Shown in pieces: positions 1 to 47,129 of a DNA stretch of 47,129 nucleotides. The notes below the pieces were generated by a model, which was given only the letters and a program-made list of their open reading frames with translations, made no database searches and was not told the DNA's origin. Position numbers and translations under genes: made by a program. This DNA comes from an uncultured Clostridia bacterium (GTDB lineage: Bacteria; Bacillota; Clostridia; Oscillospirales; Ruminococcaceae). The stretch is from positions 1 to 47,129 of the forward strand of contig CAMVGH010000007.1 of NCBI GenBank assembly GCA_947166945.1. The letters run 5' to 3'. The stretch's first letter is position 1. The number at the start of each line of letters is the position of its first letter.

Positions 1-1240
1 AACATCTTCGGATACATCTGCCGTATCTTCGGAAAAACCACTGTCAAACCCGGTCGCAATGACCGCGGACGGCGATGTTGACATGGAAGCCGCACTTAAA
101 TATGAGACCGATTTTGACGCACTTATCGCAAAGCTTGATGCCAGGACAGTAAGCGAAGATCACCCGGTATCCGAAAACACAAATCCCGAAACCCTTGCTC
201 TTTACCAATGGCTGCGTGAGATCTACGGAAAGAAAGTACTGTCAGCGCAGCAGATGAGCAATCGTAATGATAAGGAAAGTCTGGCTTACTATTACTATAC
301 AGATGATCTTCCTGCGATAAAGGGATTTGATTTCATATTCAAGACTACGCCAAACGGTGACGGCGAAGACTGGACTCAGATGGCTATAGACTGGCATACC
401 AAGTCTAACGGTATAGTTTATTTCTGCTGGCATTGGAACGTTCCTTGTGATATCAATGACCCCGATAATACGGGTGAGGCATTCTATACGGAGGGTGCGG
501 GCAATCCATATACGACATTCAGCATAGAAAATGCCGTTACTCCCGGTACAAAGGAATATGAAGTTGCCGTTCATGATATTGACCTTATAGCCCACGAACT
601 CCAGAGGCTTGAATCCGCAGGTGTGCCTGTACTGTGGAGACCGCTCCATGAAGCAAGCGGCGCTTGGTTCTGGTGGGGGATATCTTCCAAAGAAATGGCA
701 GAAAAGGAATGTTATCAGAAACTTTGGTATATGATATATGACCGCCTTGAGAACTATCATAAACTTACAAATCTTATATGGGTATGGAACGGTCAGAACA
801 AACACGCCTCTGTTCACGCAAACACGTATGATATAGCCGGGATAGATGTTTATCCCTCCAAAGAAGATCATTCGGTACTGGCTACAAGCTATAACAACCT
901 TGCCAAAATAACAGCAGACGGCAAGATGCTTGCGCTTTCGGAGTGCGGATATATTCCCGACCCCGATGAGCTTGCGGCAAATATTGACACCGTAAAATGG
1001 CTTTTCTTTATGCCGTGGAACGGAGACTTTATTTTTAAAGGCTCAACAGTTATCGGGATCCCTAAAATAAACGAAGAAAAGATGTCGGTTGACTTTTTCA
1101 AGAAAGCAATTAACTCCGATATTGTAATGACATGGTCTGAGCTGCCTGATTTTGAAGGAACAGCGAGAGAACTTCCCGAACGTATCATATTGGCGCAGAA
1201 TGACATAGATGCACAGCGTGCAAAAGATGCCGAGGGCTGA
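1..1240 (+). CDS. GH26 beta-mannanase, 3' part (5' end outside window)
   Basis: Endo-acting glycoside hydrolase of family 26, most likely a secreted beta-1,4-mannanase. The reading frame is open to the first base, so the start, any signal peptide and any upstream modules are missing. The first visible residues form a Ser/Thr/Pro-rich stretch that looks like an inter-domain linker. The domain shows the GH26 acid/base in WRPLHEASGAWFWWG (bases about 630-680) and the nucleophile Glu in LSECGY (near base 940), plus several tryptophans expected in the substrate cleft. No dockerin or carbohydrate-binding module is seen after the catalytic domain. The next gene starts 14 bases downstream, so the two probably share a transcript for hemicellulose use. 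Mannanase rather than xylanase or glucanase activity is inferred from the family. Confidence 0.88.
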   Translation, partial: TSSDTSAVSSEKPLSNPVAMTADGDVDMEAALKYETDFDALIAKLDARTVSEDHPVSENTNPETLALYQWLREIYGKKVLSAQQMSNRNDKESLAYYYYTDDLPAIKGFDFIFKTTPNGDGEDWTQMAIDWHTKSNGIVYFCWHWNVPCDINDPDNTGEAFYTEGAGNPYTTFSIENAVTPGTKEYEVAVHDIDLIAHELQRLESAGVPVLWRPLHEASGAWFWWGISSKEMAEKECYQKLWYMIYDRLENYHKLTNLIWVWNGQNKHASVHANTYDIAGIDVYPSKEDHSVLATSYNNLAKITADGKMLALSECGYIPDPDELAANIDTVKWLFFMPWNGDFIFKGSTVIGIPKINEEKMSVDFFKKAINSDIVMTWSELPDFEGTARELPERIILAQNDIDAQRAKDAEG

Positions 1241-1254
1241 TACAAGGAGAAAAA

Positions 1255-2133
1255 ATGGAGATCAGATTAAACTGCGGCAGCACAACTGCCGATATACTTG
1301 ATAAAGGCGCGGAACTCCGCTCTCTCTGTATAAACGGAGAAGAACTGATGTGGTGTGCGGATCCCGCATTCTGGGGAAAAACTTCTCCCCTGCTCTTCCC
1401 GATGATCGGTAATCTGCGAAACGGAAAGACATTTATCAACGGAAAAGAATATTCAATAACCAAACACGGGTTTGCACGTGACAATGTATTCTCAGCAGAT
1501 AAGCTATCGGAGAATTCTGCCGAATTCTCATTCTCGTCAGATGAGACGACAAAAAAGAGCTTCCCTTTTGATTTTCTGCTCTCCCTTAAATACACTCTGG
1601 CAGAGAACGGGATCTCGATCACATACACCGTAAAGAATAACAGTTCCATGCCTATGCCTTATTGTATCGGCGCTCATCCAGCTTTCGCCTGCCCGAACGA
1701 AGACGGCACTGAGTTCACAGACTATAAACTTGTTTTTGAGAAAAACGAGACTGTAAATAGTCCTGTCATGAATCTTGAAACGAGGATGTGGGGAGACAAT
1801 GACCGTATCGGAAGATTAAATGATTCACGGGAATTCAGACTTGCTTATCCCCTGTTTGACAATGACTGTGTTTATTTCGACACAATAAGATCGAAGTCTG
1901 TTTTGCTTGTCTCCGAAAAAAGCGGAAAAGGCGTAAAACTAAGCTGGAAAGGGTTTGAGACCCTTGGAGTATGGACTCCGGATCACAAGAAGGCTCCTTT
2001 CGTTTGTATCGAGCCGTGGTGCGGCTGTGATGACTATGACACCGACAGCGGAGTATTCAATGAAAAACGAGGTATTCAGACCGCCGATCCCGGTGAAGTA
2101 AAAACTTACTCATTATGTATTGAAAAAGTATAG
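1255..2133 (+). CDS. Aldose 1-epimerase family protein (galactose mutarotase-like)
   Basis: A 292-residue galactose-mutarotase-fold protein, probably interconverting anomers of a sugar or sugar phosphate in the cytoplasm. The catalytic histidine lies in GAHPAF (about residue 140), and the LacX-like N-terminal pattern includes SPLLFPMIGNLRNG. The second half ends with CIEPWCG, which carries the usual conserved Glu of this family. An AAGGAG ribosome binding site sits just upstream of the ATG. It follows the mannanase gene by 14 bases, which fits a role in handling sugars released from mannan. The exact sugar cannot be read from the sequence. The gene ends with TAG, showing that TAG is an ordinary stop in this genome. 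Confidence 0.85.
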   Translation: MEIRLNCGSTTADILDKGAELRSLCINGEELMWCADPAFWGKTSPLLFPMIGNLRNGKTFINGKEYSITKHGFARDNVFSADKLSENSAEFSFSSDETTKKSFPFDFLLSLKYTLAENGISITYTVKNNSSMPMPYCIGAHPAFACPNEDGTEFTDYKLVFEKNETVNSPVMNLETRMWGDNDRIGRLNDSREFRLAYPLFDNDCVYFDTIRSKSVLLVSEKSGKGVKLSWKGFETLGVWTPDHKKAPFVCIEPWCGCDDYDTDSGVFNEKRGIQTADPGEVKTYSLCIEKV

Positions 2134-2138
2134 AAATT

Positions 2139-2172
2139 GGCTGTACGGTTTCCCGTACAGCCATTATTTCTT
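2139..2172. terminator. Bidirectional intrinsic terminator between convergent genes
   Basis: A perfect 10-bp stem, GGCTGTACGG (2139-2148) with CCGTACAGCC (2153-2162), and a TTTC loop, followed by a T-rich run. It lies between the converging ends of the epimerase gene and tmcAL. Confidence 0.75.
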
Positions 2173-2175
2173 TAT

Positions 2176-3345
2176 TCAGCTTATAATTATCGGTTTGGAA
2201 GTATAATCAAGTCCGCATACTCTCTTTTTGTCAAATGCGAGTCCGTATAAGTCGCCCGCCCTTGCTTCAAGCGCGGCACAATGTGCGGCTTTTGTCCCCA
2301 TTTCCGAGAGCGCTCTCAATGAGGTATCTATCGGCAGAGCACATTCTGCCGCTGAAAGGATCTCCTTGCCTTTGCCGTTCATTCCGAGAATTCTCACATA
2401 GGGCGGAGGAGATTTAAGGTCGGATTTCTTTATCCCTATGAATTCCGCCATGATTATCCTGCGTATTCTTGACATGGTATAGCGCTTTGTCTTGATAAGC
2501 ATATACAACTCCGCAAGATTTGTTGAAACACGGGCAGCCTTATAGATACGGTTCTCCAGTCCCATAAGAACATTGGGCGCTTTCTCCAGTTCTTCCGGAG
2601 ACATAGTACGCAGTTTAGCAAGTATTGCCGTTTCCAGATTGCGTATATCCGCATAGTCACTGTCAAATGCTTCGGGCAGTTCAGGTACAAATGCGCTTAT
2701 ATCTTCTCCCGCAAGTATCGAACGCCTGATCTGTGCCGCCGAAGCATAATATCCGCTTGTTTTGCCGCTGTCGTGCTGTGTTCCGACGCGCTTTATCGTT
2801 ACCGGTCTGATAGATGAACCGTACTCGCTCAGTGCTTTAAGATACTCTACGGCAAGAGTATTGTTCGGTGCGGTAAGGGCGTCAATAATATCTTCCTCAT
2901 AATATTTCTCAATAGTTTTCTGCAATGCGACAGGATAACTGTCGCCGGTCTTCATATAAGCGAAGAAATCATCATGCTGCTGTGCAAATATGACCGCTCC
3001 GGCTGTCTCTTCAAGCAGTGAAACATCGCCGCATTCACTTCCGAAGCTTATCATCTCTATACAACCGAGTGAATTCAGCAATGACACGGCTCCGGAAGCG
3101 AACTGTTCCGCGCTTCCGAGAGCATACGCAACAGGCAGCTCTATCACAAGATCCGCACCGTTTTTCAATGCTGTCTCTGCTCTTCTGAATTTGTCATAGA
3201 TCGCCGCATCTCCGCGTTGAGTAAAGTTTCCGCTCATTACGACGGCTATATGAGTTGCGCCGTAAAGTTCCTTTGTCTTTTCGATATGGTACTTATGACC
3301 GTTATGAAAAGGGTTGTATTCAGCCACTATTCCGCATATTTTCAT
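2176..3345 (-). CDS. tmcAL: tRNA(Met) cytidine acetate ligase TmcAL
   Basis: A nucleotidyltransferase-fold protein of 389 residues. It is expected to form N4-acetylcytidine at the wobble base of elongator tRNA-Met using acetate and ATP. The family signature GIVAEYNPFHNGH (residues 4-16) is the HxGH-type nucleotide-binding motif. It is followed by VVMSGNFTQRGDAAIYDKF and by VIELP, both typical of TmcAL (YlbM family). The frame extends upstream, but I chose the ATG at 3345 because GGAGGTGT lies just before it and homology begins with MKICGIVAEYN. A near-consensus promoter precedes it (3397-3425), so it is probably transcribed alone. Length matches the family. Confidence 0.92.
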   Translation of the reverse strand: MKICGIVAEYNPFHNGHKYHIEKTKELYGATHIAVVMSGNFTQRGDAAIYDKFRRAETALKNGADLVIELPVAYALGSAEQFASGAVSLLNSLGCIEMISFGSECGDVSLLEETAGAVIFAQQHDDFFAYMKTGDSYPVALQKTIEKYYEEDIIDALTAPNNTLAVEYLKALSEYGSSIRPVTIKRVGTQHDSGKTSGYYASAAQIRRSILAGEDISAFVPELPEAFDSDYADIRNLETAILAKLRTMSPEELEKAPNVLMGLENRIYKAARVSTNLAELYMLIKTKRYTMSRIRRIIMAEFIGIKKSDLKSPPPYVRILGMNGKGKEILSAAECALPIDTSLRALSEMGTKAAHCAALEARAGDLYGLAFDKKRVCGLDYTSKPIIIS

Positions 3346-3396
3346 AATACACACCTCCTCGCGAACGAAAAGCCTATTATTCTTTTTTACAATTAA

Positions 3397-3425
3397 ATTA
3401 TACCATTGTTGAATAAATTTGTCAA
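3397..3425 (-). promoter_or_regulatory. Sigma-A type promoter for tmcAL
   Basis: On the minus strand TTGACA (3420-3425), a 17-base spacer and TATAAT (3397-3402), both boxes perfect. The ATG is about 50 bases downstream. Confidence 0.85.
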
Positions 3426-3441
3426 CAACTATAAAAGAAAA

Positions 3442-3476
3442 AGCTGTTCTCTTTTTCAAAGAACGGCTTTTTTTTG
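3442..3476. terminator. Intrinsic terminator after the GNAT gene
   Basis: A 9-bp stem, AGCTGTTCT (3442-3450) with AGAACGGCT (3460-3468), one T-G pair. T-rich runs flank it on both strands, so it can act in either direction. On the minus strand it ends the transcript leaving the GNAT gene and separates it from the tmcAL promoter. Confidence 0.75.
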
Positions 3477-3486
3477 CATCTGTATC

Positions 3487-3993
3487 TTATTTTTGATCAA
3501 TGTGCAATTCCATGTCTATACAAGTCCATACCCCTATCGGCATTTCACATTGCCGCCGGTTGTATTCTCTGAACCCGACAGACTCATAACAACGCTTTGC
3601 AATTTCATTATTGATGAATACACCTAAATCTATTCTTTTTACAGAAAAATGTTCTTTCACATATTCTATCCCCAAAAGGATCATTTCTTTTCCAAAACCC
3701 TTATTTCTTGAATCAGGATCAACGATTACAAACCCGAAACGGACGGAGGAATCATCATCTTCTCTTGGATATCGAATTATAAAATGCCCCCTGACATCGT
3801 TATTATTATCGATCATAGTAAGCGGAAAGAAGCGTCTTGTCGCTGTCTGTGATGAATAGCTGTTATTTATATCAGATGATGTGAGAGGAAATTTATTAAA
3901 TCTGTCTGCCGACCATTTATATAATTCCTCAGCATTCCGAAGCCATTTGCAGATGACAGACGCATCTTCCGCTTTAAATTCACGAAGGATCAT
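3487..3993 (-). CDS. GNAT family N-acetyltransferase
   Basis: A 168-residue acetyl-CoA-dependent acetyltransferase of the GNAT fold. The acetyl-CoA pyrophosphate loop is visible as the stretch from FGFVIVDPDSRNKGFG into the following helix. The C-terminal part shows NEIAKRCYESVGF, the usual alpha-4/beta-6 pattern of RimJ/RimL-like members. A purine-rich GAAAGGGGGAAAGG precedes the ATG. It begins 25 bases downstream of the GTPase-nuclease gene and ends at a terminator, so it is probably the last gene of the ppk1-GTPase-GNAT transcript. The substrate (protein N-terminus, antibiotic or metabolite) is unknown. Confidence 0.8.
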   Translation of the reverse strand: MILREFKAEDASVICKWLRNAEELYKWSADRFNKFPLTSSDINNSYSSQTATRRFFPLTMIDNNNDVRGHFIIRYPREDDDSSVRFGFVIVDPDSRNKGFGKEMILLGIEYVKEHFSVKRIDLGVFINNEIAKRCYESVGFREYNRRQCEMPIGVWTCIDMELHIDQK

Positions 3994-4018
3994 TTTCCTT
4001 TCCCCCTTTCTTCATTCA

Positions 4019-6598
4019 TCACCTCAGAGAATTGGACGAATTATTGCCGAATATTATCTCTCTGATCTCCCGTTCGGTATTCATTACTTCATCATGAAAC
4101 TCCGAAGCCGACATTCTGTAGGCTCCGTTTCCCAGAATAATTATCTGCTCCAGCCTGTCCGAAGTTGCTACACGAACACGATGCTTTCTGCTCAGCTCAT
4201 GAGTTGCTTTTTCAATATACATATCGGCAGTTTCGGCTTCTTTGGTATAGATAACGGTTATCCCGTTGATCTCCTCGACCTCACGTACATTTCCCTTGAC
4301 TTTGTACGCATCAAATACCAGTATCAGCTTACACGCGGTAAATCCACGGTAATTACACATAGCATTTATCAGAGTATTCCTTGCAAGATCAAGATCTTCC
4401 TTCGCCAGTTTATTCAGTTCATCCCATGAGAATATGATATTATACCCGTCAACGAGCAGATATTCATCGCCTGTCTGTACCGGCTTATATACATATTCCT
4501 TCTCGTTCCTTTTCTTTTCGGTGACCATGGCATTTCGCGGGTCACGGTTGATCTTGCCGTACGTCCGCTCAAATATAGCCATTAACTCCTTATCATCGTA
4601 TGATACAGGAGACGAGCTGTGACGAACAGGTACAGTCCGGGATTCCGCGATTCTTACCGGAGCAAGCACGGACGGAACGTGCATATAGTCCTTCACTTCA
4701 TTCCATTTGACAGCAAAACCGGCGCCATGCGAACAGAAAACACTGTCCGGAGTATTGTCAAGGTCCGCCTCCGGAAGATAGCCTATCCCGGAAACGATCT
4801 TATCCTGTTCTTTACACGGAAAAAAGCCGCGGAATGAGAAGGAAAACTTTCCTCGTCCTTTTGTATAACCGGATAACTCACTCTGATATCCGCGCATTTT
4901 TGCGATCGGAGCTGTTCCGGTGATCTCTGAAATACCGTTTTCATCATCTATCGGCACAGGTTGTGAGAATTCCGCGTCAAGTCTTTGCAGATCGCTCATA
5001 GCCCTCCCGACGAATTCGTCGGGAAGTTCTATCCTGATGTCATAATACGGTTCGAGCAGAATACTTTCTGCCGACATCAGACCCATTCTTACAGCACGAT
5101 AGGTCGCTTGCCTGAAATCTCCGCCCTCTGTGTGTTTGAGGTGTGCTTTGCCGCCTGCGACGGTTATTTTCATATCGGTGACAGGTGATCCCGTAAGAAC
5201 TCCAAGATGTGTTTTCTCAGCGAGATGTGTAAGAATAAGTCTCTGCCAGTTGACTGCAAGCCTGTCCTCCGGGACACTGCTTTCAAATATCAATCCGCTC
5301 CCACGCGGCAGCGGCTCCATTATGAGATGAACTTCGGCATAGTGTCTGAGAGGCTCATAATGACCGACCCCTTCAACTTTTCCCGCTATAGTTTCCTTGT
5401 ATGCTATACTTCCCTCATCAAACGAAACATCAAATCCGAAACGCTCAGAAATAATAGTTCTCAGTATCTCAAGCTGTATCTCTCCCATAAGATCCAGCCT
5501 TATCTCTTTAAGCCTGTCATTCCACGACAAATGAAGCGTCGGATCTTCCTCACCGAGCTGCTTCAGTTTGGCATAAACCGTCTGTGCGTCTGTATTCTCT
5601 GGACATATTACCCTATATGACAATACAGGCTCAAGGAACGGTTTCATAGTATCACGTTCAGAACCAAGTCCTTCTCCCGCGTACGCGGACGACAGCCCCT
5701 CCACTGCACAGAGCGTCCCTGCCGGCACTTCATCAACGGTTTTGTATTTGATCCCCGAATAGACACGGATGCGATCGACCTTTTCCGGTGTATTATCGCG
5801 CCCGCACTCTATCGTTGTCTTAACTTTCAGTGTACCGCCGGTTATTTTCAGATGTACAAGTCTCGTACCGTTATCTGTTGATATCTTATATACTATTGCT
5901 CCGAATTTATCGGGGCGTTCACTTTCAGCAGTATATTTGCGCAATATATCAATAAGCCGGTCAATCCCTTTCAGCTTCAGTGCGGAACCAAACACGCACG
6001 GAAATACCTCACGTTTCATCACTGCGTGAGCGAGTGTGTTTTCGGATATGCTTCCGAGAGACAGATATTCGTTCATCAGTTCTTCCGAACAAAGAGAGGC
6101 ATTCTCATCGATCACATCTTTTTCCGCTGAAAAATCTATGACCGAACCGCTTAATCGGTGAGTAAGGTCTGCCATAAGATAATCTCTTCCAAAAGCGGTA
6201 ATATCCATTTTATTAACGTATATGAAAACCGGAACGTTATATTTTCTTAACAGTTCCCACAACGTCTCAGTATGGCTCTGAACACCGTCTGTACCGCTTA
6301 TAACCAGTATCGCAGCGTCAAGTACGGAGAATGTGCGCTCGGTCTCTGCCGAAAAATCCACATGGCCGGGTGTATCAAGAAGCGTAAACTCTGTATCACC
6401 GACACACATTACAGCTTGTTTTGAAAAAACCGTTATTCCGCGTTTCTTTTCTATCGAATGGGTATCAAGGAACGCATCACCATGATCTACCCTGCCGAGT
6501 TTCCTGACAGCACCGCCTGTATATAGCAATGCCTCCGCAAGCGTCGTTTTTCCGGAATCGACGTGTGCTGTCATTCCTATTACTAGTCTCTTCATCAC
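4019..6598 (-). CDS. Tet(M)/EF-G-like translational GTPase fused to a C-terminal NYN (YacP/Rae1-like) nuclease domain
   Basis: A protein of about 859 residues with two parts. Residues 1 to about 690 follow the ribosomal protection protein / EF-G order. The GTPase motifs are AHVDSGKTT (G1), RGITV (G2), DTPGH (G3) and NKMD (G4), followed by domain II, III, IV and V-like regions. The domain IV tip reads GGKAHLKHTEGGDF where Tet(M) has YSPVSTPADF, so classical tetracycline removal is doubtful. Residues about 712-859 form a NYN domain with LLVDGYNII, VFDAY, ETADMYIE and ATSDRLEQ, the acidic motif set of YacP/Rae1, a ribosome A-site mRNA endonuclease known in Bacillus. Start is GTG 6598 (4-base overlap with ppk1) or ATG 6595. 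I infer a factor that binds stalled ribosomes and cuts the A-site mRNA; this is not shown by the sequence alone. Confidence 0.85.
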   Translation of the reverse strand: MMKRLVIGMTAHVDSGKTTLAEALLYTGGAVRKLGRVDHGDAFLDTHSIEKKRGITVFSKQAVMCVGDTEFTLLDTPGHVDFSAETERTFSVLDAAILVISGTDGVQSHTETLWELLRKYNVPVFIYVNKMDITAFGRDYLMADLTHRLSGSVIDFSAEKDVIDENASLCSEELMNEYLSLGSISENTLAHAVMKREVFPCVFGSALKLKGIDRLIDILRKYTAESERPDKFGAIVYKISTDNGTRLVHLKITGGTLKVKTTIECGRDNTPEKVDRIRVYSGIKYKTVDEVPAGTLCAVEGLSSAYAGEGLGSERDTMKPFLEPVLSYRVICPENTDAQTVYAKLKQLGEEDPTLHLSWNDRLKEIRLDLMGEIQLEILRTIISERFGFDVSFDEGSIAYKETIAGKVEGVGHYEPLRHYAEVHLIMEPLPRGSGLIFESSVPEDRLAVNWQRLILTHLAEKTHLGVLTGSPVTDMKITVAGGKAHLKHTEGGDFRQATYRAVRMGLMSAESILLEPYYDIRIELPDEFVGRAMSDLQRLDAEFSQPVPIDDENGISEITGTAPIAKMRGYQSELSGYTKGRGKFSFSFRGFFPCKEQDKIVSGIGYLPEADLDNTPDSVFCSHGAGFAVKWNEVKDYMHVPSVLAPVRIAESRTVPVRHSSSPVSYDDKELMAIFERTYGKINRDPRNAMVTEKKRNEKEYVYKPVQTGDEYLLVDGYNIIFSWDELNKLAKEDLDLARNTLINAMCNYRGFTACKLILVFDAYKVKGNVREVEEINGITVIYTKEAETADMYIEKATHELSRKHRVRVATSDRLEQIIILGNGAYRMSASEFHDEVMNTEREIREIIFGNNSSNSLR

Positions 6599-8679
6599 TG
6601 TATAATGGATGCAAGGCGATATGCCTCGTCATAAAGTATATTCTGGCATGACACTGCCTTATTTTTTCCGGGATAGCGGCGGACATAGGAACCGTCCGCT
6701 CTCATATCACGAGCCTGTACATTATCATTCTCAAGCATACCGAAAATGTATTCAAGTCTGTCTTTTATCTTCTGAGAACGTATAGGCAGAGCGACCTCAA
6801 CACGGCGCAGCGTATTCCTCGTCATCCAGTCCGCGCTTGAGATATAGTACTCTGCATTCTCACCGTCACCGAAAATATATATTCTCGAATGTTCCAGGTA
6901 ACGTCCGACAATACTGATCACCTTTACATTGTCGGTTATTCCTTCTACCCCGGGACGCAGGCAGCAGATACCGCGCACCACCATTTCTATCTTCACTCCC
7001 GCTCTGCTGGCGTCTATCAGCTTATCCATAAGAGTCTTATCGGTAAGACTGTTCATTTTCAGACGGATATGACCGCTGCCGTTTTGTTTCTGACGTTCGA
7101 TCTCACGGTCAATAAGGTCGATCAGTCTGTTCTGAAGGCAGTGCGGCGCAACAAGCAGATGCTGTGTATGATCCACAGTTTCGCCTAAAGTAAGAGCCTG
7201 GAATACAGCGGAAGCTTCATGTCCTATCGCAGGATCCGCAGTCATCACCGCGATATCTGTATAGAACCGGCTTGTCTTTTCATTATAGTTTCCGGTCCCC
7301 ACCTGCGTGATATATTTTATCTCATCTCCCTTACGGCGAAGTATGAGACAGAGCTTACTGTGAACTTTCATACCGTCAAGTCCATAGATAACATGACAGC
7401 CTGCCCGTTCCAGCCTGCGGCTCCATTCAATATTGTTTTCTTCATCAAAACGGGCTTTAAGTTCAACAAGAACATCCACCTGTTTACCGTTCTCGGCAGC
7501 TTCGACCAGACTTTCAACGACCTTGCTGTCGCTTGCAAGACGGTAAAGGGTCATCTTTATTGAGATAACGCACGGATCGTTAGCAGCCTGATTAAGCATC
7601 AGCAGGAACGGACGAATGCTTTGGTAGGGGTAATGAAGCATTTTATCCTCTTCCTCGATCTGATCGAGGATAGGACGTGTTTCATCAAAATCGGGACTTT
7701 TCTGAGGGTGACGCGGGGCATAGAAAAGCTCTGTACGGCTTCTGAGCTGATCGGTAATACCGGAGAAGAATGACACATCAAGCGGGGTCTCATATTTGAA
7801 GACCATTTTATGATCGAGTTTTATCTGTTCACAGAGTTTTTTTACTGTTTCGCTCTCTATATTACCATACAGTTCGATACGTACCGGACAAAGCTTTTTA
7901 CGGAGTTTGACGACTTCCGCCATGTGATCGCGGTAATTCAGATCTTCATCATAGATACGGTCTGCGTCAATATCGGCATTCCGGGTTATTCTGGCAAGAG
8001 CCGAATACTTGATCTTATATCCGCTGAATACGATCGGCAGACAGTGAAGGATCAGTTCCTCCGCGAGTATGAAACAACCAGTACGTTCCGGAACGGGGAT
8101 CAGTCTCGGAAAAACACTGCTTCCGCAGGGAACTATGCCGATCTTCAGTTTTTCATTTTTATCGCCCTTTTCATTTTTCGAGCTTTTCCCGACAAGTGTG
8201 GCGACCGCATAGATCTCTTTGTTCTGGAGGAACGGAAAAGACTGCTTTTTGCCAACGACAAAAGTTGACAGGAGCGGCATGAAATCTTCTTTGAAAAGAT
8301 CGACTATATATTTCTCGGACTTCTCGCTGAGTTTTGAGAAATCAAGAAGAGTAATACCCTGCTCCTCAAGTTTTTCGATCAGAGTGCGGTAAACCTTGTC
8401 GCGTCTTACGCTCAGTTCTCTTATACGTCCGACAGCAGCGTCTATCTGCTCTTCTGATGTCATTTTCGTCTTATTATCACGGCTCTCGCTGTCAAGCAGC
8501 ATCATATCATGCAGACTTCCTATCCTTACCATGAAAAATTCATCAAGATTACTCTGAAAAATAGATAAAAATGACAGTCTTTCACAGAGCGGAAGACGTT
8601 CATCTTCTGCTTCTTCAAGCACCCGCTCGTTAAAGCGCAGCCAGGACAGTTCCCTGTTTTCAAAACATAAATTTTCCAT
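6595..8679 (-). CDS. ppk1: Polyphosphate kinase 1
   Basis: A 694-residue enzyme that reversibly polymerises the ATP gamma-phosphate into inorganic polyphosphate. The N-terminal domain starts with ENRELSWLRFNERVLEEA, a strong PPK1 signature, and continues with SNLDEFFMVRIGSL. The two conserved histidines of the phospholipase-D-like catalytic half are visible in MKVHSKLCLI (near residue 438) and YLEHSRIYIFGDG (near residue 595). The frame has an upstream GTG at 8694, but I chose ATG 8679 because GAGGT lies 8 bases before it and homology starts at MENLCFENRELSW. The stop TGA overlaps the start of the downstream GTPase-NYN gene, implying translational coupling. Confidence 0.95.
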   Translation of the reverse strand: MENLCFENRELSWLRFNERVLEEAEDERLPLCERLSFLSIFQSNLDEFFMVRIGSLHDMMLLDSESRDNKTKMTSEEQIDAAVGRIRELSVRRDKVYRTLIEKLEEQGITLLDFSKLSEKSEKYIVDLFKEDFMPLLSTFVVGKKQSFPFLQNKEIYAVATLVGKSSKNEKGDKNEKLKIGIVPCGSSVFPRLIPVPERTGCFILAEELILHCLPIVFSGYKIKYSALARITRNADIDADRIYDEDLNYRDHMAEVVKLRKKLCPVRIELYGNIESETVKKLCEQIKLDHKMVFKYETPLDVSFFSGITDQLRSRTELFYAPRHPQKSPDFDETRPILDQIEEEDKMLHYPYQSIRPFLLMLNQAANDPCVISIKMTLYRLASDSKVVESLVEAAENGKQVDVLVELKARFDEENNIEWSRRLERAGCHVIYGLDGMKVHSKLCLILRRKGDEIKYITQVGTGNYNEKTSRFYTDIAVMTADPAIGHEASAVFQALTLGETVDHTQHLLVAPHCLQNRLIDLIDREIERQKQNGSGHIRLKMNSLTDKTLMDKLIDASRAGVKIEMVVRGICCLRPGVEGITDNVKVISIVGRYLEHSRIYIFGDGENAEYYISSADWMTRNTLRRVEVALPIRSQKIKDRLEYIFGMLENDNVQARDMRADGSYVRRYPGKNKAVSCQNILYDEAYRLASIIQ

Positions 8680-8831
8680 AACCACAGACCTCACATAATC
8701 ATTATACTATAATTTTATAACTTATGACCGATTTTGTCAAGAATAATATTTCGTTAAGCAATACGCAAATAAATCACTGATAGAAATTGTTTGTTTTGCA
8801 CAAATAAATTCAACTATTTTCAACCGTAATA

Positions 8832-8860
8832 TTGACTTTTGATCACAAATATAGTATAAT
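8832..8860 (+). promoter_or_regulatory. Sigma-A type promoter for the EAL gene
   Basis: TTGACT (8832-8837), a 17-base spacer, TATAAT (8855-8860). The start codon at 8895 follows with AAGGAA as ribosome binding site. The rest of the 215-base gap between ppk1 and this gene is AT-rich with nothing else recognised. Confidence 0.85.
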
Positions 8861-8894
8861 ATAATAGATTAATTGTGTAAAGAAGGAAAATGCA

Positions 8895-10853
8895 ATGTTC
8901 ACTTTACAGACATTTGATTTCTGTGCTTTCCTGATACTTTCATTTATATTGGCTGCTACTTATTTCAGAAAAATGACACGCGGCAAAATAAACCAGCTGT
9001 TTATCTTCACACTGTTTGTATGTATTTTCTCATGCTTCTTCGATATAGTGGCTCAGGCATTCGATCAGTACAAAATACCCGATTATCAGACAGCTCAGTA
9101 TATTTGTCACGCTTTGTACCTTTATTTTCATAATATCACTCCCCCTCTCTATCTTCTTTATATCATCGCACAAACAGATACTTTCCATAAATTCGGCCAA
9201 AAACGTGCCATTGTTTATTTTGCGATCTGTCCTTCTGTTTTCTATGCCGTTATAATGATATTAAACACATTCAACGGTATGGTTTTCATAATTACAGACT
9301 GTACCTACCATCGCGGCTGGTTTATGAATGTGCTGTATATAATGGCACTTTTATGGTGCAGTGCGGGTATAATATATCTTATAATATACCGAAGGCTCTT
9401 CTCCGCTTCTGTCCTTGCAGGACTTCTGAGCATCTTCCCGCTGCTTACCGTCGCCGTGATAATACAGATCGTCGATCGAAGCATTCGTATCGAAATGTTC
9501 GCAATATCGCTTGCTCTGCTGTTTATAGCAATGTTCATACAAAGACCGGAAGCTCTTATAGACTTTAATACCGGGATCTATAAATTCAACGCCTATGCGG
9601 TGGATATGAGAAGGAATTTCTCAAATCAAAAAAACTTCGATGTGATACAGATAAATATAGCTAATTTCCTTTCCATTCAGGAAATACTCAATTACGAAAG
9701 TACCAATAAGCTGCTCAGAATGACCGCTCACACCATATCGAAGATAGTAAAACAGTCCCAGACATCTGCCGCTATGTACTATCTCGATAAGGGCAGCTAC
9801 CGGGTAGTGATCGAACAGGACTATCATGATAAAACGGATTTTATAGCGGAGGCCATAAATGCGGCTCTCAAGCCTAAAATGCCTGTCAACGGCATGGAAG
9901 TGAGTCTGATAACTTATGTTTGTATAGTAAGATGTCCGGAAGACATAAGTGATTTTGATACTATAATGGAGTTTGGAAAAGATCTGTCAAAATTCCATTT
10001 TACCGGAAAAGTTCTTTATGCGTCGCAAATGCTGGATCACAGCAAATATGATCTTATGAGCAGCCTTGACAAGATACTGAACGACGCGGTCATAAACAAT
10101 AAGTTTGAAGTTTATTATCAGCCTATATACTCTGTCAATGAGGGCTGCTTCCGTTCGGCAGAGGCTTTGATACGCCTGTATGACGAAAAATACGGTTTTA
10201 TCTCACCCGAAATATTCATTCCCGCTTCCGAAAAATCCGGTGCGATACTGAAAATAGGTATGTATGTATTCGAGGAAGTCTGCAAATTTATCGCAAGCGA
10301 TGAATTCAGAGACCTCGGGCTTGAATATATCGAAGTCAATCTCTCGATCATGCAGTGTATGCAGGGCGGGCTTGCCGGTGACCTTATAGCAACCATGAAG
10401 AAATACGGAGTCACCGCAGATCAGATCAACCTTGAGATCACCGAATCGGCTGATTCACAGACACAGAGCATAATAGCAGAGAACCTTACCGCCTTGCTGA
10501 ACGCCGGTTTCACCTTCTCACTGGACGATTTCGGCACCGGATATTCCAATATGCAGAGAATGGCTTCCCTTCCCCTTAAAATCGTAAAACTAGATAGGAC
10601 ATTCGTCAATTTCAATGATAATTCCAGACTTATGATAGTTGTTCAGAATACCGTAAAAATGCTTAAAGCAATGGAACTGGAAATAGTTGTGGAAGGTCTT
10701 GAAACAGCGGAAATGGTTGAAAAATACACGCTGATGAACTGCAATTACATACAAGGTTTCTTCTTTTCACGTCCTTTGCCGAAAGCAGAATTTGTCGAAT
10801 TTATAAGGAAACGAAATTCACATATATCCGCTCAGGAGACAGTGCAGAATTAA
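8895..10853 (+). CDS. Membrane-bound EAL domain c-di-GMP phosphodiesterase with degenerate GGDEF
   Basis: A 652-residue protein predicted to hydrolyse cyclic di-GMP. The first 215 or so residues hold about seven hydrophobic segments, like the 7TM sensor modules of other signalling proteins. A GGDEF-fold region follows (about 220-380), but its active loop reads LDKGSYRVV instead of GGDEF, so it is probably regulatory or dead. The EAL domain (about 390-645) keeps the residues needed for catalysis: AEALIRL, EVNLS, EITES, DDFGTGYS, IVKLD, VEGLE and YIQGF. It is transcribed alone from its own promoter and ends at a terminator. The signal sensed is unknown. Confidence 0.9.
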   Translation: MFTLQTFDFCAFLILSFILAATYFRKMTRGKINQLFIFTLFVCIFSCFFDIVAQAFDQYKIPDYQTAQYICHALYLYFHNITPPLYLLYIIAQTDTFHKFGQKRAIVYFAICPSVFYAVIMILNTFNGMVFIITDCTYHRGWFMNVLYIMALLWCSAGIIYLIIYRRLFSASVLAGLLSIFPLLTVAVIIQIVDRSIRIEMFAISLALLFIAMFIQRPEALIDFNTGIYKFNAYAVDMRRNFSNQKNFDVIQINIANFLSIQEILNYESTNKLLRMTAHTISKIVKQSQTSAAMYYLDKGSYRVVIEQDYHDKTDFIAEAINAALKPKMPVNGMEVSLITYVCIVRCPEDISDFDTIMEFGKDLSKFHFTGKVLYASQMLDHSKYDLMSSLDKILNDAVINNKFEVYYQPIYSVNEGCFRSAEALIRLYDEKYGFISPEIFIPASEKSGAILKIGMYVFEEVCKFIASDEFRDLGLEYIEVNLSIMQCMQGGLAGDLIATMKKYGVTADQINLEITESADSQTQSIIAENLTALLNAGFTFSLDDFGTGYSNMQRMASLPLKIVKLDRTFVNFNDNSRLMIVVQNTVKMLKAMELEIVVEGLETAEMVEKYTLMNCNYIQGFFFSRPLPKAEFVEFIRKRNSHISAQETVQN

Positions 10854-10865
10854 AATAATATAAAA

Positions 10866-10904
10866 GCCGCCGTATTCCGAAAAAGAATACGGCGGTCATT
10901 ATTT
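10866..10904. terminator. Bidirectional terminator between the EAL and GT4 genes
   Basis: CCGCCGTATTC (10867-10877) pairs perfectly with GAATACGGCGG (10885-10895) around a CGAAAAA loop, with T-rich tracts on both sides. It separates convergent genes. Confidence 0.8.
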
Positions 10905-12242
10905 CTATTTGTCCTTTCGCGATAACCCGGCACTTATAGTACCTGTGATAGCCTTGATAGTCTTTCGTTTGGCGAGAGCTGTGATACTGCGGACTTTCTG
11001 TATGGAATTGGTTATACTCGAAACCGATGAATACAGGATCTCCTGTGTCTTTGTCTCCCTGCACTGAGTTATGCCGCGCTTATAGTTGTCAATAACTGTC
11101 TGATAACGCTCGTAAGCCCGCTTTACAGCGTCCTCCCATGACAGATAAACATCATTCATGGCATTCTCACCGAGCTTTGGAAGAGCATCTGTATGCAGGG
11201 CGGCATACACCAGTTCTTCGGCTATTGCTTTGGCATCATTTGCCACAAGGATCGCATCTTTGTAGTGTGTGAAATCCTCCGCCGCGCAGCTGCCTTTGAT
11301 AAGCAGGCTCGGAAGCTCACAGGCTGCGGCTTCCCGCACAACTATTCCGTTTGTATCATACTCCGAAGGAAAAACAAACAGATCTGCGGCAGTATAGTAC
11401 ACCCGAAGTTCTGCCCGGTCATTCACCGCACCTGTGAAAATAAACTTATCCATAATACCGAGCGACTCCGCTTCCGCTTTTATGTCTTCCGCATCGCCTC
11501 CGTCGCCTACGACCATCATACGGAAGTCTATCCCCTGATCTTTCACAATTTTCAGTGCATCAAGCAGCACTCTGAAACCTTTGTACCAGAAAAGCCTTCC
11601 AACAAACAAAAACAACGGTACATCGGGATCAAGGTCATAAGTCACACGCAGCGCATCAACATCTTCCGAAAGCGCTCTGCCTTTCGGAAAATCAACACCG
11701 TTCTGCATTATGATATAGTCTCCTTCATAACCGATGCTGCGAAGATTTTCACCGGCACCGCGGCTTACCGTCCATACTTCATCACAAACGGAAATGTTCT
11801 GAACGACAAATCTGGTGATCTGAGGTTCAAGAAGCGGACTGTCCAGCACTCTTTTTATATCCTCGTCAAATTTGGTATGATATGTCATTATCAAAGGAGC
11901 GCCGTTCTTTTCCTTTAAATTCCTCGCAAAAACCGTTGAAGCAAAGGGACAGTGACTGTGTATCACATCAAAATGCTGGTTTTTCATTGCTTCAAGCTTC
12001 GAGGCGCTGAACGGATATCCGGCACGGTATCCGAGCTGCTTTTCGGTTGACAGGCTTGAATACCTGACCACCGGAAAGCTGTAATTATCTTCCGCGCCGG
12101 GATAAGCCGGTGTTACGACAGTAGCGCTCCCCAGTTCGCTCTGTATTATTTTCGCATAATTGATGACTGTTGTCGCCACTCCGTCTATCAGCGGCGGGAA
12201 CGAATCGTTCAGCAGACATACATTAAGTTTGTTTTCCGACAT
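10905..12242 (-). CDS. GT4 family glycosyltransferase
   Basis: A 445-residue GT-B fold retaining glycosyltransferase. The N-terminal domain begins NVCLLNDSFPPLIDGVATTV, the glycine-containing acceptor-side loop of GT4 enzymes, and has HSHCPF. The C-terminal donor domain has FVGRLFWYKGF and DTNGIVVREA, the second being the usual E-x7-E nucleotide-sugar motif with Asp in the first position. The order resembles diacylglycerol glucosyltransferases and cell-surface mannosyltransferases, so a membrane glycolipid product is plausible but unproven. A basic tail of about 50 residues may bind membrane. It lies 26 bases after the pseudouridine synthase gene and is the last gene of the two-component operon. 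Confidence 0.87.
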   Translation of the reverse strand: MSENKLNVCLLNDSFPPLIDGVATTVINYAKIIQSELGSATVVTPAYPGAEDNYSFPVVRYSSLSTEKQLGYRAGYPFSASKLEAMKNQHFDVIHSHCPFASTVFARNLKEKNGAPLIMTYHTKFDEDIKRVLDSPLLEPQITRFVVQNISVCDEVWTVSRGAGENLRSIGYEGDYIIMQNGVDFPKGRALSEDVDALRVTYDLDPDVPLFLFVGRLFWYKGFRVLLDALKIVKDQGIDFRMMVVGDGGDAEDIKAEAESLGIMDKFIFTGAVNDRAELRVYYTAADLFVFPSEYDTNGIVVREAAACELPSLLIKGSCAAEDFTHYKDAILVANDAKAIAEELVYAALHTDALPKLGENAMNDVYLSWEDAVKRAYERYQTVIDNYKRGITQCRETKTQEILYSSVSSITNSIQKVRSITALAKRKTIKAITGTISAGLSRKDK

Positions 12243-12268
12243 TTTCTCTCTCCGTAGTTATACATTTA

Positions 12269-13144
12269 TTATATTATATTTCCGAGAAGCATCTCAATAT
12301 CACACGGAAACGGAGCTTCGACAGATATTTTCTCACCTGTGACGGGATGAGTGAAACCGGCTTTTCCGCAATGAAGTGCCTGCCGGCCTATAAGTGAGCA
12401 GTCTCCGCCATACAGATCATCTCCGAGAAGCGGAAATCCGATATAGGAAAAATGGACCCTTATCTGATGTGTCCGACCGGTGATAAGCGAGATCTCAAGC
12501 AAAACGGCATTGTTTGTCTTTCCGAGAACTTTATATTCCGTCCTTGCATAAACTCCGTCCTCACGCACCATACGTCTGATTATACTGTCATTCTCACGGG
12601 CTATCGGGGCTTCAATATATCCTTCGGCTTCGTATTTATCGGTAAAATCCGCATTGACCGCCGCATAATAGAGCTTATGGCAATGAAACCTTTCATCGGA
12701 CATCAGCTTTGAGGCTGTGAATTTGTTCTTTGCGATTATGACTATTCCCGATGTATTCCTGTCAAGTCTGCTCACGGCATGAAATGCTGTATCGGGATAC
12801 AGTGCAGCAAACAGATTTTCAAGGGTATCATCATTATGACCGCTCGAGCGATGTACCGGCATTCCGACAGGCTTATCAAATACTGCCACATCATCGTCAT
12901 CGTACAATATATCTGCATGAAGCGCCCGATTAGGCACAGCATCAGAGGACTCACGGAAACATACCGTCAGAGTGTCGCCGGTCATAACCCTATCCACCGT
13001 CCTGATATGCTTTCCGTTAAGAAACAGCCCGTCACTGTACTTCAGTTTAACGACAGATGCCCTGCTGTAACCGAGCGCTCTGAGGAATTTTCCTGTCTCG
13101 GTGCCGTTGTGAGCATCATCTATAAGATATTCATACGTTCTCAT
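12269..13144 (-). CDS. RluA family pseudouridine synthase
   Basis: A 291-residue enzyme that isomerises uridine in rRNA or tRNA. An N-terminal S4-like RNA-binding segment (about 15-65) precedes the catalytic domain with DKPVGMPVH and the active-site Asp128 in SRLDRNTSGIVIIAK. The usual histidine before RLD is a serine here. RTHQIRVHFSYIGFPLLGDDLYGG marks the C-terminal part. The frame is longer, but ATG 13144 is preferred: it gives MRTYEYLIDD at the S4 start and GGGAG lies upstream. The gene overlaps the end of the histidine kinase gene by 14 bases, indicating translational coupling. The target uridine cannot be assigned. Confidence 0.9.
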   Translation of the reverse strand: MRTYEYLIDDAHNGTETGKFLRALGYSRASVVKLKYSDGLFLNGKHIRTVDRVMTGDTLTVCFRESSDAVPNRALHADILYDDDDVAVFDKPVGMPVHRSSGHNDDTLENLFAALYPDTAFHAVSRLDRNTSGIVIIAKNKFTASKLMSDERFHCHKLYYAAVNADFTDKYEAEGYIEAPIARENDSIIRRMVREDGVYARTEYKVLGKTNNAVLLEISLITGRTHQIRVHFSYIGFPLLGDDLYGGDCSLIGRQALHCGKAGFTHPVTGEKISVEAPFPCDIEMLLGNII

Positions 13145-14585
13145 TGACCGGCTGCTCCCGCTCACATTCACACCAGAACATAGTCCCCTTGCCTTCTTCG
13201 CTCTCGGCACCATACTCAAAGCCGTGACATTCAAACACACCCTTGACTATGGAAAGTCCAAGACCTGTTCCTTTCACAGTGCGCTTATAGTTCTCGGAAC
13301 GGTTGACTTTATAATAACGCTCCCATATATGCGGCAGAGCCTCGGCGGATATCCCGACTCCCTTATCCTCGACTTCAAAACGGACTTTTCCGCCGTCTAT
13401 ACCGTAGAGCCGGACAGTAACAGTGTCAACTCCCGAATAATTGATCGCATTTATTATTAGATTATATACAGCTTGTCCCATCTGAGTCGTATCAAAGCTT
13501 GCATATATATTATCCTCACATTCAAGCTCTATTTTTGTTTCATCGAGCATAGAGAAACGGGATACAATGCCGCGCAGAAAAGAGCTGAAATTGACCACCT
13601 TTCTGTCAAGTGCTACGGCGCCGCTCTGCAATTTGGAAAGATTGAGCAGATCATTTACAAGCTGGGTCAGTCTGTCGGCTTCCTCAATTATAACGCCGAG
13701 GTGCTTTTCCCGTTTTTCAGGGTTATTACCCGAAAGATCCCTTATCATTTCAGCATAAGCTTTTATCATTGTAAGCGGCGTCCGCAGATCATGAGATATG
13801 TTCGCAAGCAGATCCTTGCGAAGATTCTCCGTTTTATTGATCTCATCGGAAGCCTTGTTCAGATTGTCTGTGAGGATCACTATCTCACTGTAATCGTGCG
13901 GTGAAGGTTCCACATTGAATTCACCGGTTATCAGTTTATCGGTGGATTTTGACAGTCTGATCAACGGCTGTGATATTTTTGAAGAAATAATGACCGATAC
14001 GACCAGCGTTACGAAGATTATCACAAGAGAGGACATCAGGAATATATTTGCAAGTATCTGCGTAGTAGTACCGGTCGGTTCCAGAAACGCATATATGAAA
14101 ATGTAACCTACAGGCTCATCTGTTGTTCCGACGTATGTGGCAAGCAGGAACGACTCCTTGGTATCATCATCGACCGGAAAGAATATCATTCCCGTTTTGG
14201 AATTTTTCAGTTCCTCGACCATTTCATCACTCACACGGCGGTCAATGGAAACAGACGATCCGGTGGTATCGCGGGAATATGTGAAAGGAAGTCCGCCTGT
14301 TATCGACGTGGGAAAATGAATTAATATTCCGAGCTGTTTCATACGGGCGTTTTCATCTATTACCGTCTTGATATTGTCTGTATCCCACGCATTTTTTATA
14401 TCAAGGGCTGTGGAAATACACTCCTGAGTTTTTATAAAACGGTATATCGCAGGCATGAATACTACCTGCGATACGAACAGAAATACAAGTATAGCTACGG
14501 TGAACAGGAAGAAACTCCGCCATATCCTGAACCGTATGCTCATCTTAAAAAGTTTTTTTCCGGAATTTTCTTTAAGGTCCGTCAT
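13131..14585 (-). CDS. Sensor histidine kinase (HAMP-HisKA-HATPase)
   Basis: A 484-residue membrane kinase of a two-component system. It has TM1 near residues 22-44, an extracytoplasmic sensor of about 130 residues, TM2 near 179-201, HAMP to about 255, a dimerisation domain with phospho-acceptor His265 in ISHDLRTPLTMIKAYAEMI, and an ATPase domain with N-box (YNLIINAINYS), G1 (EDKGVGIS) and G2 (GTGLGLSIVKG). The start overlaps the response regulator stop by four bases (ATGA). The sensor shows no recognised ligand domain. All key catalytic residues are present. Confidence 0.95.
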   Translation of the reverse strand: MTDLKENSGKKLFKMSIRFRIWRSFFLFTVAILVFLFVSQVVFMPAIYRFIKTQECISTALDIKNAWDTDNIKTVIDENARMKQLGILIHFPTSITGGLPFTYSRDTTGSSVSIDRRVSDEMVEELKNSKTGMIFFPVDDDTKESFLLATYVGTTDEPVGYIFIYAFLEPTGTTTQILANIFLMSSLVIIFVTLVVSVIISSKISQPLIRLSKSTDKLITGEFNVEPSPHDYSEIVILTDNLNKASDEINKTENLRKDLLANISHDLRTPLTMIKAYAEMIRDLSGNNPEKREKHLGVIIEEADRLTQLVNDLLNLSKLQSGAVALDRKVVNFSSFLRGIVSRFSMLDETKIELECEDNIYASFDTTQMGQAVYNLIINAINYSGVDTVTVRLYGIDGGKVRFEVEDKGVGISAEALPHIWERYYKVNRSENYKRTVKGTGLGLSIVKGVFECHGFEYGAESEEGKGTMFWCECEREQPVNENV

Positions 14586-15250
14586 ACCTCAAACTTATAC
14601 CCCATTCCGCGAAGAGTCACAATAAACTTACGGTATTCACCGAGGTTGTTCCGGAGCATCTTTATATGAGTATCGATCGTTCTGTCATCTCCGAAGAAAT
14701 CATAGCCCCATACTTCCGACAGAAGCTTGTCCCTTGTAAGAGCGATGTTCTTGTTGCGGACAAGATAGAACAGAAGATCATACTCTTTCGGAGTAAGATT
14801 TGCTTTTTCACCGTCTATGGTCACACTTCTTGCGGTGAAATTGATCTCAAGTCCTTCAAATTTTACTGTTTCAGAGGCTGCTGCTACTGTGTGATTGCGT
14901 TTGACGATGACATTCACCCTCGCAAGCACTTCCTTCGGAGAAAAAGGCTTGACAACATAATCGTCCGCACCGATCTCAAACCCGAACAGCTTGTCATACT
15001 CCTCCCCGCGTGCAGAAAGCATTAGCACGGGAGTATTTTTTGTCTTGCGTATCTCCTTACATGCAGAAAACCCGTCAAGTTTAGGCATCATCACATCAAG
15101 AATGATTATATCAAAGTCTTCATTCTTAGCCATTTCGACAGCCTGCATACCGTCAACGGCTTCTTTGACCTCGTGTCCTTCAAATTCTGCATATTCACGT
15201 ATTACTTCCCTTATATTCTGTTCATCGTCTGCCACCAATATTTTGTACAT
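14582..15250 (-). CDS. OmpR-family response regulator
   Basis: A 222-residue DNA-binding response regulator. The receiver domain (1-118) has the acidic pair in VADDE, phospho-acceptor Asp52 in ILDVMMP and Lys101 in VVKPFSP. The winged-helix domain (about 128-222) contains LTPKEYDLLFYLVRN and DDRTIDTHIKMLRNNL. The frame runs upstream to 15340, but ATG 15250 is correct because GGAGGG precedes it and the receiver fold starts with MYKILVADDE. First gene of a four-gene operon with the kinase, RluA and GT4 genes. Its leader contains a terminator (15290-15335), suggesting readthrough control. Confidence 0.95.
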   Translation of the reverse strand: MYKILVADDEQNIREVIREYAEFEGHEVKEAVDGMQAVEMAKNEDFDIIILDVMMPKLDGFSACKEIRKTKNTPVLMLSARGEEYDKLFGFEIGADDYVVKPFSPKEVLARVNVIVKRNHTVAAASETVKFEGLEINFTARSVTIDGEKANLTPKEYDLLFYLVRNKNIALTRDKLLSEVWGYDFFGDDRTIDTHIKMLRNNLGEYRKFIVTLRGMGYKFEV

Positions 15251-15289
15251 ACTGCCCTCCATATATTTTATATAGTACTGGTATCGGGT

Positions 15290-15335
15290 AAAAAAAAGTC
15301 CAGTAAAGAACCAATGTTCTGTACTGAACGGACTT
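15290..15335 (-). terminator. Intrinsic terminator inside the leader of the two-component operon
   Basis: On the minus strand AAGTCC (15335-15330), a four-base bulge and AGTACAGAAC pair with GTTCTTTACT and GGACTT around an ATTG loop. Eight consecutive T residues follow (15297-15290). The start codon of the response regulator lies 40 bases further on. It may simply end the transcript of the kinase-like gene at 15542, or serve as an attenuator. Confidence 0.75.
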
Positions 15336-15451
15336 CCCACCTCGGGAAAAGATCAAATCAAATAATAAACAATGAAATGTTGGGAGAGGAAATTATGATT
15401 AACTCATCATTAATCATCATTAAGGGTGACCCCTTAACTGAATTTATTATA
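15336..15451 (-). promoter_or_regulatory. Putative promoter and structured leader of the two-component operon
   Basis: TATAAT on the minus strand at 15446-15451 with only a weak -35 (near 15469-15474). Just downstream come two hairpins: TTAAGGG/CCCTTAA (15420-15437, 4-base loop) and ATGATTAA/TTAATCAT (15395-15417). Next is a short TTCCC/GGGAA hairpin that borders the terminator at 15290-15335. The order of small hairpins then terminator resembles an attenuation leader. No known riboswitch class was recognised. Confidence 0.4.
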
Positions 15452-15541
15452 GCCCGTTATTGTGAAAATTATGTGATAGATTTATATTTTTTTGAAAAAA
15501 ATGAAAGAAATACAGGTATAAAATGAATATTCTCCGATGTA

Positions 15542-16633
15542 TTATGCAATTATTTCTTCATAGAATGAATTCATAGCTATATTCCATATAAGTTCAAGAA
15601 GATCTTCCCTGTATTCCGATTTTCGTGAGTGGAGTGCATAATATTTATTCTTGTCACTTTCCGGCGCGTTAAGAATATTCTTCTGTTCCGGATCATACAG
15701 TTCATTCTCGTCAAATTCCTCATAAATACCTTTTATCCTGTTGAAATAATTTGAAAGAGAGACCGGAACTTCACCCCGTAAACTGATTTTGTTACCGTCA
15801 ATATCAATGACTGCTTTTCCGTCAAGCGCTTCAAAAACACAACGTATCAGTCCGATATCCATACCGAGTTCTTCGATATTCAACGCAGTCTTCGACTCAA
15901 AATCAGCCTTCATCCTGAGTTCACCGGAATCTGTTCCTGTTATCCTCAGCAATACCTCTTCATCTTTCTGCAGTATCTTGTAGAAAAACTTCACAATACA
16001 GGATACAGCAGCTTCCAGCAGAATATGATTTACTCTTGCCACACTTTTATTCAGAGTTGTTTCAAGTATGACCCGTTTTCCTATGATCGCATTGTTCTTT
16101 TTTATGCGCTCCGCGGTTCCGGCAAGGTATTTGACTATAGGTATATATTCAAAAATATGCTGCTTATCGAATATTCCGAGGATCTCGGTCGCACAGGCAT
16201 ATTCTTTTTCCGCTGAACTCAGCAGAAACGAAGTATAACTCCGAAGCTCACCGGCATTAATGGATATCAGCCTTTCATCAAGCTTTTTGACGGAGCAGAT
16301 CATTTCAGCGGCATTCATACGGATATCGGAGATACTTTTGTACAGCTCCGAATACGCGTGTTTCATATAGCAGTCTTCCGGATAGACACGGCAAAGATAA
16401 AATCTCTCATGAAACGGAGTAAACGTGGCACGGTATCTGATCTTCCGGTACGAAAATCTATGCTCAAATGATTTCAGATTACCAAGATTTATCTTCATGG
16501 CGGTTCTGATACCGGCTTGTTTCTCAAGCCTGCGCATCAGCTCATTATCGTCTGAAGAGAAACATTTCTTCTCCTTGTCAAATACAGCAGAATACCCTAT
16601 CTGCGCAAACCTGACATTTTCATAAACGCTCAC
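15542..16633 (-). CDS. Unrecognised protein with PAS-like and degenerate histidine-kinase-like ATPase regions
   Basis: I do not recognise a named family for this 363-residue protein. The first 100 residues resemble a PAS fold. Residues about 110-180 are helical, as in a dimerisation domain, but no H-box histidine is present. VNHILLEAAVSCIVKFFYKI sits where a kinase N-box would be, without its Asn, and MDIGLIRCVFEALDGKAVIDI resembles the end of a HATPase domain without the glycine-rich G boxes. I infer a catalytically dead sensor-kinase relative. The start is GTG 16633, overlapping the DUF896 stop by four bases (GTGA), so it is coupled to that gene. No transmembrane segment; probably cytoplasmic. 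Confidence 0.6.
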   Translation of the reverse strand: MSVYENVRFAQIGYSAVFDKEKKCFSSDDNELMRRLEKQAGIRTAMKINLGNLKSFEHRFSYRKIRYRATFTPFHERFYLCRVYPEDCYMKHAYSELYKSISDIRMNAAEMICSVKKLDERLISINAGELRSYTSFLLSSAEKEYACATEILGIFDKQHIFEYIPIVKYLAGTAERIKKNNAIIGKRVILETTLNKSVARVNHILLEAAVSCIVKFFYKILQKDEEVLLRITGTDSGELRMKADFESKTALNIEELGMDIGLIRCVFEALDGKAVIDIDGNKISLRGEVPVSLSNYFNRIKGIYEEFDENELYDPEQKNILNAPESDKNKYYALHSRKSEYREDLLELIWNIAMNSFYEEIIA

Positions 16634-16830
16634 TTTTTAAGCAAACTCCGTTTGTTTCCGTTTTTATCAACTATATATGTATTTGAAAACTCTGCCATAT
16701 AACCGTTTCTCATATATTGTCTGTATTCATTGCGCAGTGTGGTCTGTTCGGATTTTTCTTCCTCTGTCAGCCCTTCATTTTTCGATTTTCTGGCAAGGAA
16801 ATTGATCCGCGCTATTTTTTCTTTATCCAT
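16630..16830 (-). CDS. DUF896 family small protein (YnzC-like)
   Basis: A 66-residue protein matching the DUF896 pattern: two short helices with INFLARKSKNEGLTEEEKSEQ and LRNEYRQYMR. In Bacillus the relative YnzC is encoded in the lexA-yneA SOS neighbourhood; its function is unknown. GGAGGT lies before the ATG. The gene sits between the XRE regulator and the kinase-like gene in one transcription unit, and a GAACG dyad lies in the gap before its ribosome binding site. Confidence 0.85.
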   Translation of the reverse strand: MDKEKIARINFLARKSKNEGLTEEEKSEQTTLRNEYRQYMRNGYMAEFSNTYIVDKNGNKRSLLKK

Positions 16831-16848
16831 TTATGACCTCCGTGAATA

Positions 16849-16877
16849 CCGTTCACTCGGTGCAAATCAGTGAACGG
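16849..16877. repeat. Inverted repeat CCGTTCACT / AGTGAACGG
   Basis: A perfect 9-bp dyad (16849-16857 and 16869-16877) with an 11-base centre, between the XRE and DUF896 genes. It carries the same GAACG core as the dyads in the promoter region of the operon, so it may be an operator half-site pair or an mRNA hairpin next to the DUF896 ribosome binding site. Confidence 0.6.
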
Positions 16878-16879
16878 CA

Positions 16880-17284
16880 CTACTGCGCCTGTTCTTTGGG
16901 CTGAGCGGCATTGAAATACAGTTCTGTAAGGCAGGCAAACAAGGCTTTTTTGTCATCAGGGCTCATCTCACTGCTTTCAAATATCTGTTTTCCGCGCTCA
17001 AGATAATCGGCGGCTTCCCTTATAGAAGCCGAATCGGATTTTGAATTGAATACAAACCTTTCCTTGCTGTCAAGGATAAGGTTCTTACTGTCATCTGTTA
17101 TAAAATCAGCCGTTGTATCCAGTTTGGCGCATATCTTTTCCAGTACCTCTTTTTTCGGCTTTCTGGAACCGTTGAGGTAATTGGCAAGCCCGCGGTATGT
17201 AATACCCACGCTTTCGGCAAACTCGGTCTTGCTCATATTCTTTCGGCTAATAAGAATTTCCAGTTTTTCACCTAACAGCATCAT
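16880..17284 (-). CDS. XRE-family transcriptional regulator
   Basis: A 134-residue protein with an N-terminal helix-turn-helix of the Cro/CI type (about residues 6-60, MSKTEFAESVGITYRGLANYLNG). A helical C-terminal half lacks an S24 protease domain, so it is not LexA itself. It is the first gene of an operon with DUF896 and the kinase-like gene, behind a near-perfect promoter whose spacer contains a CGAA-CA-TTCG dyad. Autoregulation through GAACG elements is inferred. Two methionines occur at the start; the second (MLLGEKLEIL) is equally possible. Confidence 0.85.
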   Translation of the reverse strand: MMLLGEKLEILISRKNMSKTEFAESVGITYRGLANYLNGSRKPKKEVLEKICAKLDTTADFITDDSKNLILDSKERFVFNSKSDSASIREAADYLERGKQIFESSEMSPDDKKALFACLTELYFNAAQPKEQAQ

Positions 17285-17315
17285 ATATACCTTCCGTCTT
17301 TATTAAACAGCGGAC

Positions 17316-17343
17316 ATGAACGAAAGCTCCGCTGCGCGTTCAT
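17316..17343. repeat. Inverted repeat ATGAACG / CGTTCAT in the XRE leader
   Basis: ATGAACG (17316-17322) and CGTTCAT (17337-17343), with inner AGC/GCT pairing. It lies just downstream of the expected transcription start on the minus strand and shares the GAACG core with the dyads at 17360 and 16849. Confidence 0.6.
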
Positions 17344-17349
17344 ATTAAT

Positions 17350-17378
17350 ATTATACACGCGAACATTCGTTTTGTCAA
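17350..17378 (-). promoter_or_regulatory. Sigma-A promoter of the XRE operon with SOS-box-like operator in the spacer
   Basis: Minus-strand TTGACA (17373-17378), a 17-base spacer and TATAAT (17350-17355), both perfect. The spacer holds CGAACATTCG on the plus strand (17360-17369). This extends to CGAAC-ATTC-GTTT, close to the Firmicute LexA box CGAAC-N4-GTTY. A repressor bound there would block RNA polymerase. Confidence 0.8.
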
Positions 17379-17430
17379 GAACTATGAACAGCTTTTTTCA
17401 TATTTAAATAAAAAATGAAATTTCTTATTT

Positions 17431-17475
17431 TGAATTATATTCACATTTTATGCATTTTATGCAGAATAATATGCA
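17431..17475 (+). promoter_or_regulatory. Candidate ArgR/AhrC operator upstream of argG
   Basis: TGAAT-TAT-ATTCA (17431-17443) resembles an ARG box with a centre one base shorter than usual. Three ATGCA repeats follow at 17450, 17459 and 17471. They lie 20-60 bases upstream of the argG -35 box. Assignment rests on position and motif similarity only. Confidence 0.4.
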
Positions 17476-17494
17476 CTTATCCGTATAAAAAAGC

Positions 17495-17522
17495 TTGACA
17501 TTGTGAATATTTGGTGTATAAT
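17495..17522 (+). promoter_or_regulatory. Sigma-A promoter for the arginine cluster
   Basis: TTGACA (17495-17500), a 16-base spacer and TATAAT (17517-17522). GAAGGAGAG precedes the argG ATG at 17566. Confidence 0.8.
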
Positions 17523-17565
17523 AATATGTATCAATATCTTTTTTTCTGAAGGAGAGTATAACAAA

Positions 17566-18789
17566 ATGGCAAACGAAATCAAAAAAGTGGTACTGGCTTA
17601 TTCGGGCGGACTCGACACATCTATTATTATCCCGTGGCTCAAAGAAACTTATCCCGGTTGTGAAGTAATATGCGTTGCGGGAAATGTAGGTCAGGATTCC
17701 GAAATAGTCGGTCTTGAAGAAAGAGCAAAGAAAACAGGCGCTTCCAAACTCTATATTGAAGATATACAGGACGAATTCGTTAATGACTTCATATTCCCGA
17801 CCCTCAAAGCCGGAGCAAAATATGAAGGATATCTGCTCGGTACATCATTTGCGCGTCCCCCTATCGCCAAGAGGATCGTTGAGATCGCAAAGAAGGAGAA
17901 CGCGGACGCTATCTGCCACGGCTGCACAGGAAAGGGCAATGATCAGGTTCGTTTTGAACTCACTATAAAGGCTCTTGCCCCGAATATGAAGATCATAGCT
18001 CCCTGGAGAATATGGGATATCAAGTCCAGAGATCAGGAGATCGACTATGCGGAGGCACATAATGTACCGATAAAGATCACAAGAGAGACCAACTACTCGA
18101 AGGACATGAACCTCTGGCACCTCTCTCACGAAGGTCTTGACCTCGAAGATCCCGCAAACGAACCTCAGTACAACAAGCCCGGCTTCCTTGAACTCGGCGT
18201 TTCCCCCGAGCAGGCTCCCGACAAGCCCACCTATGTTACGATCTCCTTTGAAAAGGGTATCCCTGTAGCGCTTGACGGTGAGAAAATGGACGGCGTAACA
18301 CTTATCAAAAAGCTCAACAAGCTCGGCGGTGAGAACGGTATCGGTCTCTTCGATGTTGTCGAGAACAGACTTGTCGGTATGAAGTCCAGAGGTGTTTATG
18401 AGACCCCCGGCGGCACTATACTCTACCATGCCCATGAAGTTCTCGAAACGATCTGCCTTGACAAGGAGACACAGCACTATAAGGCAGGACTTGCCCAGAA
18501 ATACGCAGATCTTGTATATAACGGACAGTGGTACACTCCTCTCAGAGAAGCAATGGACGCATTCGTTGACAAGACTCAGGAAACATGCACAGGCGAAGTC
18601 AAGCTCAAGCTCTACAAGGGCAATATCATCAACGCGGGCGTCACCTCTCCCTTCACACTGTACAGTGAAGATTTCGCTTCGTTCGGTGAGGACGATGTTT
18701 ACGATCAGAAGGACAGCGCAGGATTCATCAATCTGTTCGGTCTGCCGATCAAGGTAAAAGCACTGCTGGACGAAAACAGGAACAAGTAA
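17566..18789 (+). CDS. argG: Argininosuccinate synthase
   Basis: A 407-residue ligase joining citrulline and aspartate with ATP cleavage to AMP, the penultimate step of arginine synthesis. The N-type ATP pyrophosphatase loop AYSGGLDTS lies at residues 11-19. [13 protein letters not shown] and the citrulline/aspartate-binding segments are present, and the length is typical. The frame continues upstream, but ATG 17566 is supported by GAAGGAGAG and by homology beginning with [15 protein letters not shown]. First gene of the arginine cluster, followed by a strong hairpin. Codon use is more biased than in neighbouring genes, suggesting high expression. Confidence 0.97.
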
Positions 18790-18823
18790 GCTGTTGCATT
18801 AGTTCCGGAAATATGAACAACTA

Positions 18824-18867
18824 CGATATATGCGGCATAACAGCCGCATATATCGGTATTTCTTTTA
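18824..18867 (+). terminator. Hairpin terminator after argG
   Basis: A perfect 13-bp stem, CGATATATGCGGC (18824-18836) with GCCGCATATATCG (18843-18855), followed by a T-rich run. It may end or partly attenuate transcription between argG and the rest of the cluster. No separate strong promoter was seen before the next gene, so readthrough is likely. Confidence 0.65.
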
Positions 18868-18882
18868 AAGGACTGAAGTACT

Positions 18883-19587
18883 ATGGCGGATAAAACGATA
18901 AAAACCGTTGTGATCCACGGTCAGAGCCATAAAGGTTCCACATATCATATTGCACACAGTCTTGCCGAAAAGATCGGCGGTGAGATCACCGAATACTTTC
19001 TTCCGAGAGATTTCGGAGAATTCTGTGTCGGCTGTATCCAATGCTTCAATGAGAGCGAAATGAAATGTCCACATTACGAAAAGCTGAAACCTATAACCGA
19101 GGCTCTCGACAGTTCAGATGTCATTATCCTCGCAAGTCCCGTATATGTGTTTCACGCAACCGGAGCTATGAAAGCCTTTCTCGATCATTACGGATACCGC
19201 TGGATGGTCCACAGTCCCGAAGGCGCCATGTTTACAAAACAGGGCGTTTGTATCAGTACGGCAGCAGGCGCCGGTATGAAGTCTGCGATCAAGGATATGT
19301 ACGACAGCCTTTTTTTCTGGGGTGTCGCAAAGATATACAAATACGGTAATGGTGTCGCAGCCGTTGACTGGAACAGCGTAAGCGAAAAAAAGAAGCGCGC
19401 TGCCGACAAGGCTCTTTCGGCAGCAGCAAAAAAGATCACCGCACGCGTCGGCAGAGTCAGACCGGGACTTAAAACAAAAGCCGTGTTCTTCGCAATGCAT
19501 CTTATGCAACGAAAAGGATTCAACGAGCGCGACGTTAAACATTGGAAAGAAAATGGCTGGACGGGAAATGTCCGTCCGTGGAAATAA
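18883..19587 (+). CDS. Flavodoxin-fold NAD(P)H-dependent reductase
   Basis: A 234-residue flavoprotein of the NADPH-dependent FMN reductase / flavodoxin-like family. The N-terminal phosphate-binding loop HGQSHKGSTYHIA binds FMN phosphate. Two cysteines follow in FCVGCIQCF, as in iron-sulfur or redox-linked members. ILASPVYVFHATGAMKAFLDH is the second flavin-binding region. A basic C-terminal third is unusual for the family. It sits between argG and argH, but no arginine pathway role is known for such enzymes, so co-transcription is the only link. Substrate unknown. Confidence 0.8.
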   Translation: MADKTIKTVVIHGQSHKGSTYHIAHSLAEKIGGEITEYFLPRDFGEFCVGCIQCFNESEMKCPHYEKLKPITEALDSSDVIILASPVYVFHATGAMKAFLDHYGYRWMVHSPEGAMFTKQGVCISTAAGAGMKSAIKDMYDSLFFWGVAKIYKYGNGVAAVDWNSVSEKKKRAADKALSAAAKKITARVGRVRPGLKTKAVFFAMHLMQRKGFNERDVKHWKENGWTGNVRPWK

Positions 19588-19614
19588 AAATATACATATA
19601 AAGGAAGTCATGAT

Positions 19615-20985
19615 ATGGATAAAATGTGGGCAGGCAGATTCACCAAAGAAACGGACAGCGGAGTAAATGCTTTCAATTCGTCGATCTCATTTGACAGCAG
19701 AATGTACCGCAGCGATATCGCCGGCAGCATCGCGCACGCCACCATGCTCGGAGAAGCCGGCATTATCTCAAAGGACGAAAGCGCCGCGATCGTAAAAGGG
19801 CTTGAATCAATACTCGCTGATATAGAGATCGGAAAGCTTGAACCTGATATGACCGCGGAAGATATCCACATGTTCATTGAAGCGGAACTTACCAGGCGTC
19901 TTGGCAGTACCGGAAAGCGTCTGCATACCTCCCGTTCGAGAAACGATCAGGTCGCGGTGGATATACGTCTTTATCTGCGCGGAGAGATAGCAGAGATCAA
20001 AGATCTGCTCAGAAAACTGATTACTACTGTGTGTGATATCGCAGAAGTCCATGCCGACACAATAATGCCCGGATACACACATTTACAAAGAGCACAGCCC
20101 ATTACATTCGGTCATCATCTGATGGCCTATGCACAGATGTTCCTTCGTGATATCGGCAGACTTGACGATACCCTTAAAAGAATGAATGTCTGCCCTCTTG
20201 GCAGCGGCGCTCTCGCCGGAACAACATACCCCATAAACCGGCAAATGACGTCGGAACTGCTCGGTTTTTCAGAGCCTATGGCAAATTCCCTTGACGGAGT
20301 TTCGGACAGGGATTTCTGCATTGAGCTCGCAAGCGCGATCTCAATGATAATGATGCATCTTTCAAGGTTTTCCGAGGAAATAATACTATGGTGCAGCTGG
20401 GAATTCAAATTCATCGAGCTCGATGACGCTTTCGCTACCGGATCAAGCATAATGCCCCAGAAGAAAAATCCCGATGTAGCCGAACTCGTGCGCGGGAAAG
20501 CCGCAAGAGTATTCGGAGACAACATGACTCTTCTTGCTATGATGAAAGGGCTTCCCCTTGCCTACAACAAGGATATGCAGGAAGACAAGGAAGCGATCTT
20601 CGACGCTGTTGACAACGTAAAACTCTGTATCTCAACATTCACCCCTATGCTCGCAACTATGACCGTTCTTAAAGAAAATATGCGCAATGCTGCGGCAAAG
20701 GGATTCATAAACGCTACAGACTGTGCGGATTACCTTGTAAAAAAAGGCATGCCGTTCCGCGATGCGTATAAGATAACCGGCGGACTTGTGGCAAGGTGCA
20801 TAGCATTGAACACCACGCTTGAAAAGCTTCCGCTTGAAACATATAAAGAATATTCCGATCTTTTCGACGATAATGTATATGATGCAATAAATCTTGACAA
20901 CTGTGTAAAGGGCAGGCTCTCTTACGGCGGTCCCGCTCCGCAGAGCGTAACAGACCAGATCGGATATGTGCGTGAAAGACTATGA
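19615..20985 (+). CDS. argH: Argininosuccinate lyase
   Basis: A 456-residue enzyme of the fumarase/aspartase superfamily that splits argininosuccinate into arginine and fumarate. The superfamily signature GSSIMPQKKNPD (near residues 276-287) carries the catalytic serine loop. MWAGRF at the N-terminus and TSRSRNDQV are typical ArgH motifs. AAGGAAG precedes the start. Its last four bases overlap the start of a GNAT gene (ATGA), which recalls the ArgH-GNAT fusions known in some marine bacteria. Confidence 0.97.
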   Translation: MDKMWAGRFTKETDSGVNAFNSSISFDSRMYRSDIAGSIAHATMLGEAGIISKDESAAIVKGLESILADIEIGKLEPDMTAEDIHMFIEAELTRRLGSTGKRLHTSRSRNDQVAVDIRLYLRGEIAEIKDLLRKLITTVCDIAEVHADTIMPGYTHLQRAQPITFGHHLMAYAQMFLRDIGRLDDTLKRMNVCPLGSGALAGTTYPINRQMTSELLGFSEPMANSLDGVSDRDFCIELASAISMIMMHLSRFSEEIILWCSWEFKFIELDDAFATGSSIMPQKKNPDVAELVRGKAARVFGDNMTLLAMMKGLPLAYNKDMQEDKEAIFDAVDNVKLCISTFTPMLATMTVLKENMRNAAAKGFINATDCADYLVKKGMPFRDAYKITGGLVARCIALNTTLEKLPLETYKEYSDLFDDNVYDAINLDNCVKGRLSYGGPAPQSVTDQIGYVRERL

Positions 20986-21404
20986 TAACATTTGATAAAA
21001 GTATCTCTTTGGAAGAATATAACGGACTGCGCAGACTCGTTGACTGGTATGAGGTCTCCGAAAGGCAGTTCATCACAAGTATCCCGAAATCAATATTCAT
21101 AACCGTAGGCAGGGACGACGGAAAAGTGATCTCCATGGCCCGCGCTGTCGGTGACGGCGGATATCATCTGCTTGTCGTTGATGTCATAGTACATCCGGAC
21201 TATCAGGGACAGGGCATAGGCAGACAGATGATAACACAGCTGATAGACTTTGTTCATAATGACTACATAGAACCCGGAGAAACTACCATGGTGTCCCTGC
21301 TGTCCGCAAAGGACAAAGAGCCGTTCTATGAAAAATTCGGTTTCTTCCGCAGACCAAATGATGAACGCGGTTCGGGCATGAGTATGTTTTATACACAGAA
21401 ATAA
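20982..21404 (+). CDS. GNAT family N-acetyltransferase coupled to argH
   Basis: A 140-residue acetyltransferase with the acetyl-CoA loop VDVIVHPDYQGQGIGRQM and a C-terminal KEPFYEKFGF segment. It starts inside the argH stop (ATGA) and ends 17 bases before argC, so it is co-translated with arginine enzymes. A role as short N-acetylglutamate synthase is possible. However, argJ can recycle the acetyl group, and the sequence also resembles general small-molecule GNAT proteins, so this is only a hypothesis. Confidence 0.75.
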   Translation: MITFDKSISLEEYNGLRRLVDWYEVSERQFITSIPKSIFITVGRDDGKVISMARAVGDGGYHLLVVDVIVHPDYQGQGIGRQMITQLIDFVHNDYIEPGETTMVSLLSAKDKEPFYEKFGFFRRPNDERGSGMSMFYTQK

Positions 21405-21421
21405 AAAAGAAGGAAAAAGAT

Positions 21422-22366
21422 ATGACAAAAGTATTTATAGACGGACAGGAAGGTACAACCGGATTAAAAATAGTTGAGCGGCTGAACGGACGGAATGACA
21501 TCGAGCTTCTGAAAATAGACGAGGAAAAGCGTAAGGATCCGGAAGAACGCAAAAAGCTGATAAACGCGTCGGATTTCACTATTCTCTGTCTGCCTGATGT
21601 TGCTGCCATAGAAGCGGTATCGCTGGTTGAAAATCCCGATACCCGGATAATCGATGCTTCCACAGCTCACAGGGTCGATCCGGACTGGGCTTATGGATTT
21701 CCGGAGCTTTCCCCGGAACACAGAGAAAAGATACGTACTTCAAAACGCGTGGCGGTCCCCGGCTGCTACGCGAGCGGATTTATCTCAATGGCATATCCGC
21801 TTGTAAAGAACGGGATACTCCCAAAAGACTACCCTGTTTCTATACACGCGGTCTCAGGATACAGCGGAGCCGGAAAAAAAGGCATCGCACAGTACACTTC
21901 GGAAAACCGCGCCAAAGAATTTGATACGCCGCGACAGTACGCGCTTACCCAGCAGCATAAGCATCTCCCTGAAATGAAAATAATCCCCGGGCTTGAATAT
22001 GAGCCGACATTTGCTCCGTATGTGTGCGATTATTACGCGGGAATGACTGTTTCTTTGGCGCTACATACAAGATTGCTGCTGAAAAGAGTAACTCCTGCCG
22101 ATGTCCGGGAGATGTTCGCGGAACATTACAAAGACTGCAATTTCATAAAAGTCGCCGAACTCGACGGAAAAGATGTTCTGCCGGACGGCTTTATCGGTGC
22201 AAACACACTTGAAAACACGAATAACATGGAGATCATCGTAAGCGGCAACGAAATGCGTCTGCTGGTAGTTGCCCGCCTTGATAACCTCGGCAAAGGCGCA
22301 AGCGGCGCTGCGGTACAGTTCCTCAATATAATGATGGGAACAGATGAAACCACAGGTCTTAAATAA
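21422..22366 (+). CDS. argC: N-acetyl-gamma-glutamyl-phosphate reductase (short type)
   Basis: A 314-residue NADPH-dependent reductase converting N-acetylglutamyl phosphate to the semialdehyde. It is the shorter type 2 form, beginning KVFIDGQEGTTGLKI (dinucleotide-binding loop). The catalytic cysteine lies in VPGCYASGF, near residue 115, and HAVSGYSGAGKKG follows. AGAAGGA precedes the start. Third enzyme of the linear route. Confidence 0.95.
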   Translation: MTKVFIDGQEGTTGLKIVERLNGRNDIELLKIDEEKRKDPEERKKLINASDFTILCLPDVAAIEAVSLVENPDTRIIDASTAHRVDPDWAYGFPELSPEHREKIRTSKRVAVPGCYASGFISMAYPLVKNGILPKDYPVSIHAVSGYSGAGKKGIAQYTSENRAKEFDTPRQYALTQQHKHLPEMKIIPGLEYEPTFAPYVCDYYAGMTVSLALHTRLLLKRVTPADVREMFAEHYKDCNFIKVAELDGKDVLPDGFIGANTLENTNNMEIIVSGNEMRLLVVARLDNLGKGASGAAVQFLNIMMGTDETTGLK

Positions 22367-22380
22367 GAGGAGATATAAAA

Positions 22381-23730
22381 ATGGAAAATGTAATTATCGG
22401 TGAAAAGACACAGGAGCTTATAGATTCGCTCGGTATAGAACTTGTAAGTTCGGAAATAAACAACTTCGTTGACGGCGGTGTATGCGCGGCAAAAGGCTGG
22501 AAAGCAAACGGAGTACACTGCGGACTCGCCCATAAGGCACTTACCGATACGGAAGAAAAATCGCAGGCGGCAAACAATGCACTTCCTTCCGCAAATAAGA
22601 AAAATGATCTTGCAATGATAATGTCGGATAAACGTGCGGCTGCGGCAGCTGTTTACACTACAAACAAGGTAAAAGGCGCACCGCTCACCGTCACAAAGGA
22701 AAACCTCGCGGACGGATATGCACAGGGCGTTATCGTGAACTCGGTAAATGCGAATACATGCAATGCAGACGGAATTGAAAAAGCAAAAAAAATGGCTGAA
22801 CTTGCCGCAAACGCAATGGGCATTTCCCCTGCCGATATGGTAGTTGCCTCAACCGGCGTTATCGGTCAGGTCTTTCCGATCGAGCCGATCGAGAAAGGCA
22901 TTCCCGGACTATACTCGGGACTTTCCTACACCGGAAATGACGAGGCTGTGAAGGCTATAATGACCACAGACACAAAACCGAAAGAGATAGCAGTTGAGTG
23001 TGAAATAGGCGGTAAGATCTGCCGCGTCGGCGGTATGCTCAAGGGCAGCGGTATGATACACCCGAATATGGCTACAACGCTCACATTCATCACCAGTGAC
23101 GCCGCGATATCGCCGGAAATGGTGAAGAAAGCGCTGTGCGACAACGTTCAGTACACCCTTAACTGTGTAAGCGTTGACGGTGATATGTCAACCAACGATA
23201 TGTGCGTGGTCATGGCAAACGGCTGTGCAGGCAACAGCGAGATAACCGAAGAGAATGATGATTACGGCATTTTCTGCGAAGCGCTTTGGACTGTAATGGT
23301 GAACCTTGCCCGTATGATGGCACGAGACGGCGAGGGTGCAACAAAACTTATCGAGTGCAACGTCAAGGGTGCTGACAGCTTTGAGACTGCAAAAACGGCA
23401 GCAAAATCGGTAATTATGTCGAGCCTGTTCAAAGCGGCTATGTACGGCGAAGACGCAAACTGCGGACGTATAATGTGCGCTCTCGGCTATGCAGATGCAG
23501 AATACGATGTAAACAAAATAGATATTGATATAGCTTCAAAGGGCGGATATCTCAATGTATGCAGACAGGGTTCCCTGCTTGATTTCGACGAGGTCCTTGC
23601 AAAGAAGATACTTGTCGAGACCGATATCACGATAATCATAAACCTGAATCAGGGTGATAACGGCGCAATGGCTTGGGGCTGTGACCTCACTTATGATTAT
23701 GTAAAGATAAACGGCGACTACAGGAGCTGA
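22381..23730 (+). CDS. argJ: Bifunctional glutamate N-acetyltransferase / ornithine acetyltransferase
   Basis: A 449-residue protein that transfers the acetyl group from N-acetylornithine to glutamate. In bifunctional forms it also uses acetyl-CoA. The self-cleavage site lies in KGSGMIHPNMATTLTF, where the first Thr after MA (near residue 232) becomes the nucleophile at the N-terminus of the beta chain. GGVCAAKGWKANGVHCGL is typical of the start. The N-terminus carries about 30 residues before the core, a common extension in clostridial homologues. AGGAGAT precedes the ATG. Confidence 0.95.
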   Translation: MENVIIGEKTQELIDSLGIELVSSEINNFVDGGVCAAKGWKANGVHCGLAHKALTDTEEKSQAANNALPSANKKNDLAMIMSDKRAAAAAVYTTNKVKGAPLTVTKENLADGYAQGVIVNSVNANTCNADGIEKAKKMAELAANAMGISPADMVVASTGVIGQVFPIEPIEKGIPGLYSGLSYTGNDEAVKAIMTTDTKPKEIAVECEIGGKICRVGGMLKGSGMIHPNMATTLTFITSDAAISPEMVKKALCDNVQYTLNCVSVDGDMSTNDMCVVMANGCAGNSEITEENDDYGIFCEALWTVMVNLARMMARDGEGATKLIECNVKGADSFETAKTAAKSVIMSSLFKAAMYGEDANCGRIMCALGYADAEYDVNKIDIDIASKGGYLNVCRQGSLLDFDEVLAKKILVETDITIIINLNQGDNGAMAWGCDLTYDYVKINGDYRS

Positions 23731-23775
23731 GGCGGGGTATCCAATAAAATATACAAATATACAGGAGCAGAAGAA

Positions 23776-24630
23776 ATGGAAAACATCAATAACGAAATCA
23801 GAGCCGGCATTTTAAGCGATGCCCTTCCCTATATTCAGAAGTACAGCAACAAGGTGGTCGTAATAAAATACGGCGGAAACGCAATGACGAATGAAGCACT
23901 CAAAGACGCAGTCATGTCCGATATCGTGCTGCTCAGTACTATCGGCGTCAAGATAGTGCTCGTACACGGCGGCGGTCCCGAGATAAACGCAATGCTGAAG
24001 CGTGTGGGCAAAGAGAGCAGATTCGTGAACGGTCTTCGTTATACCGACGAGGAAACTGTCGAGATAGTACAGATGGTGTTATGCGGCAAGCTCAATAAGG
24101 ATCTCGTTGCAAAGCTCTATCACCACAACGGGAGCGCTATCGGTCTCTGCGGACTGGACAGTCACATGATAGAAGCAAAGCAGCTTGACCCGGAGCTCGG
24201 ACTTGTAGGTGAAATAACAAAGATCAATGCCAAGATAATAAATGATTCTCTCGATCATGGTTATATTCCGGTCATTTCTACCGTCGCAAGCGGTGAAGAC
24301 GGCGCGGTATATAACATAAATGCCGATACAGCAGCCGCAAGGATAGCAGCGGAAATGCACGCGGAAAACCTTGTTCTGCTTACGGATATCGTGGGACTGC
24401 TGAGGGATAAAGATGACGAAAGTACATTGATACCGCAGGTCGGCGTAAGTGAAGTTCCTTATCTCAAAAATCAGGGGATAATCTCCGGCGGTATGATCCC
24501 GAAAATCGACTGCTGTGTGGAGGCTGTACGACGCGGTGTCAAGCAATCGGTCATCATCGACGGAAGAATACCGCACTCTATACTTATAGAGCTTCTCACC
24601 AACAAAGGCGCAGGTACAATTATTAAGTAA
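23776..24630 (+). CDS. argB: Acetylglutamate kinase
   Basis: A 284-residue amino acid kinase that phosphorylates N-acetylglutamate. The ATP loop reads VVIKYGGNAM and the substrate loop VLVHGGGPEIN. An N-terminal helix (NNEIRAGILSDALPYIQKYS) precedes the core, as in arginine-sensitive hexameric enzymes, so feedback inhibition by arginine is likely. GGMIPKIDCC near the C-terminus is characteristic. CAGGAG precedes the start. Confidence 0.96.
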   Translation: MENINNEIRAGILSDALPYIQKYSNKVVVIKYGGNAMTNEALKDAVMSDIVLLSTIGVKIVLVHGGGPEINAMLKRVGKESRFVNGLRYTDEETVEIVQMVLCGKLNKDLVAKLYHHNGSAIGLCGLDSHMIEAKQLDPELGLVGEITKINAKIINDSLDHGYIPVISTVASGEDGAVYNINADTAAARIAAEMHAENLVLLTDIVGLLRDKDDESTLIPQVGVSEVPYLKNQGIISGGMIPKIDCCVEAVRRGVKQSVIIDGRIPHSILIELLTNKGAGTIIK

Positions 24631-24640
24631 GGAGACTTAT

Positions 24641-25807
24641 ATGGGAACGATAGAAAAATTCAATGAACACGTTATGGGTACATACGGGCGGTACCCTCTC
24701 GTAATGGAAAGCGGCAGCGGCGAAACTGCCACAGATGAAAACGGGAAAAAATATATAGATTTCGGAAGCGGTATCGGAACAAACTCACTCGGCTACTGCA
24801 ACAGTGAATGGGCTGATGCGGTTTGTGAACAGGTCAGAAAGATACAGCATACCTCGAATTACTACTATACAAAAGTACAGGCTGATTTTGCCGCAAAACT
24901 CACGGAAGTTACCGGAACAGAAAAAGTATTTTTCGGCAATTCCGGTGCGGAAGCAAACGAATGTGCCATAAAGATCGCAAGAAAGTACAGTTTCGACAAG
25001 TACGGGAAAGGCAGACAGACTATAATCACTCTCGTGAATTCATTCCACGGCAGGACTATAACCACTCTTTCGGCTACCGGACAGGACGTATTCCATAATT
25101 ACTTCTTTCCTTTCACCGAAGGTTTTGTGTTTGCCGAAGCAAACAACATTGATGATCTCAGGTCAAAGATCGACGACAGCGTATGCGCGGTCATGTTCGA
25201 GTACATTCAGGGCGAAGGCGGTGTAAACGCACTGGAACAGTCATTCGTTGACGCAATTTTTGAGATCGCCGCCGAAAAGGATATTCTTACCATATCAGAT
25301 GAAGTACAGACAGGCGTGGGAAGAACAGGAAAATTCCTTGCAGGAGATCATTTTGGTCACAAGGCAGATATCATTACTCTGGCAAAAGGTATCGCGGGCG
25401 GTCTTCCTATGGGGGCTTGTCTCACAGGCGGCAAATGCTCCGGCGTACTTACTTCCGGCACACACGGCTCAACATTCGGAGGAAACCCTGTATGCTGTGC
25501 AGGAGGGCTGAAGGTCCTTGACAAGGCCGGTGATTCCGATTTCCTTGCGGAAGTTGCCAAAAAAGGTGCGTATTTCCGTGAAAAGCTTTCAGAAATACCG
25601 GAAGTCAGCGGATTGAGCGGCATTGGACTTATGATAGGCATTTCTCTTAAAACCAAAAAAGCTGCCGATATGGCAAAGGCGGCACTTGAAAACGGACTTC
25701 TTGTGCTTACCGCAAAGGATAAGATCAGACTGTTGCCGCCGCTCACTATTACATACGGCGAAATAGACGACGGAATAAAAATACTCGCCGATATACTAAG
25801 CAAATAA
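24641..25807 (+). CDS. argD: Acetylornithine aminotransferase
   Basis: A 388-residue class III PLP-dependent aminotransferase producing N-acetylornithine from the semialdehyde and glutamate. The PLP lysine is in ITLAKGIAGGLPMGA, near residue 249. ISDEVQTGVGRTGKF holds the cofactor Asp, and FGNSGAEANECAIK the phosphate-binding loop. It begins 10 bases after argB, with AAGGAGA before the ATG. Confidence 0.96.
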   Translation: MGTIEKFNEHVMGTYGRYPLVMESGSGETATDENGKKYIDFGSGIGTNSLGYCNSEWADAVCEQVRKIQHTSNYYYTKVQADFAAKLTEVTGTEKVFFGNSGAEANECAIKIARKYSFDKYGKGRQTIITLVNSFHGRTITTLSATGQDVFHNYFFPFTEGFVFAEANNIDDLRSKIDDSVCAVMFEYIQGEGGVNALEQSFVDAIFEIAAEKDILTISDEVQTGVGRTGKFLAGDHFGHKADIITLAKGIAGGLPMGACLTGGKCSGVLTSGTHGSTFGGNPVCCAGGLKVLDKAGDSDFLAEVAKKGAYFREKLSEIPEVSGLSGIGLMIGISLKTKKAADMAKAALENGLLVLTAKDKIRLLPPLTITYGEIDDGIKILADILSK

Positions 25808-25823
25808 AGAAAGGAACTTACCA

Positions 25824-26729
25824 ATGAAACATTTACTGAAAATGCTCGATCTCAGTACCGAAGAGATCACCGAAATACTCAATCTTGCGGATCAGCTCAA
25901 ATATGAACTGAAAAACGGTATCCCCCACAAGCATCTTGAGGGAAAGACTCTGGGTATGATCTTCCAGAAATCCTCGACAAGAACGAGAGTTTCTTTCGAG
26001 ACAGGTATGTATCAGCTCGGCGGACAGCCGCTGTTCCTATCTTCCAAAGATCTCCAGATAGGCAGAGGCGAACCGGTCCAGGACACCGCGAGAGTTCTTT
26101 CAAGATATCTGAGCGGGATCATGATCAGAACTTTTGAACAGAAGGAAGTAGAAGATCTTGCAGAATACGGCTCGATCCCGATCATAAACGGGCTTACGGA
26201 TTTTGCTCACCCCTGTCAGGTCCTCGCAGACCTTATGACTATCAGAGAATACAAGAATAAGCTCGACGGGCTTAAATTCTGCTTCATAGGTGACGGAAAC
26301 AACATGGCGAACTCACTTACCGTAGGCTGTCTGAAAATGGGAATGAGCGTATCGCTCGCCTGCCCCGAGGGATATTATCCCGCTGCCGAAGTGCTTGAAT
26401 TCGCAAAAGCATACGGTGACAGGTTTGAGATAGTGAGCGATCCTGTTACCGCCGCAAAGAATGCCGATGCTGTATATACTGATGTATGGGCGTCCATGGG
26501 ACAGGAAGGTGAAGCAGAAAAGAGAAAGATCGCTTTCAGGGGATATCAGGTAAACGACGCGGTAATGAATGCCGCAAAGCCCGATGCTATCGTTCTTCAC
26601 TGTCTGCCCGCTCACAGAGAAGAAGAGATCACCGAAAAGGTATTCGAGGCTCACGCAAACGAGATCTTTGATGAAGCCGAAAACAGGCTTCATGCACAGA
26701 AAGCGGTAATGGTTCTCCTTATGAAATAA
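25824..26729 (+). CDS. argF: Ornithine carbamoyltransferase
   Basis: A 301-residue enzyme making citrulline from ornithine and carbamoyl phosphate. The carbamoyl-phosphate motif SSTRTRVSFE begins at residue 50. HPCQVLADL and HCLPAHR (near residue 260) complete the active site. AAAGGAA precedes the start. It is the last arginine gene here; carA and carB are not in the window, so carbamoyl phosphate must come from elsewhere. Confidence 0.96.
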   Translation: MKHLLKMLDLSTEEITEILNLADQLKYELKNGIPHKHLEGKTLGMIFQKSSTRTRVSFETGMYQLGGQPLFLSSKDLQIGRGEPVQDTARVLSRYLSGIMIRTFEQKEVEDLAEYGSIPIINGLTDFAHPCQVLADLMTIREYKNKLDGLKFCFIGDGNNMANSLTVGCLKMGMSVSLACPEGYYPAAEVLEFAKAYGDRFEIVSDPVTAAKNADAVYTDVWASMGQEGEAEKRKIAFRGYQVNDAVMNAAKPDAIVLHCLPAHREEEITEKVFEAHANEIFDEAENRLHAQKAVMVLLMK

Positions 26730-26773
26730 GTGAGTACCGGACGAACAGCAAATACATGATCCCGGGAGAGAAA

Positions 26774-28415
26774 ATGAAAAAATTTGTATGTGTATTACTT
26801 TCGTTGATTACAATGACATTAATGGCGGCAAGTTCGGCGGCTCTTTCAGCGAGCAGCAATATCCCGCTTGAAACTGCGTCGCTGAACAAGCTGCTCAATT
26901 CGTTCCGCACTGCTATAAAAAACGGCGATAAATATCTTTCCCTGAAAGAATATGATCTGTACGATGACAGCAGCCGTCTGACCTATTTCGGATTATATGA
27001 ACTGCTCGCCTACAATACAAAAGATATCGGAAGCTTTAAATATGACGATTACAACGAATCTTATATCTCCATAGAGCTTTCAACGGACTCAGGCTATATT
27101 ACCGGAGTTTATATTTCCTACGACGAGCATTATATGAATGAAGACGGTTCATGCAATACAGAACTGCTTAAAGATAGTTTCGGAGCGTTACCGCAAAGCC
27201 CTTTCCGTTGTAAAAAAAGGAATGACCGATGCCGAGAAAGCTCTTGCGTTATATGATTACCTGCTTACCATTACAGATTATCCCGGTTCGATAGGCGCAC
27301 ACGGAACAGAGAGTTATCCGGAGGATTCATACAAAGCATACGGTCTTCTGCGTGACGGCTTTTCTACCTGTCTTGCATATTCAAGGCTGTATGCCATACT
27401 GCTGAACGAGTCCGGGATCCCGGCGGTCACTGTCGGCAGCGATGATATGAACCATGAATGGGTCATGGTCTGCATAGACGGCGAATGGTATCACTGTGAC
27501 CCCACATGGGACGATTACCTTACCGAATACGGGGTTACGGCTTATTTTGAACCGAATAACGACGACTATGACCACGGGGCAGTTTCACACAGATATTTTC
27601 TTAAAAGTGACGAAGAATTTCAGGAACTTGAACATACCGACTGGGATACGTCATATACAGTAAACCCGGACAGGATATTTACCGCTCCGGGATCCGGTCC
27701 TTCGGGTAAATTCGATGATAAATTCTTCTCTGACAAAAATACGGATTTTCTGTGCTTTACCGCTATGAGCTGCATCAATGGAAACTGGTATTTCTGTGAT
27801 ATTATTTCAAATTCGGTTATATGTACTAAGATAGACGGAGAACCTGAGTATATTGCTCTTCCCGACGATTCCGAAAGTATCCGTTATTCGTTCCCGGACG
27901 GCAACGATCTTTATGTTTCGACCGATCGGAGCATATATAGAATGGATACCGTAAGCGACAGGTTTGAAAAGATCCTTGAGATCCCCCCTTCCGATAACAA
28001 GAACGAAAATGAATATACTACTTTCTCCGAGATGTCGGTACGCAACGATGAAATGATCATCACGACCGCTGATTATATCTATAACGATGACGAAGACGCT
28101 GAGGAAATCTTTACAGATACGGTCTTCTCAACCGAGACTTACCCCATGAACGAAGTAAGGAATATGAAAGCTGTCGCCGCTGAAAAAGAAGGACCTGTAT
28201 CCGCCAGACGTGACAGTACAGAGGAAAAAAAGCCTTCCGGATCTGAAGGAATTAAAAAGTTCTCTCCGGATACTCCGCTTCTGAATCAAAAAACCGACGA
28301 CCGTGCAGAACAGGTACGCTCTTCCTCGATCATATATGTAATAGTCGGAGCGATCGTTCTCTTAATAGCTGCTGCCGGTGTGATCGCAGCACTTATAATC
28401 AACAAACACAGATAA
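26774..28415 (+). pseudogene. Membrane-anchored transglutaminase-like protein, frameshifted
   Basis: Two overlapping frames together encode one protein. The first begins at ATG 26774 (GGGAGAG upstream) with a clear signal peptide, MKKFVCVLLSLITMTLMAAS, and runs out of frame near 27170. The second frame continues as IVSERYRKALSVVKKG into a transglutaminase-like core. That core has the Cys in FSTCLAYSRLYAILL, the His in DMNHEWVMV and the Asp in CDPTWDD. A low-complexity acidic region follows, then a C-terminal TM segment before the stop at 28415. One extra base in AAA at 27170-27172 would explain the break. It could be a real pseudogene, a recent mutation or a sequencing error. The substrate would be extracellular protein or peptidoglycan cross-links. 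Confidence 0.8.
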
Positions 28416-28429
28416 CAGGAGAATACGGT

Positions 28430-29059
28430 ATGAAAACACAGAAAAATATAACTGTAGTGATCGACGAAGCCGAGAACGAGACCAAAGTCCCGCTGATATT
28501 CCAGTCCATAGTGGAACTTGTACTCGGGGTCTTCATGATAATTTACCGTGATACGACCTCAAACATTCTGTTCATAGTTATAGGGGCGCTTATGGTCGCT
28601 TACGGAGTATTCGACCTTATCGCTTTTGTCACAAATAACCGCCCGTACAGCTTCAGACGCGGTCTTACTTCCGGAGTCCTTATCACAATTATCGGTGTTG
28701 CGTTCATTGTACAGGCAGAACAGCTCCAGAACCTCCTTGCTATAATCATCGGAGCGCTCATACTTATAGAAAGCATTGTGAACTGCCGCAGAGCTATGAT
28801 AATAAAGGCTTTCGGGTGGGACAAATGGTATATACTCTTTATTATATCACTGGTTGTTCTCATATTCGGTATCCTTATCTGCATTTACCCTCATCTATTC
28901 GGAGAAGTTATATCACTGATAATGGGTATCGGCATAATTCTCGAAGCGCTTATTGATATTTTTGCCATAGTCGGAATGTCAATATTCCGCGGAAGAGCCA
29001 AGCGTGAGCATGGAGACAATACAAACGAGACATCAATAATTGATGTTTCGTCAAAATGA
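28430..29059 (+). CDS. DUF308 (HdeD-like) integral membrane protein
   Basis: A 209-residue protein with about six hydrophobic segments arranged in pairs, typical of DUF308. The repeat pattern of LVLGVFMIIYRDTTSNILF, IITIIGVAFIVQAEQLQ and ILICIYPHLFGEVISL fits the two-helix repeat of this family. The N-terminus is cytoplasmic and polar. It follows the transglutaminase-like gene by 14 bases and probably shares its transcript. In enterobacteria HdeD is linked to acid stress; a role here is unknown. Confidence 0.8.
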   Translation: MKTQKNITVVIDEAENETKVPLIFQSIVELVLGVFMIIYRDTTSNILFIVIGALMVAYGVFDLIAFVTNNRPYSFRRGLTSGVLITIIGVAFIVQAEQLQNLLAIIIGALILIESIVNCRRAMIIKAFGWDKWYILFIISLVVLIFGILICIYPHLFGEVISLIMGIGIILEALIDIFAIVGMSIFRGRAKREHGDNTNETSIIDVSSK

Positions 29060-29149
29060 CGGATATTTTCAACGATAATCTTCATTTCTTTCACATAGTT
29101 TTCACAATTGTATGTTATCATACAAGATGAAAGGAACGGTGATGTACCA

Positions 29150-29314
29150 ATGAATTCAATAAAACGCTTCAGGAACCTTATATCTGTTCTGATGCTTTAT
29201 GCCGCAAATATCATTGTTCCCGAAAAGAAAAAGCCTGTTGTCTATACCACGGTCGATGTGAAAAAACGGATCACAGGTAAAGATACTTTGCGACTGACCA
29301 CTGCCGATAAATAA
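29150..29314 (+). CDS. Small hypothetical protein (54 residues)
   Basis: Unrecognised. The frame extends to 29108, but GGTGAT, complementary to 16S rRNA, lies 6 bases before ATG 29150. It encodes a basic N-terminus (MNSIKRFRN), one short hydrophobic segment (LISVLMLYAANIIV) and a charged, Thr-rich tail. A clean terminator follows the stop, which supports it as a real gene. Start and function are uncertain. Confidence 0.45.
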   Translation: MNSIKRFRNLISVLMLYAANIIVPEKKKPVVYTTVDVKKRITGKDTLRLTTADK

Positions 29315-29319
29315 TTTTC

Positions 29320-29355
29320 AGCCCGGACATACTGAATGTCCGGGCTTTGATTATA
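29320..29355. terminator. Bidirectional terminator
   Basis: A perfect 11-bp stem, AGCCCGGACAT (29320-29330) with ATGTCCGGGCT (29336-29346) and an ACTGA loop, T-rich on both sides. It separates the small ORF from convergent spoIVA. Confidence 0.8.
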
Positions 29356-30826
29356 ATATAATGCAGATCAGTCCGCCGCAGCCTTCGTTGATAATACGTT
29401 CTATCGTCTCCCTGAGCTTTCCGCGGGCATCGGTAGGCATTCTGTAAAGTTTGTTCCGCAATCCTTCATTTACAAGTTCATGCAGCGATTTTCCGAAAAT
29501 ATTGCTCTCCCAGAGCTTTATCGGGTCTTCTTCAAACTCATTGAGCAGATATCGGATAAGTTCCTCGCTTTGCCGCTCCGAACCGACTATCGGAGACACC
29601 TCGGTCTCAATATCAGCAGCCATCATGTGAATTGACGGCGCGTGTGCGCGGAGTCTGACGCCATACTTTCCTCCCTGCTTGACTATCTCCGGTTCTTCAA
29701 GACTGAGTTCACCGAGTTCAGGCATCACAATGCCATACCCTGTTGCCTGTACTTCATCAAGGGCGTTTTTGACTTTCTCGAATTTTTTCTTTACAGACGC
29801 AAGCTCGATCATACACGGCATAAGATCACCCTCATCATGCAGATCAAGCCCTGTAGCTTCCCCGAGAATCTTATAGAACAACTCATTTTTCAGAGCTATG
29901 TTTATATATCCGGAGCCTTTTCCGAGGTCTATTTCTTCAATTCCGCAGTCATCTATATACTCGGATCCTGTTATCCCCTTTATGATGTTCCTGATCTCAC
30001 CGACAGAGTTTATTCCTTCTGCCGATTCCTTTATCACGGAGAATATCTCACGTTTGAGCCAATGTTCCTTTTCAAGAGCATTCAGCCATTTCGGTATCCT
30101 GAAACAGATCTCCCTTACAGGGAACTGTAACAGTATCTCGGTAAGTATATCCTTGACTTCCTTCTCCCCTATCTCGGTGCAGTTCAGCGGGATCACAGGC
30201 TTTCCGTATTCTTCGGACATTTTTGCGGCAAGCGCACGGCTCTCTTCACTTTCCGGGTCACGGCAGTTGAGTATCACAGCAAATGGTTTGTGGATATTGT
30301 TCAGCTCGTCGATCACACGCCGCTCAGCTTCCTCATATTCTTCACGCGGAATATCGGTTATACTGCCGTCCGTGGTAATAACAAGACCTATGGTACTGTG
30401 TTCATTGATAACTTTCTGAGTACCTACTTCCGCTGCCATATTGAATGGTATCTCGGTATCGAACCACGGGGTCATGACCATTCTCGGCTGTTCATTCTCA
30501 ATATAGCCGATAGCACTCGGAACTATGTACCCTACGCAGTCTATAAGGCGAACATTCATGTAGGTGTTGTCGTCGAGATGCACCGACACGGAATCCTCCG
30601 GCACGAACTTCGGTTCAGTGGTCATTATCGTCCGCCCCGCAGCTGACTGCGGCAACTCATCGACGGCACGTTCACGGCGGAAAGAACTGTCGATATTCGG
30701 TATGACTATGGTCTGCATAAATTTGCTTATAAATGTGGATTTGCCCGAACGCACCGGTCCCACGATCCCGATATAGATATTCCCGTCCGTTCTCTCGGAA
30801 ATATCGTGATATATTGATCTGTTCAT
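29351..30826 (-). CDS. spoIVA: Stage IV sporulation protein A (spore coat ATPase)
   Basis: A 491-residue ATPase that polymerises on the forespore surface and forms the base layer of the spore coat. The Walker A loop GPVRSGKS lies at residues 23-30. The Walker B/sensor region VRLIDCVGYIVP and the C-terminal GGLICIIL tail are hallmarks. Length equals Bacillus SpoIVA. The frame runs further, but ATG 30826 is supported by GAAAGGAAG and by MNRSIYHDISERTDGNIYIG at the conserved N-terminus. The neighbouring upstream gene encodes a SipL-like partner. Confidence 0.97.
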   Translation of the reverse strand: MNRSIYHDISERTDGNIYIGIVGPVRSGKSTFISKFMQTIVIPNIDSSFRRERAVDELPQSAAGRTIMTTEPKFVPEDSVSVHLDDNTYMNVRLIDCVGYIVPSAIGYIENEQPRMVMTPWFDTEIPFNMAAEVGTQKVINEHSTIGLVITTDGSITDIPREEYEEAERRVIDELNNIHKPFAVILNCRDPESEESRALAAKMSEEYGKPVIPLNCTEIGEKEVKDILTEILLQFPVREICFRIPKWLNALEKEHWLKREIFSVIKESAEGINSVGEIRNIIKGITGSEYIDDCGIEEIDLGKGSGYINIALKNELFYKILGEATGLDLHDEGDLMPCMIELASVKKKFEKVKNALDEVQATGYGIVMPELGELSLEEPEIVKQGGKYGVRLRAHAPSIHMMAADIETEVSPIVGSERQSEELIRYLLNEFEEDPIKLWESNIFGKSLHELVNEGLRNKLYRMPTDARGKLRETIERIINEGCGGLICIIL

Positions 30827-30860
30827 TATATCTTCCTTTCGTATCAATGATTAATATTTG

Positions 30861-32405
30861 TCACACAATAGGGATAAGTACCATACCGGAGACACTGTCT
30901 GTTTCACTGTCAAGATCATTCTCGGCAATTATTGCCGCAGCCGATGTATTGTATCTTTTCGAGATATCCCAGACCTTTTCATTTCCGTCCGCGAAATAGA
31001 GCCGCAGAGCGTATTCGGTATCGGTTTTCTTGGGGCTGTCTTCGTTGACTGTTATCTCGTTTACAGCATTTATGGTTATTACTCTTCCCACAAGGCCGCT
31101 GATATTTACCTGCGCTCTGATCTCCGCAGAATTATCCCCTGTGATCCCGAAGCTGATACCTGTGACCGATGAATCCGGGAGCGAAATAAAACTTTCATCA
31201 GAAGCTATATCCGTATCCGCTTCTATGCTGTCAGTCTTGTCAAGTACTATCGGCATACCGTCTTCCGCAGCACCTATGATACGATAGTTGAGCCTTATAC
31301 TAAGCCTGGTCTTGTCATTGTCGTCGGTCGCCGGGGTTATACCGACAACCTCACAGCAGGCGTCATAGATTTTCGCAATAGCTCCGTCGGTATATTCAAT
31401 ATCAGTTCTCACCGGGTATTGAAGTGAGACAAGCCGCGGCAATCCGTCAATTCTGACAGGTGTGACCGTATATGATGTTTCATATTTTGTCGAGTACAGA
31501 TCGTTCACAAGCTTTATCTGAACTTCTTTATACGCACACACCTTACAGTCAACGGTGATCTCACAGCCGAAGGCACGGTTCTCGCCGCTGTCGTCCTGCC
31601 TGATCTCAAGGGAGAAATCCATAACATCAAGGTCCGCGAATGTATTGTAGGAATCATTCACTCCGACAAGATCTATTATCCTGCTGAGTGGAACGGAAGC
31701 TTCCATTGATTCTGCGGCAGTTTCACCGGAGCTGTTTTTTATAAGGTATAACGCCCTGATCTTTGCGTCACCTTTGACTACAACTTTATCGGTTATTATT
31801 TTTGTGTCTGTCACGGTGGCTGTACACTCCGAAGAAAGAATTGAGATTATACCTCCTCCTGCCCCCGTCTCTATATCCTCACGTACTATATATTGAGTGC
31901 CGCCATATAGTCTGTCTTCACAGATACTGACATTTTCCGTGCTTACTTCTGTACCCATTCCCTGCGCACCGCAGAGGAGCTGGGTTTCATATACGCCGCT
32001 CACCTTGATCTTCAGTGTCACAGCTCCGCGTATGTCGAGTTTCCTTCCGCTGACTGCTCTTGCGGTACAATAATCAGCAGTCGGGAATATGCTTACCTGC
32101 GGTTCACGTATCTCTCGTGAGAGATCGATCGTCTTGGAATATGTGTACCGCTGATCCACTACATTGATGTCACTGCTGCCGTCAGAAAGATACAGCACTT
32201 TGACATATACCACTCCGTCTATGAACAGTTTGTTGTCAGAGACGCTGTATGATACTACCCGCGGCGTAAGAGTGCATTTCAGCAGTTTGAACACGTCCGG
32301 GTAATAATCAGGCAGCACATACTCAAGTTCTACTCCCTGTTCCGTCTGCCCGTCATAAACAGTTTCCGTGAGCAATACCGGCTCTTTATCAAGTTTAAGT
32401 TCCAT
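30861..32405 (-). CDS. SPOCS (DUF3794) and LysM domain protein, SipL-like
   Basis: A 514-residue protein with repeated SPOCS (DUF3794) regions (about 10-160, 165-300 and 300-430) and a C-terminal LysM domain (about 465-514, ending in WDISKRYNTSAAAIIAENDL and MVLIPIV). In Clostridioides difficile SipL has this architecture and binds SpoIVA through the LysM domain to anchor the coat. Here the gene lies 34 bases upstream of spoIVA in the same transcript. The start at 32405 is supported by GGAGGT; the longer frame is not. The assignment to SipL rests on domain order and context. Confidence 0.88.
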   Translation of the reverse strand: MELKLDKEPVLLTETVYDGQTEQGVELEYVLPDYYPDVFKLLKCTLTPRVVSYSVSDNKLFIDGVVYVKVLYLSDGSSDINVVDQRYTYSKTIDLSREIREPQVSIFPTADYCTARAVSGRKLDIRGAVTLKIKVSGVYETQLLCGAQGMGTEVSTENVSICEDRLYGGTQYIVREDIETGAGGGIISILSSECTATVTDTKIITDKVVVKGDAKIRALYLIKNSSGETAAESMEASVPLSRIIDLVGVNDSYNTFADLDVMDFSLEIRQDDSGENRAFGCEITVDCKVCAYKEVQIKLVNDLYSTKYETSYTVTPVRIDGLPRLVSLQYPVRTDIEYTDGAIAKIYDACCEVVGITPATDDNDKTRLSIRLNYRIIGAAEDGMPIVLDKTDSIEADTDIASDESFISLPDSSVTGISFGITGDNSAEIRAQVNISGLVGRVITINAVNEITVNEDSPKKTDTEYALRLYFADGNEKVWDISKRYNTSAAAIIAENDLDSETDSVSGMVLIPIV

Positions 32406-32471
32406 AGTGTACCTCCGTTCAATTCCGGCATGAGTCTTTCCGTCAATGACTGAACATGCCCTGTCAAAGAA

Positions 32472-32500
32472 AATATATTCATATATTGTACTTGTTATGA
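32472..32500 (-). promoter_or_regulatory. Possible mother-cell sigma-E promoter for the sipL-like/spoIVA pair
   Basis: Minus-strand TCATAAC (32494-32500), a 14-base spacer and AATATATT (32472-32479). This agrees partly with the sigma-E pattern (-35 ATA core, -10 CATACAnT). The match is weak and position is the main support. Confidence 0.3.
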
Positions 32501-32554
32501 CAAGCACTTATAATTTCTTTTACACGTTCTTTTAGTTATACATTAAAACCATGA

Positions 32555-32583
32555 TTGACAAAAAAACAATAACATAGTACAAT
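32555..32583 (+). promoter_or_regulatory. Sigma-A promoter of the broken prepilin gene
   Basis: TTGACA (32555-32560), a 17-base spacer and TACAAT (32578-32583). AGGAGGGAG then precedes ATG 32614. The expression signals remain although the gene is damaged. Confidence 0.75.
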
Positions 32584-32613
32584 ATAGCCAAGAATAATAG
32601 AGGAGGGAGCAAT

Positions 32614-32825
32614 ATGAACGTTAAATATAACCAAAAAGGGTTTACTCTTGTTGAACTGATCGTTGTCATTGCAATGAAAACGGACCAAATACCGACCGCT
32701 GGCTTGTAGGATACAGGAAAGACAATCCTAATCTGATAGAGATTTGGGCCGGTTCTTCTTGCGGATCCGGCGGCAGCGGTGCATATTGCCGGATCTATCC
32801 TGAGCCTTGTGACGATTATAAATAA
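32614..32825 (+). pseudogene. Type IV prepilin-like gene with internal deletion
   Basis: The reading frame starts with a class III signal peptide, KGFTLVELIVVIA, cut before Phe by prepilin peptidase. After that it runs for only 11 more residues to TAG at 32707. Just after VVIA the other frame opens (ENGPNTDRWLVGYRKD onward). It encodes a plausible 49-residue pilin C-terminal piece with two Cys pairs-worth of loops (SSCGSGG, YCRIYPEPCDDYK) ending at TAA 32825. The middle of the gene, probably most of the helix and core, appears to have been deleted out of frame. Promoter, ribosome binding site and terminator are intact. The remaining 31-residue peptide would be a signal-bearing fragment. Confidence 0.7.
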
Positions 32826-32834
32826 TATAAAAAA

Positions 32835-32876
32835 ACCGGCTAAAGAAGTAATTTCTTCTTAGCCGGTCCTTTTTTG
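32835..32876. terminator. Bidirectional terminator after the prepilin remnant
   Basis: ACCGGCTA plus AGAAG (32835-32848, one bulged A) pairs with CTTCT plus TAGCCGGT (32855-32867). T runs follow on both strands. It serves the convergent prepilin and diguanylate cyclase genes. Confidence 0.85.
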
Positions 32877-32889
32877 TTATTCTTATCTC

Positions 32890-34620
32890 TTATCTGATCA
32901 CGGCTTCCTCCGCCGTTCGCGCATATCGGGCTTTCAGCATCTTCTTATTGCTGTACATACGGTCATCAGCCATTTTATGTACTTCCCGCAGCGTCATATT
33001 CTCCGTCTTGCCGCCTTCGTAATATGCAACACCATGTGCAATGCGGAGATCGAATGGACGATCCGGATTATCATTGAATTTATCTATCAGCTTGTTAAAC
33101 TTGTATATAGCTTCTTCACAGACTATCGGCGCGTGATCGCCCGTAAGCAGTGCTACAAACTCGTCGCCGCCGGTACGGTAGCACGTTCCCGCGATACCGA
33201 ATGACTGGTTTATGATATTTGCAGCAGTCTTGATAAGAAGATCGCCTGCCTCATGCCCCTTTGAGTCATTGATGACTTTCAGGTTATTTACATCAAACTG
33301 TATTATTCCGATAAACCTGAAATTCTCCTTGCGTGCTTCCAGATCATCAAATTTTGCCTTGAAAGCAGCGGAATTTCCTATACCGGTATTGGCGTCGGTG
33401 AATGCTATCTTTCCGATCCTGCCTGCCTGAATACCGAGCTTTATCATCTCAAGTATTTCATCAAACAGCGCTATGACTGTTGTCGTTGCAATGAACAGAA
33501 GTCCTAAAGAGGTGAATATCATTTCGCTGCTGCCAAAGGACCAGCCATAGTACATTCCTATGTCTATCAGCCCGAACAGTATAAAAGTAAGGGCAGCTAT
33601 ATAGTCAAGTTTTTTTCTCGGAAGATTTGTCCAGTGCAGCTTGACCATGAAAACAAGCATCTCCACAGCAACCAGTATCCCCGCGGCGGTCATTATGATA
33701 TGTATTATCAGTCCGAGCGATGCCCCCACCGCGATACCGGTAACACCAAGTACAAATATAATGACAACGAAAACCGACGACGCAATTCCTGCTATCTTCA
33801 GGGGATAGTAATGCTCGACTGCGTAGAAAGAATCTACAAACGCGATAAACGCGGGGATACAAGCGGCAAGATTGATCCTTGAAGCGTTTTCGATAAATAC
33901 AGGGTTCTTTATAATTGCATAAGCCCACGCTGTATCAAGCATCAGACTGTTTGCCATAAACACCAGAAAAAAGCCGAAATAGATAGAAGACATATAATTG
34001 CGGAGTTTCTTGTGGGTAAATATCCCCAGCAGCACAAGTCCGACACCGAGTATGAAGAATAACTCCCCGAGTATAAGCGGGAAAATGCTCTCCACCATAA
34101 GTTCTTTCAGTATTGTTATGCCGGAACCGAGCAAGATACGGTTCACTCTCAGACCTATCGCGTATTCAGTCTTGAATATCTCCAGGCGCAGTTGTTTTCC
34201 GTTGGACGACATAGGGATATCAGCGAATATATAGTTCTCAAACCCGGGCAGATTGTTGACTCTGCCGTTTTCAGCGGTTATATGCACCGGTTCATCTTCA
34301 ATATATACATTTATCACCAGATTGCGGCTGTGAAGAAGCATCATCTCCCCGTTTTCCACATTCTCTATCTTTTTAGTCAATATATATGGTACATCGGTAC
34401 TCAGATTGTTTTCGTTGATCGAAAATTCGTTGATCCTGATATGTACGCCGTTTTCAAGCTCCCACCCATCAGAATAATCGACGGTGGATAAGTCGTCCAT
34501 ACTGTTTTTCAGATCACTGGTCTGGGTAAGAGAGATAACACCGGATAATATAACAAAAACAAGTACAACAATAAGGCATATAACGATCAGGATATCAAAT
34601 TTAAATGCCTCTTTTCTCAA
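32890..34620 (-). CDS. Membrane diguanylate cyclase (7TM-type sensor plus GGDEF)
   Basis: A 576-residue protein predicted to make cyclic di-GMP. One N-terminal TM segment is followed by an extracytoplasmic domain of about 150 residues, then about seven TM segments (around 180-390), and a C-terminal GGDEF domain. The active site TGGDEFVALL is intact (near residue 484), and FDVNNLKVINDSKGHEAGD precedes it. No RxxD inhibitory site is seen five residues upstream. The start is TTG at 34620, chosen because GGAGGGG lies 6 bases before it; no ATG is available nearby. It has its own promoter. With the EAL enzyme at 8895 it gives both arms of c-di-GMP turnover in this window. Confidence 0.88.
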   Translation of the reverse strand: MRKEAFKFDILIVICLIVVLVFVILSGVISLTQTSDLKNSMDDLSTVDYSDGWELENGVHIRINEFSINENNLSTDVPYILTKKIENVENGEMMLLHSRNLVINVYIEDEPVHITAENGRVNNLPGFENYIFADIPMSSNGKQLRLEIFKTEYAIGLRVNRILLGSGITILKELMVESIFPLILGELFFILGVGLVLLGIFTHKKLRNYMSSIYFGFFLVFMANSLMLDTAWAYAIIKNPVFIENASRINLAACIPAFIAFVDSFYAVEHYYPLKIAGIASSVFVVIIFVLGVTGIAVGASLGLIIHIIMTAAGILVAVEMLVFMVKLHWTNLPRKKLDYIAALTFILFGLIDIGMYYGWSFGSSEMIFTSLGLLFIATTTVIALFDEILEMIKLGIQAGRIGKIAFTDANTGIGNSAAFKAKFDDLEARKENFRFIGIIQFDVNNLKVINDSKGHEAGDLLIKTAANIINQSFGIAGTCYRTGGDEFVALLTGDHAPIVCEEAIYKFNKLIDKFNDNPDRPFDLRIAHGVAYYEGGKTENMTLREVHKMADDRMYSNKKMLKARYARTAEEAVIR

Positions 34621-34670
34621 AATATACCCCTCCAGTTCAAGCAAGGACTATATATACTTATACAATTATT

Positions 34671-34699
34671 ATTGTAGCACATCACACAATTATTTGCAA
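34671..34699 (-). promoter_or_regulatory. Promoter for the diguanylate cyclase gene
   Basis: Minus-strand TTGCAA (34694-34699), a 17-base spacer and TACAAT (34671-34676), about 50 bases before the TTG start. Confidence 0.7.
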
Positions 34700-34778
34700 G
34701 CTTTTATATGAAATTTAGCACACGGCACTAATACAAAGCAATTATTTTATTGATTTTCAACAAAAAACAGTATGGATT

Positions 34779-35435
34779 TTATTCCATACTGCCCGAAACT
34801 ATTTTATATATTTTTCCCGGTTCGTCACATATATAGACCGCGCCGTTATCTCTTAATTCATCTTCTTTTCTGAATCCCCACAGTACCCCTGCCGAAACAA
34901 GGCCGGCATTCTTCGCTGTCTGCATATCAACTCCGCTGTCTCCGACATACAGGATCTCATTTTTCGGGGCGCCAAGTTCGAGGACAGCCTTGTTTACGAT
35001 CTGTGGATCCGGTTTATGAGGAACTCCCGGGACACTTCCGTAAACCGAAGATATCTTCTCACCGAAATACCGTCGTATCAGTTCTCCGGCAAATATATGA
35101 TCCTTATTTGTGATGACAGCCGTAGATATACCTTTGTCATACAACTTCCCGATAAGTTCCGGAATTCCCTCATACGGTCTTGTCATATCCTCGCTGTGCA
35201 CACCGTAATACTCCGCGAACAACGAGTGTGTTTTCTCACGCAGCGCTTCATCGCTGCCTTCGGGAAGTATCCGTTCTATCAGTTTTGGTATCCCGTTTCC
35301 GACGAAATATTTGTAACGTTCAACAGGATAAGGCTCAAAGCCCTGCTTCACAAGCGCGTAATTCCCTGCTGCCGCAAGATCGTCGATCGTATTCAGCAAG
35401 GTACCGTCAAGGTCAAAAAATACATATCTGAACAT
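34779..35435 (-). CDS. HAD hydrolase, phosphoglycolate-phosphatase-like
   Basis: A 218-residue haloacid dehalogenase superfamily phosphatase, subfamily IA. The nucleophile motif DLDGTLLNT lies at residues 8-16. VITNKD carries motif II, KPDPQIVNKA the motif III lysine, and YVGDSGVDMQTAKNAG the motif IV acids. The helical cap lies between residues 16 and 80. GGAGG precedes the ATG. Similar proteins are annotated Gph, but many act on other small phosphates, so the substrate stays open. Its upstream region overlaps the divergent promoter at 35458-35486. Confidence 0.88.
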   Translation of the reverse strand: MFRYVFFDLDGTLLNTIDDLAAAGNYALVKQGFEPYPVERYKYFVGNGIPKLIERILPEGSDEALREKTHSLFAEYYGVHSEDMTRPYEGIPELIGKLYDKGISTAVITNKDHIFAGELIRRYFGEKISSVYGSVPGVPHKPDPQIVNKAVLELGAPKNEILYVGDSGVDMQTAKNAGLVSAGVLWGFRKEDELRDNGAVYICDEPGKIYKIVSGSME

Positions 35436-35457
35436 TTTTCCTCCGCCGCGGGAAAGC

Positions 35458-35486
35458 TTGACTTTCTCCGCTCTGTGTAATATAAT
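35458..35486 (+). promoter_or_regulatory. Sigma-A promoter facing the cloverleaf element and the RlmA-type gene
   Basis: TTGACT (35458-35463), a 17-base spacer and TATAAT (35481-35486). Transcription would start near 35493, inside the first arm of the palindromic element, and continue toward the methyltransferase gene at 35780. Confidence 0.75.
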
Positions 35487-35487
35487 A

Positions 35488-35597
35488 AATGTGTCCTCAA
35501 TAACTGCCTTTTGGCAGTTATTGGCTGAAAATCTGCAAAACAGATTTTCAGATGTTGTTTAAATGCGCCTGCGGTGCATTTAAACAACGGACACATT
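35488..35597. repeat. Cloverleaf-like palindromic module 1
   Basis: An outer 9-bp stem AATGTGTCC / GGACACATT (35488-35496 and 35589-35597) encloses three tight hairpins. A: AATAACTGCC / GGCAGTTATT, TTTT loop (35499-35522). B: CTGAAAATCTG / CAGATTTTCAG (35525-35551). C: GTTGTTTAAATGC / GCATTTAAACAAC, extendable by GCC/GGT to a TGC loop (35554-35588). Arms are separated by 0-2 bases. No coding frame or T-tracts explain it. It could be a structured RNA, a DNA cruciform-prone element or a miniature mobile palindrome. Confidence 0.85.
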
Positions 35598-35602
35598 CCT
35601 TG

Positions 35603-35742
35603 ATGTCAAGCTCATTTCGTCCTTCGGACGAACAAAAGTGCAAGGAAAATCCTAAAATATATAAATTTTCCTTGCACTTTTGCAGCCAATAAATTGCTTC
35701 AAGCTGCGCTATGAAGCAATTTGTTGGCTGATGAGCAGACAT
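35603..35742. repeat. Cloverleaf-like palindromic module 2
   Basis: Only 5 bases after module 1. The outer stem is ATGTC-aa-GCTCAT (35603-35615) with ATGAGC-a-GACAT (35731-35742). It encloses D: TTCGTCC / GGACGAA (35616-35632); E: AAAAGTGCAAGGAAAAT with its perfect complement (35634-35650 and 35665-35681, 14-base AT-rich loop); and F: GCCAATAAATTGCTTCA with TGAAGCAATTTGTTGGC (35685-35701 and 35712-35728, one T-G pair). Same design as module 1 with different sequences. Confidence 0.83.
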
Positions 35743-35779
35743 TAATAAACTGAAAAGACTGATAACAGGAGCCTGATAT

Positions 35780-36598
35780 ATGAATAAATTCATCTGCCCG
35801 GTCTGCAAAGAACGGCTTATCAAAGAAGAACACAGCCTGAAATGCATAAATGGACACTGTTTTGATATTTCAAGAAAAGGAACCGTCAATCTACTGCGTT
35901 CAAATAAGGCAAATCACGGAGACGACAAGCGCATGGTAGCGGCAAGGAAGAAATTTCTCGACAAAGGATACTACGAACCGCTCCGCAAAGCTGTCCGCGA
36001 AATGACTGCGCGTTATGCCGGGGACGGCTGTACTGTTCTCGACTGCGGCTGCGGAGAATGCAGCTATACCGCCGATATAAGCAAACATCTGCGTTCATCC
36101 GGAATAAACGCAGATATTATCGGTATTGATGTTTCAAAGGAAGCCATTAACGCCGGCGCATCACGACATGCCGGCATATCTCTCGCTGCCGCAAGCGTGT
36201 TTGACATACCTCTTGCAGACAACAGCTGCGATATCGTACTTTCACTGTTTGCCCCGTTTTCGGGAGATGAATACCGCAGAGTGCTGCGGCAGGGCGGAGT
36301 GTATATAACTGCGTTCCCGCTTGAAAATCACCTTATCGAGCTGAAACGCGCGGTATATGATCAGCCTTATCTTAATACAGTCTCACCGCTGGGAGTTGAC
36401 GGATTTGAACTTGCGGACAGCGGGGAATGCCGGTTCAGCGTCCGGCTCAATTCCAATGAGGATATCATAGCTCTTTTTGAAATGACGCCGTACTGCTATA
36501 AAACCTCACAAAAGGACCGTGCAAAACTCGACGATCTCACTTCATTGACTGTTACCGCGGAATTCGGCACAGCCGTTTACCGCCTTCTCAGCGAATGA
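35780..36598 (+). CDS. 23S rRNA (guanine-N1)-methyltransferase, RlmA family
   Basis: A 272-residue SAM-dependent methyltransferase. An N-terminal zinc ribbon is formed by Cys6, Cys9, Cys22 and His26 (FICPVCKERL, CINGHCFDI), as in RlmA/TlrB. KKFLDKGYYEPL and the SAM loop VLDCGCGECSY (86-96) follow. E. coli RlmA methylates G745 and Gram-positive RlmA-II/TlrB methylates G748 in helix 35 of 23S rRNA. The Gram-positive site is more likely here. TlrB contributes to tylosin resistance in its host, so a link to macrolides is possible. AGGAG precedes the ATG. Its leader, if transcribed from 35458, contains both cloverleaf modules. Its 3' end overlaps the convergent GH25 gene by 11 bases. Confidence 0.88.
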   Translation: MNKFICPVCKERLIKEEHSLKCINGHCFDISRKGTVNLLRSNKANHGDDKRMVAARKKFLDKGYYEPLRKAVREMTARYAGDGCTVLDCGCGECSYTADISKHLRSSGINADIIGIDVSKEAINAGASRHAGISLAAASVFDIPLADNSCDIVLSLFAPFSGDEYRRVLRQGGVYITAFPLENHLIELKRAVYDQPYLNTVSPLGVDGFELADSGECRFSVRLNSNEDIIALFEMTPYCYKTSQKDRAKLDDLTSLTVTAEFGTAVYRLLSE

Positions 36599-37907
36599 TC
36601 GCTATATTAAGATCGACATCTCCTTCTATACCGTCAACGCTGCCGAATCCATACTGCCACATATCAAAATCATAATAGTATGTCATTTCGTCCGTGTACA
36701 GGGCAAGCCATTTCGGATAGCTTTCCAGCATTCTCAGATCGTACTTTATATATGCCATTTTCTTATTGGTATATATCATCGCGTCATAACCCGCGTCTTT
36801 GACCTTTTCACAGAATGCCTGCGCACACAGCGTAAGAGTTCCCGGCATAACATCTTCTGTCCGCGGAGGTACTTCCGGATCGTATGTATCTACAGGCTCC
36901 CAGTCGAAGACTATGGGATATTCAAGTTTTCTGCCTTTAAGATTGTCAAGTATGAACTGTGCTTCTTCCACAGCTTCCTCGACACTTATAGCCTGTGAAT
37001 AGAAATATACTCCGAGATCAACTCCGGCACTGCGGGCACCCTCAAAATTCTGCTCGAATTTATCGTCAAGTTTGATATTCCCTTCCTCGGCGTATCCGCG
37101 TACCCCGATACGCAGTATCGCAAATTCGACACCGTCCGAGCGCACCGCGTCCCAGTTTATATCCCCCTGGTGGGAGGACACATCGATACCGAAATACGAT
37201 GACAGTTCCCCATTGGAATAATATTCCATTCTGCCCTCGCTGTTCCTGCGGAAATTATCGTTATTATACTGATTTGTCTTTATTCCCGACAACACCGGGA
37301 ACCAGGAATAACCGACATACGAATCGTATGTAAGAATCTTTCCCTTATCTATCTCCACCATATCGGAGACAGGGGTATCCGGCTCATATACGGCTTCCTC
37401 ATCTATAAGACTTACAGCGTCAACATACTCACCTTCGGCCGTACCTTTGTCGGACGCTTCCTTTTCTTCAAGATCCGCGATCCGGTCACACTCAAGTCCG
37501 AGCTGCTGTTCGAGATTGTGTATGTACGCATAGCCGGTAAATACCGCGGCGGCAGTCATACATAGTGTTATCATGGAGATGACGGTATTCACAAAATAGA
37601 TCCTGTGAACTTTAAGGTGCATCGGAGACCCCGAAACTTCATATTCTTCGTTCTCCGGCTGCTGAGCGCTGTGCTGTTCCGAAGACTGCGGCTCCTGAGC
37701 CTGAGCCGGTACGGATCCGGCTGCGTCCGGGGAACTGACAGGTTCAGACTTTCCGGATGAAACCGTAGTTTCTTTCTTACAGGTCCCGGACAAAACTTCG
37801 CCGGTAAAATCACTGTAAAGATCACGGTCCTTTACAGGTTCATCATCTGCCTCGTACGTATATATATCCTCTTCCGGAATATCGGTCGTATTTATCTCTT
37901 CGTTCAT
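36588..37907 (-). CDS. Membrane-anchored GH25 muramidase
   Basis: A 439-residue type II membrane protein. The first 100 residues are acidic and Pro/Ser/Gln-rich and should be cytoplasmic. A TM segment follows (about 103-128), then a coiled linker, and a GH25 lysozyme domain (about 238-439). The catalytic acids are visible in YFGIDVSSHQGDINW and VFDWEPVD, and WLALY and MWQYGF belong to the barrel. It is expected to cut the muramic acid-glucosamine bond in peptidoglycan during growth or division. GGAGG lies before ATG 37907; the upstream in-frame ATG at 37919 lacks one. It follows the antiporter gene by 40 bases. Confidence 0.9.
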   Translation of the reverse strand: MNEEINTTDIPEEDIYTYEADDEPVKDRDLYSDFTGEVLSGTCKKETTVSSGKSEPVSSPDAAGSVPAQAQEPQSSEQHSAQQPENEEYEVSGSPMHLKVHRIYFVNTVISMITLCMTAAAVFTGYAYIHNLEQQLGLECDRIADLEEKEASDKGTAEGEYVDAVSLIDEEAVYEPDTPVSDMVEIDKGKILTYDSYVGYSWFPVLSGIKTNQYNNDNFRRNSEGRMEYYSNGELSSYFGIDVSSHQGDINWDAVRSDGVEFAILRIGVRGYAEEGNIKLDDKFEQNFEGARSAGVDLGVYFYSQAISVEEAVEEAQFILDNLKGRKLEYPIVFDWEPVDTYDPEVPPRTEDVMPGTLTLCAQAFCEKVKDAGYDAMIYTNKKMAYIKYDLRMLESYPKWLALYTDEMTYYYDFDMWQYGFGSVDGIEGDVDLNIAIIR

Positions 37908-37947
37908 CGTTACCTCCATGTAAAATCGGGGCTGTCGGTGAAAATTA

Positions 37948-38976
37948 CTATTTTGCGAGAAGCATCGGCTGTAACAGCAGATACACGAAATATGCCGCGT
38001 AGCAGAGTATCATAATTATACCGCCGACTTTTGTCAGCTTTTTATCCTTGAATACGCAAAGCCAAAGCAGTACGGCTGCAAATATGGCAACACACGCGTC
38101 TATTATGAAGCTGGGTTCAAATCCGATCGGGTTGGGTGAGCATATACCCGCAAGACCCGCGACAAACAGGATATTGAAAATGTTGCTTCCGATAATGTTG
38201 CCTATGGCGATATCAACCGCGTTCTTCTTAGCGGCAGTGATACTTGTCACAAGTTCCGGCAGCGATGTACCGAACGCAACTATCGTAAGTCCGATAAGGC
38301 GCGAATCGACCCCGATCAGTTCTGCGATCTTCGAGGCTCCTGTTACTGTGAAATCACTTCCGAAAACTATGAGAACAAGTCCGAGTAATATAAACAATAT
38401 CATTTTGGGAACAGTATCTTTCTCGGTAAGCTGCGCAACATCGTCACCGGCGCTGCTGTCCCCCTTTTTTGACAGCAATATAAGATATACAAAAAACGCA
38501 GCAAATAATACCAGCAGTATAACCGCGTCCAGCTTGCTTATATTCCCGTCAAGTCCGAGCAGGAGAAGTATTACTGAGATAGCTATTACAAACGGTATCT
38601 CATACCTGAATGTGGTATTCTTTACCGGAAGCACCGCAAAAAGTGACGAAATACCAAGAATTATCAGTATGTTCATAATATTGCTGCCTATGACGTTTCC
38701 TACCGAAATACCGGCATTGTCCTGACATGCCGATGTAATGCTTATGGCAGCTTCGGGGGCGCTCGTTCCGAAAGCAACGATCGTAAGACCTACGACTATC
38801 AGCGGCACCTTCAGCTTCAATGCTACCTTTGAGGCTCCGTCAACAAACATATCGGCGCCTTTGATGAGCATTACAAACCCCAGAACAAGGAATACGACCG
38901 AGACAAGGACGACAACCAGTGTCATTCCTCCGACTGCGCTGTCTATCAATGACAGCAGATAATCAGAAACCTGCAT
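37948..38976 (-). CDS. Calcium/sodium antiporter (CaCA family, YrbG-like)
   Basis: A 342-residue membrane protein with about ten TM segments in two inverted halves. Each half carries the alpha repeat: GLTIVAFGTSAPE (63-75) with GNVIGSNIMNIL, and GLTIVAFGTSLPE (about 227-239) with GNIIGSNIFNIL. The acidic residues in these repeats bind cations. A charged cytoplasmic loop sits between the halves. GAAGGAG precedes the ATG and a perfect promoter lies upstream. Ion specificity is inferred from the family. Confidence 0.93.
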   Translation of the reverse strand: MQVSDYLLSLIDSAVGGMTLVVVLVSVVFLVLGFVMLIKGADMFVDGASKVALKLKVPLIVVGLTIVAFGTSAPEAAISITSACQDNAGISVGNVIGSNIMNILIILGISSLFAVLPVKNTTFRYEIPFVIAISVILLLLGLDGNISKLDAVILLVLFAAFFVYLILLSKKGDSSAGDDVAQLTEKDTVPKMILFILLGLVLIVFGSDFTVTGASKIAELIGVDSRLIGLTIVAFGTSLPELVTSITAAKKNAVDIAIGNIIGSNIFNILFVAGLAGICSPNPIGFEPSFIIDACVAIFAAVLLWLCVFKDKKLTKVGGIIMILCYAAYFVYLLLQPMLLAK

Positions 38977-39017
38977 AAAAAACTCCTTCTTATGTTCAGA
39001 TATATTTATACCTATTT

Positions 39018-39046
39018 ATTATACATTCTTGTATGTCATTTGTCAA
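39018..39046 (-). promoter_or_regulatory. Sigma-A promoter for the antiporter gene
   Basis: Minus-strand TTGACA (39041-39046), a 17-base spacer and TATAAT (39018-39023), both perfect. Confidence 0.85.
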
Positions 39047-39105
39047 CACGGTAAACATACTTTTATCCTGTCATTTCAGTTATTTTTTTCCGCGCATCGG
39101 TTTAA

Positions 39106-39147
39106 TTGACAAAACCACTTGAAAAATCATATAAAATGTGTTATAAT
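39106..39147 (+). promoter_or_regulatory. Overlapping promoters for cardiolipin synthase
   Basis: TTGAAA (39119-39124), a 17-base spacer and TATAAT (39142-39147). An upstream TTGACA (39106-39111) with TATAAA (39130-39135) could form a second promoter. AAAGGAGTAGG precedes the ATG at 39184. Confidence 0.75.
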
Positions 39148-39183
39148 ATGTTTTTAACGAGTTCAATGAAAGGAGTAGGATAA

Positions 39184-40707
39184 ATGAGCAGATTCGGTAA
39201 GATAATATCCAGCAGATTGTTCATGGTAAGCATTTTTATACTCATTGAAATATGCGTTATCGTTCTGCCGATAATATTTCTCTCCACCTACTATATTCCG
39301 CTGTACCTTTTCTTTGAAGTGCTGAGCTTCTTTATCGCAATAGTCATCGCAAACAGGAACAATAACCCGGACTTCAAGATCGCATGGCTCATACCGGTAC
39401 TTTGTTTCCCGGTAGGAGGCGCATTGCTGTATATTATGTTCGGGCGCACACATCTGAACAAGAAAAACACAGAAAAACTTCGTACTGCCGTTGAAAGCTC
39501 GTCGGGCATCATAACCGCCGACAATGAGCTGCTGGAGATGATAGGCGAAAAAAATGCGCACCTAAAGCGTGAAGCAAGCTATATCATCAACAATTCACGC
39601 AGCAATATATATGCGTTTACACAGACGAAATTCCTGAACCCCGGTTCTCTTTTCTTTGAAGATCTCGTTGCCGAGCTTGAAAAAGCCGAACATTTCATAT
39701 TCCTCGAATATTTCATCATCGGAGACGGGGTTATGTGGCAGCGCATCTTTGAGATACTCAAGGCAAAAGCCGCGGCAGGAGTGGAAGTGCGGCTTATGTA
39801 TGACGATATCGGGACCATTAACCTGCTTCCTGTGGAATTTCCGCAGCTTATGGCGACATACGGCATAAAAACAGTGGTCTTCAACCCATACAAGCCCTCC
39901 CTTGACCGCTTCATGAACTACCGCGATCACCGTAAATTCGCCATTATCGACGGAAAGATCGCATTTACCGGCGGCATAAATATAGCGGACGAATACATCA
40001 ACCGAAAAGAGCGTTTCGGTTTCTGGGAGGATTCCTGCGTCAAGCTCGACGGTGACGCAGTAAAAAAGGTGGTCGTACTGTATCTGGAGATGTGGTACTT
40101 TGTTACCGGAGAAAAACAGGATTACAACAAGTATATCGTGAAATACCAGTCAAAAAATGACGGATTTGTGATACCGTTCTCCGATGAGCCGCTGTTCCGG
40201 GGACTTATTCATGAAAATGCTTATATAAACATCATAAACAATGCAAAAAAATATGTATATATCTGCACCCCGTACCTGATCCTCGATGAAAATATGGAGA
40301 AATGCCTGATACGCGCCGCAAAAAGCGGGATAACGGTCAGGATCATAACCCCGCATACTCCGGATAAGAAGATAATCTTCGAGCTTACACAGGCAAATTA
40401 CAAGAGCCTTATAGAAAGCGGCGTTGAGATCTACGAATTCATACCGGGATTTATCCACACAAAAATGATCATCAGTGACGACGCTACCGCTATCGTAGGT
40501 ACGTGCAACTTCGATTACAGAAGCTTTTACCTGCATTTTGAAAACGGTGTATGGATGTATAAATCCAGAGCCGTTACTCAGGCGAGAGATTCTTTTCTCA
40601 ACTCACTGGCACAGTCGGAGGCTATCTCGCTTGACTCATGTGAAAACATCAGCGTGAACAGAAGAGCGCTTCGTTCGGTGCTGAAGATACTCTCCCCGCT
40701 GCTTTAA
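39184..40707 (+). CDS. cls: Cardiolipin synthase (phospholipase D type)
   Basis: A 507-residue membrane enzyme condensing two phosphatidylglycerol molecules. Two N-terminal TM segments (about 14-35 and 40-60) precede two HKD motifs: HRKFAIIDGKIAFTGGIN (near residue 248) and HTKMIISDDATAIVGTCNFDYRSF (near residue 423). FPVGGALLYIMFGRTHLNKK after the membrane part is typical of Cls. It heads a transcript with nth, which begins 10 bases downstream. Confidence 0.94.
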   Translation: MSRFGKIISSRLFMVSIFILIEICVIVLPIIFLSTYYIPLYLFFEVLSFFIAIVIANRNNNPDFKIAWLIPVLCFPVGGALLYIMFGRTHLNKKNTEKLRTAVESSSGIITADNELLEMIGEKNAHLKREASYIINNSRSNIYAFTQTKFLNPGSLFFEDLVAELEKAEHFIFLEYFIIGDGVMWQRIFEILKAKAAAGVEVRLMYDDIGTINLLPVEFPQLMATYGIKTVVFNPYKPSLDRFMNYRDHRKFAIIDGKIAFTGGINIADEYINRKERFGFWEDSCVKLDGDAVKKVVVLYLEMWYFVTGEKQDYNKYIVKYQSKNDGFVIPFSDEPLFRGLIHENAYINIINNAKKYVYICTPYLILDENMEKCLIRAAKSGITVRIITPHTPDKKIIFELTQANYKSLIESGVEIYEFIPGFIHTKMIISDDATAIVGTCNFDYRSFYLHFENGVWMYKSRAVTQARDSFLNSLAQSEAISLDSCENISVNRRALRSVLKILSPLL

Positions 40708-40717
40708 GGAGAAATGT

Positions 40718-41347
40718 ATGAATAAAAAACAGCGTGCCGCACAGATGATCGGGCTGCTTCGGAATGAATACCCCGATGTAAGGTGCGCACTTACATATCA
40801 GAAGCCCCATGAGCTTCTTATCGCCACAAGACTTTCCGCGCAGTGTACAGACAAGCGGGTAAATATGGTGACACCGGCTTTATTTGAAAGATTTCCCACC
40901 ATTGACGCCTTTGCTGAAGCGGAAGTTCCGGAGATCGAAGAATATATAAAGAGCTGCGGGCTATATCATACAAAGGCAAACGATATCTCACTGATGTGCA
41001 AAGAGCTTCGTGATCGTTTCGGCGGAGTTGTCCCCGACACGATCGAAGAACTCACCACTCTCCCCGGAGTAGGCAGAAAAACCGCTAACCTCATGGTGGG
41101 TGACCTGTACGGAAAACCGGCTATCGTATGCGATACACACGTTATAAGGATAACCAATCTTATCGGGCTCACCGATACAAAGGACGCGGGAAAGGTCGAA
41201 AAAGAACTCGCAGCCCTCATACCGCCGGAGGAAGGCATACTTATGTGTCACAGGCTCGTCTGGCACGGGCGGCTCGTCTGCATCGCACGCAGACCGCAGT
41301 GCGCTTCGTGCTGCCTCAGCGGGATATGCAAAAATGTGAAAAAATAA
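40718..41347 (+). CDS. nth: Endonuclease III (DNA glycosylase/AP lyase)
   Basis: A 209-residue base excision repair enzyme removing oxidised pyrimidines. The helix-hairpin-helix LPGVGRKTANLMVG holds the catalytic Lys (near residue 118), and CDTHVIRI holds the catalytic Asp. The C-terminal cysteines are spaced C-x6-C-x2-C-x5-C (VCIARRPQCASCCLSGIC), the 4Fe-4S cluster pattern. GGAG precedes the ATG. Co-transcribed with cls without an obvious functional link. Confidence 0.95.
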   Translation: MNKKQRAAQMIGLLRNEYPDVRCALTYQKPHELLIATRLSAQCTDKRVNMVTPALFERFPTIDAFAEAEVPEIEEYIKSCGLYHTKANDISLMCKELRDRFGGVVPDTIEELTTLPGVGRKTANLMVGDLYGKPAIVCDTHVIRITNLIGLTDTKDAGKVEKELAALIPPEEGILMCHRLVWHGRLVCIARRPQCASCCLSGICKNVKK

Positions 41348-41367
41348 TGAAATTTTACTCCTGCTAT

Positions 41368-41395
41368 TGCAAAATAAGTTGATTTGTGATACACT
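41368..41395 (+). promoter_or_regulatory. Candidate extended -10 promoter for the HTH-cupin gene
   Basis: TTGCAA (41368-41373), a 16-base spacer and TGA-TACACT (-10 at 41390-41395). Confidence 0.4.
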
Positions 41396-41406
41396 TTAAC
41401 AACTCC

Positions 41407-41436
41407 GCACTTTACAGTTATTACACAGTAAAGTGC
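41407..41436. repeat. Dyad GCACTTTAC / GTAAAGTGC upstream of the HTH-cupin gene
   Basis: A perfect 9-bp inverted repeat (41407-41415 and 41428-41436) with an overlapping TTTACAG/CTGTAAA alternative. It lies just after the predicted transcription start and 36 bases before the regulator's ATG. A candidate autoregulatory operator, or a terminator for nth, though the T-run is weak. Confidence 0.55.
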
Positions 41437-41472
41437 TGTAAATATTATTATTTCATATAAGGAGGTTTTTGT

Positions 41473-42027
41473 ATGAAGTATGACATCAAAGAGGTGTCCT
41501 CACGGCTGAGAGCTACCAGAGAGTCTCTCGAAATTTCAACAAAGGATATGGCGGCGGCCGCACGAATTACGGAGGAAGAATATATTGCCTGCGAAAACGG
41601 TGAAAAAGATCTTTCCTTGTCTGTACTTGACAAGTGCGCGGAAGCTATGGGCATCGAGATGATCGAACTGCTTACAGGCTCCTCCCCTACCCTTGCCACC
41701 TACTCACTTGTCAGAAACGGCGAGGGACTTCCGATCGAAAGGCGTATCGGATTTACCTACCAGCACATGGCATACCTTTTCAAGAAGAAGAAGATCGAAC
41801 CCATTATGGTCCACGCTCCCTTTGAACCCGACCAGAAGAAGCCTATACACATGTCCGTTCATGAAGGTCAGGAAATGGATTTCATTATCAGAGGAAAGCT
41901 CAAATTTGTCATCAACAACAACACCGAGATACTGAATGAGGGCGACTGTGTATATTTCGACAGTTCCAATCCTCACGGAATGATCGCTATCGAGGGTGAC
42001 TGCGACTTCCTCGCTATACTCATATAA
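41473..42027 (+). CDS. XRE-type HTH regulator with cupin domain
   Basis: A 184-residue regulator with an N-terminal helix-turn-helix (about residues 8-62) and a C-terminal cupin barrel (about 105-184, HMSVHEGQEMDFIIRGKLKFVI, DCVYFDSSNPHGMIAIEG). The cupin histidines and glutamate could bind a metal or small ligand. AAGGAGG precedes the start. It lies 36 bases before an acyl-CoA synthetase gene. This pairing suggests it controls the synthetase in response to an acid or acyl-CoA; this is inference from neighbourhood. Confidence 0.88.
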   Translation: MKYDIKEVSSRLRATRESLEISTKDMAAAARITEEEYIACENGEKDLSLSVLDKCAEAMGIEMIELLTGSSPTLATYSLVRNGEGLPIERRIGFTYQHMAYLFKKKKIEPIMVHAPFEPDQKKPIHMSVHEGQEMDFIIRGKLKFVINNNTEILNEGDCVYFDSSNPHGMIAIEGDCDFLAILI

Positions 42028-42063
42028 TCCGGTCTTCATCAATGAAAGGAACAAAAGAATAAA

Positions 42064-43725
42064 ATGGAACAGGTAAAAGATTACTATAAAAAATTCGTCA
42101 CCGAAGGATATGACGAAAACGGGATACTCAATAAGTTTGAGATACACTGCCCCGAAAACTATAATTTCGGATATGATATCATCGACAAATTCGGTGAGCT
42201 CGATCCAGACAGACCCGCTCTCCTGCATGTGAGCCTTGACGAAAAAGTAACAAGATTTTCATATAGACAGCTTTAGGAGCTTTCGACTCAGGCGGCAAAT
42301 CTGTTCGCTTCCTATGGCATCAAAAAAGGTGACAAGGTGATGCTGGTACTTAAAAGAAACTACCAGTTCTGGTATGCTATCATCGGTCTTATAAAGCTCG
42401 GCGCAGTGGTCATTCCGGCTACTCACCTGCTCACCACACATGATTTCACTTATCGTTTCAAGAGCGCAGATGTCAAAGGCATCATAGCGACCGGATACAA
42501 CCCAGATATCGAAAACTATGTCGATGAAGCCGAAAAGGAACTCGGCATCACATTGAAAAAATTTGTTGCAAACGGCAGCAAAGAGGGCTGGATAAACTTT
42601 GACGAGGAGATCGTAAATCAGCCGAAAACCATGGAGCGCGTACCCACAAAATGCACAGAAATGATGCTGATATACTTCTCTTCCGGCACTTCGGGATATC
42701 CAAAAATGGCAGCGCACTGCCATAAATACGCGCTCTGGCACATACAGACCGCTCTCTGGCAGAATGTACAGCCGGACGGACTTCATCTCACGATCTCCGA
42801 TACAGGTTGGGGCAAAGCCGCATGGGGCAAGCTCTACGGACAGATGTCACTCGGCTCCTGCGTATTTGTCTATGACTTCGACAGATTTGTACCCGCGGAC
42901 GTACTCCGCATAATACAGGATTTCAAGATCACCTCACTCTGCGCTCCGCCTACCATGTACCGCTTCTTCATCAAGGAAGGGCTGAAAGACTACGACCTCT
43001 CTAACCTGAAATACAGCTGTATCGCTGGCGAAGCCCTCAACCCGGAGGTATTCAACCGCTGGCTGGAATTCACAGGTCTGAAACTTATGGAGGCTTTCGG
43101 ACAGACGGAAACTACCGCTGCCCTTGCGAACCTGCCCGGTATGACCCCGAAGCCCGGTTCTATGGGCAAGCCTACTCCCCTGTACAATGTAGATCTTGTT
43201 GACGAGAACGGAAACCCGGTACCGAACGGCGAAACCGGCGAAATAGTTATCAGGGGCGAAAAAGGAACCGAGGGACTTTTCCTCTGCTACTACAAGGACG
43301 AAGAAAAAACAAACGCGGCGTGGCATGACGGTATCTACCACACAGGAGACACCGCATGGAGAGACGAGGACGGCTATTATTGGTATGTCGGCAGAAATGA
43401 CGATATCATCAAGTCCAGCGGCTACCGCATAGGGCCGTTCGAGATAGAAAGCGTTCTCATACAGCACCCGTCCGTGCTTGAATGTGCGGTCACCGGCGCT
43501 CCCGACCCCAACGGCGTGAGAGGTATCCTCGTAAAAGCTACTATCGTACTCGCAAAGGGATATACAGCGAGCGACGAACTCGCAAAAGAACTTCAGAACT
43601 ATGTAAAGAAAAATACCGCGCCTTATAAATATCCGAGACTTATCGAATTCGTTGACGAGCTTCCGAAAACTATCAGCGGCAAGATCAAACACAATACGAT
43701 AAGGGAAAACGACAGCAAGAAATAA
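42064..43725 (+). pseudogene. AMP-binding acyl-CoA synthetase interrupted by an in-frame TAG
   Basis: A single frame of 553 codons encodes an ANL superfamily adenylate-forming enzyme, but codon 71 is TAG (42274-42276). Homology continues unbroken across it: TRFSYRQL before the stop and ELSTQAANLFASYGIKKGD after. The rest is intact, with the ATP loop YFSSGTSGYPKM, EAFGQTET, YHTGDTAWRDEDGYYWYVGR and the C-terminal Lys in KTISGKIKHNTIR. A restart inside, for example at ATG 42337, would lack the first 90 residues. It may be a nonsense mutation, a suppressed stop or a sequence error. Substrate is probably a short or medium-chain carboxylic acid. Confidence 0.85.
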
Positions 43726-43728
43726 TCA

Positions 43729-44949
43729 TTAAACAATTCTGTCAAGAAAATACAAAGGCACTCTCGCAAGCGTCGGCACAGCTTCAGGCTCTGCCGGCGC
43801 TTTTCCCGTAAACAGCGAAACAAGGGTTTTGCCTATCAGCTCTCCGGTATAAACCGCCTGATCTATGGAATTTCCGTGAGAGCCGACTTCGATCAGCAGC
43901 GCACCTTTCGATACCTGCTGGTTGTACTGGCAGTACTGGAACAGTACAGGACGGGTAAGAGTCGGATACAGTTTCTCCGCTTCCTGCTGTATCTCACAGG
44001 CAAAATGAAAATTGTCGATAAAATCCGGAACGTCATAATTCCCGTCATCAGCCGCGCAGATCATCATGAACTGCGCGGCTTTTCTTCCGTTTATCTCAGA
44101 TACAGCACTGACCCGGGTACCGTCCGCGTACTCTATCGCGTCCCTGTGAACATCGAATACCGCCTTTATGGACGGGTATTCCGAAAGCAGTCCCACAACC
44201 GAATCAAGACTTCTTGTGTATGCGCCGGTGTAAGGTACATCATATACCGTGCAGTCATGTATAACAGAAATACCTGCTCCGGCAAGCTGCTCTGCTATCG
44301 CTTCGCCCACAGCGACCACACTGTTGTCCGGAGAGAGAGATCTGCTGGTATAGCTCGCGTCGTACCAGTCCTTATCATACGGCTCATAGCTTTCCGAAGT
44401 ATGGGTATGCATTATAAGTATCTGCGGTTCGTCTGAATACTGCCCGACAGACAGTCCGCTTGCTACGGTACTTTCATATTCAACATCTTCCGCGGGAATA
44501 TCAGTACAGTTACGAACCTGTCCGCCGCCCGGGAGTGATATGTATTCCGGACCGTTCCCGCGTCCTAAGTGTTCTTCCGCAACTTTCCCGCTGTGAACGG
44601 TATAGACAGAAAGATCTTCAGAGGTATCGTTCATGTTCAGCGTAAGCCTGTAATTTATATCCGGAACTGTCACTTCCTCCGGCTCGACAGACTGTTCCGG
44701 CTCCGCCTCAGGAACAGGAATAGCGGTCACAGCCGGTACGGTAGTTTCCTGTTCCGGCCCGGCAATATAAAGAATATTCTCCGCACATTCGTTCATATTT
44801 TCAACAGCCGGAAATGTTCCTATCGTATCCCTGTCATGTCCGACACCGGAGCCGAAAACAGCTACAAGTCCCAGCGGAGCCGCAGATACAGCCGATGCTG
44901 CCGCAATTGCCGCTATCTTACGGCGGACAGATGTTCCGATCACTCGCAT
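43729..44949 (-). CDS. spoIIP: Stage II sporulation protein P (SpoIIP)
   Basis: A 406-residue membrane-anchored peptidoglycan amidase/endopeptidase needed for forespore engulfment. An N-terminal TM segment (about 12-32) precedes a variable region, then the SpoIIP domain with ILIMHTHTSESYEP, FDVHRDA and LLIEVGSHGNS, which carry the metal-binding His and Glu residues. It follows gpr in the same direction, 79 bases away, as in Bacillus. Its end is 3 bases from the convergent synthetase gene, with no terminator between them. Confidence 0.95.
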   Translation of the reverse strand: MRVIGTSVRRKIAAIAAASAVSAAPLGLVAVFGSGVGHDRDTIGTFPAVENMNECAENILYIAGPEQETTVPAVTAIPVPEAEPEQSVEPEEVTVPDINYRLTLNMNDTSEDLSVYTVHSGKVAEEHLGRGNGPEYISLPGGGQVRNCTDIPAEDVEYESTVASGLSVGQYSDEPQILIMHTHTSESYEPYDKDWYDASYTSRSLSPDNSVVAVGEAIAEQLAGAGISVIHDCTVYDVPYTGAYTRSLDSVVGLLSEYPSIKAVFDVHRDAIEYADGTRVSAVSEINGRKAAQFMMICAADDGNYDVPDFIDNFHFACEIQQEAEKLYPTLTRPVLFQYCQYNQQVSKGALLIEVGSHGNSIDQAVYTGELIGKTLVSLFTGKAPAEPEAVPTLARVPLYFLDRIV

Positions 44950-45028
44950 ATTTCATCATCTCCCGAACAAAATCATCTGTCATAATTTTATTCGGGTTTG
45001 TCCGGAAATATGATTATATCAGCTATAT

Positions 45029-45814
45029 TTAAAGCAGGATCAGCGAACGGAGTTCCTCTTCCGACAATCCCGGATTCAATGCGCAGCTTACTGCTGTTCC
45101 TATAACTTCCGCCAGTCTTCCGGTTTCAATGTCGATATTTCGCGGTGTGACCATAAGCCCGCTTTGTGTTTCCGCTCCGGTCATACTGTCAAGATCAATT
45201 ACAGTCGGTACCCCGATCGCTATGACAGGTACGCCGACCGTATCTCTGTTCAGTGCTTCGCGGTCATTTCCCACACCGCTTCCAGGAGATATACCCGTAT
45301 CTGTGATCTGTATAGTTGTGCATAATCTGTCGGTCTCTGCACACGCAAGGCTGTCTATCGCGATCACGGAACAGGCGTGGATATATCCGGCTATGCATGA
45401 TATACGATCCCGGCTCTCCATGCCTGTTTTTCCTGTAACGCCGGTTTCAAGAACAAATACTTTTCTCATGCCAAGCTCTTTGAAATCCCTATGTCCGGAA
45501 AGATGAGCCGTGGCAGGAATGTATCTCAGAGACTTCGGTCCGAGGCTGTCGGAACATATATTCTCATTACCGAGACCGGCAACAAGAACACTGCCTTCCG
45601 GAATAAACGTCCGTAGAAGATCTGTGAGACATTTCCGTACATCACCCTGCTGTGTGAACAGGGTAACATACCGTCCGGCTGAGATCCCTTCCCGGTGTTC
45701 TGCCGCCGTTACTTCATGAAAGCGGGTTCCGTGGATCTCCCCGCTGCGTGCGAAAGAGGACTCTTCCATATCTCTGAGCTCTGCCGCTTCATATATAAGA
45801 TCGGATCTTCGCAT
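45029..45814 (-). CDS. gpr: GPR endopeptidase (spore germination protease)
   Basis: A 261-residue aspartic-type protease that degrades small acid-soluble spore proteins at germination. Motifs include VAGLGNENICSDSLGPKS, VFVLETGVTGKTGMES and VIAIDSLACAETDRLCTTIQITDTGISPGSGVGN, typical of GPR, with the catalytic aspartates in SDSLGPK and IDSLA. The protein is somewhat shorter than the Bacillus form, mainly at the C-terminus. AAGGAG precedes the ATG. Divergent from rpsT and followed by spoIIP, a conserved Firmicute arrangement. Confidence 0.95.
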   Translation of the reverse strand: MRRSDLIYEAAELRDMEESSFARSGEIHGTRFHEVTAAEHREGISAGRYVTLFTQQGDVRKCLTDLLRTFIPEGSVLVAGLGNENICSDSLGPKSLRYIPATAHLSGHRDFKELGMRKVFVLETGVTGKTGMESRDRISCIAGYIHACSVIAIDSLACAETDRLCTTIQITDTGISPGSGVGNDREALNRDTVGVPVIAIGVPTVIDLDSMTGAETQSGLMVTPRNIDIETGRLAEVIGTAVSCALNPGLSEEELRSLILL

Positions 45815-45860
45815 ATATATTTTTCTCCTTAAAAAATTTCAAAAAATTTCAAAAAAACTA

Positions 45861-45889
45861 TTGCTTTTTTTGGAAAGCTGTGATATAAT
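45861..45889 (+). promoter_or_regulatory. Extended -10 promoter for rpsT
   Basis: TTGCTT (45861-45866), a 17-base spacer, TGA-TATAAT (-10 at 45884-45889). Upstream A6-7/TTTC repeats at 45834-45857 may act as an UP element. Confidence 0.75.
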
Positions 45890-45935
45890 ATGATGTATTG
45901 TAAATATGCTATTAATTTAAGGAGGTGCAAACAAA

Positions 45936-46175
45936 GTGCCGAATATCAAATCCGCAAAGAAAAGAGTACTGGTAACAAAGGTAAGAAATGAGCGCAATAA
46001 GGCTGCAAAATCCGAGTTAAAGACAGTTCTCAAGAAGGCAAGAGCTGAAGGTGCAGCTCCCGAGGCAGTCAAGAGTGCAACTATTGCTCTCGATAAGGCT
46101 GCGGGCAAGGGCTATATCCACAAGAACAAGGCTGCAAGGATCAAGTCGAGACTTGCTAAGAACGCTAACGCATAA
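45936..46175 (+). CDS. rpsT: Ribosomal protein S20
   Basis: A 79-residue, lysine-rich, helical 30S subunit protein. It starts [20 protein letters not shown], the S20 N-terminus, and has the [23 protein letters not shown]-terminal signature. The start codon is GTG at 45936, fixed by GGAGGTG 8 bases upstream and by conservation. E. coli S20 also uses a weak start that is linked to autogenous control. It is monocistronic with its own promoter and terminator. Confidence 0.97.
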
Positions 46176-46193
46176 ACTTCATTTCAGAGATAC

Positions 46194-46233
46194 ACGTGCA
46201 CTTCCCTTTCGGGAGATGCACGTTTTCTTTTTG
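46194..46233 (+). terminator. Intrinsic terminator of rpsT
   Basis: ACGTGCA (46194-46200) with TGCACGT (46217-46223), one mismatch, then TTCCC/GGGAG around a TTTC loop, followed by TTTCTTTTT. Confidence 0.85.
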
Positions 46234-46290
46234 TCTCTCTGTGTACACTTTATTATTCTCCGTGAACAAAGAAAATATTACTTGTTCATA

Positions 46291-46319
46291 TTGACAAATC
46301 ACAAAGATAGCAATATAAT
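46291..46319 (+). promoter_or_regulatory. Sigma-A promoter for nrdD
   Basis: TTGACA (46291-46296), a 17-base spacer and TATAAT (46314-46319), both perfect. The first NrdR box overlaps its -10. Confidence 0.85.
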
Positions 46320-46360
46320 ATATATTGTTCGCGTTATTATACGCAACCACAATATATAGT
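46318..46360 (+). promoter_or_regulatory. Tandem NrdR boxes upstream of nrdD
   Basis: The NrdR core is CWATATATWGW. ATATATATTGT (46318-46328) matches 10 of 11 positions and CAATATATAGT (46350-46360) matches all. Their starts are 32 bases apart, three helical turns, the spacing typical of paired NrdR sites. NrdR should repress nrdD when ATP or dATP is high. Confidence 0.8.
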
Positions 46361-46401
46361 GGTCAGATATGTAATATTATGTATCGGGAGGAGACCGGAA
46401 A

Positions 46402-47129
46402 ATGATCACAAAGATCCGTAAAAGAGACGGACGTACAGCGCCATTCAATATCCAGAAAATAGCCGACGCTATCTACAAAGCTGCCAATGCGGTGGGAGGA
46501 AAGGACTATAATTCAGCACTCGCGCTTGCCGAGACAGTCTGTAAAGAACTTGAAAAAGAGTTCGACGGCGAGAATATCCCGACCGTCGAACAGGTACAGG
46601 ATACAGTAGAAAAAGTTCTTGTCGAGAACGGTCATGCAAAAACCGCAAAAGCGTATATTTTATACAGATCCGACAGGACACGTATCCGTGAGATGAATAC
46701 ATCTCTTATGAAAATATATGAGGACCTTACTTTCAAGTCCGCCGAGGACTGCGATATAAAACGTGAAAACGCAAATATCGACGGCGATACCGCTATGGGT
46801 ACCATGCTCAAATACGGTTCCGAAGGCGCAAAGCAGTTCAATGAGATGTATGTGCTCGCTCCCGAACATTCCAAAGCTCATATCGAGGGAGATATACAGA
46901 TACATGACCTTGACTTCCTCGCGCTTACCACTACCTGCTGCCAGATAGATCTGCTCAAACTGTTCAAGGACGGATTTTCCACCGGACACGGTTTCCTTCG
47001 CGAACCAAACAGCATAGGCAGTTACTCCGCACTCGCCTGCATTGCTATCCAGTCCAATCAGAACGACCAGCACGGAGGTCAGTCTATACCGAATTTTGAC
47101 TATGCTATGGCAGAGGGCGTCAAAAAGAC
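46402..47129 (+). CDS. nrdD: Anaerobic ribonucleoside-triphosphate reductase, N-terminal part (3' end outside window)
   Basis: The first 242 codons of class III ribonucleotide reductase, which makes dNTPs without oxygen via a glycyl radical. The ATP-cone allosteric domain occupies about residues 1-95 (KIRKRDGRTAPFNIQKIADAIYKA). The core begins with ANIDGDTAMGTMLKYGSEGAKQFNEMYVL, then IHDLDFLALTTTCCQIDL and NDQHGGQSIPNFDYAMA. GGGAGGAG precedes the ATG. The glycyl radical region and the activase gene nrdG would lie beyond the window. Control by NrdR is supported by the two boxes upstream. Confidence 0.95.
   Translation, partial: MITKIRKRDGRTAPFNIQKIADAIYKAANAVGGKDYNSALALAETVCKELEKEFDGENIPTVEQVQDTVEKVLVENGHAKTAKAYILYRSDRTRIREMNTSLMKIYEDLTFKSAEDCDIKRENANIDGDTAMGTMLKYGSEGAKQFNEMYVLAPEHSKAHIEGDIQIHDLDFLALTTTCCQIDLLKLFKDGFSTGHGFLREPNSIGSYSALACIAIQSNQNDQHGGQSIPNFDYAMAEGVKK

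Follow-up and report, generated by a model that had tools for sequence, protein, structure and literature searches.

A probable MITE-like mobile element with two three-hairpin modules behind the promoter of an rlmA-like gene in a Ruminococcaceae genome

What are the two tandem three-hairpin modules that lie between a promoter and an rlmA-like gene in an uncultured Clostridia bacterium of the Ruminococcaceae (assembly GCA_947166945.1, contig CAMVGH010000007.1)? The whole stretch of 47,129 nucleotides, called the window in the following, was analysed. An initial annotation, made from the letters alone, had described a double cloverleaf-like structure and had explained its perfect stems by strong selection on structure or by recent spread as a mobile palindrome. 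The structure is real. The plus-strand fold of 35,470-35,760 reached -143.9 kcal/mol compared to -61.6 on average for shuffled sequences (sd 4.8; z -17.1), the minus strand gave z -16.2, and on either strand none of 200 shuffles was equally stable. No ORF of at least 80 aa is contained in the unit, in line with its description as non-coding; one minus-strand ORF (35,548-35,889) crosses part of it. Terminator T-tracts are absent after the hairpins by reading of the sequence. No Rfam family matched at gathering score in the window, in line with the initial annotation, which had recognised no RNA class. A chance or degenerate cluster of inverted repeats, considered in the initial annotation as well, is practically certain not to be the explanation: no supporting point was found for it, and the z-score of -17, the near-identical dispersed copies and the target duplications rule it out. 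We consider the unit to be very probably a non-autonomous, MITE-like transposable element. It is short and without a transposase gene, it has terminal inverted repeats, target duplications and dispersed copies, and sites without the element were found.

The element comprises 254 bp (35,489-35,742, plus strand) with the ends ATGTGTCCTCA and TGAGCAGACAT. Its boundaries were set via copies with unrelated flanks. The start had been placed at 35,488, but this base is part of the target duplication and the true start is 35,489. By end comparison, the left terminal inverted repeat ATGTGTCCTCA (35,489-35,499, plus strand) and the right one, ATGTCTGCTCA in minus-strand reading (35,732-35,742), are imperfect repeats of 11 bp, identical at 9 of 11 positions. 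Other copies have the same terminal inverted repeats with few mismatches. According to the helix assignment on the plus strand, module 1 (35,489-35,596) is closed by a stem of 8 bp (35,489-35,496/35,589-35,596) and contains the hairpins A (12 bp, 35,497-35,524), B (11 bp, 35,525-35,551) and C (16 bp, 35,554-35,588). Module 2 (35,603-35,742) is closed by a bulged stem of 5+6 bp and contains the hairpins D (7 bp, 35,616-35,632), E (18 bp, 35,633-35,682) and F (22 bp, 35,683-35,730). Of the reported stem lengths of 7-17 bp the lower bound was confirmed, whereas the upper one has to be raised to 22 bp. The stems are nearly all perfect, with three G-T pairs in the hairpins and otherwise Watson-Crick pairs, and the TGC loop common to hairpins C and F was described correctly. 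Between the modules there are six bases (TCCTTG, 35,597-35,602, plus strand) instead of five; this spacer has the length of the target duplication. It is flanked by ...ACAT and ATGT..., which suggests, short of proof, an origin of the 254-bp unit from two neighbouring copies.

A similarity search for further copies with target duplications had been proposed, and both were found. The 255-bp query matched 26 places in the own genome; 11 were full length at 98-100% identity, and five were fragments at contig ends. All further rows came from second pieces or palindrome self-matches at these 26 places. Among the 15 two-ended copies of the own genome that were compared, four full-length copies and two deletion derivatives were identical to their consensus. 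Thus, judged from the sequences, the spread of the element was apparently recent. Within the genus, 19 of 71 genomes, the own one included, gave a match; copy numbers from this search are lower bounds, as 10 candidates were scored per genome. Ruminococcus flavefaciens YRD2003 and SAb67 and many rumen MAGs were among the matches listed for the central 17-mer, and the listed matches in unrelated taxa were in the number expected by chance. The elements are a mobile family, apparently a recent one, of a rumen genus that degrades fibre. In the other genera of the family, with two candidates scored per genome, 8 of 297 genomes matched (own included), some of them weakly. Four distinct copies from three other genera (L295, L296, L302 and L307) fold as 3+3 hairpins.

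In the window the element is enclosed by the 6-bp duplication TAATAA, identified by copy comparison at 35,483-35,488 and 35,743-35,748 (both plus strand). For all genomes, 87 distinct two-ended insertions were compiled (at most one mismatch per end, 40-330 bp between the ends). Perfect duplications were found for 70 of them, 67 with 6 bp and three with 7 bp; 17 were imperfect. At 4, 5, 8 or 9 bp no perfect duplication was found, at 3 bp there were 18 of 87. Some of the 87 insertions may be shared via descent or recombination: in genome G033, L075 and L078 have an identical left flank and different right flanks, which suggests recombination between copies. Together with the near-identical dispersed copies, the fixed ends and orthologous loci without an intact element, these duplications bear out the recent spread as a mobile palindrome.

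The perfect duplications were TAATTA (27), TAAATA (17), TAATAA (14), TAAGTA (5) and seven single others. The orientation of the element was set from its two distinguishable ends, independently of the flanks. Read in its direction, 43 of the 70 perfect duplications were forward, 27 palindromic and none reversed. The target is therefore approximately TA-TAANTA (target-site class TATAATTA); wherever a perfect duplication of the Ruminococcus set is not a palindrome, it reads in the same direction with respect to the element. An imperfect duplication, TAATAA/TAATTA, surrounds one mutation-free copy. In a subset of 56 insertions, from which two chance pairs (L103 and a 206-bp one in L012) had been removed, a crude ORF rule placed four (L012, L017, L062 and L063) antisense to the genes on either side. 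These four keep the TAAnnn order as well, so gene direction alone is insufficient to explain the orientation. In the same subset the left-hand ORF ends at the junction in 10 cases (five at -3, five at +1), as would be the case with a target TAA that frequently serves as a stop codon. The TA in front of the duplication was present at 57 of 118 inserted TAATNA sites and at 171 of 732 background sites; the 118 include some right ends, as the two ends differ by two letters, and the orientation rests on the 87 insertions.

A related high-copy family occurs in G189, a genome of another genus (L296, L303-L312), with the left end GTGCGTACTCA and the right end TGAGCAGACAT. The left end was matched 45 times at up to two mismatches, and two distinct full-length copies that were folded showed 3+3 hairpins. 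The 30 exact left-flank rows comprised TAAATA (9), TATATA (9), TAATTA (7), TATTTA (2), TACATA, TACTTA and TATGTA (one each). The reversed form TANTTA thus accounts for 3 of 30, and the strict target orientation may be limited to the elements of Ruminococcus.

Do the duplicated bases come from the target or are they carried by the element? In genomes G060 and G057, copies with 100% identity have different perfect duplications. Furthermore, the type of duplication showed no relation to lineage among the 65 of the 87 insertions with a perfect 6-bp duplication, more than 100 bp and known genome (22 of 60 close pairs alike, compared to 18.5 on average under permutation; p 0.16). Thus, the duplicated bases seem to derive from the target, as with a staggered cut. 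The own genome provides counter-evidence: of its mutation-free copies, three of four at full length and both of the deletion derivatives are surrounded by TAAATA (5 of 6). Such lineage-like grouping would fit a tyrosine recombinase that moves the element as a circle, with a crossover region of 6-7 bp giving an apparent duplication. Tandem copies with a single common duplication (L064, L074, L112 and L115) have junctions with 11-bp arms around a 6-bp centre, the orientation to the target is fixed, and in some mismatched flanks either side is a valid target, all of which speak for such an enzyme. However, the identical elements with differing duplications and the lack of a relation between type and lineage over all genomes (p 0.16) are hard to reconcile with an overlap that is carried along and depends on homology. 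The flank preference beyond the duplication is also slight, with A at -7 in 44, T at -8 in 34 and A at +7 in 30 of the 56 insertions. We regard this mechanism as unlikely.

The MITE-like element of the window is located between the promoter and the start codon of a gene. A -35 box TTGACT (35,458-35,463, plus strand) is followed after 17 bp by the -10 box TATAAT (35,481-35,486), which is recognised from the sequence and from orthologous loci and overlaps the left target duplication. Two bases later the element begins, and behind it follow the ribosome site AGGAG and the start codon (ATG) of the rlmA-like rRNA methyltransferase gene (35,780-36,598, plus strand; Pfam Zn_ribbon_RlmA and methyltransferase domains). 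The divergent upstream neighbour encodes a HAD-family hydrolase (34,779-35,435, minus strand; Pfam HAD_2). This arrangement recurs: a perfect TATAAT was found at a distance of at most 7 bp from the left end in 43 of the 87 insertions and from the right end in one. At a spacer of 17 bp, 21 of these 43 have a -35 match of at least 4/6 to TTGACA, and any other spacer from 8 to 26 gave at most three. For the promoter-class insertions of the 56-insertion subset, the right-hand neighbour was in sense orientation in 21 of 25. The oriented TA-TAANTA target accounts for this position, as it brings many insertions 2-3 bp past the -10 box with the left end adjoining.

Good -35 boxes were present at 31 of 59 inserted and 70 of 165 uninserted intergenic TATAATNA sites (p 0.22), and at 23 of 217 uninserted sites in long ORFs; this comparison omits 14 loci of other taxa, taken as chance matches to the 17-mer pattern (about 30 were expected by estimate). 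The motif and survival in intergenic DNA are enough to explain the association with promoters. Recognition of open promoters beyond their sequence is therefore not claimed. The element often lies directly after the promoter box and then probably becomes the start of the message of the gene. The promoter would stay intact after insertion, transcription would start at or near the left edge of the element, and the folded element would form the 5' leader of the mRNA with the gene undisrupted. By its target rule, such an element would act as a natural 5'-leader inserter at promoters that spares the promoter itself.

The protein of the rlmA-like gene had a match in 26 other genomes, and in 13 of these the DNA upstream of the orthologue was surveyed. 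The exact 11-bp left end was absent in all 13, and in 12 a TTGACA/TATAAT pair with 17 bp spacing and at most one mismatch was located within 420 bp upstream; in L246 it sits 176 bp before the start codon. The closest orthologous loci, L235 and L236, have most of the promoter sequence in common with the window. At L237 (G030:C222) a short hairpin, ATGTGTACTCAAT...ATTGAGATGTATCAT, directly follows the orthologous -10 box. It is apparently a decayed mini-element at the same insertion place; hence, 12 of the 13 orthologous loci look truly empty.

The position behind promoters raises the question whether the hairpins are conserved as RNA. Between subfamilies with about 75-80% identity the hairpins are kept; sequence changes affect the stems of B, C and F and a part of that of D, and hairpins A and E are largely preserved in sequence. 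Of 51 full-length elements, 42 showed all six hairpins, eight showed five and one showed four. Several stems covary strongly across subfamilies. In a selected sense RNA, G-U (G-T) pairs are expected to exceed A-C pairs among the non-Watson-Crick pairs of the stems. No clear excess of this kind was found: 18 G-T and 31 A-C were counted in 111 distinct hairpins, among 1562 Watson-Crick pairs, and 75 and 67 in the alignment of the 51 elements (19 and 29 in 15 representatives); the elements are related by descent and the counts not independent. Owing to these mismatches without G-T excess, the palindromes look upheld at the DNA level and not through a selected sense RNA. Covariation without wobble excess is the expectation under palindrome repair at this level. 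Perfect stems can be created and repaired by template switching during replication, as has been documented (PMC8794818). Alternatively, the stems could be kept because folded DNA is needed for mobility. Compensatory change in several stems is thus strong, but mismatches without wobble bias give no pointer to a sense RNA with a function. The element would probably be classed as a new structured RNA by a covariation pipeline; it is a case in which strong covariation should not be taken as a sign of RNA function.

A functional structured RNA, acting as a 5' leader regulator and conserved for its RNA fold with the copies as incidental, would nevertheless account for the very stable plus-strand fold, the covarying stems, the recurrence of the plan in other genera and the many copies directly downstream of promoters in sense orientation. 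It does not agree with the transcribed strand, where no clear wobble excess was found in any of the three counts, nor with the 44 of 87 insertions that have no TATAAT as close as 7 bp to the left end. Four of 56 insertions are antisense to both neighbours by the crude ORF rule, and the orthologues of the host gene manage without an intact element. We therefore judge this explanation to be very unlikely. A structured RNA at one locus, as considered at first, has no support either.

If DNA is the level at which the palindromes matter, a folded single strand could drive the transposition, as in IS200/IS605 or integron attC. The hairpins and the oriented target would be explained in this way, and DNA-level palindromy and the 3+3 hairpin plan in copies of several genera are in agreement with it. 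True 6-bp target duplications are, however, not known as a feature of IS200/IS605, and here 67 of 87 insertions show them perfectly. Copies also occur on both strands of single large contigs. Furthermore, mini forms of 44, 51 and 53 bp are located between duplications (TAATTA or TAAATA) in L294 and L112, the latter two sizes in tandem with one common duplication. They consist of little beyond the ends plus one hairpin; most hairpins are thus dispensable for presence at these sites. A transposition driven by the folded strand appears rather unlikely to us.

For the MITE-like element, a transposase acting in trans would cut the target with a stagger of 6-7 bp and insert the element in one orientation. 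The hairpins would be kept perfect at the DNA level by template switching in replication, by folded DNA aiding mobility, or by both. The 17 imperfect duplications among 87 are counter-evidence to this model, and a one-direction target is unusual for a simple transposase dimer. An autonomous partner with exact ends was not found in the own genome or in G060. With pairing by eye, none was found for ends plus duplication at up to two mismatches in G060, YRD2003 and SAb67, none among the matches listed at up to three mismatches in three genomes of other genera, and none with the variant left end GTGCGTACTCA in G189. Unpaired ends in the own genome and G060 were rejected as partner ends; they are chance matches, remnants or mini forms. 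A search of 260 records for paired ends 0.4-6 kb apart gave four rows, i.e. two pairs seen on both strands. Both are neighbouring MITEs around ordinary genes, and neither is a composite. The transposase family searches covered rve and DDE_Tnp_1. No ends resembling those of the element were detected at 13 loci of these two families; rve had no match in YRD2003 and DDE_Tnp_1 none in G060 and YRD2003, and matches to rve or DDE_Tnp_1 occur in some other element-bearing genomes. In phage and plasmid collections no similar DNA was found, and the central 21-mer is absent from viral contigs. The 50 viral-contig stretches chosen by end patterns contained no autonomous partner. One of them, L345 (IMG/VR contig 3300010282_000241), has a two-ended copy of 231 bp with the duplication TAATTA.

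The oriented target and the missing enzyme allow a directed search for an unusual transposase. Tentatively, we suggest the possibility of an unrecognised recombination system that reads the -10 box (TATAANTA) one way and uses the folded double cloverleaf or a DNA cruciform as substrate. The elements might then be a promoter-homing family that settles between -10 box and ribosome site and forms gene leaders in Ruminococcus and related genera.

Several known systems resemble the element. REP/BIME/REPIN sequences with RAYT transposases are likewise palindromes dispersed between genes and moved in trans. In contrast, the present units have 254 bp and perfect 6-bp target duplications, and RAYT-type elements (REP/REPIN) are not known to have such duplications. 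The target duplication of RUP is TA. BOX and RUP of Streptococcus pneumoniae are comparable in their tight fold, paired terminal repeats, target duplication and presumed transcription, as far as described in a section of PMC3049150. BOX has a modular structure, boxA-boxB-boxC (A-B-C), and its likeness to our element was judged by description. The same section reports an overrepresentation of BOX and RUP between convergent genes (PMC3049150), whereas nearly half of the insertions studied here are at a TATAAT box. The element behaves like MITEs such as Correia, Nezha and MITEAba12, which, in the part of the source concerned, are short, non-coding and mostly intergenic, with terminal inverted repeats, target duplications, many copies and strong folding (PMC10969869). 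Unlike these, the element had no partner transposase in the searches, its target has a single reading direction among the Ruminococcus elements, and its body consists of two three-hairpin modules with several stems differing between subfamilies. A Correia element just downstream of the mtrCDE promoter in Neisseria alters the transcription of the operon (PMC10969869, in part) and is a similar case of a MITE inserted immediately downstream of a promoter. It is one described case in that part of the source; here the target preference is repeated and oriented. No description of this repeat or of any Ruminococcus MITE was found among the matches listed from the open-access full-text literature. Owing to the oriented TATAANTA target and the double-cloverleaf plan, which also occurs in other genera, the element is a MITE variant rather than a routine member.

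Two minor observations concern the genomes. In SAb67 a second, unrelated dispersed repeat is located at five places (L265-L269) near the 17-mer TAAATAATGTGAGCGCA; 88-196 bp are common with the L265 copy at 87-95% identity, with internal CACTAATCACTA-like repeats. The repeated 17-mer of SAb67 belongs to this different repeat and was rejected as evidence for copies of the element. In G000 the contigs C39, C17, C21, C130 and C33 end inside the element; thus, the repeat fragments draft assemblies of the genus.
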